From Acidobacteriota bacterium (lineage in GTDB: Bacteria; Acidobacteriota; Terriglobia; Bryobacterales; Bryobacteraceae): 46,315 bases of DNA. The translations under genes and the position numbers were made by a program. Shown here piece after piece: positions 1 to 46,315 of the stretch. A model generated the notes under the pieces. It did no database searches and was not told where the DNA came from. It saw only the letters and a list, made by a program, of their open reading frames with translations. Position 1 is the first letter of the stretch. Every line of letters starts with the position of its first letter. The stretch is from the NCBI GenBank assembly GCA_016213755.1, contig JACQZT010000135.1:1-46315 (forward strand), read 5' to 3'.

Positions 1-2880
1 CGGCGCCAGGGCGGCGGCCGCGTCGCCCCCGGCCTGGTGCAGGCCGCGGCCGACTTCGACGGCGACGGCCGGACGGACCTGGCGGCCGTCTCTCCCGACG
101 GCGTCGTCCATCTGCTGCTGAACCGCACCGCCACTCGCAACCAGTGGATCCGGGTGTCGCTGGAGGGCGTGAAAAACCTCAAGCTGGCGCAGGGCGCGGA
201 GATCGAGGTCAAAGCCGGCGCCGCTTACCAGAAACGGCTTTACGAGGCCCCGGCGGTGGTGTTTGGGCTGGGCGCTTATCGCGAAGCCGACGCGGTGCGC
301 ATCACCTGGCCGAACGGGACCATCCAGAACGAAACGCGCCGTCCCGCCGGCCGCACGGACGCTTATAAGGAGGCGCCCCGCCTGGCGGGTTCCTGCCCCA
401 TGGTCTTCACCTGGAACGGCCGCCGCATGCAGTTCATCACCGACGTGCTGGGCGTCGCGCCGCTGGGCGCCAGCGCGGGCGAGACCGGCTACTTCCCGCT
501 GGATAACGACGAGTACGTGCACGTCCCGCCCGGTGCGCTGGTCCCGCAAAACGGCCGGTATGACGTCCGCATCACCGAGGAACTGCGCGAGGTATCGTAC
601 CTGGACCAGGTGCAACTGGTGGCCGTGGATCGTCCGGCCGGCGACGAGATCTTCACCAACGAGAAGTTCAAGTCGCCGCCCTTTCCGGAGTTTCGCCTGT
701 TCGGCGTGAAGCGCCGTCTCTACCCCGTGCGCGCGACGGATCATCGGGGCCGCGACGTCCTGCAACGGGTGCTGCGCAAGGACCGCGTGTACCCGAGCGC
801 CTTCCGGCGCGACTACGCGGGCGTGGCCGAACTGCACACCCTGGACCTCGACTTCGGTCCCGCCGCCGCGCGCGAAAACCGCGCGCTGCTGGTCCTCGGC
901 GGCTGGGTCGACTGGGCCGACGGCAGCACGTTTCTCGGGGCGGCCCAAACGCCGGGCGGGGGGCTGATTATGCCCTATCTCCAGGTGAAGGACTCGGCCG
1001 GCGCCTGGCAGACTGTGATGAACGACATGGGCATGCCGGCGGGCAAGACCAAGACCATCGTCGTCGACCTGACGGGCAAGTTCCTTTCCGCATCGCGCGA
1101 GGTCCGTATCGTCACCAACCTGTGCGTCTACTGGGACGAGATCTTCCTCAGCGAAGACACGGCGCCGCCCGCGGTGCGCCAGACCACGCTGGACGCCGCC
1201 GAAGCTGGTCTGCGCTTCCGCGGATTCTCGCGCCCCATCGTTCACCCGCGGCGCGAGCAGCCCGAAGAGTTCGATTACGCGCGGGTGTCCCCGGTGTCGC
1301 AGTGGAACCCCACGCCGGGGCTGTACACCCGCTACGGCGACGTGCGCGAACTGGTCGCAACCGTGGACGACCGCTTCGTGATCCTGGGTTCGGGCGACGA
1401 GTTGCATCTGTCCTTCGACGCTGCCGCCTTGCCCCCGCTTCCCGCCGGCTGGGCGCGCGACTTCCTGCTGCGCGTGGACGGCTGGTCGAAAGATGGCGAC
1501 GCCAACACCGCGCATTCCGGCTCGGTCGAGCCGCTGCCCTTCCACGCCATGAGCGGCTACCCCTACCGCGCCTCCGAGCACTACCCCGACGACCACCTCC
1601 ACCGCACTTACCTCGCAACCTACAACACCCGAAAACCGAAACCGGGGACAGTACACTCAATACACCAATTTCGCGCGCGCGGCGCCGGAGAAAATGGTGT
1701 ATTGAGTGTACTGTCCCCGGTTTATGGGCGGGGGGTGGAGAGGTTTCCGGGGGGTGCGGCGCTGAGTAGCGCGCCTCCCGGCTTCTTCGCCTCGGCCGAC
1801 CCCGAGGTTTCCTTCGACGCGGAGCGCCTGTTGTTCGCGGGCAAGAGGCGGAAGGACGACCCCTGGCAGATCTGGGAGATGCCGCTGGCCGGTGGCGCGC
1901 CGCGGCAGATCACCAGGGGCCCGGAGGACTGCATCCGTCCGCTGTACCTGCCGGGCGACGAACTGGTCTACGCGCGGAAGCACGGCGGGGCGTTCCAGAT
2001 CGAAGCCGCGCACTTCTCGGGCGGTGAGCCAACCCGCCTGACCTGGGCGCCCGGCAGCTTCCTGCCCAGCCAGATCCTGCGCGACGGACGGATTCTGTTC
2101 GAAGGCCCCCACCCGGAAAGCGGTACGGATCTCTTCACGATGTTCAGCGACGGCAGCGGCGTCGAGGCCCTGCGCTGCGACCATGGCCCGAGCCGGCGCG
2201 AGGGCCGGCAGTTGGCCTCCGGGGACATCGTCTTCGTCGCCGGCCACGGCCTGGCGCGCATCACGCCGGCGCTCGCGAAAGCGGTTGAGATGCGGTCCCC
2301 GCAGGGAGAGATCGCGGGCCCGGTGGCCGAAATACAGCCCGGAGAGTGGCTGATCTCAATCAAGCCGCCGGGAAGCCCCATCTTCCTTCTGCACCGCTGG
2401 AAACCGGAAAGCTCGGCCCGTCCCGTTGTGGTTGAGCGCTCGCGGTTGAACGCGGTGCAACCGGTGGTGGTGGCTCCGCGGCCCGTACCGCCGATCCATC
2501 CCTCGGGCCTGCACGGCAAGCCCGGAGCAAACCTGCTGTGCCTGAACGCTTACGAATCGCCGCTGAAATTCGCCGCAGGCTCCATCGCCTCGGTCCGCGT
2601 CTATTCGCAGGACGCCCGGGGCGCCGCGGTCAAGCTGGGCGAAGCACCGGTGGAAAGCGACGGATCGTTCTACGTGCAACTGCCCACCGAACGGCCCATT
2701 CGCCTGGAACTGGCGGACCGGCAGGGGCAGCCGCTCGCCGCCGAAAAGGGCTGGTTCTGGATGCGCCACGGAGAGCAGCGAATCTGCGTGGGATGCCACG
2801 CCGGCCCGGAGCGCGCGCCCGAGAACGCCGTGCCCCGGGTGCTGCAACGCTCCGCGGTTCCTGTGAGAATAGAGCCATGA
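1..2880 (+). CDS. FG-GAP/ASPIC_UnbV protein fused to HzsA-like heme c protein (5' partial)
   Basis: The frame is open to the left edge, so the 5' end is missing. The first part has an FG-GAP calcium loop (DFDGDGRTDL) and an ASPIC_UnbV domain (FGLG..., ITWPNGT). A long region follows that ends near YLATYNTRKP, where I would expect a CRTAC1-type protein to stop. After nucleotide 1740 comes a second module resembling the hydrazine synthase alpha-subunit family: WD/TolB-like propeller strands (LLFAGKRRKDDPWQIWEM) and a C-terminal heme c site CVGCH at 2785-2799. A 34-nt-arm palindrome (1639-1723) lies exactly between the two modules, in frame. HzsA-like proteins outside anammox bacteria are common and mostly uncharacterised, so hydrazine chemistry is not implied. 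An exported or cell-surface location is inferred. It overlaps the next gene by ATGA. Confidence 0.8.
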   Translation, partial: RRQGGGRVAPGLVQAAADFDGDGRTDLAAVSPDGVVHLLLNRTATRNQWIRVSLEGVKNLKLAQGAEIEVKAGAAYQKRLYEAPAVVFGLGAYREADAVRITWPNGTIQNETRRPAGRTDAYKEAPRLAGSCPMVFTWNGRRMQFITDVLGVAPLGASAGETGYFPLDNDEYVHVPPGALVPQNGRYDVRITEELREVSYLDQVQLVAVDRPAGDEIFTNEKFKSPPFPEFRLFGVKRRLYPVRATDHRGRDVLQRVLRKDRVYPSAFRRDYAGVAELHTLDLDFGPAAARENRALLVLGGWVDWADGSTFLGAAQTPGGGLIMPYLQVKDSAGAWQTVMNDMGMPAGKTKTIVVDLTGKFLSASREVRIVTNLCVYWDEIFLSEDTAPPAVRQTTLDAAEAGLRFRGFSRPIVHPRREQPEEFDYARVSPVSQWNPTPGLYTRYGDVRELVATVDDRFVILGSGDELHLSFDAAALPPLPAGWARDFLLRVDGWSKDGDANTAHSGSVEPLPFHAMSGYPYRASEHYPDDHLHRTYLATYNTRKPKPGTVHSIHQFRARGAGENGVLSVLSPVYGRGVERFPGGAALSSAPPGFFASADPEVSFDAERLLFAGKRRKDDPWQIWEMPLAGGAPRQITRGPEDCIRPLYLPGDELVYARKHGGAFQIEAAHFSGGEPTRLTWAPGSFLPSQILRDGRILFEGPHPESGTDLFTMFSDGSGVEALRCDHGPSRREGRQLASGDIVFVAGHGLARITPALAKAVEMRSPQGEIAGPVAEIQPGEWLISIKPPGSPIFLLHRWKPESSARPVVVERSRLNAVQPVVVAPRPVPPIHPSGLHGKPGANLLCLNAYESPLKFAAGSIASVRVYSQDARGAAVKLGEAPVESDGSFYVQLPTERPIRLELADRQGQPLAAEKGWFWMRHGEQRICVGCHAGPERAPENAVPRVLQRSAVPVRIEP
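1639..1723. repeat. In-gene palindromic element with CCGGGGACAG ends
   Basis: Two 34-nt arms (1639-1672 and 1690-1723) are reverse complements with one mismatch, around a 17-nt GC-rich loop. Both outer ends read AAACCGGGGACAG pointing inward. The element is translated in frame and sits between two unrelated domains of the surrounding gene. It shares its outer motif with the elements at 7334 and 35590. It looks like a REPIN-type, non-autonomous palindrome. No transposase is present in the window, so mobility is inferred. Confidence 0.85.
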
Positions 2881-4484
2881 GGGGTCTGGTGCTGGTCTGG
2901 CTGCTTGGCGCCGCGAGCCGCGGTGAGACTCCCCTGCGCTTCGAGGACGCCACGGCGGCCTCCGGCCTGCGTTTCACGCACAGTCTCGGTTCGCAGCGGC
3001 TGGGGTCGCTGCTCGAAAGCACCGGCGCGGGCTGCGCCTGGCTCGACTTCAACAACGACGGCCTCCCCGACCTCTACGCGGTCAGCGGCAAGCCGCTCGG
3101 CCCAGGCATGCATCCCTATCCGCTGCGCAAGCCGCCGGCCGAGCCGGTCCACAGCCGCCTGTACCGCAACGACGGAGACGGCAAGTTCACCGACGTCACC
3201 ACGGCCGCCGGCGTGGCTGCGGACCTGTTCGGCACGGCGGCCATCGCCGCCGACTATGACAACGACGGCTTTACGGACTTGCTGGTCACCGGCTACGGGC
3301 GCGCCATCCTCTATCGCAACCGCGGCAACGGGACGTTCGAAGACGTCACCGCCAAGGCCGGGCTAAAGGTTCCCGGCTGGTCCATCGGTTCGGCCTGGCT
3401 GGACTACAACCGCGACGGCTGCGTGGACCTGTTCGTTGGCCGCTACGTGAAGTTCGACCCCCAGTACCGCGCCTACTACGCCGCCGACAACTATCCGGGT
3501 CCGCTGGATTACGAAGGCGAAACCAACCTTCTGTTTCGCAACAACTGCAACGGCACTTTCACCGATGTGAGCCGCGAAGCGGGCCTGACGGCGTTCACAG
3601 GACGCGCCATGGGAGTGACAGCGGCCGACTTCGACGGCGACGGCTATCCCGATATGTACGTCGCCAACGACAAGACCGAGAATTTCCTGTTCCACAACCA
3701 GCGCGACGGGACGTTCAAGGAGATCGCGGTTCCGGCCGGCGTGGCCTACGGGCAAAACGGCGAATCGACCTCGGCCATGGGCCCCATCTTCGCCGACTTC
3801 GACCACGACGGCCGCGTGGACCTGTGGGTGAGCGATTCCAAGTACAACCGCCTGCTCAAGAACATCGGCCCGGCGAAATTCAAGGACGTCACCGAGCCGG
3901 CCGGCATCTCGCAGCTCACCGCGCAGTACGTGAGCTGGGGCACGGCCGTACAGGATTTCGACAACGACGGCCTGCGCGACATCTTCATTGCGCATGGCGG
4001 GCTGATTCACATGGTCCCCCAGGAACATTCGCTCTTTCGCAACCTGGGAGAGGGGCGCTTCGCCGACGTGTCCGCCAGCGCCGGCCCGGTCTTTGACCAC
4101 AAGACCGTGGCCCGCGGCGCCTGCGCCGCCGACTACGACAACGACGGCCGCGTCGATCTGTTCGTCGTGAACCTGGGCAGCCCGGCGGTGGTGTTTCACA
4201 ACGTTTCTCCGGCGGCCAACCACTGGCTGATGGTGAAACTCGCAGGGCGCAAGAGCAACCGGGACGGCATCGGGGCCAAGGTCGAGGTGGTCGCCGGCGG
4301 GCGCACGCAAATTGCCGAGCGAGTGGCCGGCTTGGGATACCTGGCGCAGGACGATCCGCGCCTGCACTTTGGATTGGGCGCGGCTTCAAAGGCCGACCGG
4401 CTCACCGTCACTTGGCCCAGCGGGATCGTGCAGCGCCTGGAAAACGTTTCCTCCAACCGCATTATCACAGTGGAGGAGAAGTAG
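2877..4484 (+). CDS. CRTAC1-like FG-GAP repeat protein with C-terminal ASPIC_UnbV
   Basis: The protein has 535 residues. The ATG at 2877 overlaps the previous stop (ATGA). It is preferred over upstream in-frame codons because it gives a short signal-like hydrophobic start (MRGLVLVWLLGAAS). About seven FG-GAP/VCBS calcium-binding repeats follow, for example DFNNDGLPDLY, DYDNDGFTDLL, DFDGDGYPDMY, DFDHDGRVDLW and DYDNDGRVDLF. These predict a secreted seven-bladed propeller. The C-terminus is an ASPIC_UnbV domain with RKSNRDGIGAKV, LHFGLG and VTWPSG. The biochemical role of CRTAC1-like proteins in bacteria is not established; adhesion or scaffolding is usually assumed. It is the second gene of a coupled four-gene operon. 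Confidence 0.9.
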   Translation: MRGLVLVWLLGAASRGETPLRFEDATAASGLRFTHSLGSQRLGSLLESTGAGCAWLDFNNDGLPDLYAVSGKPLGPGMHPYPLRKPPAEPVHSRLYRNDGDGKFTDVTTAAGVAADLFGTAAIAADYDNDGFTDLLVTGYGRAILYRNRGNGTFEDVTAKAGLKVPGWSIGSAWLDYNRDGCVDLFVGRYVKFDPQYRAYYAADNYPGPLDYEGETNLLFRNNCNGTFTDVSREAGLTAFTGRAMGVTAADFDGDGYPDMYVANDKTENFLFHNQRDGTFKEIAVPAGVAYGQNGESTSAMGPIFADFDHDGRVDLWVSDSKYNRLLKNIGPAKFKDVTEPAGISQLTAQYVSWGTAVQDFDNDGLRDIFIAHGGLIHMVPQEHSLFRNLGEGRFADVSASAGPVFDHKTVARGACAADYDNDGRVDLFVVNLGSPAVVFHNVSPAANHWLMVKLAGRKSNRDGIGAKVEVVAGGRTQIAERVAGLGYLAQDDPRLHFGLGAASKADRLTVTWPSGIVQRLENVSSNRIITVEEK

Positions 4485-4485
4485 C

Positions 4486-6300
4486 GTGCCGGGGGCACTG
4501 GCAGTCGCGGCATTGGCGCTGGCGCGGTACTTGAGTCCCATCGAACTGGCGCTCTCGCCCGACGGCACGCGCCTGTACGTGGTCTGCGAAGGCTCGGACG
4601 AGCTGGCGGTGGTGGACCTGGCCACCGACAAGGTGATTCGCCGAGTGCGCGTCGGGCACGTGCCCAAAGGGCTGGCGCTGGCTCCGGACGGCAGGTTCGT
4701 CTACGTGGCGAATTCCTGGAACGACACCGTCTCCGAGATCGACACGGGCGGGCTGGAAGTCAGGCGCACGCTGCCCGCGGGCTACGAACCTACCTGCGTG
4801 GCGACCGACCGCGCGGGGCGAACCCTCTACGCCGCTAATCGCATCGGCGGCGACATCTCGGTGATCGACCTCGCGACCGGCGCCGAGCCGCGCCGCCTCG
4901 CGGCCGGCCGCGGAGCAAGTTACCTGGCGCTCTCGCCCGCCAACGGCCATCTCTACGCCACGCACATTTATCCCAACCCCGGGCCGCACGGCGCGCCGCC
5001 CGAATCCGAAATCACCGTCATCGACGCGCAAGACCAGGTGGTGAGGGAGCGGTTTCGGCTGCCCAACAGCGCGGGCGTCTTCCACCTCGCCTTCTCCGCC
5101 GACGGAAAGCTGGGCCTGGCCTGCCAGTTGCGCCCCAAGAACCTAGTCCCGCTGGCCCACGTGGCGCACGGCTGGGCAATTGGCAACTCCCTCGCGCTTT
5201 TCGGCGAAGAGGTGGGCGAGCCCGTGCACATCCCGCTGGACGAGATCGACCGCTATTTCTCGCTGCCCTTCGGCGTGGCCATCGCTCCGGATAAGCGCTC
5301 GGCCTACGTCACCATGGCGGGTTCCGACAGCGTGACCGTGCTGGATCTCGAGCGGTTGCTGGCACTGGTCCGCCGCCTGTCGCCGAAAGAGCGCGCGCGG
5401 CTGGCCAACGACCTGTCGGCCTCGGCCCAGTACGTGCGCGCGCGCATCCCGGTGGGCGCCAATCCCAAGGGACTGGCGCTCGCGCCCGACGGCGCGCGGC
5501 TGTACGTAGCCAACCGGCTGGACGACAGCATCTCGGTGATTGCGACCGGGCCGGGCAAAGTCGTGCGCACCATCCCGCTGGGCGGGCCGGCCACGCTCAC
5601 GCCCGAACGCCGCGGCGAACGCCTTTTCCACACCGCCCGCTTCTCGTTCCAGGGACAGTTCGGCTGCGCCAGTTGCCATCTCGAGGGGACGCTCGACGGC
5701 CTGACCTGGGACCTGGAGCCGGACGGCTTTGGAATCGATATTGTTGACAACCGCCTCGTCGAAGACGTGACCGAAACCGCTCCCTTCAAGTGGAACGGTG
5801 GCAATCCCGACCTGGAGACCGAGTGCGGGCCGCGCACCGAGAAATACTTCTTCCGCGCTCAAAGCTACTCTCCGACGGAACTGGCCGACCTGGTTCGCTT
5901 CCTGAAATCCATCCCGCCGCGCCCCAATCGCTTCCGCCCCGCCGGCGACGAATTGACATCCAGCCAGGAACGCGGAAAGGCGATCTACGAACGCACCCGC
6001 CGCAAGGACGGAACGCCGGTTCCCGAAGCCATGCAGTGCCCGGTCTGCCACAGCGGCCCGTATTACACCAACCGGCAACTGAGCGATGTGGGCAGCGGCA
6101 AGCCCACCGACCGTTCTCCTTTCTTTGACGTTCCGCAGTTGACTAACATCGCCTTGTCGGCGCCCTACCTGCACGACGGCTCCGCCCGCACCCTGGAAGA
6201 GATCTGGACGGTGTTCAATCCCCGCGACACGCACGGGGTAACCAACGACCTGGCCAAGGACGAACTCAACGACCTGATCGAGTATCTGAAAACGCTATGA
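4486..6300 (+). CDS. YVTN beta-propeller protein with two heme c sites (cytochrome c peroxidase-like C-terminus)
   Basis: The protein has 604 residues and starts at GTG 4486, with GGAGGAGAAG just upstream; earlier in-frame codons lie inside the preceding gene. A short hydrophobic N-terminus suggests export. Residues about 15-365 carry YVTN/NHL-type repeats (LALAPDGRFVYVANSWNDTV, LYVANRLDDSISVI), predicting a beta-propeller. The C-terminal third has two heme c motifs, CASCH (about residue 393) and CPVCH (about 518). With PYLHDGSARTLEEI it resembles di-heme cytochrome c peroxidase/MauG-type proteins. A periplasmic or surface redox role is plausible, but the substrate cannot be read from sequence. 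It is coupled to the next gene by ATGA. Confidence 0.85.
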   Translation: MPGALAVAALALARYLSPIELALSPDGTRLYVVCEGSDELAVVDLATDKVIRRVRVGHVPKGLALAPDGRFVYVANSWNDTVSEIDTGGLEVRRTLPAGYEPTCVATDRAGRTLYAANRIGGDISVIDLATGAEPRRLAAGRGASYLALSPANGHLYATHIYPNPGPHGAPPESEITVIDAQDQVVRERFRLPNSAGVFHLAFSADGKLGLACQLRPKNLVPLAHVAHGWAIGNSLALFGEEVGEPVHIPLDEIDRYFSLPFGVAIAPDKRSAYVTMAGSDSVTVLDLERLLALVRRLSPKERARLANDLSASAQYVRARIPVGANPKGLALAPDGARLYVANRLDDSISVIATGPGKVVRTIPLGGPATLTPERRGERLFHTARFSFQGQFGCASCHLEGTLDGLTWDLEPDGFGIDIVDNRLVEDVTETAPFKWNGGNPDLETECGPRTEKYFFRAQSYSPTELADLVRFLKSIPPRPNRFRPAGDELTSSQERGKAIYERTRRKDGTPVPEAMQCPVCHSGPYYTNRQLSDVGSGKPTDRSPFFDVPQLTNIALSAPYLHDGSARTLEEIWTVFNPRDTHGVTNDLAKDELNDLIEYLKTL

Positions 6301-9083
6301 AACGCGCCGCTGTGCTCTTCTTTGTCGCGCTGTGCGCCGCCGGCCAGCAAATGCCGCGGTACCGTTGGGAGAACTTCACCACCGCCTCGGGGCTCCCCGA
6401 CAACAAGGTTTTCTCCGTCGCGGTGGACGGGGCGCGCATCTGGGCCGGCACTGACAACGGCCTCGGTCTGTACGAGAACGGCAAGTGGAAAGTGTTCCGC
6501 CCCGAAGACGGCCTGGCGCATCGCGCGGTGCTTTCCATCGCCGTGGACAAGAAAACGCGGGACGTCTGGATCGGCACTATGGGCGGCCTGAACCGCTACT
6601 CCGCCGGCCGCTTCGACAGGTTCACGCAGCTCAACAGCGGGTTGAGCAACGACGTCGTGTACGGCGTCGCCGTGCGCGAGGACGAGGTCTGGGCCGCGAC
6701 CGCCGCCGGAGCCAGCCGCTACAACACCCGCACCGGCCAGTGGACGCTCTACAACGAGCGCAACACCCCCATGTACGAGATCTGGACTTACGGCGTGAGT
6801 CCGGGCAAGGACAAGGTCTACTTCGCCGTGTGGGGCGGCGGCCTGCTCGAATACGACGTGAAGACGGACCGCTGGAAGGACTACAACGATCCAGACGGCG
6901 AGACCGAGATCGTGCTCTTCAAAGACCAGGGTCTCATCCACGAGATCACAACCTCAGTGAGTTACATGGAGAGCGACCGTGTGGTGTGGGCCGCCACCTA
7001 CTTCGGCGCCAGCCGTTACGACGGCCGCAACTGGCGCAACTTTCTCGAAAAGGACAGCGGCCTGCCCAGCAACTTCCTGAACCAGGTGAAAGGCGTGGAC
7101 GGCAACCGCGCCTGGTTCTCCACCGACAAGGGGCTGGCCTACTATGACGGAACGAACTGGGCGGTTTACCGTCCCGCGCTCGACACCGGCCGTCCCGAAA
7201 TGCTGGTCCGCGACGCCAGCGGCCGGGTCACTCCCATCGCCGTTGAGTCCGCGCCCGCCCATCACTACGTCTACGCCGTCGACTTCCAGGGAGACGACCT
7301 CTGGGCAGCCACCGCCCAAGGCCTCAGCCACGCAAAACCGGGACAGCCAGACCTGCCCGGGTTTTCGGCGGCGGCGAAGCCGGCTGCGCCGCCCCCGGCG
7401 CAGCGAGTGATGGAGCCGTATGCCGGGACGCCGGAGGATCTGCGCCCCTTCTCGAAGTTCACCAAGCCTTACTACGAGCACTACACCAAGCTCGTCGAGT
7501 ACAACGGCGCGGCGCGCGAGGCGCCCGACCCGGCTCTGGCGGAAATCGAAGAGGTGCGCATCGGCTTCCTCGGGCCGATCGAAAACCATCCGGAACAGGC
7601 CTTGGGCCGGAAGATGCTCAACGGCGCGACGCTGGCGGTGGAAGAGGCCAACCGGGCCGGGGGCTACCGCGGCAAGCCGTTCCGGCTGATGGTGCACAAC
7701 GACCAGGCCGTGTGGGGCTCGTCCAGCAACGAAATCGTCAAAATGGCCTACGACGATAAGGTGTGGGGCATGCTCGGCTCCATCAGCGGCGACTCCACCC
7801 ACATCGCCCTGCGCGTCTCGCTGCGGGCCGAAGTCCCCATGGTCAACAGCGCCGCCACAGATCCCACCATCCCGGAAACCATCATCCCCTGGTATCTCAC
7901 GGTGCTTCAGGACGACCGCGTGCAATGCTACACTCTGGCGCGCCGCATCTACACCGACCTCGGCTTGCAGCGCGTGGCACTGCTGCGCGTCAACGACCGC
8001 TACGGCCGCTTCGGCGTCGTCAAGTTCCGGGACGCCTCGCGCCGGCTGGGCCACCCGGTGGTCATCGAGCAGAAGTACATGCCCGGCGACACGGATTTCG
8101 CGCGCCAGTTGCGCGTGATCAACGACTCGCGCGCGGACGCCATCGTGCTATGGGCCGACGCCGCGCCCGCCGCGGCGATCCTGAAACAGATGCGCGCCCT
8201 GGGCATGAAACAGCGCGTCTTCGGCGGCTTCCGCGTCCTCAACGACGAGCTGCTGAAAACCGCCGGCCCGGCGGCGGACGGGTTGGAAGTGGTCTTCCCC
8301 TACGATCCCGCGCGCCTCGAGCCGGGCTTCCGGCAGCGCTTCGAGGCCCGCTTCCAGGCCGCGCAGGAAGCGTTCGCCTCCCTGGCCTACGACGCCATGA
8401 ACATCCTGCTCGACGCGGTGCGGCGCGCGGGCCTGAACCGCGGCCGCATCCGCGACGCGCTCACCGCTGTCGAGCGCTACCAGGGCGTCACCGGAGCGAT
8501 GACCTTCGATCCCAACTGCAAGAACATCGCGCCCATGTTCCTGGCCACTGTGCGCGACGGGCGCGTCGAGTACCGCCGCTACTCCATGGAAAAGCCCTAT
8601 GCGCGCGTGGGCGAGGACGGCGTGAACTTCCACGGCCCCGCCGCGGCGGACGCACCGGCGGGCGAAACAGCGGTGGTGCTGTTCGGCCCCGGCGCCGATG
8701 TCGATTCGAACCTTCCCTGGGGCCAGGCGACCAACGAACTGGTCAAGCGGATGAGCGACCCGCGCACGCTGGCCGTAATCGCCACCGAGCGCAAGGCCGC
8801 GCACCTTGCGCTCCAGCTTGCGAACAAGTTCTTCCTGCCGGTCCTCGCCCTGACCGACGACCGCACTTTGACCAGCGCCAACATCCCGTGGATTTTCCGC
8901 CTGCCGGCCGGAACTCCGCTGGCGGACGCCCTGCAATGCGTGAAGGAAGCCGCTGCGCGCGCGGGCGCCAACCGCCTGCGCATTCGAGACGCGCTGGCCG
9001 GCTATTCCTTCACCGCGGACTCCTCCTCCCGCAGCGCCACGGCATGCCCAGCGGCGCGCTTCTCGTCGCCGCCGAGTCCGTAG
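6297..9083 (+). CDS. Two-component-regulator-type propeller fused to ABC-type ligand-binding domain
   Basis: The protein has 928 residues and begins with a signal peptide (MKRAAVLFFVALCAAGQ). Residues about 20-345 hold Reg_prop-type propeller repeats (IWAGTDNGLGLYENG, VWIGTMGGLNRYSAG, VWAATYFGASRYDGRNW). Residues about 415-920 resemble the periplasmic binding fold of branched-chain amino acid ABC transporters (Leu/Ile/Val-binding type): VRIGFLGPIENHPEQALG, NGATLAVEEANRAGG, SYDAMN-like ASLAYDAMNILLDAV. A short proline/alanine linker joins them, and a REP-like hairpin (7334-7366) encodes the start of that linker. No permease genes are nearby, so a sensor or receptor role is as likely as transport. 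The last about 27 codons overlap the convergent TPR gene and look non-native. Confidence 0.85.
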   Translation: MKRAAVLFFVALCAAGQQMPRYRWENFTTASGLPDNKVFSVAVDGARIWAGTDNGLGLYENGKWKVFRPEDGLAHRAVLSIAVDKKTRDVWIGTMGGLNRYSAGRFDRFTQLNSGLSNDVVYGVAVREDEVWAATAAGASRYNTRTGQWTLYNERNTPMYEIWTYGVSPGKDKVYFAVWGGGLLEYDVKTDRWKDYNDPDGETEIVLFKDQGLIHEITTSVSYMESDRVVWAATYFGASRYDGRNWRNFLEKDSGLPSNFLNQVKGVDGNRAWFSTDKGLAYYDGTNWAVYRPALDTGRPEMLVRDASGRVTPIAVESAPAHHYVYAVDFQGDDLWAATAQGLSHAKPGQPDLPGFSAAAKPAAPPPAQRVMEPYAGTPEDLRPFSKFTKPYYEHYTKLVEYNGAAREAPDPALAEIEEVRIGFLGPIENHPEQALGRKMLNGATLAVEEANRAGGYRGKPFRLMVHNDQAVWGSSSNEIVKMAYDDKVWGMLGSISGDSTHIALRVSLRAEVPMVNSAATDPTIPETIIPWYLTVLQDDRVQCYTLARRIYTDLGLQRVALLRVNDRYGRFGVVKFRDASRRLGHPVVIEQKYMPGDTDFARQLRVINDSRADAIVLWADAAPAAAILKQMRALGMKQRVFGGFRVLNDELLKTAGPAADGLEVVFPYDPARLEPGFRQRFEARFQAAQEAFASLAYDAMNILLDAVRRAGLNRGRIRDALTAVERYQGVTGAMTFDPNCKNIAPMFLATVRDGRVEYRRYSMEKPYARVGEDGVNFHGPAAADAPAGETAVVLFGPGADVDSNLPWGQATNELVKRMSDPRTLAVIATERKAAHLALQLANKFFLPVLALTDDRTLTSANIPWIFRLPAGTPLADALQCVKEAAARAGANRLRIRDALAGYSFTADSSSRSATACPAARFSSPPSP
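7334..7366 (+). repeat. Single-arm REP-like hairpin inside coding sequence
   Basis: This 33-nt stretch matches the reverse complement of 35620-35652 at 31 of 33 positions (counted by eye). It folds on itself through AAAACCGGG and CCCGGGTTTT with a one-base bulge. It encodes the segment containing KPGQPDLPG, at the junction of the propeller and ligand-binding domains. Only one arm is present, unlike the full inverted pair at 35590. Confidence 0.8.
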
Positions 9084-9799
9084 GCTCGCACCAGCAGGTA
9101 GCGGATTTGCCGGCCGGTAATCCCGGTCGCCGGAAGTCGCAACGCCGCCTCGCCTTCCCTGGCCGCCCCGGCCGCATCTCCTTTCCGCAGCAGCAGGCGG
9201 GCCCGTTCGTAGTGGACATCGCGGTGCGACGGCTCCAGTTTCACCGCACGCTCGATGAGCTTCTCGCATTCCTCCAGCCGGCCCGTCACGAGTAGAAAAC
9301 GGGCCCAGGTGAGCAGCGTATCGGCCTGGAGCTTGCCGGCCGCCTCTTCAATGCGAATCGCCTCCCGGTAGCAGGCCGCCGCCTTCTCCGTCTCGCCCAG
9401 GCTTTCGTGCGTCAAACCCAGGTACAGCGGCGCCTTGGCGTCCTTCGGATTGAGCCGCCGCGCCTGTTCCAACTCGGGCAGCGCCAACTGCAACTCGTTC
9501 TGGAGGTGATACTGGAAGCCCATCAAAAAGTGCACGTACCAGGACGAAGGCGCGGCTTTGAGCGCCCGTTCCAATGCCTGCCGGGCGACGTCGAAGCGGT
9601 TCAGCCCGATCGCCAGCTTGGCTTTCAAGGTCAGGGCCGGCACCAGGCCCGGATCGAGTTGCAGGGCCTTCTCGATCTCCTCCAGGCACTCCGGAAACTG
9701 CTGGGCCACGAACAGCGCATTGGCGCGCTCGTAGGAGGCGTACCCGGGAGAACTTTGCCCGGTTGCCAGCAGAAGCGAGAGCAGGAAAGCCAGAATCAC
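9002..9799 (-). CDS. Secreted TPR-repeat protein
   Basis: The protein has 265 residues. It starts with a signal peptide (MILAFLLSLLLATGQ), followed by about six tetratricopeptide repeats: ANALFVAQQFPECLEEIEKA, LEQARRLNPKDAKAPLYLGL, YREAIRIEEAAGK, IERAVKLEPSHRDVHYERAR. TPRs mediate protein-protein contacts, so a periplasmic partner-binding role is inferred. The start overlaps the stop of the upstream CRTAC1 gene, making it the last gene of a three-gene operon with the TonB receptor. Its 3' end overlaps the convergent gene ending at 9083 by 82 bases. Confidence 0.88.
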   Translation of the reverse strand: MILAFLLSLLLATGQSSPGYASYERANALFVAQQFPECLEEIEKALQLDPGLVPALTLKAKLAIGLNRFDVARQALERALKAAPSSWYVHFLMGFQYHLQNELQLALPELEQARRLNPKDAKAPLYLGLTHESLGETEKAAACYREAIRIEEAAGKLQADTLLTWARFLLVTGRLEECEKLIERAVKLEPSHRDVHYERARLLLRKGDAAGAAREGEAALRLPATGITGRQIRYLLVRAYGLGGDEKRAAGHAVALREEESAVKE

Positions 9800-11424
9800 T
9801 TTGCCTCCGCCTCCTCAACCGCCACGATTCGGCCGGTCTTAACCCCGGCCAGCGTCTGCGTGCGGCCGCCCGGCCAGCGGATCTCCACTTTCGCGATCTC
9901 CGCGGCGCCCAGCCCGAAACGCACCAGCGGTTCGCTCGAACATGCGTATCCCACGCTGGTGGTGGCATGGTTGTAGAGAACCCGGCCATCGGAAAGCGTA
10001 AGCCGGACCTCCGCTCCCAACCCTTGCCGGTTGCTTCGCTTCCCATGCAGCCGGAAGGCCGCCCATTGCCCGGCCTGCGAGACGTTGCGGTACAGTTCCG
10101 CCGGCCCGTTGAGCGCCGAGACCACGGCATCCACGCGGCCGTCGTTGTCGAAATCGGCGAAAGCCGCCCCGTGGTGCAGCGCGGCAATGTCCAGGCCGGC
10201 CGGAACCTCCACGAAGCGGCGCCCGTCGAGGTTGCGGAACACTTTGTTCGGCAGCGACGAGTTGCGGCCCAGGTAGCGCTCCAGCCGCGGGAAGTGCGAC
10301 AAGGCGAAGAATAGGTCCTTCCAGCCGTCGTTGTCGAAATCGACCATGCCCAGGCTCCAGCCGGTCAACTGGCGGGTGCCCATCAGCAGCCCGGAGCGGG
10401 CCCCGAAATCTTCAAAGATGCGCCGCTTGCCCAGGTTGCGGAAGAGCAGAAAGGTGTCGTTGATCATGCCGGAGACCACCAAGTCCGGCCACCCGTCGTT
10501 GTCGAAATCGCGGAAGTCTGCGCCCATGCCGGCAATGGCGGCCCCGTCTTCGCGCAACGCGACGCCGGCCTCCAGGCCCATTTCCTGAAAGGTCCCGTCC
10601 CCGCGGTTGCGGAACAGGAAACTGCGCACCGAGTCGTTAGCCACATAGACGTCTGTAAAACCGTCGCGGTCGAAGTCGGCGAATGCCAGACCCATTCCTT
10701 TCCCCAAGTGCCGCGCAATGCCAGAAGCCTCCGACACGTCCGTGAACGTGCCGTCGCGGTTGTTGTGGAGGAGTTGGTTGGGCAAGGGCCGGTAGCTGTC
10801 GGGATGGCAGTAGATGGGGGCGTCCGCAGGCCCGCAATGGGGCTCGGTTTTGGGATCCCAGGCTACGTAATTGGAGACCAACAGGTCCAGCCAGCCGTCG
10901 TTGTCGTAGTCGAACCAGCCGGCCGAAATGGACCACACCTGGCTCGAGACGCCGGCCCGGGCGGTGACGTCCTCGAAACGCCCGCCGCCCCGGTTGCGAT
11001 ACAGGATGTTGCGGTTGACGCCGGCGACGAACAGGTCCGTGTAGCCGTCGTTGTCGTAGTCGGCCGCGGCCACCGCCATCGAGTAGCCCGCGCCCGCCAC
11101 CCCGGCCGTTTCAGTGACGTCGGTGAAGGTCCGATCGCAGTTGTTGCGGTAGAGCCCGTTGCGAAAACCCGGCTCGCTCTTTTCGAGCGAGGGAAGCGCG
11201 GCGCCGTTGGCGAAGAAGATGTCGAAGCAGCCGTCGTTGTTGTAGTCGAGCGCCGCCACCCCGGCCGGCATCAGCTCCACCTGGTGAAGGCGGCCCGAAG
11301 AGCCGTTGCGCATCTGGAAATCGAGCCCCGCTTTGCGGGAGACTTCCTCGAAGCGGATCTGGGCATTCAGAAAAAAGATCGCCGCCCCGAAAAACAGGGC
11401 GGCGATCCGGAGAGTGCGTGGCAC
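9796..11424 (-). CDS. CRTAC1-like FG-GAP/ASPIC_UnbV protein
   Basis: The protein has 542 residues with a signal peptide (MPRTLRIAALFFGAAIFFLN). Seven FG-GAP calcium loops are visible: DYNNDGCFDIFF, DYDNDGYTDLFV, DYDNDGWLDLLV, DFDRDGFTDVYV, DFDNDGWPDLVV, DFDNDGWKDLFF and DFDNDGRVDAVV. A C-terminal ASPIC_UnbV domain follows (GKRSNRQGLGAEV, RFGLG, EIRWPGG). The architecture is nearly the same as the protein at 2877-4484. It lies 4 bases downstream of the TonB receptor stop and overlaps the TPR gene, so the three proteins are probably co-translated and may act together at the outer membrane. Confidence 0.92.
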   Translation of the reverse strand: MPRTLRIAALFFGAAIFFLNAQIRFEEVSRKAGLDFQMRNGSSGRLHQVELMPAGVAALDYNNDGCFDIFFANGAALPSLEKSEPGFRNGLYRNNCDRTFTDVTETAGVAGAGYSMAVAAADYDNDGYTDLFVAGVNRNILYRNRGGGRFEDVTARAGVSSQVWSISAGWFDYDNDGWLDLLVSNYVAWDPKTEPHCGPADAPIYCHPDSYRPLPNQLLHNNRDGTFTDVSEASGIARHLGKGMGLAFADFDRDGFTDVYVANDSVRSFLFRNRGDGTFQEMGLEAGVALREDGAAIAGMGADFRDFDNDGWPDLVVSGMINDTFLLFRNLGKRRIFEDFGARSGLLMGTRQLTGWSLGMVDFDNDGWKDLFFALSHFPRLERYLGRNSSLPNKVFRNLDGRRFVEVPAGLDIAALHHGAAFADFDNDGRVDAVVSALNGPAELYRNVSQAGQWAAFRLHGKRSNRQGLGAEVRLTLSDGRVLYNHATTSVGYACSSEPLVRFGLGAAEIAKVEIRWPGGRTQTLAGVKTGRIVAVEEAEAK

Positions 11425-11428
11425 TGGC

Positions 11429-14400
11429 CTAGAACTGAAACCGCAGAACCACCTGGCCGCTGCGGGGCATGAAGTCCTGGGTTGTGGTGGCGCCGGTGTT
11501 GATGCGGCCGAAACCGGAGATCACCCGGCCGGTGGCCGCCACCGACTGGGTGGCCTGGAAGTTGCCGCTGTCCGGGTCGACCATGTAGGTCCGGTTGAAG
11601 ACGTTGAAGAACTCGGCCCGGACAGAAGCCCGCATGCGTTCCGTGATGCGGAAAATACGCCCCAGGCTCAACTGCTCGCTGGGACGGCGCTGCCCCCGGT
11701 AGTCGCTGTAGTAGACCGCCGAAGTGCCCCACTCGCCCGGAGCCGGATCGGACCAGGCCTTGGGATTCAGCACGAATTCCTTGTTGGGGTCGATGCAGTG
11801 GCAGTTCAGGTCCTTTAGGAACAGCGGCTCGCCCGGCACGCGGTTGGCGAACGTGCCGCGCTGAAGCAAGGAACCGAGCGCGTTGTTGGAAGCCGGAACG
11901 CGGATCGGATAGCCGCTCCCGTAGCGCAGAACTCCGCCCAGGGTCCAGCCCCGCGCCAGCGCCGACACCACCTTGTTCGCCCCGAACTTGGGGACTTCGT
12001 AGGTGAAGCCGGTCACGAATGCGTGCGGCTGATCCAGATACGAGAGCGTCTTCTGGTTGCGCCGGTTGAATACGTCGTTCAGCGGCACCGACGCCCCGTC
12101 GTGGCCCTCCACCGTGGTCAGGGTCTTGGACCAGGTATAGGCAACCGTGAAGTCCAGTCCGTGCGAGAGCCGCTTGGTGACCTTCACTTGCAGCGAGTCG
12201 TACCAATTGTTGCCCAGCGGCGCCCACAGCGTTCCGAGCCCGCCAAACTGCGGGTAGGGGCGCAATGCCTGGGCCAGCGTCGAGGACATGGGGAACCCGG
12301 CGTAAGGCGCCTTGAAGCCGGCCGCGATGACCGCCGGCGAATCCATGCGGGAGGTCAGCAGGGTGCGGTCCGCGGCCTTATGAATATCCAGGCCGAAGGC
12401 CTTCAAGCGCTCCTCCTGGGTGGCGTTGTAGTCCACCAGCGAGTTGGCCTTGAACCACACGCCCCGGTTGCCCACGTAAGCCGCTTCCACCGACAGATTG
12501 CGCGTGATCTCGCGCTGCACGCTGAGGTTCCAGTTGACGATGCGCGGCGGCCGGCCGGCGTTGCGGTCTACGTTCGAGGGCGGCGAGTTGGTCTGGCCGG
12601 CGAGGGGCCGGATCCCGGGGTCGTAGCTGGCGCCCAGCAGATCGGCCATGTTGTAGGACATGCCGTTTTGCAGCATCACCGCCGCCTCGCCATAAGCAGG
12701 CGTGGAGAGGGAGATGCTGTTGAACCCCATGCCCAGCGACTGGCCGCCGCCGATGTAGTTGAACTGGGTCACCTGTCCGTAGGAGACCGCCAGGCCGGCG
12801 CGCAGCACGGTCTTCGGATCCATCTGGTAGGCCAGGCCCAGACGCGGACCGAGGCCGTAGGGATAGGTCTTGGTGATGTCGCAGTTGCAGCGGCCGGGCC
12901 CGGAGCCGGCGTAGAGCGTTCCGCCCAGCAGTCCGCCCGCGGACGGATTCTTCACGTCGGGCGAGAACATGCTCATGCGGTTGTGCAGCTCCCACGGCGC
13001 CGGCTGCCAGTCATAGCGCAGTCCGTAGTCCAGAGTGAGCTTGCGGGTGATCTTCCAGGCGTCCTGAACAAAGAAACCCCAGGACTTGCGGCGATACTGC
13101 GGATCGGCCGGATTCGAGACGCTGGCGCTGTTGGCCATCCCCAGCAGGAAGCTGGCATAGGGGAATCCCACGCCGCCGCCGGGCAGCGCCACGCCCTGCA
13201 AGGCGGGCAAGCCGCTCTGTGCCGAGCTGAAGCCGAAATTGCCCGGCACGCCGCCCGTGCTGCGATTGGTGAAATTGTCGAGCTTCCACTCGCCGCCGGC
13301 CTTGTAGGAGTGATTGCCCCGTATGAAGGTCAGGCTGGCCACCGCGGTCTCTTTGTCCTGGATGTAGTAGCCGCGGTTGGTGGGGCCGTTGTCGATCATC
13401 CCGCCCAACGAGGAATTGATGCCGGTGATGCGCGGGAAGCCCGGCCCGAACGCGCCTTTCAACCCCAGTTTGCCCGCCGCATCGAAATCCATGTTGTTCT
13501 GCGGGGAGGAGTCCGGGTTGAAGTAGCGCTGATAGCCGCCGCCGAGATGCAGTAACAAGCGCGTGGTCAGCGAGCGATCGAAGTTCAGCCGCACGGTGTT
13601 GCTGCGGATCAATTGGTCGCGCCGCGCCGAGATGGGATCGGGCAAACCGTCGTGGCCGTTGTCCTTGTCGGTGCGCTGGCGCGCGTAGTAGACCGACAGC
13701 CGCGAACCGTCGCCCAGGTTGTGATCGATCTTGAAGCTGGGGATGTCCTGGATCTTGCGGTACTGGTAGCGCTTCTCGAAATTGTTGATCAGGCTGGCGC
13801 TCATGGGTTTGGGGTACAAATCCTGGATCTTGAGCGCTACCGGGTCCATGGCGGAGCGGGGGACGATGTTGCCGGCGAACGGGTCGCGGTAAACGCGTCC
13901 GCTCACGGTGCGGGCGGTGCGCGGGTCGTACACGACGTTTTCCAGAATAGCCCGGCCCAGCCCGTCGGTGCCCAGGTTGCGTCCGGTCAGCGCGGCGCTG
14001 AAATCGCCGTTGCGGTAGGCTTCGATCGGGACCGTGGCGTAGTTGTCGAACCGGTTTTGAATATCCCGATACATCTCGTAGTTGAAAAAGAAGAAGGTCT
14101 TCTGCCGCCCGTCGTAGACCTTGGGCAGGATCACCGGTCCGCCCACGGAGGCGCCCATGTCGTGCCGGCGCAAGCGCGGGCGCACGTTGCTGAACGACTG
14201 CGCGGCCCCCACGCTTTCGTGGGCGAAATAGTCGTACACCGTGCCGTGGTACTCGTTGGTGCCCGAGCGCGAAGTGAAGTTGAACAGCCCGCCGCCCACC
14301 TGACCGAATTCGGCCGCGAAGTTGCTGGTTTGCAGCGTAAACTCCTCGATCGCTTCCACCGACGGCTGCGATTCGTCGGACACGCGCGCGTCCAGCGCGC

Positions 14401-14995
14401 TGGTGGAGTCCTGGCCCTCGAAGACGATTTTGAAGGTGCCTGTGGGCGCGCCGTTAATCTTGATGGTGTTCCAGCCGGCGATGCTGGCGCCCGGCGTCAA
14501 TCCGAGAAAGCTGAGCGGATTGCGCACCGCGCCCGCGCCGATGGCGAAATTCACCGGCAACTGGTTCAACTGGTCGCGGCTGATGGTGGTGGCCTGCGCG
14601 GCGTTCTCCGTCCGCAGCAGCGGCGCGTCGGCGGTCACGCTAATCGACTCGGAGGTCGAGCCGATTTGCAGCACCACGTCGATGCGGGCCGACTGCGCGA
14701 CCTGCACGCGGATGCCTTTCTGCTCGAACTTTTTGAAGCCGGCGGCTTCCACGCTCAGGTCGTAGACGCCGGCCGGAACCGAAGCAATTGTAAAATTCCC
14801 GGTGTTGGTAGCCGCGGTCTTCATTTGCACGCCCGTGGCCGGGTTCACCGCGGCGATTTCGGCGTTCGGAACCAGCGCCCCGGTGGGGTCGGAAACGGTT
14901 CCCGTCAGCGTGCCGCGATCGGATTGCGCCATTAGGGATGGGATTAGCGCGGACGCTGCCATCAAGACACACAAAAACACTCTTCCTCTAAGCAT
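11429..14995 (-). CDS. Oar-like TonB-dependent receptor with N-terminal carboxypeptidase-regulatory domain
   Basis: The protein has 1188 residues. A signal peptide ends near SLMAQ. A CarboxypepD_reg-like domain (GTLTGTVSDPTGALVPNAEI ...) covers about residues 25-115. The plug follows (TISRDQLNQLPVNF, EFTLQTSNFAAEFGQVGGG), then a large beta-barrel with many aromatic-ended strands and a C-terminal VVLRFQF, which fits a BAM recognition signal ending in Phe. This is the large Oar/Cna-B-plug type abundant in Acidobacteriota. The substrate is unknown; sugars, peptides or adhesion are all possible. A strong Shine-Dalgarno (GGAGGGAGGAC) precedes the ATG. It is the first gene of the receptor-CRTAC1-TPR operon. 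Confidence 0.93.
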   Translation of the reverse strand: MLRGRVFLCVLMAASALIPSLMAQSDRGTLTGTVSDPTGALVPNAEIAAVNPATGVQMKTAATNTGNFTIASVPAGVYDLSVEAAGFKKFEQKGIRVQVAQSARIDVVLQIGSTSESISVTADAPLLRTENAAQATTISRDQLNQLPVNFAIGAGAVRNPLSFLGLTPGASIAGWNTIKINGAPTGTFKIVFEGQDSTSALDARVSDESQPSVEAIEEFTLQTSNFAAEFGQVGGGLFNFTSRSGTNEYHGTVYDYFAHESVGAAQSFSNVRPRLRRHDMGASVGGPVILPKVYDGRQKTFFFFNYEMYRDIQNRFDNYATVPIEAYRNGDFSAALTGRNLGTDGLGRAILENVVYDPRTARTVSGRVYRDPFAGNIVPRSAMDPVALKIQDLYPKPMSASLINNFEKRYQYRKIQDIPSFKIDHNLGDGSRLSVYYARQRTDKDNGHDGLPDPISARRDQLIRSNTVRLNFDRSLTTRLLLHLGGGYQRYFNPDSSPQNNMDFDAAGKLGLKGAFGPGFPRITGINSSLGGMIDNGPTNRGYYIQDKETAVASLTFIRGNHSYKAGGEWKLDNFTNRSTGGVPGNFGFSSAQSGLPALQGVALPGGGVGFPYASFLLGMANSASVSNPADPQYRRKSWGFFVQDAWKITRKLTLDYGLRYDWQPAPWELHNRMSMFSPDVKNPSAGGLLGGTLYAGSGPGRCNCDITKTYPYGLGPRLGLAYQMDPKTVLRAGLAVSYGQVTQFNYIGGGQSLGMGFNSISLSTPAYGEAAVMLQNGMSYNMADLLGASYDPGIRPLAGQTNSPPSNVDRNAGRPPRIVNWNLSVQREITRNLSVEAAYVGNRGVWFKANSLVDYNATQEERLKAFGLDIHKAADRTLLTSRMDSPAVIAAGFKAPYAGFPMSSTLAQALRPYPQFGGLGTLWAPLGNNWYDSLQVKVTKRLSHGLDFTVAYTWSKTLTTVEGHDGASVPLNDVFNRRNQKTLSYLDQPHAFVTGFTYEVPKFGANKVVSALARGWTLGGVLRYGSGYPIRVPASNNALGSLLQRGTFANRVPGEPLFLKDLNCHCIDPNKEFVLNPKAWSDPAPGEWGTSAVYYSDYRGQRRPSEQLSLGRIFRITERMRASVRAEFFNVFNRTYMVDPDSGNFQATQSVAATGRVISGFGRINTGATTTQDFMPRSGQVVLRFQF

Positions 14996-15022
14996 GTCCT
15001 CCCTCCAAGGAGATCATGACTA

Positions 15023-15051
15023 GGTAAATCACATCCGCAAGTCCCAGTCAA
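15023..15051 (-). promoter_or_regulatory. Candidate promoter of the TonB receptor operon
   Basis: On the minus strand, TTGACT (15051-15046) is followed after 17 bases by TTTACC (15028-15023). The -35 box is good and the -10 box weak. The predicted start would lie about 20 bases upstream of the receptor ATG and its GGAGG. It is the only convincing sigma-70-like pair in this divergent gap. Confidence 0.4.
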
Positions 15052-15081
15052 GCGGGTTGGGCGATGTGTTCTGATGAAAGC

Positions 15082-15846
15082 ATGAATTCGTTTCGACTGG
15101 ATCGCAGGCTGGCGCTGGTCACCGGAGCCAGCCGCGGAATCGGTTGCGGGATCGCACGCGCACTGGCCGGGGCCGGCGCGGACATCCTCCTGGCGGCCCG
15201 TCCCAGTCCGGACCTGGAGCAGGCGGCCGCCCAAATCCGCGCCCTGGGACGGCGCGCGGAAACCTGCGCGGTCGACTTGCACGACATCGAGGGCATCCCC
15301 GCCTGGTTTGATGAAGTGGTGCGGCAGCACGGCCGGCCGGACATCCTGGTCAATGCCGCCGGCACCACCCGCCGCGCGCCGGCCGAGTCCCTGACCATGG
15401 AAGACTGGAACGAGAACATCACCGTCAACCTCACCGCCGTCTTCGCGCTCTGCCAAGCTTTTGCCCGCCACTCGATCGCCGCCGGCGCCAAAGGGAAGAT
15501 CATCAACATCGCCTCGCTCATGGTGGCCGCCGCGCGGCGCACGAACTCGGCCTACGCGGCTTCCAAGGGCGGGCTAGGGCAGTTGACCAAAGCCCTGGCG
15601 GTGGATTGGGCCGATAAGGGAATCCTGGTCAACGCCATCACGCCCGGCTACATCGCCACCAAGCTCACCGAACCGCTGTGGACCGACCCCGAGTTCGACG
15701 CCTGGGTCAAGAAGCGCACGCCGCTGGGCCGCTGGGGAACCCCGGAAGACCTCGGAGCGCCGGCCGTCTTCCTCGCCGCCCCCGCCTCCGACTTCATCAC
15801 CGGCCAAATCCTCTTCGTCGACGGAGGCTGGATCTCCACCTTCTAA
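15082..15846 (+). CDS. Short-chain dehydrogenase/reductase (KduD/gluconate dehydrogenase-like)
   Basis: The protein has 254 residues from ATG 15082 (MNSFRLDRRLALVTG); an ATG at 15064 would add six residues. Classical SDR features are all present: the NAD(P) loop TGASRGIG, NAAG, and the catalytic YAASK with an upstream Ser. LVNAITPGYIATKLTEPLW and the end FITGQILFVDGGW are typical of 2-deoxy-D-gluconate 3-dehydrogenase/gluconate 5-dehydrogenase-like enzymes. Substrate assignment is by family resemblance only. It stands alone, divergent from the TonB receptor, and ends in a hairpin shared with the convergent next gene. Confidence 0.88.
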   Translation: MNSFRLDRRLALVTGASRGIGCGIARALAGAGADILLAARPSPDLEQAAAQIRALGRRAETCAVDLHDIEGIPAWFDEVVRQHGRPDILVNAAGTTRRAPAESLTMEDWNENITVNLTAVFALCQAFARHSIAAGAKGKIINIASLMVAAARRTNSAYAASKGGLGQLTKALAVDWADKGILVNAITPGYIATKLTEPLWTDPEFDAWVKKRTPLGRWGTPEDLGAPAVFLAAPASDFITGQILFVDGGWISTF

Positions 15847-15876
15847 GAGTTTCGGGCTACGAAACCCCGAAACTCT
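15846..15876. terminator. Bidirectional hairpin between convergent genes
   Basis: The perfect 11-bp stem AGAGTTTCGGG / CCCGAAACTCT (15846-15856 and 15866-15876) has a 9-base loop. It lies between the stop codons of the SDR and the convergent FecR-like gene. There is no clear T-tract on either side, so intrinsic termination is only probable. Confidence 0.6.
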
Positions 15877-16756
15877 ACGGGCTTTTGGTTTTCTTGCGGG
15901 TGCCCAGGACCACGCCGGCGATGGCGCCGCCGGCCCCGGCCACCGCGACTCCGGCGATCAAAGCGCTGTGACCGTTGGAAGGCTCTGCCGCCGGGGCCGG
16001 GGCCGGCGCGCGGCCCACCGGGTCCGCGCCCGCGCCGGCCGCCACAGCCACGCATCCGCCCAGGCCAATCTGTTCGAGCGCCTGAACGTTCATCACCAGG
16101 GGTGTGCCGGCCGCCGGGCCCTTGATCCGCACCCGGTTGCCCACCTGCGCCCCAAGCTGCGCCGCGTCGCCCCGCACTTCCACGGTCTGGTTGGCGGTCT
16201 GGTCCACCAGGATCAGCTTGCCCGCCTTGCGCAGCAGGCAGCCCGAGAACTCGAAGGCATCCTGCGCCCCGGCCTGCGGCTCAAAGCGCAGGGTCGTCCC
16301 GCTGTTTACGTTAGCCAGCAGCAACCCCGCGGAGTTGAACACGCGCACCGGACCGTTCACCGCCGCCACCAGCACCGTCTTGTCGCCATCCAGGCGCACG
16401 CGCGCCACCGACTTCGCCCCGCCGGTGGCAATGCGCAAGCTGCGCGCCTCGATCTGGTAGCCCGAGGAGGTCTGCATCTCGCTCAGCCCCGCATCCAGCA
16501 AAGTCCGGCCGCCAAAGACCCGCGCGCGGGACTCCGCCGCCAGCTCCACGCGCGTACCCTTATCGAGACGCAGCCGGGAGGCCGCCTCCTCCGTCTGCAC
16601 GGTGGCGCCGTCGAACAGGGTCGCGTTCCCGCTGACCGGCGCGTGGTCCACGCGGAAACTCCCCTCGGCCGTCGCCACGCCAACCACACGGCCGGGCGCC
16701 GAGGCCCAGGCCAATATCCCCGCCAGGTTCAATGCAAGCAAAGCTTGATAATTCAT
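15875..16756 (-). CDS. Secreted FecR-like protein with C-terminal membrane segment
   Basis: The protein has 293 residues from the ATG at 16756; a TTG two codons earlier is less likely. An N-terminal signal (MNYQALLALNLAGILAWAS) is followed by a FecR-like beta-rich region: GSFRVDHAPVSGNATLFDGA, VQTEEAASRLRLDKGTRVEL. The end has an Ala/Pro-rich linker, a hydrophobic segment (ALIAGVAVAGAGGAIAGVVL) and basic residues, suggesting a membrane anchor. Exact function is unknown; FecR-like proteins outside iron signalling often act at the envelope. It is divergent from the polysaccharide locus, with under 50 bases between the start codons. Confidence 0.75.
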   Translation of the reverse strand: MNYQALLALNLAGILAWASAPGRVVGVATAEGSFRVDHAPVSGNATLFDGATVQTEEAASRLRLDKGTRVELAAESRARVFGGRTLLDAGLSEMQTSSGYQIEARSLRIATGGAKSVARVRLDGDKTVLVAAVNGPVRVFNSAGLLLANVNSGTTLRFEPQAGAQDAFEFSGCLLRKAGKLILVDQTANQTVEVRGDAAQLGAQVGNRVRIKGPAAGTPLVMNVQALEQIGLGGCVAVAAGAGADPVGRAPAPAPAAEPSNGHSALIAGVAVAGAGGAIAGVVLGTRKKTKSP

Positions 16757-16803
16757 CGCCAATGGTGCGCTCCGACGCTCCCGTATATTATGGCAGAGAA
16801 GCC

Positions 16804-18012
16804 GTGAAAGAAAACCACCCCCTGGCTCGCGCCCTGTGCGCGGCCCCCGCCATTGCCGGGCTGGCCTGCGCGGCGTGGTGGTCCGTCCGCCTGGCCTGCG
16901 CCGACCTGGCCTCGCGCGCCAACACTGTGGAGTCGCTCGCCCGGGCGGTGGCGCTCGATCCCGGCAACGCCGCCTACCGCGCCTGGCAGGCCGAACTCGA
17001 AGAGCACGAAGGACGCGACCCCACCCCCGCGCTCACCGCCGCCGCGGCACTTAATCCGCGGGATTCCGCTGTGTGGATCCGCCTGGGCCTTCAAGCCGAA
17101 CTACAGGGCGACTACCCCCGCGCCGAAAGGCATCTGCTCGAAGCCGCGCGCGTCGACCGCCTCAGCACCCCTCGCGCGACACTCCTGCATTACTACTTCC
17201 GCCGCGGCGACTGGGAGCGTTTCTGGCACTGGAGCCGGCCGGCCTTCGAAATGAGTTACGGCGACCGCACGCCCCTCTTCCAACTTTGCTGGCGCGCCAC
17301 CGAGGACGCCGCGCTCATCCTGGGCCGCGCCATCCCTCCGCAACCCGAAATCCTGGCTCAATACCTGCGCTTCCTGCTCGACCAAGGCCGTCTGGACGCC
17401 GCGGCGGCCGTCGCGCAGGCGGTGTCGTCGAAGGCCGGCCCGGCCGAAACCCCGCTTCTTCTCGCCTATTGCGACCGGCTGCTCGAGCAAGGCCAGGCGG
17501 CCCCCGCGCTCGAATTCTGGAACACCCTGTGCGACCGGAAACTCTTGCCCTACCCGCCGCTCGATCCGCAAAACGGCCCCCTGCCGACCAACGGCGACTT
17601 TTCCGCCTCGCCCCTGCGCCAGGGTTTCGACTGGCGGGTGGCCGCGCTCCCGGAGGTCTCCATCGTGCGCCTGGACTCGCCCCCGGCCCTGAAATTCACG
17701 CTCTCCGGCAAGCAGCCCGAGCGGTGCGACCTGCTCTGGCAATACATCCCGCTACTCCCGCGGCGCAGCTACCGTCTGCGCTTCCGCTATCGGACCGCCG
17801 GTCTTGCGCCGGACAGCGGGATCCGCTGGCGGCTGATTGACGCCGCCACACCCCCGCTCGCCAGCGAAGACTGGCGCGACGCGGAGTTGCTCTTCCCCAG
17901 CCGCGACGCCCGCCTGGCGCGCCTGGCACTCTCCGTTGAGCGCGAGCCGGGCAGCACGCGGCCCGAAGGATCCCTCTGGCTGGCCGGCGTCAAGATCGAG
18001 TTCGCACCATGA
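16804..18012 (+). CDS. Membrane-anchored TPR-like protein of the exopolysaccharide locus
   Basis: The protein has 402 residues from GTG 16804, preceded by GGCAGAGAAG. An ATG at 16762 would add 14 residues but overlaps the divergent promoter space. One N-terminal hydrophobic segment (ALCAAPAIAGLACAAWWSV) is followed by TPR-like helices (LARAVALDPGNAAYRAWQAE, ALNPRDSAVWIRLGLQAELQ). The C-terminal third is beta-rich (YRLRFRYRTAGL, GSLWLAGVKIEF) and looks like a carbohydrate-binding or jelly-roll domain. It overlaps the O-antigen-ligase-like gene by ATGA, a pairing usual in exopolysaccharide loci. A role in assembly is inferred. Confidence 0.78.
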   Translation: MKENHPLARALCAAPAIAGLACAAWWSVRLACADLASRANTVESLARAVALDPGNAAYRAWQAELEEHEGRDPTPALTAAAALNPRDSAVWIRLGLQAELQGDYPRAERHLLEAARVDRLSTPRATLLHYYFRRGDWERFWHWSRPAFEMSYGDRTPLFQLCWRATEDAALILGRAIPPQPEILAQYLRFLLDQGRLDAAAAVAQAVSSKAGPAETPLLLAYCDRLLEQGQAAPALEFWNTLCDRKLLPYPPLDPQNGPLPTNGDFSASPLRQGFDWRVAALPEVSIVRLDSPPALKFTLSGKQPERCDLLWQYIPLLPRRSYRLRFRYRTAGLAPDSGIRWRLIDAATPPLASEDWRDAELLFPSRDARLARLALSVEREPGSTRPEGSLWLAGVKIEFAP

Positions 18013-19109
18013 AGAGCCTCCTCGCGGCACTCCTTTTCCTCTCGATCCTGCTGGCCTGGGCGCCCTGGCGCTGGGCCGTCAGCCTGCTCGAAACCGGCGC
18101 CTTTCTGCTGGCGGCGGCCGCTCTTACCCGGCGCTCCTTGCGCTTCAGCCGCCTGCTGATCCCCCTGGCCGCCGCGCCCCTGTGGGGCCTGCTGCAACTG
18201 GCCGCGCGGACAACCGTCTATCCCCACGCCACCTGGAACGCCGTGCTGCTGTGGCTCACCAACCTGGCGGTCTTCTTCGTGGCCCTTCAGTCCTTTGACC
18301 GGCGCGCCGTGCTGTGGTTCGGATTCGCCCTCAGCGTGGTGTCCACGTTGCAGGCCTTCACCTCTCCGGGCAAGGTTTTTTGGATCTTCCCGGCCGGTCA
18401 TCCGAGCTACCGGCTAAGTTCGTTCCTTTCGCCCAATCAGTACGCGGCCTTCGTCGTGCTCGTGCTGCCCCTGGCGCTGGACCGGGCCTTCGAGGACCGC
18501 CGGCGGCGCCTCTCCGGCGTGGTCCTGGCCGGTGCGCTCTGCGCTTCCCTCATCGCCTCCGCCTCGCGCGCCGGCTTTCTGCTGGGCAGCCTGGAAGTCG
18601 CCTTCTTCACGCTTCTGTATGTCCGCCGCCGTGCCCGCACGCTGGCGCTGGTGGCCGCCTGCGCGGCCCTCTGCACTCTGGTGGTGGGCGGCGACCTGTT
18701 GTGGACCCGCCTGCTCCAGCCCGATCCGCACACCGGCCGGCGCGAAATGCTGGCCTCGTCGATCGAGATGATTCGCGCGCGCCCGGCCCTGGGCTTCGGC
18801 CTGGGCGCCTGGCCTGTGGCCTACCCCGTCTTCGCCCGCTACGACGACGGCCTCCTGGCCAACCACGCCCACAACGACTGGGCCGAATGGGCCGCCGAGG
18901 GCGGCCTGCCCTTTCTGGCCCTTCTGCTCTGGATCCCCGCCGCCAGCCTGCGGCCGGCCCTCGGCTCGCGCTGGGGCATCGGCGTCCTGGCGGTCTTCGC
19001 GCACTGCCTGGTGGACTATCCGCTCCAGCAGCCGGCCCTCGCCGCGCTGGTCTTCACTCTCCTCGCGGTTCTGCATTCAGAATACAAAGGGTTTACAAAA
19101 AGGGCTTGA
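18009..19109 (+). CDS. O-antigen ligase/polymerase-like membrane protein (Wzy_C family)
   Basis: The protein has 366 residues with about ten predicted membrane helices. The central ASASRAGFLLGSLEV and the long periplasmic loop GLGAWPVAYPVF ... NHAHNDWAEWAAEGG match the Wzy_C signature (R and H residues needed for ligation/polymerisation in O-antigen ligases). It joins or polymerises undecaprenyl-linked glycans in the family at large. A second polymerase-like protein is encoded at 25932, so this one may be the ligase. Its stop codon overlaps the -35 box of the next promoter. Confidence 0.85.
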   Translation: MKSLLAALLFLSILLAWAPWRWAVSLLETGAFLLAAAALTRRSLRFSRLLIPLAAAPLWGLLQLAARTTVYPHATWNAVLLWLTNLAVFFVALQSFDRRAVLWFGFALSVVSTLQAFTSPGKVFWIFPAGHPSYRLSSFLSPNQYAAFVVLVLPLALDRAFEDRRRRLSGVVLAGALCASLIASASRAGFLLGSLEVAFFTLLYVRRRARTLALVAACAALCTLVVGGDLLWTRLLQPDPHTGRREMLASSIEMIRARPALGFGLGAWPVAYPVFARYDDGLLANHAHNDWAEWAAEGGLPFLALLLWIPAASLRPALGSRWGIGVLAVFAHCLVDYPLQQPALAALVFTLLAVLHSEYKGFTKRA

Positions 19110-19133
19110 CTTTGTACACGAAACGTATAACAT
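19106..19133 (+). promoter_or_regulatory. Promoter of the exopolysaccharide operon
   Basis: TTGACT at 19106-19111 overlaps the TGA of the ligase-like gene. The -10 is either TATAAC (19126-19131, spacing 14) or, with better spacing, TAACAT (19128-19133, spacing 16). The 50 bases around it are a marked AT-rich island in otherwise very GC-rich DNA. It precedes the antiterminator gene and a structured leader. Confidence 0.6.
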
Positions 19134-19226
19134 TGGACCCTATTGGAGCCTGTCGTCCGGGTGAAAGCCCTGGTGGGTCCGACGTAGCGATAGCTGTGTC
19201 CTGAAGTCGCGGTACCTCCCCCGAAG
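19133..19226 (+). promoter_or_regulatory. Structured 5' leader upstream of the antiterminator gene
   Basis: About 100 untranslated bases can fold. TTGGACCC (19133-19140) pairs with GGGTCCGA (19175-19182, one wobble). Inside is CCGGG-TGAAAG-CCCTGG with one bulge. Then comes TAGC-GATA-GCTG with a GNRA-type tetraloop. GTCG (19152-19155) can alternatively pair with CGAC (19180-19183), which would compete with the outer stem. I do not recognise it as a known riboswitch class. The following gene has only a weak Shine-Dalgarno. Confidence 0.45.
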
Positions 19227-19235
19227 TAGAATCCT

Positions 19236-19754
19236 ATGAGTCCAGCGCATTCGCGTGCCGAATGGTACGCTCTGACTGTCAAACCCCGGCACGAGAGGAC
19301 CGTGGCCCGCAACCTGCGCGGCCGGGGGCTGGAGGAATTCGCTCCCTTCTGCCGCGCCCGGCGGCGCTGGTGCGACCGCATCAAGGAACTCGAGACGCCG
19401 CTGTTCCCCGGCTACGTCTTCTGCCGGTTCTCTTACGAGCAGCGGATGCTGGTGCTGAACACGCCCAGCGTCACCTCCATCGTGGGTTTCGGCAAGCATC
19501 CCACCCCGGCGGGCGAAGAGGAGATCGACGCCCTGCGGTCGATCGTGGCGTCGGGACTGCCGGCCCAGCCTTGGCCCTATCTGCGCTTGGGGCAGAAGGT
19601 GCGCATCGAGCAAGGGTGCCTGGAAGGCGTGGTGGGGATCCTGCTGCGGGAGAAAGACCTCTGCCGCGTGCTGGTGAACGTGGAAATCCTGCAACGCTCG
19701 GTAGCCGTGGAAATCGACCGCGCCCTGTTGTGTCCGGTGCGAGAAGCCGCCTGA
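19236..19754 (+). CDS. NusG-family transcription antiterminator, UpxY/RfaH/LoaP type
   Basis: The protein has 172 residues. The NGN domain starts WYALTVKPRHERTVARNL and includes PLFPGYVFCRF. A KOW domain follows (LRLGQKVRIEQGCLEGVVGI). Specialised NusG paralogues of this kind bind RNA polymerase and let it read through terminators in long polysaccharide or antibiotic operons. As the first gene after the promoter of a roughly 15 kb wza-wzc-wzx-glycosyltransferase operon, it very probably acts on that operon. No strong Shine-Dalgarno precedes ATG 19236; the structured leader may control its translation or be its RNA target. Confidence 0.9.
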   Translation: MSPAHSRAEWYALTVKPRHERTVARNLRGRGLEEFAPFCRARRRWCDRIKELETPLFPGYVFCRFSYEQRMLVLNTPSVTSIVGFGKHPTPAGEEEIDALRSIVASGLPAQPWPYLRLGQKVRIEQGCLEGVVGILLREKDLCRVLVNVEILQRSVAVEIDRALLCPVREAA

Positions 19755-19770
19755 AGATCCCCTTATTCCC

Positions 19771-20001
19771 GTGTCGATCCTGAAACGTCGCAATCGAATC
19801 GTCGTTTTTCGCCTCACCGAGGAGGAGTACGACAACCTGCGGAATGCCTGCGTCACCCGCGGGGCCCGCAACGTCTCCGACTACGCCCGCTCCCAACTGC
19901 TGCTGGCCATGGAGCGGGACCGCTCGGAAGTGCTCGAGCGGCTTTCCGAACTCCAGACCTGGATGCGCCGGCTGGAGAAGTTCCTGGGCAACAAGAAGTG
20001 A
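19771..20001 (+). CDS. Small ribbon-helix-helix-like protein with C-terminal helix
   Basis: The protein has 76 residues from GTG 19771. The N-terminal half has a beta strand (RNRIVVFRLTEEEYDNL) and two helices (ARNVSDYARSQLLLAM), resembling CopG/MobC-type ribbon-helix-helix proteins. The C-terminal helix (LERLSELQTWMRRLEKFLG) has a heptad pattern. DNA binding is inferred from fold resemblance. It lies 16 bases after the antiterminator and overlaps or abuts wza. Autoregulation of the exopolysaccharide operon is the obvious guess; partner binding is the alternative. Confidence 0.75.
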   Translation: MSILKRRNRIVVFRLTEEEYDNLRNACVTRGARNVSDYARSQLLLAMERDRSEVLERLSELQTWMRRLEKFLGNKK

Positions 20002-20015
20002 TTTCGAGGCTGCCA

Positions 20016-20954
20016 ATGAGACTGGTAATATACCTGCTGGCCGGAACCTGGCTGCTGGCCCAGAGCCGGCCGGCCGACGTGGTGGATGTCAACCTCGCCG
20101 GCGTCGCCAACTTGCCGGCGCAGAAGATCGCCGCCAACGACCTGGTCGCGGTTTCGGTCTACGACTCGCCCGAGTTGACGCGCACGGTGCGCGTGGCGGC
20201 CGACGGGACCATCCGCTTCCCCATGCTGAAGGACCCCCTGGCGGTGGCCGGGATGCTGCCCGCGCAGTTGGAGCAGGCCCTGACGGGGGCGCTGAAGCGG
20301 GAGCGCATCCTGGTGGCGCCGGTGGTGAGCGTGACCATTTTGGAGTACGCCAGCCGGCCCATCGCCGTGGTGGGCGCGGTGAAGAAGCCGCTGACCTTCC
20401 AGGCCGTCGGCAAGGTGACGCTGCTGGATGCCCTGGCCAAAGCCGAAGGCCTGACCGGCGAGGCGGGGCCGGAACTTCTGGTGACGCGCCCGGCGCCGCC
20501 GGGCTCGCTGGTGCAACGCATTCCGATCAAGGCCCTGATCGATGCGGCCGACCCGGCGATGAACGTGACCCTGACGGGCGGCGAGGAGATCCGCGTGCCG
20601 GAAGCGCGCAAAATCTACGTCGTGGGCAACGTGCGCCGCTCCGGTGCCTTCCCCGTCCGCGACGGTTCCGAAACCACCGTGCTGCGCCTGCTCTCGCTGG
20701 CCGAGGGACTGGCGCCGTATGCCGCCAAGCGCGCCTACATCTACCGCGCCTCCTCCGACCCGGTCCTGCGGCGGGAAATCCCCGTCGAACTGGAGATGAT
20801 TTTGCAGCGCAAGTCGCCGGACGTGGCGCTGGTAGCCGACGACGTGCTCTACATTCCGGACAACAAAGGCCGCCGCACGGCGGCCACCGTGCTCGACCGG
20901 GTGACCGGCTTTGGCGCGGCCACCGCGTCGGGAGTGCTCATTTGGCGCCGCTAA
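20016..20954 (+). CDS. wza: Wza-like polysaccharide export protein
   Basis: The protein has 312 residues from ATG 20016, chosen because GAGG lies 5 bases upstream and it starts the signal peptide (MRLVIYLLAGTWLLAQ). GTG 19998, overlapping the previous stop, is an alternative. The Poly_export domain (IAANDLVAVSVYDSPELTRT, VAADGTIRFPMLK) is followed by two SLBB-type segments (IAVVGAVKKPLTF, IYVVGNVRRSGAFPV). No lipobox cysteine is visible, so it may be a non-lipidated periplasmic/outer-membrane exporter. It forms the exit path together with Wzc. Confidence 0.88.
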   Translation: MRLVIYLLAGTWLLAQSRPADVVDVNLAGVANLPAQKIAANDLVAVSVYDSPELTRTVRVAADGTIRFPMLKDPLAVAGMLPAQLEQALTGALKRERILVAPVVSVTILEYASRPIAVVGAVKKPLTFQAVGKVTLLDALAKAEGLTGEAGPELLVTRPAPPGSLVQRIPIKALIDAADPAMNVTLTGGEEIRVPEARKIYVVGNVRRSGAFPVRDGSETTVLRLLSLAEGLAPYAAKRAYIYRASSDPVLRREIPVELEMILQRKSPDVALVADDVLYIPDNKGRRTAATVLDRVTGFGAATASGVLIWRR

Positions 20955-20956
20955 TC

Positions 20957-21081
20957 ACCGCTCCCCGACATGTGGCGCACACACTCGTGCGTGCCGCGTC
21001 CACACTCCTGTGGACGCCCGGGCATCGACAGGAGTGTCGATGCGGCACGTTGAGAACGTGCGCCACGGTATTGGGAGCGGT
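20957..21081. repeat. Nested multi-hairpin palindrome filling the wza-wzc gap
   Basis: The nested stems are ACCGCTCCC/GGGAGCGGT (20957-20965 with 21073-21081), GTGGCGCAC/GTGCGCCAC (20972-20980 with 21058-21066) and CGTGCCGC/GCGGCACG (20990-20997 with 21042-21049). Inside are hairpins GTCCACA-CTCC-TGTGGAC (20998-21015) and CATCGACA-GGAG-TGTCGATG (21023-21042). Their loops CTCC and GGAG are complementary. CCCGGG is at the centre. It covers nearly the whole intergenic space of 139 bases. Confidence 0.85.
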
Positions 21082-21093
21082 CCAAAGACAAAC

Positions 21094-23277
21094 ATGCTCG
21101 AAAACAACACCAACGGAAACCACTTGGTCCTGGCCTCCGAACCGCAGCGCGTGATGGCGCCGCTGTCCGCGTGGGAACCCGAAGAGCCCATGGTGCCGCT
21201 CTCGCACTACCTGTGGATCCTCAAGCGCCACCGCTGGAAGATTCTGGGCGCCATCGCGGCGTGTGTGATCGCCGCCGTCATCGTCTCCGTCCGGCTCACG
21301 CCCATCTACGAATCCACCGCCACGGTGGACATCGACCGGCGCATCCCCAGCGGCATTCTGGGCCAGGAGGCCACGCAGTCGGTGACCAACGACGCCGACC
21401 AGTTCATGGCCACCCAGGTGAAGCTGATCCAGTCCGACTCGGTGCTGCGCCCGGTGGCCCGCAAGTACAATCTGCGCGAGCACGAGAAGGGTCTGCTCGA
21501 CTCCGAACCGGTGAAAGGGTTCGCCGAAGAGACGCCCGTGGTGCTCAAGAACCTCAAGGTGACCCGCCCGCCCAACACCTACCTGCTGCTGGTGAGCTAC
21601 CGCTCGCCGGACCGGCAACTGGCCTCCGACGTGGCCAACGCCATCGTGCAATCCTACCTGGAGCACACCTACAACATCCGCTACAAGGCCGCGGCCGGGC
21701 TGGGCCAGTTCATGGAGCGGCAACTGGAGGAGCTGCGGGCTAAGATGGAGCGCTCCAGCGCCGCCCTGGTCGGGTTCGAGCGCGAGCTGAGCGTCATCAA
21801 TCCCGAGGAGAAGACCAACATCGTCTCGGCGCGCCTGTTGCAGCTCAACACCGACTACACCAAGGCCCAGACCGACCGCGTGAACAAGGAAGCCGCCTTC
21901 GGCTCGGTGAAGAGCGGCACACTGGAAGCGGCGCAGGTTTCCAGCCAGGGCGAGGCGCTCAAGAAGCTGACCGAGGGTTTGAACGACTCCCAGCGCAGGT
22001 TCGCCGACGTCCGCACCCACTACGGCGAAAACCACCCCGAGTTCCGCAAGGCGCAGGCGCAGGTGGGCGAAACCGAGCGGCAGCTTAAAACCACCCAGGC
22101 CAGCATCGCGCGGCGCGTCGAGATCGAATACCGCGAGGCCCTCGACCGCGAATCCATGCTCCAGAAAGCAGTGTCCGAAACCAAGGGCGAATTCGACCGC
22201 CTCAACGCCCGCTCGTTCGAATACCAGACCCTCAAGCGCGAAGCCGAAAGCGACAAAAAGCTCTACGAAGAACTGGTCCGCAAAATCAAGGAGGCGGGCA
22301 TCAACGCCAGCTTCCAGAACAGCTCCATCCGCATCGCCGACCCGGCCCGGCCGGGCCTGAAGGCGGTGTTTCCGGACCTCAAGCTGAACGTGGCTTTGGC
22401 GCTGTTGCTGTCGAGTCTGATCTCGGTCGGCATCGCCGTCCTCAGCGACGTCCTGGACAACACCGTGCGCGACCCCGAGCAGGTAACCCGCACGTTGAAA
22501 ACCGTGGTGGTCGGCACCCTGCCCATGATCAAGAACTGGCGCGGCCGCCTCATGCCGCTCCCGGCGCAGGAACCGGGAAGCGAACTGGTTCCCGCGGCCT
22601 CTTCCAACAACCGAACCCTGACCGGCTTCGACGAGGCCGTGCGCAGCCTGCGCAATTCGATCCTCCTGACCGACTTCGACGGCCGGCTGCGGTCGGTGCT
22701 GATGACCAGCGCTTCGCCCGCCGAGGGTAAGACGACCGTGGCGGTTCACTTGGCCATGGCGCACGCCGAGCAGCATCGACGAACCCTGTTGATCGACGGC
22801 GATCTGCGCCGACCCAGCGTACACAAGTTTTTCGAAATCCCGAACAATCTGGGCCTCTCTAAGGTGCTCGTGGACGACTTCCCGTGGAGGGAAGCTTTGG
22901 TCAGACCCAGGGCGAACGTCGATCTGTATGTGCTGCCGGCCGGACCATCGACACGACGCGCGGCCGACTTAGTAGGAAAGGGCCTGCCCCAACTTCTGGA
23001 CGAGGCATCGATGGAGTTCGACTTTGTCATTCTGGATGCGCCACCCCTGCTCGGTTTCCCCGAACCGCTCCAGATGGCTGCATCCGTCGACGGAGTCCTC
23101 GTGGTGACGCGGGCAGGTCAGACCAATCGTGCCGCTGTGGCATCTGTGTTGAATACGCTCACCCGGCTCCGCGCCAACCTGGTGGGACTCGTGCTGAACG
23201 AAGTTCACCGGGATATGAGCCACAACTACTATTACTACGGCTACTACAGAAAGTACTATCGCGAGACCAAAGCGTGA
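21094..23277 (+). CDS. wzc: Wzc-like chain-length determinant and tyrosine autokinase
   Basis: The protein has 727 residues from ATG 21094; the frame is open further upstream through the palindrome, but that part is not protein-like. The N-terminal Wzz domain has a first membrane helix (ILGAIAACVIAAVIVSV), a long periplasmic coiled-coil stretch and a second helix (LNVALALLLSSLISVGIAVL). The cytoplasmic BY-kinase domain has Walker A (ASPAEGKTTVAVHLAMA), Walker A' (LLIDGDLRRPS) and Walker B (FVILDAPPLLGF). It ends in the tyrosine cluster NYYYYGYYRKYY, the usual autophosphorylation tail. It controls polymer length and export with Wza. Base composition falls within the kinase region. Confidence 0.93.
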   Translation: MLENNTNGNHLVLASEPQRVMAPLSAWEPEEPMVPLSHYLWILKRHRWKILGAIAACVIAAVIVSVRLTPIYESTATVDIDRRIPSGILGQEATQSVTNDADQFMATQVKLIQSDSVLRPVARKYNLREHEKGLLDSEPVKGFAEETPVVLKNLKVTRPPNTYLLLVSYRSPDRQLASDVANAIVQSYLEHTYNIRYKAAAGLGQFMERQLEELRAKMERSSAALVGFERELSVINPEEKTNIVSARLLQLNTDYTKAQTDRVNKEAAFGSVKSGTLEAAQVSSQGEALKKLTEGLNDSQRRFADVRTHYGENHPEFRKAQAQVGETERQLKTTQASIARRVEIEYREALDRESMLQKAVSETKGEFDRLNARSFEYQTLKREAESDKKLYEELVRKIKEAGINASFQNSSIRIADPARPGLKAVFPDLKLNVALALLLSSLISVGIAVLSDVLDNTVRDPEQVTRTLKTVVVGTLPMIKNWRGRLMPLPAQEPGSELVPAASSNNRTLTGFDEAVRSLRNSILLTDFDGRLRSVLMTSASPAEGKTTVAVHLAMAHAEQHRRTLLIDGDLRRPSVHKFFEIPNNLGLSKVLVDDFPWREALVRPRANVDLYVLPAGPSTRRAADLVGKGLPQLLDEASMEFDFVILDAPPLLGFPEPLQMAASVDGVLVVTRAGQTNRAAVASVLNTLTRLRANLVGLVLNEVHRDMSHNYYYYGYYRKYYRETKA

Positions 23278-23311
23278 CTCGCTACCTGGCGGAGATCCTC
23301 GAACGGCCGGA

Positions 23312-24688
23312 ATGAACATGATGGCCAAATGGCTGGACGGCGCGAGATTCCCAGATCTCGTGAACTCCTTGCTCAGCGCTCAGCTTACGCGCGCGGCGGC
23401 TTGGGTAGTCCTCAGCACTGGCACGCTGCAACTCTTTAACCTTTTCGCCGCGATCGTGACTGCAAGGCTTCTCGGAAAAACACATTTCGGAGAACTCGCC
23501 ATGCTGCAGAGCACCCTGGGCATGTTTGGCGTCTTCGCAGGCTTGGGCCTCGGCATTACGACGGTCAAGTTCGTGGCGGAGTTCAAACGTACCGACCCGG
23601 ATCGAAGTGGCCGCATCATTGGTCTTCTGCTGCTGTCTGGAGTCCTGTTTGGCGTTGTGTGCGCTCTGTTCCTGGTCGCCTGCGCCCCGAACATGGCTGC
23701 ACGAGTGCTGAGCGCCTCCGCGCTGGCTTCCGATCTCCGCTTGGGCGCCGGGCTGGTTGTTTTCAACACGCTGAATGGAGTTCAACTCGGGGCGTTCACC
23801 GGCCTGGAAGCCTACCGCTCCGCCGCCTATGTGAATCTTGTCCGCGGGCTCGTATGCATGCCGGTGCTCATAGTCCCCGTCGCAGTATGGCAACTCCCGG
23901 GCGCTGTGTGCGGACTGGTCGCAGCCGCCGGTCTTGGCTGCCTTTTGAATCAACTGGCTCTGCATCGCGTGTGCCGCGCCGCCAACATCACAATTCGATA
24001 CTCGGGCCTCCGCTCCGACCTGAGAGTGTTATGGAGTTTCTCGGTTCCCGCGTTTCTCGGCATGGCAATGACCTCTCCCGTCACCTGGATTGGCAACACG
24101 ATGCTGGTACAACTGCCGGGTGGCTACGCCGAGATGGGCTTGTTCAACGCCGCCAACCACTGGCGCTCCGCGCTGGCAACCTTGCCAGGGCTGGTTGCAC
24201 AGCCGGTCTTGCCAGTGCTGTCGCATCTGCATGCCGTTGGCGACCTCAGACAGCACCGGCGAGTACTTCTGTCGACCCTGAAGCTCATCTCTCTGCTCGT
24301 GGCGGGTCTTGCACTTCCCGTGTTCCTCCTGGCACCGGTAATCATGAGCGCTTACGGGCCGGACTACCGGAGAGGCGCTTCGGTACTGGTCGTCCTCGCC
24401 CTGACAGCGGTTCTGAGCGCCTGTTGCTCGGTGATCGGCCAGTCCATCGCAAGCGCGGGCAGGATGTGGCATGGCCTTCTCTTGAACTGTATATGGGCTT
24501 GTGCGTTCCTTCTGGCGGCACAGTTCTCGGTTGCACGCTGGGGGGCGCTGGGGCTGGCCGTGGCGCTGCTATCTTCTTACCTTGTGCACGCCATCACCAC
24601 GGCGGTTTACAGTGCCTTCGTGTTTATGAATCGCGAGACCGGCAGGACGACCCAACACCAGGACGATCACGCAAATGTCAGCGCATAG
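23312..24688 (+). CDS. wzx: Wzx-type polysaccharide flippase (MOP superfamily)
   Basis: The protein has 458 residues with about 12-14 predicted membrane helices and no soluble domain. The start (AAAWVVLSTGTLQLFNLFAA, VTARLLGKTHFGELAMLQS) is typical of polysaccharide-biosynthesis flippases, which move undecaprenyl-diphosphate-linked repeat units across the inner membrane. It sits between wzc and the first glycosyltransferase, whose start it overlaps by 14 bases. GC content is clearly lower than in the flanking loci. Confidence 0.88.
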   Translation: MNMMAKWLDGARFPDLVNSLLSAQLTRAAAWVVLSTGTLQLFNLFAAIVTARLLGKTHFGELAMLQSTLGMFGVFAGLGLGITTVKFVAEFKRTDPDRSGRIIGLLLLSGVLFGVVCALFLVACAPNMAARVLSASALASDLRLGAGLVVFNTLNGVQLGAFTGLEAYRSAAYVNLVRGLVCMPVLIVPVAVWQLPGAVCGLVAAAGLGCLLNQLALHRVCRAANITIRYSGLRSDLRVLWSFSVPAFLGMAMTSPVTWIGNTMLVQLPGGYAEMGLFNAANHWRSALATLPGLVAQPVLPVLSHLHAVGDLRQHRRVLLSTLKLISLLVAGLALPVFLLAPVIMSAYGPDYRRGASVLVVLALTAVLSACCSVIGQSIASAGRMWHGLLLNCIWACAFLLAAQFSVARWGALGLAVALLSSYLVHAITTAVYSAFVFMNRETGRTTQHQDDHANVSA

Positions 24689-25922
24689 GGCCCTGGATCT
24701 GCGGACGCCGTTTCCCGAACAGCCGACCGTCGCAATCCTGGTGACGTCGTTTCTCGACCCCCGCACGGGCGCTGTCATCGACGGCGGCCGGCCGCGGATC
24801 GTGCGCGATGTGGCGCGTCATCTGGTTGAGCGTGATTTCGCCGTCGTCGTCCTGCAAAAGGGCCTCGCGGACTCGGTGGTGCAATGGGAAACCGGCATTA
24901 CCGTTCACACCGTTCGCTGTCCCATCCCCACGTGGGGTGATCCCGTTTTCGCACTCCGGGCCCGCGGCATTACCCGGAGCGCCGCACTTTGCTGCTACGC
25001 CACTCCCGACGACGGGTTCCCGTTCTTCTCGGAACGCTCCTTTGCCATCCAACACGGCGTGTGGTGGGACGGACCACAGTACGCGGGTCTGAAAGGCTTG
25101 CTGGCAAGGATACTGCAACGCATAAGGAACCTCGCCCTGTGCCGGAGGACGAAGCTTGTTCTTTGTGTCGACTCGAACTTCGCCAACTACATGCGCCTGC
25201 TCGGCCCCGCGAGCTACCGCGCGGCGAGAAAGTGCGTATACCTGCCGAACTACGCCGACCTTTCTCGCTTCCCCACTCCAAGCGCCAGGCGGGTGCAGAG
25301 CCGCTTTGCCGGCAGAAAACTCCTCTTTCTGAGGCGGTTCGAGCCAAACCGGGGACCGCTTCTGTTCCTCGATGTGTGCAAACAACTCAAAGATGCGGAG
25401 TTTGACTTTCTCGCCGAGATGGTGGGTTGGGGGAAGGAAGCGCCCCTGGTCGCCCGGCGAATCGCGGAGTTAGGGCTTCAGGACCGGGTGAGCGTACGGT
25501 CTTCCAGTTTAGACGGCGTCGCGAAGGCGCTTGACGACGCGGCGATTTCCGTCGTTCCATCCTTGTGGTCCGAGGGCACGAGCCTTTCCGCCATCGAATC
25601 CATCGCCATGGGGGTTCCCGTCGTCGCGACCGATGTGGGAGGACTGGCGAACGTCGTGATTCCGAGCTTCAACGGCGAAGTCGTCCCGGCCGATGCCGCC
25701 GCGCTCGCCCGCGCCGTCATTCGGACATTGTCGAGCCAGCCCTGGTATGAAACGCTGTCCGCGAATTGCGTCCGGATGCGTTCGGCGTTTTCGAAGGACC
25801 GCTGGATAGACCGCTTCGACGAGATCCTCGGAAATGCCGGCGTCCTTGAACCGCCGCGCGAAGGGCCATCCATGCCGGCCGTCATCTCCGTGCCGTCCAG
25901 AACGGCGAAACCTGTTGCGTGA
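24675..25922 (+). CDS. GT4-family glycosyltransferase
   Basis: The protein has 415 residues. The C-terminal half has the GT-B signature of family 4: KLLFLRRFEPNRGP, an EX7E-type motif in SEGTSLSAIESIAMGVPVVA, then TDVGGLANVV. The N-terminal acceptor domain is divergent. It is expected to add one sugar to the lipid-linked repeat unit on the cytoplasmic side. Donor and acceptor cannot be deduced. It overlaps wzx by 14 bases; its stop lies in the same reading frame as the next gene, only nine bases before that gene's likely start. Confidence 0.87.
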   Translation: MSAHRALDLRTPFPEQPTVAILVTSFLDPRTGAVIDGGRPRIVRDVARHLVERDFAVVVLQKGLADSVVQWETGITVHTVRCPIPTWGDPVFALRARGITRSAALCCYATPDDGFPFFSERSFAIQHGVWWDGPQYAGLKGLLARILQRIRNLALCRRTKLVLCVDSNFANYMRLLGPASYRAARKCVYLPNYADLSRFPTPSARRVQSRFAGRKLLFLRRFEPNRGPLLFLDVCKQLKDAEFDFLAEMVGWGKEAPLVARRIAELGLQDRVSVRSSSLDGVAKALDDAAISVVPSLWSEGTSLSAIESIAMGVPVVATDVGGLANVVIPSFNGEVVPADAAALARAVIRTLSSQPWYETLSANCVRMRSAFSKDRWIDRFDEILGNAGVLEPPREGPSMPAVISVPSRTAKPVA

Positions 25923-25931
25923 GGTCGTCCG

Positions 25932-27377
25932 ATTCTTAACTACCTTTTTGTCGCCGTACTGCTGCTGGCTTGGATCCCCTTGCTGGCGCGTCCCCGCCTG
26001 TTTATCGCCGCTTTGTTCGCTGCCGCGCCATGGCTGGGCCTCTATGTCACTGTGGGCTGGGAAGTCAACGCCTTCAAATGCGGGTTGATGTTGTCCCCCT
26101 TGCTTGCGATACACGGTCTTCGATCCAGTCGCTTGGGAAGAGTCGGACGTCCTCTTCTGCTCTTGGTGCTGTATGGGTGTGCCGCCAGCGGTTGGGCACT
26201 GGTGGCAAAGGAGGTCGTCGTGCACGACGTCCTGAACGTGGTGGTCTACGAGTTTCGCGTGCTGGTGCAGGTCTTCGTCTTCCTGCTAAGCGCCGCGCTT
26301 CCGCTGCTCATCGTATCGGCCGGAAGGAGCGTCGCCGACATCGAGAAGTGGATGAACGCGTATCTGTGGTCGGTCTTTGTGCTCTGCGGGTACGGGCTCG
26401 TCCAGACGCTGTCATACCTCGCTTTCCAAAACCCGATCACGCCGATTTACCGTGACGGGCTCTTTGGGACGTTTTCGGAATTCGCCACAGTTGACATCCT
26501 TGGTCTCAGGTTCCTCCGAGTGCACTCGTTCAGCCGGGAACCGAAGGATCTCGCGCTAGTCTGCGTCCCAGCGCTGGCGTGGCTTTTCGTGCGCGTGAGC
26601 ACCCCTGGTCTGTTGCAGGGCAGATCCCGGCGCATCGACGTCTGTCAGTTCGTGGTCATCGCAACGTGCGCCCTCTTGACGTTCGCCTCTTCCCTCCTGT
26701 TGATGCTCCCGGTACTTCTGGTTGCCGTCGAGCTGATTCGGCCCGTGTTCGAAACCACCCGCCGCATTCGATACGGACTGCGTGTCGCCGGAGTGCTGGC
26801 GTTAGGCATCCCCTTGTTTGCCATCGTGGCGCAAAAGCGGGTCATCGACCGATTCCATGGGCCCACGCAATCCCTTGAGATGGAGAGCTTCATTCAACCC
26901 TCGCGAGAGCGGCCGGCTTTGGATTTCCTGTTAAGCACGTGGCCCCGATCCGCTCTCGGCTACGGAATCGGAACGCAGGCGTTCTATCTTCCGAACCGAA
27001 TGCCGGCCGAATTCTCCAAACAAGTGCTGGACCAGCGCACCGCCGCGGGGGTCGATTCCCTGGTGATCGGGACCACTGCCGATCTCGGCATCCCCGGCCT
27101 GGTTTTGTACACGATGATCTTCCTGGCCGCGCTGACAACCCGGAGAAACGAAGCTGAAATCGTCTGGCCGGTTCGGGCCGCATTGCTCGCGGCCCTGCTT
27201 ATGGGAATCCCTCTGAACCCCGCGCAGCACGGCGGAATCCTGTGGCTTCTGGTGGGGCAGGCGTGCCTTCTTCGAGCGCTCCAGCGAAGCACTTTCGGAG
27301 TGCAATGGCAGCCGGCCTCGAGTCTCCGCGAAAGCACGCCTCTCGTGCCGGCCGTGCCCAGGCTTGCTCCCGAGTGA
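25932..27377 (+). CDS. Wzy-like polysaccharide polymerase, probable AUU start
   Basis: This membrane protein has 481 residues, about ten helices and a large loop near residues 300-370 (STWPRSALGYGIGTQAFYLP), as in O-antigen polymerases. No ATG or GTG exists at the expected place. From ATT 25932 the protein begins (M)LNYLFVAVLLLAWIPLL, a full first helix, and GAGG at 25921-25924 gives a good Shine-Dalgarno at 7 bases. The alternative TTG 25980 has no ribosome-binding site and cuts that helix. Readthrough of the upstream TGA in the same frame, or a sequencing error, are other explanations. Confidence 0.8.
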   Translation: MLNYLFVAVLLLAWIPLLARPRLFIAALFAAAPWLGLYVTVGWEVNAFKCGLMLSPLLAIHGLRSSRLGRVGRPLLLLVLYGCAASGWALVAKEVVVHDVLNVVVYEFRVLVQVFVFLLSAALPLLIVSAGRSVADIEKWMNAYLWSVFVLCGYGLVQTLSYLAFQNPITPIYRDGLFGTFSEFATVDILGLRFLRVHSFSREPKDLALVCVPALAWLFVRVSTPGLLQGRSRRIDVCQFVVIATCALLTFASSLLLMLPVLLVAVELIRPVFETTRRIRYGLRVAGVLALGIPLFAIVAQKRVIDRFHGPTQSLEMESFIQPSRERPALDFLLSTWPRSALGYGIGTQAFYLPNRMPAEFSKQVLDQRTAAGVDSLVIGTTADLGIPGLVLYTMIFLAALTTRRNEAEIVWPVRAALLAALLMGIPLNPAQHGGILWLLVGQACLLRALQRSTFGVQWQPASSLRESTPLVPAVPRLAPE

Positions 27378-27384
27378 CGATTTC

Positions 27385-28551
27385 ATGAAAACTGTTCATC
27401 TGGGCGTCGACCTGGAGCCGAAGACCGGGGGCACCTATCGCTCCGTTCTCAACTTCCAAAGTTCGCTCAGCCGTCTGGGTGTCGAAGTCGACATATGCAG
27501 TTTTTCCCCGGGACCGTCTCCAGTCGCCACTCCCGGCGTTGCCCAAGTGCCAACTTCCCGGAAGTTCCCCGGCAAACCCTACTATTTCTGGAGCGGCTGC
27601 TACTCGGGACGACTTCGCGGGATTCTGACGGGGGCCGATATCGTCTTTCTTCACGGTCTCTATATCCACCCCTTTGTGCACGCCGCCCTCTGGTCCCGGC
27701 GCAACCAGGTCCCCTATGTAGTAGTGCCGCATGGTTCCCTCGACCCCTGGGTCTTTAGCTACCGAAGGTATCGAAAGCAGGCCTGGTTGCGGCTTTATCG
27801 CCGGCTCATGCTGGAAGACGCCTCCAGTGTCGTCTTCGCTTCGGCCCGCGAGCGCGACAAGGCGGCAGGGCTGCCGGCAATCGCCCGACCGGACGTGATC
27901 AACTGGCCCGTGGCCAGCGTCGCCGATTTCGACAAAACCAGCGCGGGGCAAAGAGTGCGGCTGGACTGCGGCTTGCCGAACAGATGCAGAGTCGCCCTGT
28001 TTTGCGGCCGCCTCCACCCCATGAAGAGGCCGATCGAAACAATCGAACTGTTTCTGCGGACCGCTCCTCGGGACTGGGTGCTCCTTCTGGTTGGACCCGC
28101 CAGTGCCGAGATTCCAGAAACGAAAATGGCGAGCATCTGCGGGGCTTCCGGTGGAAGATGCCGGTACTTGGGACCTGTGTTTGGGGATCGGTTGAGCGAT
28201 TTCTACAAGGCCGCCGATCTGCTCGTCCTGATATCGCACCGGGAGAACTTCAGCTACACGGTGACGGAGGCGCTTGCTTGCGGAGTCCCTGTTCTCGTGT
28301 CGAACGGCGTGGATCTGTCCGCGGATATTGCCCGAGAAGGGTGCGGATTTGTAGTGGACAACCCGGCCGACGGGCAGACTCTTGAGAAGGCATTCGACAG
28401 CTCTCTCCGGTGCGACTCAGCGTCGCTGGCTTCCATGGGCGCCCGTGGACGGAGATGGGTGCGAAGAGACCTGTCGGAGGAACGATTCAGCACACGGCTC
28501 GAAGCGCTTTGTGACTCGATCGTGAGACGAGCTGGAAGCGTAAGATCCTGA
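27385..28551 (+). CDS. GT4-family glycosyltransferase
   Basis: The protein has 388 residues from ATG 27385 (MKTVHLGVDLEPKTGG), 7 bases after the polymerase stop. GT-B features: N-terminal Gly-rich acceptor loop, YVVVPHGSLDPWVFSYRR, RVALFCGRLHPMKRP, and the donor-site motif HRENFSYTVTEALACGVPVL. The HGSLDPW motif is common in glycosyltransferases of the WcaI/WbuB-adjacent type. It probably adds one residue of the repeat unit. It lies in the lower-GC part of the cluster. Confidence 0.87.
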   Translation: MKTVHLGVDLEPKTGGTYRSVLNFQSSLSRLGVEVDICSFSPGPSPVATPGVAQVPTSRKFPGKPYYFWSGCYSGRLRGILTGADIVFLHGLYIHPFVHAALWSRRNQVPYVVVPHGSLDPWVFSYRRYRKQAWLRLYRRLMLEDASSVVFASARERDKAAGLPAIARPDVINWPVASVADFDKTSAGQRVRLDCGLPNRCRVALFCGRLHPMKRPIETIELFLRTAPRDWVLLLVGPASAEIPETKMASICGASGGRCRYLGPVFGDRLSDFYKAADLLVLISHRENFSYTVTEALACGVPVLVSNGVDLSADIAREGCGFVVDNPADGQTLEKAFDSSLRCDSASLASMGARGRRWVRRDLSEERFSTRLEALCDSIVRRAGSVRS

Positions 28552-28557
28552 CGGCCG

Positions 28558-29769
28558 ATGCGAATAATCCTGGTGTCCAACTACTTCCCCCCTGAAACCG
28601 TCGGGGCCGGAATCTGGGTGCACCAGCTTGCCTGCGACCTCAGGGACCGCGGCCACCAGGTTACGGTGCTCACCGGCTTTCCGAGTTACCCGCAAGGGAA
28701 GGTCTTTGCGGGCTACCGCGGCGGCGTTTTTCGGCGCGAGGAGATCGACGGGATCCAGGTGATTCGCACTTACACTTACGCCACGCCGTCCAAGCGCTTC
28801 TGGCCCCGGTTTCTCAGCTTCGGAAGTTTCTGCGCCTCCTCGCTCATCGGCGGCCTGGCCGCGCGGCAGCGCGCGGACGTTGTGTATGCCATCCTGCCGC
28901 CGCTTCCGCTGGGTATTTCGGCCTGGGCCATGGCCCGCGCCGCCGGCGCGCGGCTGGTGGTCAATGTCCAGGACATCTATCCGGACATTGCAGTGGCCAT
29001 GGGATTCCTCCGCAACCGCCGCGCCATCGCGTTTTTCCGGCGCATGGAGCGTTGGATCTACCGCGCGGCCGATCGCGTGGTGGTCGTCTCCGACGGCTTT
29101 CGCCGCAACCTCGAATCCAAGGGTGTGCCTGCGAACAAGATCGCCGTCGTGCCCAACTGGGCCGATCCGCGGGCCATCCGGCCCGGCCCGCGCGAAAACA
29201 GCTTCCGGCGCGAACTGGGCATTAACGGGGAGTTCGTGGTTCTCTACTCGGGCGGACTCTCGCACAACTCGCACCTCGATCCGGTGCTGGAGGCCGCGCG
29301 CCGCTTGAAGGGCGACGGCATCCTGTTCCTCATCGCGGGCGAAGGAGTCCATAAGGCGCGGCTCGAGCGCCAGGCCCGGGAATCGGGCCTCGCCAGCGTC
29401 CGCTTCCTGCCCTTCCAGCCGCTGGAGCGCTATCCGGAAATGCTCGCCGCGGCCGACGCCACCCTGGTGACGCTGCACCCTGCCGCCGCCTGCGCCTCGC
29501 TGCCTTCGAAGATCTACAAGCAGATGGCCGCCGCCCGCCCCATCGTCGCTCTCGCCCCGCCGGAAAGCGATCTCGCGCGGCTGGTCGAAACGGGCCGCTG
29601 CGGATGGAGCGTCCCCTGCAACCAACCCGAGGCGCTGGCCCGGGTGTTGCGCCAAGCCGCCCGCGACCGGCAGGACTGCGCGCGCCGGGGAGCAAACGGG
29701 CGCGCGTACCTGGAACGGGAATGCTCGCGCAGCTTCTGTGTCGCCGCCATCGAGCAAACGCTCTCATGA
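28558..29769 (+). CDS. WbuB/WcaI-like glycosyltransferase (GT4)
   Basis: The protein has 403 residues. The start MRIILVSNYFPPETVGAG, then VTVLTGFPSYPQGKVFAGYR and VVNVQDIYPDIAVAMG, is characteristic of the WbuB (putative L-fucosamine transferase)/WcaI group. The C-terminal donor domain has VLYSGGLSHNSHLDPVLEAA and LPSKIYKQMAAARPIVAL. In this group the gene usually lies directly before the phosphoglycosyl transferase, as here, where the two overlap by ATGA. Base composition returns to high GC within this gene. Confidence 0.9.
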   Translation: MRIILVSNYFPPETVGAGIWVHQLACDLRDRGHQVTVLTGFPSYPQGKVFAGYRGGVFRREEIDGIQVIRTYTYATPSKRFWPRFLSFGSFCASSLIGGLAARQRADVVYAILPPLPLGISAWAMARAAGARLVVNVQDIYPDIAVAMGFLRNRRAIAFFRRMERWIYRAADRVVVVSDGFRRNLESKGVPANKIAVVPNWADPRAIRPGPRENSFRRELGINGEFVVLYSGGLSHNSHLDPVLEAARRLKGDGILFLIAGEGVHKARLERQARESGLASVRFLPFQPLERYPEMLAAADATLVTLHPAAACASLPSKIYKQMAAARPIVALAPPESDLARLVETGRCGWSVPCNQPEALARVLRQAARDRQDCARRGANGRAYLERECSRSFCVAAIEQTLS

Positions 29770-30350
29770 AGCGGATGATGGACATCGCCGTGTGCCTGGC
29801 CGCCCTGCCGCTGGCCGGTCCCCTCCTGCTCCTCGCCGCCCTGGCCGTGAAGCTCACCTCCCCCGGCCCGGTCCTGTTCACCCAATGGCGGCTGGGCCGG
29901 GACGGAGTCCGCTTCCGGCTTCTCAAACTTCGCAGCATGGCCGTCGACGCTCCGGATCTGCGCAACCCCGACGGCAGCGCTTTCAGCGGCGATCGTGACC
30001 CGCGCGTCACACCTGTGGGACGCTTCCTGCGCCGCACCAGCCTGGACGAGTTGCCGCAGCTCTTGAACGTGCTGCGCGGCGAGATGAGCCTGGTCGGCCC
30101 GCGCCCCGACCAGGTCGATCAGCTCCGCTTTTACACTCCTGCGGAACGGCGCAAGCTGCTGGTCCAGCCCGGCCTCACCGGGCTGGCGCAGATCGGCGGC
30201 CGCAATACCATTTCCTGGACCGAGCGCAAGGCCCTGGATGTCGAGTACGTGGATCGTCAGTCCTTCCGGCTGGACTGCGCGATCCTCTGGCGCACCATTC
30301 CGTGTGTGCTTTTCGGAAAGAACCTGAACACTTCCTCATGCGAACCTTGA
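29766..30350 (+). CDS. Initiating phosphoglycosyl transferase (short PglC/WcaJ-type)
   Basis: The protein has 194 residues. One N-terminal hydrophobic re-entrant helix (MMDIAVCLAALPLAGPLLLL) is followed by the Bac_transf domain with KLRSM, DELPQLLNVLRGEMSLVGPR and PGLTGLAQIGGRN. The catalytic Asp-Glu pair of the family corresponds to DE in TSLDELPQ. It moves a sugar-1-phosphate from a nucleotide sugar to undecaprenyl phosphate, the first step of the repeat unit. The short monotopic form, next to acetyltransferase and aminotransferase genes, suggests an N-acetylated amino sugar as first residue. Confidence 0.92.
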   Translation: MKRMMDIAVCLAALPLAGPLLLLAALAVKLTSPGPVLFTQWRLGRDGVRFRLLKLRSMAVDAPDLRNPDGSAFSGDRDPRVTPVGRFLRRTSLDELPQLLNVLRGEMSLVGPRPDQVDQLRFYTPAERRKLLVQPGLTGLAQIGGRNTISWTERKALDVEYVDRQSFRLDCAILWRTIPCVLFGKNLNTSSCEP

Positions 30351-31081
30351 GCCTCTGGCAACCCCTGCCCTGGGACTCGGAACAGTTTGGATTCCCCGCC
30401 GCGCGGCTGGAATTACCGGCCGCGGAGGCGCGCGAGCGCTACGAAAAGCTCGTGGAAGCGGCACTGGCGGAGTGCCGGCAGGCGGGCATCCGGCACATTG
30501 TCGCCCGGGTCGGCGCGGGCGAACTGGCAGCGATTCACGCGCTGGAAGCCGCGGGCTTCGAGACCCTCGACGGCATACAGACCCTGGCGCTCGAATTGGC
30601 GGATTGGACGCCAGCCGCCGCGCCCGACGGCATCGAAGTGCGCCTGTTCCGCCCCGCGGATCTCGGCTCCGTGCTGGCCATCGCCCGCACCTCCTACGTC
30701 TGCGACCGTTTCCACGCCGACTCCGCGCTCGGCCCCGGCGTCGCCGACGCGCTGCACGCGGCCTGGGTGCGCAACTGCTGCTCGGGCCAGGCGGCCGACG
30801 CCGTCGTGGTCGGCGCGCAAGACGGAGAAGCGCTCGGGTTCGTCACCTGCAAGCTGGAGGGCCGGCGCGGCCGGATCATCCTGGTAGCGACGGCTTCGCG
30901 CGCCCGCGGGCGCGGCATCGCCCGCGCCATGACCGAGGGCGCCCTGCGCTGGTTCCAAAGCCAGGGAGCGGAGGGGGTCGAGGTGGGCACACAGTTGCGC
31001 AACGTCGCCGCGGCCCGCTTGTACGAAAGCCGCGGGTTCCGCCTTACGGCCGTGAGCCTCACCCTGCGAAAGGTCCTCTGA
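30338..31081 (+). CDS. WecD-like GNAT N-acetyltransferase
   Basis: The protein has 247 residues from ATG 30338, overlapping the preceding gene by 13 bases. The N-terminal WDSEQFGFPAARL resembles TDP-fucosamine acetyltransferase (WecD). The C-terminal GNAT fold has the acetyl-CoA loop (RARGRGIARAMTEGAL) and NVAAARLYESRGF. With the aminotransferase next to it, it likely acetylates a 4-amino-4,6-dideoxyhexose bound to a nucleotide. The exact sugar is not readable from sequence. Confidence 0.87.
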   Translation: MRTLSLWQPLPWDSEQFGFPAARLELPAAEARERYEKLVEAALAECRQAGIRHIVARVGAGELAAIHALEAAGFETLDGIQTLALELADWTPAAAPDGIEVRLFRPADLGSVLAIARTSYVCDRFHADSALGPGVADALHAAWVRNCCSGQAADAVVVGAQDGEALGFVTCKLEGRRGRIILVATASRARGRGIARAMTEGALRWFQSQGAEGVEVGTQLRNVAAARLYESRGFRLTAVSLTLRKVL

Positions 31082-32259
31082 TGCGAAGCGCGTTTCTGCC
31101 CTACTGCCTGCCCTACATCGGAGAGGAGGAAATCCAGGAGGTGGTCGACAGCCTGCGCTCGGGCTGGATCACCTCCGGCCCCAAGGTGCAGCGCTTCGAA
31201 CAGGACTTTGCCGGCTACGCGGGCTGCCGCCACGCCATCGCCGTGAGTTCCTGCACTGCGGCGCTGCACGTCTCGCTGGCGGCGCTGGGCGTGGGTCCGG
31301 GGGACGAAGTCGTGGTTCCGACGCTCACCTTTTGCGCCACCGCCAACGTGGTGGTGCACCTGGGCGCCACGCCGGTGCTGGTGGATGTCGACCAGCACGG
31401 CCACCTGACCGCCGAGGCCGCGGAACGGGCACTCACGCCGCGCACCCGCGCCATCCTGCCGGTGCATTACGCCGGCCAGGCCTGCGACCTGGACGCACTG
31501 CGGGAGCTGGCTTCCCGCCGCGGCGTCGCGCTGGTAGAGGATGCGGCGCACGCCGCCGGCTGCGAGTACCGGGGGAGCAAGATCGGCGCGCAAGGCCGCG
31601 CTGTGGCCTTCAGCTTTTACGCCATCAAGAACATGACCACCGGGGAAGGCGGCATGGTGGCCACCGACGACGACGAGTTCGCCCAGCGCGTGCGGCTGCT
31701 GGCGCTGCACGGCATGAGCCGCGACGCCTGGAAGCGCTACGCGCAATCCGGCTCGTGGTACTACGAAGTGCACGAGCCCGGCTACAAGTACAACATGACC
31801 GACCTGCAGGCCTCGCTGGGCATTCACCAGTTGCGCCGTTTGGACGGCTTCCTCGAACGGCGCCGCCGCCTGGCCGCGCTTTACGATGCGGCTTTCGCGG
31901 ACCTTTCCGAACTGCGCCTGCCCGCCGATCTGCCCGGCCGCCGGCACGCCTATCACATCTATCCCGTGCAACTGCGAGGATTGTCGATTGACCGCGCGCA
32001 ATTCATCGACGAGCTGCGCCAGGCCAACATCGGAACCAGCGTCCATTTCATCCCGCTGCACCGCCAGCCCTTTTACCAGGAGCGCTACGGCTACAGCCCC
32101 GCCTCCTTCCCCGTGGCCGAGGAGATCTACGCGGGCTTGCTCAGCTTGCCTCTCTATCCCCGCATGACCGACGAAGACGCCGGTGACGTCATCCGGGCCG
32201 TGCGCGAAATCGTCCGGAACCGGAAAGGAATTCCCTCCCATGTTTCCGTCGCTGGCTGA
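31081..32259 (+). CDS. DegT/DnrJ/EryC1 sugar-nucleotide aminotransferase (WecE/PglE-like)
   Basis: The protein has 392 residues from ATG 31081, sharing one base with the previous stop. Fold-type I PLP motifs: SSCTAALHVSLAALGVGPGD, VEDAAHAAG, and the PLP lysine in FSFYAIKNMTTGEGG. HVSLAAL and KYNMTDLQASLG are typical of 4-keto-sugar aminotransferases. It converts an NDP-4-keto-6-deoxyhexose to the 4-amino sugar, the substrate for the adjacent acetyltransferase. The needed 4,6-dehydratase is not obvious unless the neighbouring membrane SDR supplies it. Confidence 0.92.
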   Translation: MRSAFLPYCLPYIGEEEIQEVVDSLRSGWITSGPKVQRFEQDFAGYAGCRHAIAVSSCTAALHVSLAALGVGPGDEVVVPTLTFCATANVVVHLGATPVLVDVDQHGHLTAEAAERALTPRTRAILPVHYAGQACDLDALRELASRRGVALVEDAAHAAGCEYRGSKIGAQGRAVAFSFYAIKNMTTGEGGMVATDDDEFAQRVRLLALHGMSRDAWKRYAQSGSWYYEVHEPGYKYNMTDLQASLGIHQLRRLDGFLERRRRLAALYDAAFADLSELRLPADLPGRRHAYHIYPVQLRGLSIDRAQFIDELRQANIGTSVHFIPLHRQPFYQERYGYSPASFPVAEEIYAGLLSLPLYPRMTDEDAGDVIRAVREIVRNRKGIPSHVSVAG

Positions 32260-33763
32260 TCTCAACCGCAAGGCCACGCTGGCGCGCGTGCTGGCCGACC
32301 TCGCACTGGTCCAACTGGCGGCCCTGGCCGCCCTGCTCGGCACGCTCTTGTGGCGCGCCACCGAGCTCGACTGGACGGAAACCGTGGTGGTGGCGCGCAT
32401 CTTCGCCGGCTACTACGCGGACCGCTTCCTCCCGCTGTCCCTGGTCTTCCCGCTGGTGTTCCTGTCCAACGGCTTCTACACCCGCTCGCGCGGTTACGCC
32501 GGCCGGTACAAGTGGCTGGTGGTGTTGCGCGGGTCGCTCACGGCGACCTTGATCTTCCTGTTCCTGAACTTCCTGCTCAGCCGCGACGAAATCATGCCCC
32601 GCAGCTCGGTGCTGCTGTTCGGCCTCTTCCTGAGCGCCGGCACGGCGGGCGTGCGCTGGGGAAAATCCTGGCTCGAGGCCGAGACGGAGCCCGGCGCCGG
32701 CCGGCGCGCCGCCTCGCCGCCGGAGCGGGCGCCAGTCCTGGTGGTGGGTGGCGCCGGTTACATCGGCTCCATCCTGTGCCGCAAGCTCATCGAGGCCGGC
32801 GAGCGGGTGCGCGTGCTGGACAGCCTGCTGTACGGCGATTTCGCCATCCGGGAACTGCTGGATCGCCCCGATTTCGAGCTGCTGCCGGGCGATTGCCGCA
32901 ACATCCAAAGCGTGGTGCACGCCATGCGGGGTGTGAAATCGGTGGTCCACCTGGCCGCCATCGTGGGCGACTCGGCCTGCGAGCAGGACCGCCAGACGGC
33001 GCTCGAGATCAACTACGCCGCCACCCGCATGATGATCGAGATCGCCAAGGGCAACGGTGTCGAACGCTTCCTGTTCGCCTCCAGTTGCAGCGTCTATGGC
33101 GCCTCCGAGTTCCTGATGGACGAGAACTCGGCGGTGCGGCCCATTTCGCTGTACGCTCAAACCAAGGTGGATTCGGAGAAGGCGCTGCTGGAGGCCCGCA
33201 CCGACGCCTTTCACCCCGTCATCCTGCGCCTGGCGACGGTGTTCGGGCACGGCTACCGGCCGCGCTTCGACCTGGTGGTCAACCTGCTCACCGCCAAGGC
33301 CTGCCACGAGGGAGTGATCACCATCTTCAACGGCCAGCAGTGGCGCCCGTTCATTCACGTCCGCGACGTGGCCGGCGGGATGGTGCGGGTGCTGCGCGCT
33401 CCGCTGCCGCTGGTCGGCGGCGAGGTCTTCAACCTGGGCGATTCCAGCCTTAACTTCACGCTCAACCAGGTGGCCGAAGAAATTCGGAAACAGTTTCCCG
33501 AAACCGGCGTACGCCAGGTGGACAACCCCGACCGCCGCGACTACCGCGTCTCGTTCGACAAGATCCGCCGCCGGCTCGGCTTTCAGTGCCGGATCGACCT
33601 GGCGGACGGCATCCGGGAGATGAAGCGCTCGTTCGAGCAAAACGCGGTTGCCGACTACACCGACGCGCGCTACCACAACCAGAAGTTCCTGCAACTGGCC
33701 GGCGGCACGGCCCACATCGACCGCGTCCATAGCCGCGTCATGGCGGCCTTTACGGGGGACTGA
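32240..33763 (+). CDS. Membrane-anchored NAD-dependent sugar-nucleotide epimerase/dehydratase
   Basis: The protein has 507 residues from ATG 32240, with AAGGAA upstream. Four predicted membrane helices occupy residues about 15-135 (LVQLAALAALLGTLLW, LSLVFPLVFLSNGFY, GSLTATLIFLFLNFLL). Residues about 160-500 form an extended SDR: VVGGAGYIGS, SSCSVYGASE and the catalytic YAQTK. Unlike PglF/WbpM/CapD-type membrane dehydratases, which I recall as having a CoA-binding-like domain and a replaced Tyr, this enzyme keeps YxxxK and joins the helices directly to the SDR. It overlaps the aminotransferase by 20 bases and probably acts on the same sugar pathway. Confidence 0.85.
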   Translation: MFPSLADLNRKATLARVLADLALVQLAALAALLGTLLWRATELDWTETVVVARIFAGYYADRFLPLSLVFPLVFLSNGFYTRSRGYAGRYKWLVVLRGSLTATLIFLFLNFLLSRDEIMPRSSVLLFGLFLSAGTAGVRWGKSWLEAETEPGAGRRAASPPERAPVLVVGGAGYIGSILCRKLIEAGERVRVLDSLLYGDFAIRELLDRPDFELLPGDCRNIQSVVHAMRGVKSVVHLAAIVGDSACEQDRQTALEINYAATRMMIEIAKGNGVERFLFASSCSVYGASEFLMDENSAVRPISLYAQTKVDSEKALLEARTDAFHPVILRLATVFGHGYRPRFDLVVNLLTAKACHEGVITIFNGQQWRPFIHVRDVAGGMVRVLRAPLPLVGGEVFNLGDSSLNFTLNQVAEEIRKQFPETGVRQVDNPDRRDYRVSFDKIRRRLGFQCRIDLADGIREMKRSFEQNAVADYTDARYHNQKFLQLAGGTAHIDRVHSRVMAAFTGD

Positions 33764-35587
33764 GTGCCCGTTCGGGCTTCGATCTCCATCGGCAGTTCGG
33801 GCCGGCACAAGCCGAGGTTGCACGCCCGTGCGCTCGCCGTTTCCCTGGCGCTACTGTGTTCCGCGCAGGCCCAAACGGTGGTGGTAACCGGAGCGTACGA
33901 GCCCGTGCCTTTGGAGGAGATGGACCGTTCGGTCCGCGTCGTGCCTGCGCGCGAACTGAGCATCCTCACCAACCTGTACGACGACCTGCTGCACCTCGAC
34001 TCGTCGCTCGATCTGCAGCAGCGCGCGCCGGGCGCCATTCAATCCGGTCTTTCCATTCGCGGCGGAACCTTCGGACAGACCCTGGTGCTGCTCAACGGTT
34101 TCCGCATCAACGACGTCCAGAGCGCCAATCACAATCTCGATGTCCCGCTGCCGCCGGATGCCATCGAGCGGATCGAAATCCTGCGCGGATCGGGTTCCAC
34201 GCTGTACGGATCCGACGCCGTCGCCGGCGTGGTGAATCTCAGGATCCGCCCTCCGGAGGTTTCCGAGTTTCGCCTGCGGGCCGGGGCCGGCAATTTCGGC
34301 GTTAATCAGCAGCGCGGATCCTGGACTGTGGCCTCCACGCGCTGGTCCCAGCAGTTCAGTTTTTCGCGCGACTTCTCCTCCGGTTTCCGCGAGAATCGCG
34401 ACTTCCGCAACCTGGCGCTGGCCGGCGTCTCGCGTCTGGCCACTCGCTTGGGAGAAGGCGAGTGGATCCTGGCTCACAACGACCGCCCCTTCGGGGCCGA
34501 CCGTTTCTATGGAAACTTCAACTCCTGGGAGCGCACCCGCACGTGGTTCGCGGGGGTGCGCCAGGCGCTGGGCGGCCGCACGGACGTCTCGTTCGCCTTC
34601 CGCCGCCACACCGACCTGTTCGTGCTGTACCGCGACCGCCCGGAGGTCTTCACCAACCGCCACGCGGTGGAAAGCTACCAGGGCGCGCTGCGGCGCAAGG
34701 AAACGCTGGGCGCCAACGCGCGGCTGCATTACGGCGTCGAAGCCCATCGGGACTCGATCGCCAGCACCAACCTGGGCCGGCACAGCCGGGCGCGCACCGC
34801 CGGCTACGCCGCTCTGGACGTTCGCGCGCTGCGGCGCTTCTCCTTCACACTCGGGGCGCGCGAGGAGGCGTACCGCAACATCCGGCGCGAGTTCAGCCCC
34901 ACCGCCAGCGCCGGCCTGTGGATCTCAGAGCGCTTCAAGTTGCGGGGTTCGGCCAGCCGCGCCTTCCGCCTGCCCACCTTCACCGACCTGTATTACCACG
35001 ACCCGGCCAATCTCGGTTCGCCCGATCTGCGGCCCGAAACAGCTTGGAGCTTCGAGGGCGGCCTGGACTGGAACGCCGGCCCGCGCCTGCGCGGCCAAGC
35101 GGCCGTCTTCCAGCGGCGCGAACGCGACGGCATCGACTATGTGCGTGCAACGCCCGCCGATCTATGGCGCGCCACCAACTTCCGCCGCCTGCGCTTTAGT
35201 GGCGCGGAGATCGCGCTCGAAGCCGGCCTGGCGCGCGGGCAGCGCGTCGAACTGCGCTACACCGCGCTGCGGGGCGTCGGGCGCGCTGGCGGCCTGATGT
35301 CGAAGTACACTTTCAACTACCCGCTGCACACGGGCCTGGCGACCTGGCAGGGAAGCCTGAAGGGCGGCCTGCTCGTTCGCACCCGGCTGGGCGTTGTTCA
35401 GCGCTTCGCGCGCGATCCTTACGCGGTTTGGGATTTCAACTTCGCCTCCAGCCGCGGCCGCCTCCGGCCCTTCGTGCAGTTCAGCAACCTGGCCGGCGCC
35501 CGCTACGAAGAGATCCCTGGCGTGCCCATGCCCGGCCGCGGCGTTCTCGGCGGCGTTCAGATCCTGCTCCTCGGCCCCCTGCGCTAA
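33764..35587 (+). CDS. BtuB-like TonB-dependent receptor
   Basis: The protein has 607 residues from GTG 33764, immediately after the previous stop, with GGGGGA as ribosome site. The signal peptide ends at SAQAQ. TVVVTG is a likely TonB box. The plug is seen in LSIRGGTFGQTLVLLNGFR and IERIEILRGSGSTLYGSDAVAG. The barrel has 20-22 probable strands (ASRAFRLPTFTDLYYHDP, NLGSPDLRPETAWSFEGG). No Phe at the C-terminus. Vitamin B12 or siderophore uptake is the family role, but no cobalamin element precedes it. Its coupling to the polysaccharide operon is unusual. Confidence 0.9.
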   Translation: MPVRASISIGSSGRHKPRLHARALAVSLALLCSAQAQTVVVTGAYEPVPLEEMDRSVRVVPARELSILTNLYDDLLHLDSSLDLQQRAPGAIQSGLSIRGGTFGQTLVLLNGFRINDVQSANHNLDVPLPPDAIERIEILRGSGSTLYGSDAVAGVVNLRIRPPEVSEFRLRAGAGNFGVNQQRGSWTVASTRWSQQFSFSRDFSSGFRENRDFRNLALAGVSRLATRLGEGEWILAHNDRPFGADRFYGNFNSWERTRTWFAGVRQALGGRTDVSFAFRRHTDLFVLYRDRPEVFTNRHAVESYQGALRRKETLGANARLHYGVEAHRDSIASTNLGRHSRARTAGYAALDVRALRRFSFTLGAREEAYRNIRREFSPTASAGLWISERFKLRGSASRAFRLPTFTDLYYHDPANLGSPDLRPETAWSFEGGLDWNAGPRLRGQAAVFQRRERDGIDYVRATPADLWRATNFRRLRFSGAEIALEAGLARGQRVELRYTALRGVGRAGGLMSKYTFNYPLHTGLATWQGSLKGGLLVRTRLGVVQRFARDPYAVWDFNFASSRGRLRPFVQFSNLAGARYEEIPGVPMPGRGVLGGVQILLLGPLR

Positions 35588-35589
35588 GA

Positions 35590-35649
35590 ACGGGGACAGC
35601 CTGACCTACCCGGGTTTTTGAAAACCCGGGTAGGTCAGGCTGTCCCGGT
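35590..35649. repeat. Complete inverted pair of REP-like arms downstream of the TonB receptor
   Basis: Two 30-nt arms (35590-35619 and 35620-35649) are reverse complements with two mismatches and no spacer. Each arm is itself a hairpin through CCGGG and CCCGG. The extended right arm (35620-35652) matches the single arm at 7334-7366 at 31 of 33 positions. It starts 3 bases after the receptor stop, so it may also act as a terminator; T-runs exist at the centre and at the right end. Confidence 0.88.
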
Positions 35650-35701
35650 TTTTGGTGGCGCTGGGGGTGGATCGGGTGCAGAATTGGGGCAGGAGGGTGT
35701 C

Positions 35702-35911
35702 ATGACGGATTCCGAAGCAATGGAGATCCTCCGGGCCGGGGGCCACGCGGTCGGCATTCCCGATGCCGCCACCGGCACGGTTCGTATCTGGGTTCACGAG
35801 ACGGACCGCTTCGTCGACGTGAGACTGGGCCGGGACTTGATTTACCTGGCCGAGGGCAAAACAACCTTCGAAGATCTCGAATCGGTGAAACCGAAAGCCG
35901 TCGCGGGTTGA
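35702..35911 (+). CDS. Small hypothetical protein
   Basis: The protein has 69 residues from ATG 35702, with GGAGG 8 bases upstream; an in-frame GTG inside the palindrome is rejected. The sequence (MTDSEAMEILRAGGHAVGIP, IWVHETDRFVDVRLGRDLIY) predicts a small mixed alpha/beta, soluble, acidic protein. I do not recognise the family. It lies just after the REP pair and is not obviously linked to the exopolysaccharide genes. Confidence 0.65.
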   Translation: MTDSEAMEILRAGGHAVGIPDAATGTVRIWVHETDRFVDVRLGRDLIYLAEGKTTFEDLESVKPKAVAG

Positions 35912-35928
35912 CGGCGGGAGCGACTGCC

Positions 35929-36132
35929 ATGGACAAACCGTCTCATCCGAAAGTCGTCCGCACCTGGAAAGTGGAGCGTCTGAGGCAACGGGGCATGGAC
36001 GCCCTCAAACGTCGCACAACGCCACAGCGTCCATCAGCCCCCGCAATGGGTCGCGGGCAGGGACAAACTCCTGCCCCACATAACCCCGATAACCGGCATC
36101 CAGCAGCGCCCGCATCACGGCCGGAAAGTTGA
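35929..36132 (+). CDS. Possible small basic protein, overlapping convergent gene
   Basis: The frame has 67 codons from ATG 35929, with GGGAG 9 bases upstream. The first 25 residues (MDKPSHPKVVRTWKVERLRQ...) look plausible. The remainder is the reverse strand of the isomerase 3' end and is Pro/Arg-rich, like a shadow frame. It may be the broken N-terminal part of a longer gene, or not a gene. Confidence 0.25.
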   Translation: MDKPSHPKVVRTWKVERLRQRGMDALKRRTTPQRPSAPAMGRGQGQTPAPHNPDNRHPAAPASRPES

Positions 36133-36865
36133 TCTCCTGGCGGGCGTCGAGTTCCCCGCGGCCCGGGCAGCCGGCCACGTGGACGTGACCAATCAGCTCC
36201 GCGTACTGGCGGAGGCGGCGAATCACGTCGCCCTGCATGATTTGCACGTGATAGACGTCGAACAGCAGCTTCACCCGCGGCGAACCGGCGCGCCGGACGA
36301 TCTCTGCGCAATAGTCCAGATCGTCTCCCTGGTAGCCGGGATGCCCCTTCATGGGGTCGGAATTGTCGCGCGTGTTGAGCATCTCCAGGCACAGAGTGAC
36401 GTTCTTCGCTTCCGCATGACGGGCCAGTTCCTTTAGCGCCTTCACCGTGTGCGCGGCGCCTTCCTCGCGCGAAATCTCGCCGTTTTTCGGGTTTTCCGCG
36501 TCGCGCCACTTAAAGCCCGTGAAGGCGATGACGTTGGGAACCCCGAAGGCGGCGCACTGGTCGATGGCCTGCCGGGTCGCGGCCGCCACTTGGTCCTGAT
36601 AGCGCGGGTTGTTGAGGCCCTTGACGAAGGGCGGATCCGGCATGCCGTTCGGAGCCAGCGCGCAGATCAGCCCGTGCTTGCGGATCGCGGGCCAGTCTTC
36701 CGGGCTGGCCAGTTCCACGCTCTTCAAGCCCAGCGCGGCGGCCACCCGGCACAGCCGCTCCAGGCTCCAGTTCCAGGGCGCGGCGGCGTAACACCACAGC
36801 GCCACCGACTGCTGGATGCGGCCGTTTTTCACGACCCGTTTCGGTTGAGCGGATGCCAGGTCCAT
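36005..36865 (-). CDS. Hydroxypyruvate isomerase-like TIM-barrel sugar isomerase/epimerase
   Basis: The protein has 286 residues of the AP-endonuclease-2/xylose-isomerase-like TIM-barrel family. Metal-binding and catalytic landmarks are visible: CLEMLNTRDNSDPMKGHPGY, LLFDVYHVQIMQGDV, IGHVHVAGCPGRGELD and GYVGQEFVP. These match hydroxypyruvate isomerase (Hyi) more than other members. It interconverts hydroxypyruvate and tartronate semialdehyde in the glyoxylate route of the family. No signal peptide is visible. It is divergent from the lyase-LeuCD operon, 51 bases away, suggesting a possible shared C2/C3 acid context. Confidence 0.85.
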   Translation of the reverse strand: MDLASAQPKRVVKNGRIQQSVALWCYAAAPWNWSLERLCRVAAALGLKSVELASPEDWPAIRKHGLICALAPNGMPDPPFVKGLNNPRYQDQVAAATRQAIDQCAAFGVPNVIAFTGFKWRDAENPKNGEISREEGAAHTVKALKELARHAEAKNVTLCLEMLNTRDNSDPMKGHPGYQGDDLDYCAEIVRRAGSPRVKLLFDVYHVQIMQGDVIRRLRQYAELIGHVHVAGCPGRGELDARQEINFPAVMRALLDAGYRGYVGQEFVPARDPLRGLMDAVALCDV

Positions 36866-36894
36866 TCCTAAAGCTTAACCCGTGTTGCCCGAGG

Positions 36895-36900
36895 TAGAAT
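36895..36900 (+). promoter_or_regulatory. Candidate -10 box of the lyase-leuCD operon
   Basis: TAGAAT lies 17 bases before the GGAGG-ATG of the lyase gene, in the 51-base divergent gap. No good -35 is seen at 16-18 bases; TTAACC is at 14. Only the -10 is convincing. Confidence 0.3.
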
Positions 36901-36916
36901 TGAGGCCGGAGGCAGA

Positions 36917-37834
36917 ATGCAACATCCGGCGGTAATTCTCCGGGACAAGCTGGCCCAGCGACGGGCGCTGGCCGTTCCGGGGTGTCACGACGCGCTTAGC
37001 GCGCGCATCATCGAGGATTCCGGTTTCGAAGCGATTCAGGTGAGCGGATTCGGCCTGGCGGGGAGCCTGCTGGCGCGGCCCGACGTCGGGCTGGTGGAGA
37101 TGAAGGACGTGCTCGACCACACCTGGCAGATCGCGCGCGCGGTGCGCATCCCGGTGATGGCCGACATCGACACCGGCGGCGGCAATGCGCTCAACGCGCG
37201 CGACATCACCGAGCGGCTGGTGGCCATGGGCGTGGCGGGCGTCAACATAGAAGACCAGGTCTTCCCCAAACGCTGCGGTCACATGGAAGGCAAGCAGGTG
37301 ATTCCGGCCGAGGAGATGGCCGGCAAGGTGCGCGCCATGGCCGACACGCGCCGCCGCCTGGGCTCGGAGCTGATGATCAACGCCCGCACCGACGCCTGCG
37401 CGCCGCTGGGCCTGAACGAAGCTATCCGCCGCGGCAACCTGTACCTGGAAGCCGGCGCCGACATGGTTTTCATCGACGGCATCCGCACCCGCGCCGACAT
37501 CCAGCGGTCCGTGCGTGAAATCCAGGGCCTGCTCTCGGTGAACCTGATGGACGCCGTCACGGGCGTCAAAACCGAGTTGATTCCGCTTCCCGAGCTGGCG
37601 CGAATGGGCGTGGCGCGCGTCTCCATCCCGGTGGCCTCGATCCTGGTGGCGCACCGCGCGCTGAAGGAGTTCTTCGCGGCGCTGAAGGCTTCGCCCACCG
37701 GCCTGCTGGAGGGCCAGACCCAGTGGGTGTCGTCGTTCGCCGAGTACACCGGATTCGTGGGCCTGAAGGAGTACCGGGCGCTGGAGAATGAATACCTGCC
37801 CCGGACGCTGGTGGAGGCCAAGTACGGAGACTAA
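36917..37834 (+). CDS. Isocitrate lyase/PEP mutase superfamily C-C lyase (2-methylisocitrate lyase-like)
   Basis: The protein has 305 residues with a strong GGAGG 4 bases before ATG. PGCHDALSARIIEDSGFEAI opens the barrel; ADIDTGGGNALN holds Mg-binding residues; VNIEDQVFPKRCGHMEGK has the catalytic Cys of the lyase branch (KRCGH, as in PrpB and dimethylmalate lyase), not the PEP-mutase-type motif. INARTDA is also typical. It is predicted to split a 2-hydroxy or 2-alkyl malate/citrate-type acid, giving pyruvate or glyoxylate. It is followed after 3 bases by leuC, suggesting a joint pathway rather than propionate catabolism. Confidence 0.88.
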   Translation: MQHPAVILRDKLAQRRALAVPGCHDALSARIIEDSGFEAIQVSGFGLAGSLLARPDVGLVEMKDVLDHTWQIARAVRIPVMADIDTGGGNALNARDITERLVAMGVAGVNIEDQVFPKRCGHMEGKQVIPAEEMAGKVRAMADTRRRLGSELMINARTDACAPLGLNEAIRRGNLYLEAGADMVFIDGIRTRADIQRSVREIQGLLSVNLMDAVTGVKTELIPLPELARMGVARVSIPVASILVAHRALKEFFAALKASPTGLLEGQTQWVSSFAEYTGFVGLKEYRALENEYLPRTLVEAKYGD

Positions 37835-37837
37835 ACC

Positions 37838-39058
37838 ATGGGCATGACACTGGCGGAGAAAATCCTGGCCCGCGCCTCGGGCCGCCCGGCCGTCGAGCCG
37901 GGCCAGGTGGTGGTGGCCCGCGTGGACCTGGCGCTGTCGCACGAGAACGCCGATTTGGTGCGCAAGAGCTTTCGCGAAATCGGCGTGCCGCGCGTGTGGG
38001 ATCCGGAGAAGATCGTCATCATCCTGGATCACCGCGTGCCGGCCGAATCGGAGAAGACCGCCACCACGCACCAGGCCATTCGCGAGTTCGTTCGCGAGCA
38101 GGGCATCCGGCATTTCTACGATGTCGGGCGCGGGGGCATCTGTCACCAGGTGCTGGCCGAAAACGGGCACGTCCGGCCCGGCATGGTGGTGGTGGGCACC
38201 GACTCGCACACCACCACGCACGGCGCCTTCGGCGCCTTCGCGGCCGGCATCGGGGCCACCGAGATGGCGGGCGTGTGGATCGAAGGCTCGCTATGGTTCC
38301 GAGTGCCGTCGACGTTCCGGATCGAAGTCGAGGGCGAATTCGCGCCCTGGGTCTCGGCCAAGGACCTGATCCTGTACATCATCGGGCAACTGGGCGCCGA
38401 CGGCGCCGATTACCGCGCGGTGGAGTTTGACGGCCCGGCCATCCGCGCGCTGAGCGCCGCCTCGCGCATGGTGCTGGCGAACCTCTCGATGGAGATGGGC
38501 GCCAAGGTCGCCTTCACGCCGGTGGAAGGGCTCGCGCCCGACCCCGACGCGCGATACGAGCGCTGTTTCCGGTTCGACGCCGCCCGCGACATCCCGGAAC
38601 CGCAAATCGCCTGCCCGCACGCGGTGGACAACGTGAAGCCGCTTTCGGCGCTGGGCGAAGTGCCGGTGGAGCAGGCGGTGCTGGGAAGCTGCACCAACGG
38701 CCGCCTGGAGGATTTTGAAGTCGCCGCCCGCATCCTCGCCGGACGCCGCATGCACGACCGCACGCGGCTGATCGTGATTCCGGCGTCGCAGCGGATATAT
38801 CTCGAAGCCATGCGGCTGGGCTACATCCAGACCCTGGTCGAGGCCGGCGCCATGGTGAACCCGCCCGGCTGCGGACCCTGCGTCGGCGTGCACCAGGGCA
38901 TCCTGGCCGCGGGCGAAGCCTGCGTCTCGAGCACCAACCGCAACTTCATCGGGCGCATGGGCAGCAAGGACTCGCGCGTCTACCTGGCCTCGCCCGCCGT
39001 GGTGGCGGCTTCGGCTGTGGCGGGCCGCCTGGCGCATCCCGCTGAGGTGGTGGCATGA
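37838..39058 (+). CDS. leuC: 3-isopropylmalate/homoaconitate dehydratase-type large subunit
   Basis: The protein has 406 residues, the short LeuC/HacA form. Aconitase-family landmarks: RGGICHQVLAENGHVRPGM, GTDSHTTTHGAFGAFAAGIG, GSCTNGRLEDFEVAARIL and NPPGCGPCVGVHQG, giving the three [4Fe-4S] cysteines. It isomerises or hydrates 2- or 3-hydroxy acids with the small subunit encoded next. The choice between isopropylmalate, citramalate, homoaconitate and dimethylmalate cannot be made from motifs; the lyase in the operon argues for something other than plain leucine synthesis. Confidence 0.9.
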   Translation: MGMTLAEKILARASGRPAVEPGQVVVARVDLALSHENADLVRKSFREIGVPRVWDPEKIVIILDHRVPAESEKTATTHQAIREFVREQGIRHFYDVGRGGICHQVLAENGHVRPGMVVVGTDSHTTTHGAFGAFAAGIGATEMAGVWIEGSLWFRVPSTFRIEVEGEFAPWVSAKDLILYIIGQLGADGADYRAVEFDGPAIRALSAASRMVLANLSMEMGAKVAFTPVEGLAPDPDARYERCFRFDAARDIPEPQIACPHAVDNVKPLSALGEVPVEQAVLGSCTNGRLEDFEVAARILAGRRMHDRTRLIVIPASQRIYLEAMRLGYIQTLVEAGAMVNPPGCGPCVGVHQGILAAGEACVSSTNRNFIGRMGSKDSRVYLASPAVVAASAVAGRLAHPAEVVA

Positions 39059-39564
39059 GCGAGAAGACCATGAAACTGCGCGGCCGCGTGGCCGCCGTGC
39101 TGGGCAACAACATCGACACCGACGTCATCTACCCCGGCCGGTATCTGAACATCACCGACCGCGATAAAACCGCCGAACATCTCTTCGAGCTGACTTACCC
39201 TGAGATCCGCGCCGCGCTGCGGCCCGGCGACATCCTGATCGGGGGCGAGAACTTCGGCTGCGGTTCCAGCCGCGAGCAGGCCACCGCGGCCGTCAAGTAT
39301 TCCGGCGTGGGCGCCGTGATCGCGAAGTCGTTCGCGCGCATCTTCTTCCGCAACTCCATCAACCTGGGTCTGCCGGTGGTCACCACGCAGGCGGTGGAGG
39401 CGCGCGCGGGCGACGAGCTGGAAATCGACTTGCTGACCGGCAAGATCGTGAACCTGACCAGTGGCGCCACTTTCGACGCCGCGCCGCTGGACCCGCGCGC
39501 GGTGGAGTTGCTCGAAGCCGGCGGTTTGATCCCCTATCTGAAGAGGAAACACAGTGCCGCATAA
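39055..39564 (+). CDS. leuD: 3-isopropylmalate dehydratase-type small subunit
   Basis: The protein has 169 residues and its start overlaps the leuC stop (ATGA). Typical swivelling-domain motifs: NNIDTDVIYPGRYLNI, GGENFGCGSSREQA and AKSFARIFFRNSINLGLPVV. The residues between DTDVIYPGRY and the following loop set substrate size in this family; here they resemble archaeal-type IPM isomerase/homoaconitase small subunits. It overlaps the dehydrogenase gene by 11 bases. Confidence 0.92.
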   Translation: MSEKTMKLRGRVAAVLGNNIDTDVIYPGRYLNITDRDKTAEHLFELTYPEIRAALRPGDILIGGENFGCGSSREQATAAVKYSGVGAVIAKSFARIFFRNSINLGLPVVTTQAVEARAGDELEIDLLTGKIVNLTSGATFDAAPLDPRAVELLEAGGLIPYLKRKHSAA

Positions 39565-40657
39565 CTACCGCATTGCGTGGCTGCCGGGCGACGGCATCGG
39601 CGTGGAGGTGTGCGACGCCGCGCGCGCCGTCCTCGACGCGGCCGGTTTCCAGGCCGAGTACCTGCATGGCGACATCGGCTGGGAGTTCTGGCGCCGGGAG
39701 GGCGACGCCCTGCCTGTCCGCACCCTCGAGTTGCTGAAGTCGACCGACTGCGCCTTCTTCGGCGCCATCACCTCGAAGCCCGCGGCCGAGGCCACCCGGG
39801 AGCTCGCGCCCGAACTGCAAGGCTGTGGATTGAGCTACCGCAGCCCCATCGTGCGCATGCGGCAGCAACTCGATCTGTACATCTGCCAGCGCCCGTGCAA
39901 AGCCTTCCCGGGCAACCCGCTCAATTACCGCGACGGCATCGACATCGTGGTCTTCCGCGAGAACACCGAGGGCATGTACATCGGCGTCGAGTTCAACCCG
40001 GCGCCGGAGAGCTTCTACGCCGAGAAGGCGATGGCTCGCGTGCCGCGCGAGGCGGCCATCTCCATCCGCTCGATCACCCGCGCCGGCTCGGAGCGCATCG
40101 TGCGCGCGGCCTTCGAATTCGCCCGCCGCAACGGACGGCGCAAGGTCACGGCGGTCCACAAGGCCAACGTGCTGCGCGCCACCTGCGGCGTGTTCCTGGA
40201 AGCGGCCCAAACGGTGGCGGCGGAGTATCCCGAAATCCAGTTCGACACCGCCAACGTGGATGCCATCTGCATGTGGCTGCTGAAGAACCCCAACAACTAC
40301 TCGGTCATCGCCACCACCAACCTGTTCGGCGACATCCTCTCGGACCTGTGCGCCCAACTGGTGGGCGGCATGGGCTTCGGCTACTCGGGCAATTTGGGCG
40401 ATAGCTACGCGGTCTTCGAACCGACGCACGGCTCGGCGCCCAAGTACGCCGGCCAGAACAAAGTGAACCCGCTGGCCACAATCCTGGCCGCCAAGATGAT
40501 GCTCGAATACCTGGGAGAACCCGCCCTCGCCGCGCGCATCGAGCGCGCCGTGGCGGCCGTGGTGGCCGACGGCGCCGTCCGCACCTACGACCTGGGCGGC
40601 GCCGCCACCACCACCGAGATTGCGCAAGCCGTCTGCGAGCGGCTGTCTACAGTTTGA
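39554..40657 (+). CDS. Isocitrate/isopropylmalate-type beta-decarboxylating dehydrogenase
   Basis: The protein has 367 residues from GTG 39554, with AAGAGG upstream. Motifs: WLPGDGIGVEVCDAA, FRENTEGMYIGVEF, VHKANVLR, NLFGDILSDLCAQLVGGMGF and EPTHGSAPKYAGQNKVNP. It oxidises and decarboxylates a 2-hydroxy-3-carboxy acid with NAD(P). The FRENTEGMYIGVEF segment points to the homoisocitrate/isocitrate side more than to classical LeuB. With LeuCD it can carry out dehydration-rehydration then oxidative decarboxylation. The 3' end overlaps the convergent membrane gene by 11 bases. Confidence 0.9.
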   Translation: MPHNYRIAWLPGDGIGVEVCDAARAVLDAAGFQAEYLHGDIGWEFWRREGDALPVRTLELLKSTDCAFFGAITSKPAAEATRELAPELQGCGLSYRSPIVRMRQQLDLYICQRPCKAFPGNPLNYRDGIDIVVFRENTEGMYIGVEFNPAPESFYAEKAMARVPREAAISIRSITRAGSERIVRAAFEFARRNGRRKVTAVHKANVLRATCGVFLEAAQTVAAEYPEIQFDTANVDAICMWLLKNPNNYSVIATTNLFGDILSDLCAQLVGGMGFGYSGNLGDSYAVFEPTHGSAPKYAGQNKVNPLATILAAKMMLEYLGEPALAARIERAVAAVVADGAVRTYDLGGAATTTEIAQAVCERLSTV

Positions 40658-41714
40658 AGAAGATCTTGCGCTGGTAGAGCCAGTAGCACAGGTACCACAT
40701 CACCAGGAAGACCGTGCAGGATTGCGCGACGGGGGCGAAGTTGCCGATCCACGAGTAGTTGAGCGTGAAGGTGCCCACCGCGCGGTTCAGCCAGCCGCGC
40801 AGGATAATGTCCAGCGAGTAGATGAAGATCGAGTTGGCCCCGATCACCACCAGCGGGAAGGTCCACTTGCGGTAGCCCCGCACTTCGATCACCCAGTAAA
40901 AGGCCAGCAGCATCGCGAGCACCCATCCCGTGCTGTAGAGCGTGAACGAGGTGGTGCAGATGCGCTTGATGATGGGGTTCCAGGGGTGTATGGCAAAGCC
41001 CAGGACCAGGCCCGCCGCGGCGCCCAGGGCCAGGATCTTCATCTTCTGCGCGTGCGACCGGCCGCTCTGAATCAACTGGCCGGTCCACACGCCGAACAGC
41101 GTGGTGGCAGTCGAGGTGATGAAGTTGATGTTGGTCCAGTACCCCCCATTCATGCGTCCGAACAGAAACTTGTCGATCAGCGCCCCGATGTTGGTGGTCT
41201 TAGACATGAAGGGCCCTTCAGTCCCCGGGAACATCACGAAGAGGACCCAGTGCCCGGCCAGGATCAGCGCCGCGATCACCACCTGCCAGCGGAACTTGAG
41301 CTGCATGATCAGGTAGCACAGGAAGTAGGTGAGTCCGATCTGCGCCAGCACGTTGATGAGCTGGAAGTGCATCTTGCCGCGCGAAATGGACATCAGGATC
41401 TGGCTCATCAGCACCAGCCGGAAGGCCCGCGCCAGCGTGTGGCGAAAGAGCTTGCTTTCCGTGAAGCCCTGACTCCGGCGGATGACAAACGCAAACGGCA
41501 TGGCCACGCCCACGATGAACATGAACGCGGGCTGGATCAGGTCCCAGAACGCGATCCACTCCCAGTTCATGTGCTCAAACTGGTTGGCGATGAAGGTGAA
41601 GGAAGGGTCGCGCTTGGCCAGACCGGCCAAGCCGAATCCTCCCGAGGCGAGAACCAGCATGATGAACCCGCGAAAGGCGTCCAGCGCCAGATTGCGTTGT
41701 TGAGTCGGCTGCAT
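40647..41714 (-). CDS. Membrane acyltransferase-like protein (HGSNAT/DUF5009, COG4299 type)
   Basis: The protein has 355 residues from the ATG at 41714; codons upstream of it run into the next divergent gene. About ten membrane helices. The start LALDAFRGFIMLVLASGGFG and WDLIQPAFMFIVGVAMPFAF are hallmarks of the heparan-alpha-glucosaminide N-acetyltransferase-like family, with the conserved start DAFRG. Bacterial members are mostly uncharacterised and thought to acetylate envelope or scavenged sugars. A TGATACACT extended -10 lies at 41730-41722, which would put the transcript start close to the ATG. Confidence 0.85.
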   Translation of the reverse strand: MQPTQQRNLALDAFRGFIMLVLASGGFGLAGLAKRDPSFTFIANQFEHMNWEWIAFWDLIQPAFMFIVGVAMPFAFVIRRSQGFTESKLFRHTLARAFRLVLMSQILMSISRGKMHFQLINVLAQIGLTYFLCYLIMQLKFRWQVVIAALILAGHWVLFVMFPGTEGPFMSKTTNIGALIDKFLFGRMNGGYWTNINFITSTATTLFGVWTGQLIQSGRSHAQKMKILALGAAAGLVLGFAIHPWNPIIKRICTTSFTLYSTGWVLAMLLAFYWVIEVRGYRKWTFPLVVIGANSIFIYSLDIILRGWLNRAVGTFTLNYSWIGNFAPVAQSCTVFLVMWYLCYWLYQRKIFFKL

Positions 41715-41752
41715 TGGCAGGAGTGTATCACAACGTGTAGACTTCAAACACG

Positions 41753-44491
41753 ATGAAGAGAATCGTCCTTGCCCTGCTCGCGGCGGGCCTGCCCGCCGTC
41801 CTGTGGCTGGCGCGCCCGTCGGGTCCCCGCTCGGTCGCCGCCGCGGCGCCGCCCAAAGCCGCATTTCTGGTGCGTTTCGGCCTCGACGGCCGGCCGGATA
41901 TCGATTGGAGCGGTAGCCTCGCCGCGCCTGGCGCGCGCCTCTCCGCCTGGCAGTTCGACCCAAAGACGGACCAGCTCGACGGCGCAGCCTGGAAGTGCGC
42001 CACGCGCGGCCAAACCTACTGGGACACGCCCTACGAGCGGCTCATGGGGCCCACCTCGCGGCGCGACAAGGTCACCGGCAAGGGTATCGTGGTGGAACTC
42101 GCCGCTCCTGTGCCGGCGCGGGTCTCCACGCGGCAGGGCGATTTCACTTTCGAATCAAACCTCACGCCGGGCGATGCGCCGCGCCTGTTTCTGGACGGCC
42201 GCGCGTCCGTCCAGGCCCTGCCCGCCGCCACCTGGATCACCCGCGACGCGGACGCCGAGGACTTCCCCTCCCTGCTCGAAACGCGCGACGGTACGCTGTG
42301 GATGGCCTATCAGAGTTACGACGGCAAGGGCGACCGGGTCTATGTTCGCCGCGCAGGCTCCGACCCCGAACCAGTGTCCGAGGCCGGAATCGACTGCTAC
42401 CGCACCGCCCTGGCGCAGGACCGCGCCGGCCGCGTGTGGGTGGTGTGGTCCGCGCAGGTCAACAACAACTTCGATCTCTACGCGCGCGCCTTCGACGGCA
42501 AAGGCTGGTCTCGCATCGAGCGCCTCACCTCGGCCGAGAACCCGGACATCTTTCACACCCTGGCCGCCGATGCCGCGGGCCATCTCTATCTGGCCTGGCA
42601 GAGCGCGCGCTCGGGCAACTTCGACATCTACCTGCGGGTCTTCGACGGTGCCAAATGGGGCCCCGAGATACAAGTTTCCTCGGACGCCGCTCATGACTGG
42701 GAACCCGCCCTCGCCATCGCGCCCGGCGGTGCCGTCACCATCGTCTGGGACACCTACTCCAAAGGCAACTACGACGTGGTCGCGCGCACCTGGCAAAACG
42801 GGCGGCTGGGCGCGCTGACCCAGATCGCCGCCAGCGGCGCTTTTGAAACCCGCGCCTCGGCGCAGTACGACCGGCAGGGCCGCCTCTGGCTCGCCTGGGA
42901 CGAAGGCGACTGGAACTGGGGCAAGGACTACGGCTACCAGATTCCCGAAAGCGGCCGTGGCCTGCTGGTGCGCCGCCAAGTGCGCGTCGCCGTGCTCGAG
43001 AACGGCCGGCTCTCCGAGACCGCCGCGCCGATCTCCGGCGCCGTGCCGGAGGACTTGCGGCAGGTGTTCCAGCACCCCAACCTCGCGCTGGATGCCAACG
43101 GCAACCCGTGGGTCTTCTTCCGCACGCGGGTCAACCTGCCGCAAGGGGAAGGGCGCGGCGCGTTCCGCGCCCTGTGGCGGCTGTGCGGGACCACCTACCG
43201 CGGCGGCCGCTGGTCGCCCATGATGGAATTTCCCGAGGGCTTCGGCCGCATCGACATGGCCGCCGCGACGGCCCTGCGGCGCAATGGCGACATCGCGCTG
43301 GCGTGGGCCTCCGACGGCCGCGTGTGGCCGGCGGGCCGGCCGCTGGATCAGGACCTGCGCCTGGCCACGATCCCATCCGGGCCGGCGGGCGCCGCGCCGA
43401 AGCTGGCCGCCTTCGCTCCGTCCACCGAGAACTTGCCGCCCGCGCATCCGGCCGAGGCGGCCGACATCGCGCGCGTGCGCGCCTACCGTTCGTCCGGTCT
43501 GCGCGTCGTGCGCGGCGACATTCACCGCCACACGGATCTATCCTGGGACGGCAACCGCGACGGCTCGCTCGACGACAGCTACCGCTATGCGATGGATGCC
43601 GCCGGCTTCGACTTTTTGGGCGTGTGCGACCACCAGGCGGGCGAGTCCATCGCCTACAACTGGTGGCGCATTCAGAAGGCCGCGGACTTATACACCATCC
43701 GCGGACGCTTTGCGCCGGTCTATTCCTACGAGCGCAGCCTGAGCTGGCCCAACGGACACCGCAACGTGGTGTTTGCTTTGCGCGGCCGCCCGGTCCTCGA
43801 GATCCCAGAAGCCGAAGCGCGCGGCCAGGAAGGCGCGGCGCGCCTGTATGCCTACCTGCGCCGCTTCGCGGGCGTCACCACTTCGCACACCTCCGCCTCC
43901 GGCATGGGCACCGACTGGCGCGACAGCGACCCCGAACTCGAGCCCGTCGTGGAGCTGTACCAAGGCTATCGCAGCAATTTCGAGACTCCCGGCGCCCCGC
44001 GCGCGCCCACCCGCAAGGAGTCCAGTAAGTTTGCCGCCGGCTTCGTCTGGAACGCCTGGGCCAAGGGTATCAAGATGGGCGTGCAGTCCAGCTCCGACCA
44101 CGTCTCCACCCACATCTCCTACGCCGGCTTCTACGTCGACCGGGTGGACCGCGGCGCCATCGTGGAGGCGATGAAGGCCCGCCACTCCTACGCCGCCACC
44201 GACAACCTCTTCGTCGACCTCCGCATGGGCGAGCACTTCATGGGCGACGCTTTCTCCGCCGCCACCCCACCCCCGCTCACCGCCTTCGTCTCCGGCACGG
44301 GGCCCCTGAAACAGGTGGAGGTCATTCGAAGCAACCGCATCGTCTACACCGCCCCCGGCGCGGGGCGCGAAATGCGCTTCACATACACGGACCGCGAACC
44401 GCCCGCCAGTGAAGTCTGGTACTACGTTCGCGCCGAGCAGCAGGACGGGCAGTTGTGCTGGAGCTCGCCGATTTGGGTGCGGTATCCGTAG
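41753..44491 (+). CDS. Secreted BNR-type propeller fused to DUF3604/PHP-like domain
   Basis: The protein has 912 residues with a signal peptide (MKRIVLALLAAGLPAVLWL). Residues about 160-540 contain Asp-box/BNR-like repeats (LAQDRAGRVWVVWSAQVNN, ADAAGHLYLAWQSARSGNFD, YDRQGRLWLAWDEGDWNW). From about 580 a PHP/DUF3604-like domain starts with RGDIHRHTDLSWDG and includes FDFLGVCDHQAG, SSSDHVSTHIS and AMKARHSYAATDN, giving a set of His/Asp for metal binding. The end resembles an Ig-like strand pair (VWYYVRAEQQDGQLCWSSPI). Metal-dependent hydrolase activity is inferred; the substrate is unknown. Its 3' end is repeated at 45034-45123. Confidence 0.86.
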   Translation: MKRIVLALLAAGLPAVLWLARPSGPRSVAAAAPPKAAFLVRFGLDGRPDIDWSGSLAAPGARLSAWQFDPKTDQLDGAAWKCATRGQTYWDTPYERLMGPTSRRDKVTGKGIVVELAAPVPARVSTRQGDFTFESNLTPGDAPRLFLDGRASVQALPAATWITRDADAEDFPSLLETRDGTLWMAYQSYDGKGDRVYVRRAGSDPEPVSEAGIDCYRTALAQDRAGRVWVVWSAQVNNNFDLYARAFDGKGWSRIERLTSAENPDIFHTLAADAAGHLYLAWQSARSGNFDIYLRVFDGAKWGPEIQVSSDAAHDWEPALAIAPGGAVTIVWDTYSKGNYDVVARTWQNGRLGALTQIAASGAFETRASAQYDRQGRLWLAWDEGDWNWGKDYGYQIPESGRGLLVRRQVRVAVLENGRLSETAAPISGAVPEDLRQVFQHPNLALDANGNPWVFFRTRVNLPQGEGRGAFRALWRLCGTTYRGGRWSPMMEFPEGFGRIDMAAATALRRNGDIALAWASDGRVWPAGRPLDQDLRLATIPSGPAGAAPKLAAFAPSTENLPPAHPAEAADIARVRAYRSSGLRVVRGDIHRHTDLSWDGNRDGSLDDSYRYAMDAAGFDFLGVCDHQAGESIAYNWWRIQKAADLYTIRGRFAPVYSYERSLSWPNGHRNVVFALRGRPVLEIPEAEARGQEGAARLYAYLRRFAGVTTSHTSASGMGTDWRDSDPELEPVVELYQGYRSNFETPGAPRAPTRKESSKFAAGFVWNAWAKGIKMGVQSSSDHVSTHISYAGFYVDRVDRGAIVEAMKARHSYAATDNLFVDLRMGEHFMGDAFSAATPPPLTAFVSGTGPLKQVEVIRSNRIVYTAPGAGREMRFTYTDREPPASEVWYYVRAEQQDGQLCWSSPIWVRYP

Positions 44492-44517
44492 ACACTGCTC
44501 AGCCTGGCGGACTAAGG

Positions 44518-44742
44518 TCAGGCATCGAGAAAAGTGCCAGGATCTACTCCAGCCTCTTTCAGAATCGCGCGGAGAGTGCCTTCGGGCAGGTCGCCGGGGT
44601 GATTGGGGACTGTTGTATAGCGGTTTGTGGTGGGATTGTACCAAATCTCATGACTGCCGGCAGCTTGTCGATCGAACTGAAACCCACAGGCTTTGAGCTT
44701 CCGAACGATTTCGCGATACCGAAAGCCCGCGAGTCGGCTCAC
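44518..44742 (-). CDS. hicA: HicA-family mRNA interferase toxin
   Basis: The protein has 74 residues from GTG 44742, directly after the hicB stop. The double-stranded-RNA-binding-like HicA fold is clear: YREIVRKLKACGFQFDRQ, the catalytic His in GSHEIWYN, VPNHPGDLPEGTLRAILKEA. HicA cleaves mRNA and is blocked by HicB. The gene order here is antitoxin first. All active-site residues look intact. Confidence 0.93.
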   Translation of the reverse strand: MSRLAGFRYREIVRKLKACGFQFDRQAAGSHEIWYNPTTNRYTTVPNHPGDLPEGTLRAILKEAGVDPGTFLDA

Positions 44743-44973
44743 CTACGCGGCCACCACAATCGTGTAATCGCAGCGCCCCGCAGTCGTGGAAAACGGGATT
44801 TCACCTTTCCGTTCGCGGCGTGCCTCGATGAGCCTCCGAGCAACGTCCCGCGCGATTTCGAGGGCCTCCGCGACAGTCCGCCCTTGCGCCACCAGGCCCG
44901 GCAGTTCGTCGGAAGTCGCCAGATAGGCCCCTTCCGGCAACTCTTCAATCTGGATGCGAATGGCGAGTTCCAT
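44743..44973 (-). CDS. hicB: HicB-family antitoxin
   Basis: The protein has 76 residues from ATG 44973, with GGAA upstream; a frame opening at 45045 is rejected because its first 24 residues are antisense to a gene remnant. The HicB partial RNase-H fold is seen in EELPEGAYLATSDELPGLVA and QGRTVAEALEIARDVARR. No C-terminal HTH or RHH domain is present, so DNA binding would need another factor. A TACAAT box lies about 10 bases before the start. Confidence 0.9.
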   Translation of the reverse strand: MELAIRIQIEELPEGAYLATSDELPGLVAQGRTVAEALEIARDVARRLIEARRERKGEIPFSTTAGRCDYTIVVAA

Positions 44974-44985
44974 TTCCAAAACAAT

Positions 44986-45140
44986 TGTACCAGCGCCGGC
45001 CCGAGAAGGCACGATCTCCCCCAGCACGGTCCACGAACCGCCCACCGGCGAGGTCTGGTACTACGTCCGCGCCGAGCAACAGGACGGGCAGTTATGCTGG
45101 TGTTCGCCGATTTGGGTACGGTACAAAGGGCTTGCCGCCG
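44986..45140 (+). pseudogene. Remnant of the 3' end of a second DUF3604-type gene
   Basis: Bases 45034-45123 match 44395-44484 without gaps at 80 of 90 positions (counted by eye). Seven of the ten differences are at third codon positions, so both copies evolved as coding sequence before this one decayed. Weak similarity extends left to about 44990 in the same frame (APAREG... versus APGAGREM...). The stop codon is lost and no start is present. The HicBA module lies between the intact gene and this fragment. Confidence 0.75.
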
Positions 45141-45169
45141 ACCTTGGCCCGCTGAATAGGTTTTCCGCG

Positions 45170-45661
45170 TCACTCCTTCTCATCCGCCGAAGGCCCGTAC
45201 ACCGCCGGCACCGGGATGCCGTTCAGGCGCAGGTAGACTCCCAGTTGGGCACGGTGGTGGATACTGTGGTTCAGGATCATGCCGCGGATCACCGCGATGC
45301 GGAGCATGTTGAAGATCGTCTTGCCGTCCATCGACAGGCTCCAGAGCTTCATCCAATGTTCGTCGCTGGCGGCGGCGATTTCGGTGTGGAGGGCGGCAAC
45401 AAAGCCGTCGAACATCTCCAGGATGCTCGCCACGGATTCGAGTTTGGGTGGTTTGTAGCCAGTGATATCGACTGACTCTTTGCGCAGGGTTTCCACGCCC
45501 CAGCCCGGCATTTGCGCCAGGTGCGTCGCCAGTTGACCCATGCTCATCGACTTCTCGTGCGGCCGCCAGTCGAGTTTGTCTTCCGGCATCCGCTCGATCA
45601 TTTTCCGGGTGCTGACCATTTCACGGTCGAATTCGGGGAGCAAAGCGTTGCTGATGGACAT
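45170..45661 (-). CDS. DinB-family four-helix metal-binding protein
   Basis: The protein has 163 residues. The DinB/YfiT-like four-helix bundle is shown by LLPEFDREMVSTRKMIERMP, MGQLATHLAQMPGW and MILNHSIHHRAQLGVYLRL. The His triad for metal binding corresponds to H47 and the two His in the NHSIHHRAQ helix, and all are present. Members include thiol transferases and putative hydrolases; activity here is unknown. It is a single-gene unit with its start codon 24 bases from the stop of the next convergent-side gene. Confidence 0.88.
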   Translation of the reverse strand: MSISNALLPEFDREMVSTRKMIERMPEDKLDWRPHEKSMSMGQLATHLAQMPGWGVETLRKESVDITGYKPPKLESVASILEMFDGFVAALHTEIAAASDEHWMKLWSLSMDGKTIFNMLRIAVIRGMILNHSIHHRAQLGVYLRLNGIPVPAVYGPSADEKE

Positions 45662-45684
45662 ACCCGGATTCTACCGCGCCCGGG

Positions 45685-46315
45685 TCAGTCGATTCGCTTG
45701 AGGTACAGCGCCGCCGGGCCCGGGAAGGGCGTGGTAAACGTGCGCGCGGCGCCGCCCTGCACGGGCTTGCCCGCCTGGGTCCGGTCAGTGTTCACGTTGA
45801 GCCACTCGACCGAAAAGGTCCCGGGGGCGCCGGCCAGATCCACAGTGAACTCGCCTTTGTTGGAATGGAACACCAGGTATTCCCGGCCCCGCTCGGCCAG
45901 GCAGTAGCGCGTGGCCGAGGCCTTCTCGTCCGGCTTCATCGCGGCCAGGTTCATCCGCTCGCTGTAGCGGCGCACTTGCCCCATGGCCTGGCGGGCCGAA
46001 TCCTGCCAGGTGGGAGAGGGCAGCAACTCCTCCATGAAGAGCACATTCAGGCCCCGCGTGAAGCTCTTCCACACCCAGATGTTGTCGCCCCCGGTATGGC
46101 CCCACAGGTGGTCGGTGTCGCTGACCACCACCTTGGCCGTGCAGCTCGAGCAAGGGTTTTCCCGGTAGTCCTCTTTCGCGTCCCCCGGGTTGGGCGAAAT
46201 CCAGTCCGCCGGGCTTTGGTGGAGGATGGCGTTCGTTCCCCCTTTGTACTGGAACGTCATGCCCACGGGGTGCTGCTTGGGTTGGCGCGATTCGTACTCC
46301 TTGACGAACCGAATC
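45685..46315 (-). CDS. Glycoside hydrolase-like protein, C-terminal part (5' end outside window)
   Basis: The frame is open to the right edge (reading RFVKEYESRQPKQHPVGM...), so the N-terminal part is missing; 209 complete codons are visible. PKQHPVGMTFQYKGG, SDTDHLWGHTGGDNIWVW and RGLNVLFMEELL resemble the catalytic-domain end of DUF4038/GH140-like (apiosidase-type) barrels. The last 80 residues (CLAERGREYLVFHSNKGEFT, GTFSVEWLN, FTTPFPGPAALYLK) match the putative collagen-binding-type beta domain often found at their C-terminus. Substrate unknown. Confidence 0.72.
   Translation of the reverse strand, partial: IRFVKEYESRQPKQHPVGMTFQYKGGTNAILHQSPADWISPNPGDAKEDYRENPCSSCTAKVVVSDTDHLWGHTGGDNIWVWKSFTRGLNVLFMEELLPSPTWQDSARQAMGQVRRYSERMNLAAMKPDEKASATRYCLAERGREYLVFHSNKGEFTVDLAGAPGTFSVEWLNVNTDRTQAGKPVQGGAARTFTTPFPGPAALYLKRID

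Follow-up and report, generated by a model that had tools for sequence, protein, structure and literature searches.

We observed that two open reading frames in the window, a 46,315-nt stretch of Acidobacteriota DNA from a soil bacterium, each carry a short dispersed palindrome in frame at the joint between two protein domains that relatives encode as separate genes. The best account, which we consider likely, is that a REP-like element at a gene junction now joins two former neighbour genes in frame. It builds on several observations: the element family and its bias towards extragenic sites, ancestral genes that are separate, fused frames that stay open, and elements placed at the seams. The fused state was read from one genome of the species, a 5.78-Mb Bryobacteraceae-type MAG in 503 contigs (94% complete, 6.5% estimated contamination), and relatives indicate that this state is derived.

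Two fused reading frames and their seams

We compared the arm at 7334-7366 directly with the reverse complement of 35620-35652 and found 31 of 33 positions identical (AAAACCGGGACAGCCAGACCTGCCCGGGTTTTC versus AAAACCGGGACAGCCTGACCTACCCGGGTTTTC), as the original prediction had claimed. The two differences, CCT to CCA and CTA to CTG, are both synonymous in frame, although two sites carry little weight. A 24-nt core, searched with up to three mismatches, occurs at three places in the window and in none of 100 dinucleotide shuffles. Since the shuffles gave no match and the genome-wide control patterns 0-1, the similarity is not a chance match. The prediction had described this copy as a second hairpin, which proved wrong: it consists of one arm, and this arm folds weakly on itself (DNA, -8.7 kcal/mol, z -2.9). 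True long hairpins lie at 35588-35654 (-36.4) and 1636-1726 (-42.7).

The arm encodes approximately residues 346-357 (AKPGQPDLPGF) of the ORF 6297-9083 product. In the predicted model of this protein, which rests on a shallow alignment and has a mean pLDDT of 69, the last propeller strand spans residues 342-348 and a low-confidence stretch spans residues 350-408. The arm-encoded residues follow this strand and open the low-confidence stretch, with Peripla_BP_6 (419-755) coming later. This agrees with the claim that the arm encodes the start of a linker between a propeller and an ABC-type binding domain.

Table 1 Coordinates of the fused reading frames, their parts and the repeat elements in the window
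Feature	Position	Strand	Remarks
Second fused ORF (FG-GAP/UnbV_ASPIC protein plus HZS_alpha-domain protein)	1..2880	+	5' end cut by contig start; two genes in relatives
Complete family-B hairpin	1639..1723		In frame at second seam, approximately residues 534-562 of P0002
Fused ORF, 928 aa (signal peptide plus two-component-regulator-type propeller (Reg_prop), then Peripla_BP_6)	6297..9083	+	One ORF here, two genes in all relatives checked
Former upstream gene (propeller)	6297..7333	+	83% identical to sister's separate gene ending ...GLSHGIAVKAE*
Single arm of family-A REP-like element	7334..7366	+	31/33 to 35620-35652; in frame at seam of fused ORF
Former downstream gene (ABC-type binding protein)	7408..9083	+	Without sister's start and signal peptide MSRLSRYLCFSFALAGALAAQ...
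Complete family-A inverted pair	35588..35654		Intergenic, directly after TAA of TonB-receptor ORF 33764-35587

In the sister species, the propeller gene has its own stop codon and a separate second gene then starts VTMSRLSRYLCFSFALAGALAAQ..., near the signal-peptide-like MSRLSRYLCFSFALAGALAAQ. Fusion of the propeller to the binding domain was found at none of 87 relative loci and at none of the 58 named loci, with both parts present; the 87 comprise the 58 of a named collection (Bryobacterales, Bryobacteraceae, Candidatus Solibacter and similar) and a remainder that partly overlaps those 58. The second gene has a signal-peptide-like start in 43 of the 58 named relatives. The alignment of the fused protein to relatives breaks at residues 346-353, which is on the element. 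Between the same anchors, the seam measures 74 nt in the window, 33 of them element, versus 142 nt in the sister, so native sequence has been lost. Where the first gene's stop codon, the spacer and the second gene's start codon and signal peptide used to be, there is now the arm, and the frame is open throughout. When compared to the sister, both halves show far fewer nonsynonymous than synonymous differences (pN 0.093/pS 0.689 and pN 0.122/pS 0.559).

The second seam lies in ORF 1-2880, on the same strand and among genes in a row with ORF 6297-9083. Its product, P0002, aligns in two parts, residues 3-533 and residues 565-945, which map apart from each other in every genome listing both, and the halves are adjacent separate genes in the sister and two other genomes. 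The sister's first gene ends ...YNTRRATTGL* and the next begins VKGLSLALTCAVLMLNG...; in the window, an 85-nt hairpin stands between YNTRKP and the conserved FFA..DPEVSFD. As predicted, both intragenic elements of the window are at domain joints, each between two halves.

Near the other end of the window, two 99-nt direct repeats (44386-44484 and 45025-45123, 88% identical) lie at neighbouring ORF ends and probably represent a partial gene duplication.

Repeat families and their genomic placement

Genome-wide, we found approximately 125 sites among the matches listed, a set that includes two chance-looking ones (L036 and L288) and leaves out up to ~40 one-mismatch family-B arms. The sites belong to three families with a common foot, (AAA)NNGGGGACAG. 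The ends, or foot, of all three read AAANNGGGGACAG; family A is GGGACAGCCTGAYCTRCCCGGG, family B GGGGACAGTACACTCAA... and family C GGGGACAGACGGAACGYTCCCC. The 21-nt core of family A, with up to three mismatches, occurs at 61 places versus one for the reversed control, and AAACCGGGGACAG, with up to one mismatch, gave 141 matches versus none for its control. This foot, AAACCGGGGACAG, is all that the element at 1639-1723 has in common with the one at 7334, the two stems being of different families. Elements are found both as singlets and as inverted pairs, and a short palindrome dispersed in this many copies (~125 sites among the matches listed) is what characterizes REP elements. Other genera of the same family have the same foot on different stems. 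In the 4.1-Mb genome G125 (genus g44), we counted 146 foot-motif arms, far above its same-genus relatives G044, G098 and G143. The window gave no Rfam match and the family-A pair no match in plasmids. We suspect CTAA to be a target-site preference.

A RAYT-like Y1 transposase gene on contig C312 (L012:1398-2260) has family-C repeats on both sides. It scores 48.6 bits against PF01797 (cut-off 23), and its best NCBIfam model is NF047646 (REP_Tyr_transpos; E 7e-18, below that model's cut-off). We found no RAYT-like gene adjoining copies of family A or B, and the association was seen for family C alone. As far as sequence can tell, the element families and the flanked transposase gene have the anatomy of a REP/RAYT system, and the elements are probably mobilised by a transposase of the RAYT type.

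Placement was assessed in 100 stretches surrounding sites of families A and B, plus 20 that mainly surround family C, with open frames scored by codon usage. According to this home-made and crude caller, ~92% of the DNA is coding. Among ~123 listed sites, three copies are truly intragenic versus ~113 expected at random, namely the two in the window and C412:5663-5719 (L096). Nearly all copies are extragenic, and many supply or adjoin a neighbour's stop codon. For 132 gene ends that face an element, the stop codon was 0-6 nt from the element edge in 49, some of these frames being probably spurious, and some more genes stop inside the element. This mainly extragenic position downstream of genes is also that of REP elements. 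Because intragenic copies are so few relative to expectation, service as a tolerated linker is a rare outcome for a mostly extragenic element.

At L055, L073, L075, L101 and others, the genes are convergent and each gene has its stop codon in, or next to, one end of the element pair between them (CTAAAACCGGGG ... CCCCGGTTTTAG). Many contigs of G058 and of the genome under study, G000, end inside or beside elements (e.g. L315, L318, L328, L056, L040), which suggests that long hairpins break assemblies. Several candidates were rejected. The matches at window 28800, L036:5061 and L113:5026 are chance matches in coding sequence, the residues matched at L409 in the sister (TGDSKSVYENG) look native to the protein, and the read-through calls at L280, the upstream part of L284, L288 and L293 fell on long antisense frames whose translations showed them to be spurious.

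The third intragenic copy, a family-B hairpin (L096:4964-5020), stands in place of the linker in a GT-B-type glycosyltransferase, at what would be, for this enzyme family, the junction of the two GT-B halves. Pfam recognised the C-terminal half alone. Between the conserved PHL and FGVFG motifs, relatives have ~27 native residues versus 18-19 element-encoded ones here; since the relatives have a native linker, this is replacement and not common descent of the linker. Approximately 100 further sites in six other genomes yielded one copy at a domain joint, a related element that separates CusF_Ec from SCO1-SenC within a single ORF in another genus (L304:3062-3093, G142:C54), and a second copy in a loop close to a C-terminus (L306). 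No intragenic copies were present in the site samples from the sister and G125.

Intragenic copies are thus at domain joints in four of five cases, L306 being the exception. Under uniform placement within ORFs, finding all three copies of this genome at joints has p ~7e-5, a rough value that assumes joint lengths of 25, 32 and 27 residues. The joint bias by itself does not show targeting, because it would equally be expected if harmless insertions were the ones to survive. Judging by these genes and their homologs, the elements mark domain joints, two via gene fusion and one via linker replacement.

The original prediction had proposed a genome-wide search scored against domain borders. The four joints among five copies go in its direction, albeit with few copies (three of ~123 listed sites). 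Its suggestion that the elements are tolerated as, or generate, linkers held for their position at joints. It was incomplete on the nature of the joints in the window, which are gene-fusion seams and not pre-existing linkers entered by an element: at 7334, all 58 named loci have the halves unfused, and at 1639 the halves map apart in every genome. The prediction had also considered that relatives might encode the same linker by unrelated DNA; we found this for the glycosyltransferase, where the ~27-residue native linker has been replaced.

Proposed course and alternative readings

REP-like elements usually come to lie just 3' of genes, where they often give or adjoin the stop codon, and a copy would have reached the junction of two co-directional neighbours at 7334. 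Along with its arrival, the first gene would have lost its stop codon and the second its start and signal peptide, together with the spacer between them, and the stop-free element would allow in-frame reading from one gene into the next. The product would be one exported two-domain protein that uses the signal peptide of the upstream gene, and the element would supply the first part of the linker. At a further junction in this gene cluster, the hairpin at 1639-1723 would have followed the same course. Alternatively, a deletion might have joined the genes at an already resident element, rather than an insertion causing the fusion, and we infer the order of the two events. The second gene's export signal is absent from both fused ORFs. 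For 6297-9083, the upstream signal peptide can in principle replace it, while the start of the other ORF lies beyond the contig. Production and export of the fused proteins are presumed.

An element might instead have entered the existing interdomain linker of a two-domain gene and survived as linkers tolerate extra residues, as for Rickettsia palindromic elements. The glycosyltransferase is consistent with this, as relatives have a single GT-B gene with both halves and the element lies between these halves, and so is the CusF|SCO1 copy in another genus, which also lies between two domains. However, no checked relative has a two-domain gene that the elements at 7334 and 1639 could have entered, and even the glycosyltransferase lost its native linker, which is replacement and not plain addition. 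We regard simple tolerated insertion as improbable.

The seams might also be assembly artefacts, if hairpins or repeated arms misled the assembler and the true spacer was deleted or collapsed. This is a MAG in which several contigs end in or beside elements, so elements do disturb its assembly. Against this, the sequences flanking each seam have their homologues in adjacent genes of the sister, in the same order, which a chimeric join at a repeat would not produce, and the frames are open across 928 and 959 codons. The 33-nt single arm at 7334 is, moreover, short for modern k-mer assembly. An artefact is quite improbable in our estimate. It is very improbable that two proteins are still made, with an RNA hairpin functionally ending or blocking the first, the second starting internally and the open frame being incidental: an in-frame GTG ATG lies just past the seam (~7408-7413), a separate second protein without a leader could begin at its ATG (GTGATGGAGCC) and a stop-free element opens the frame between neighbours by chance approximately one time in three, but this second protein would be without its relatives' signal peptide although it is a periplasmic binding protein, and near the 1639 seam the sole in-frame start (GTG) has no signal peptide recognisable by eye after it.

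The reading of the elements as connectors of former neighbour genes bears on how proteins gain domains. Gene fusion is a main source of multidomain proteins, but the seam usually keeps no trace of the physical event. The two seams described here retain a recognisable mobile-type repeat, and many relatives have kept the unfused ancestral state, so that a count of seams across REP-rich genomes would be a direct test of repeat-aided fusion of operon neighbours. It may be that repeats of this kind sometimes link adjacent genes into proteins of two parts. That stop-replacing REP-like elements recurrently fuse co-directional neighbours as ready-made connectors, and so offer a general route from operon neighbours to multidomain proteins, is a tentative extension of which we are doubtful.

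Comparison with known repeat systems

REP and REPIN elements with RAYT transposases, including the GTAG and CGTC superfamilies, have been described (PMC3733652, PMC2817692, PMC3116915), and one group of such transposases is found in Acidobacteria (PMC3733652). Known REPs also lie downstream of genes and often give the stop codon, and intragenic REPs were suggested to sit in flexible linkers (PMC3733652). The elements described here resemble this system in being short imperfect palindromes in dozens of copies, in occurring as singlets and inverted pairs 3' of genes, in contributing stop codons, for family C in the RAYT-like gene flanked by copies, and in their occasional intragenic copies. In contrast to the GTAG and CGTC superfamilies, their ends read AAANNGGGGACAG, without an unpaired GTAG or CGTC tag. 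They also differ in that two intragenic copies are at gene-fusion seams; PMC3733652 has no mention of 'fusion', and a search of open-access text found no report of neighbouring genes fused by a REP. Intragenic copies and their possible role as linkers are already known (PMC3733652, PMC2229807); REPs at the seams of two-gene fusions were not found in the open-access text searched.

Rickettsia palindromic elements, in the second-hand accounts of PMC10969869 and PMC2229807, are described as inserted into existing genes. As with these, a palindrome is read in frame inside a protein gene here. Compared by these second-hand descriptions, the present elements differ in lying between two formerly separate genes with loss of native sequence. 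The enterobacterial ERIC and RU MITEs have been found fused in frame to ORFs, and the discussion there includes them as a way for new proteins and domain fusions to arise (PMC2229807). They too are small repeats that add coding sequence, but they are longer (~100-170 bp), belong to another class, and their fusions mostly join the element to one ORF.
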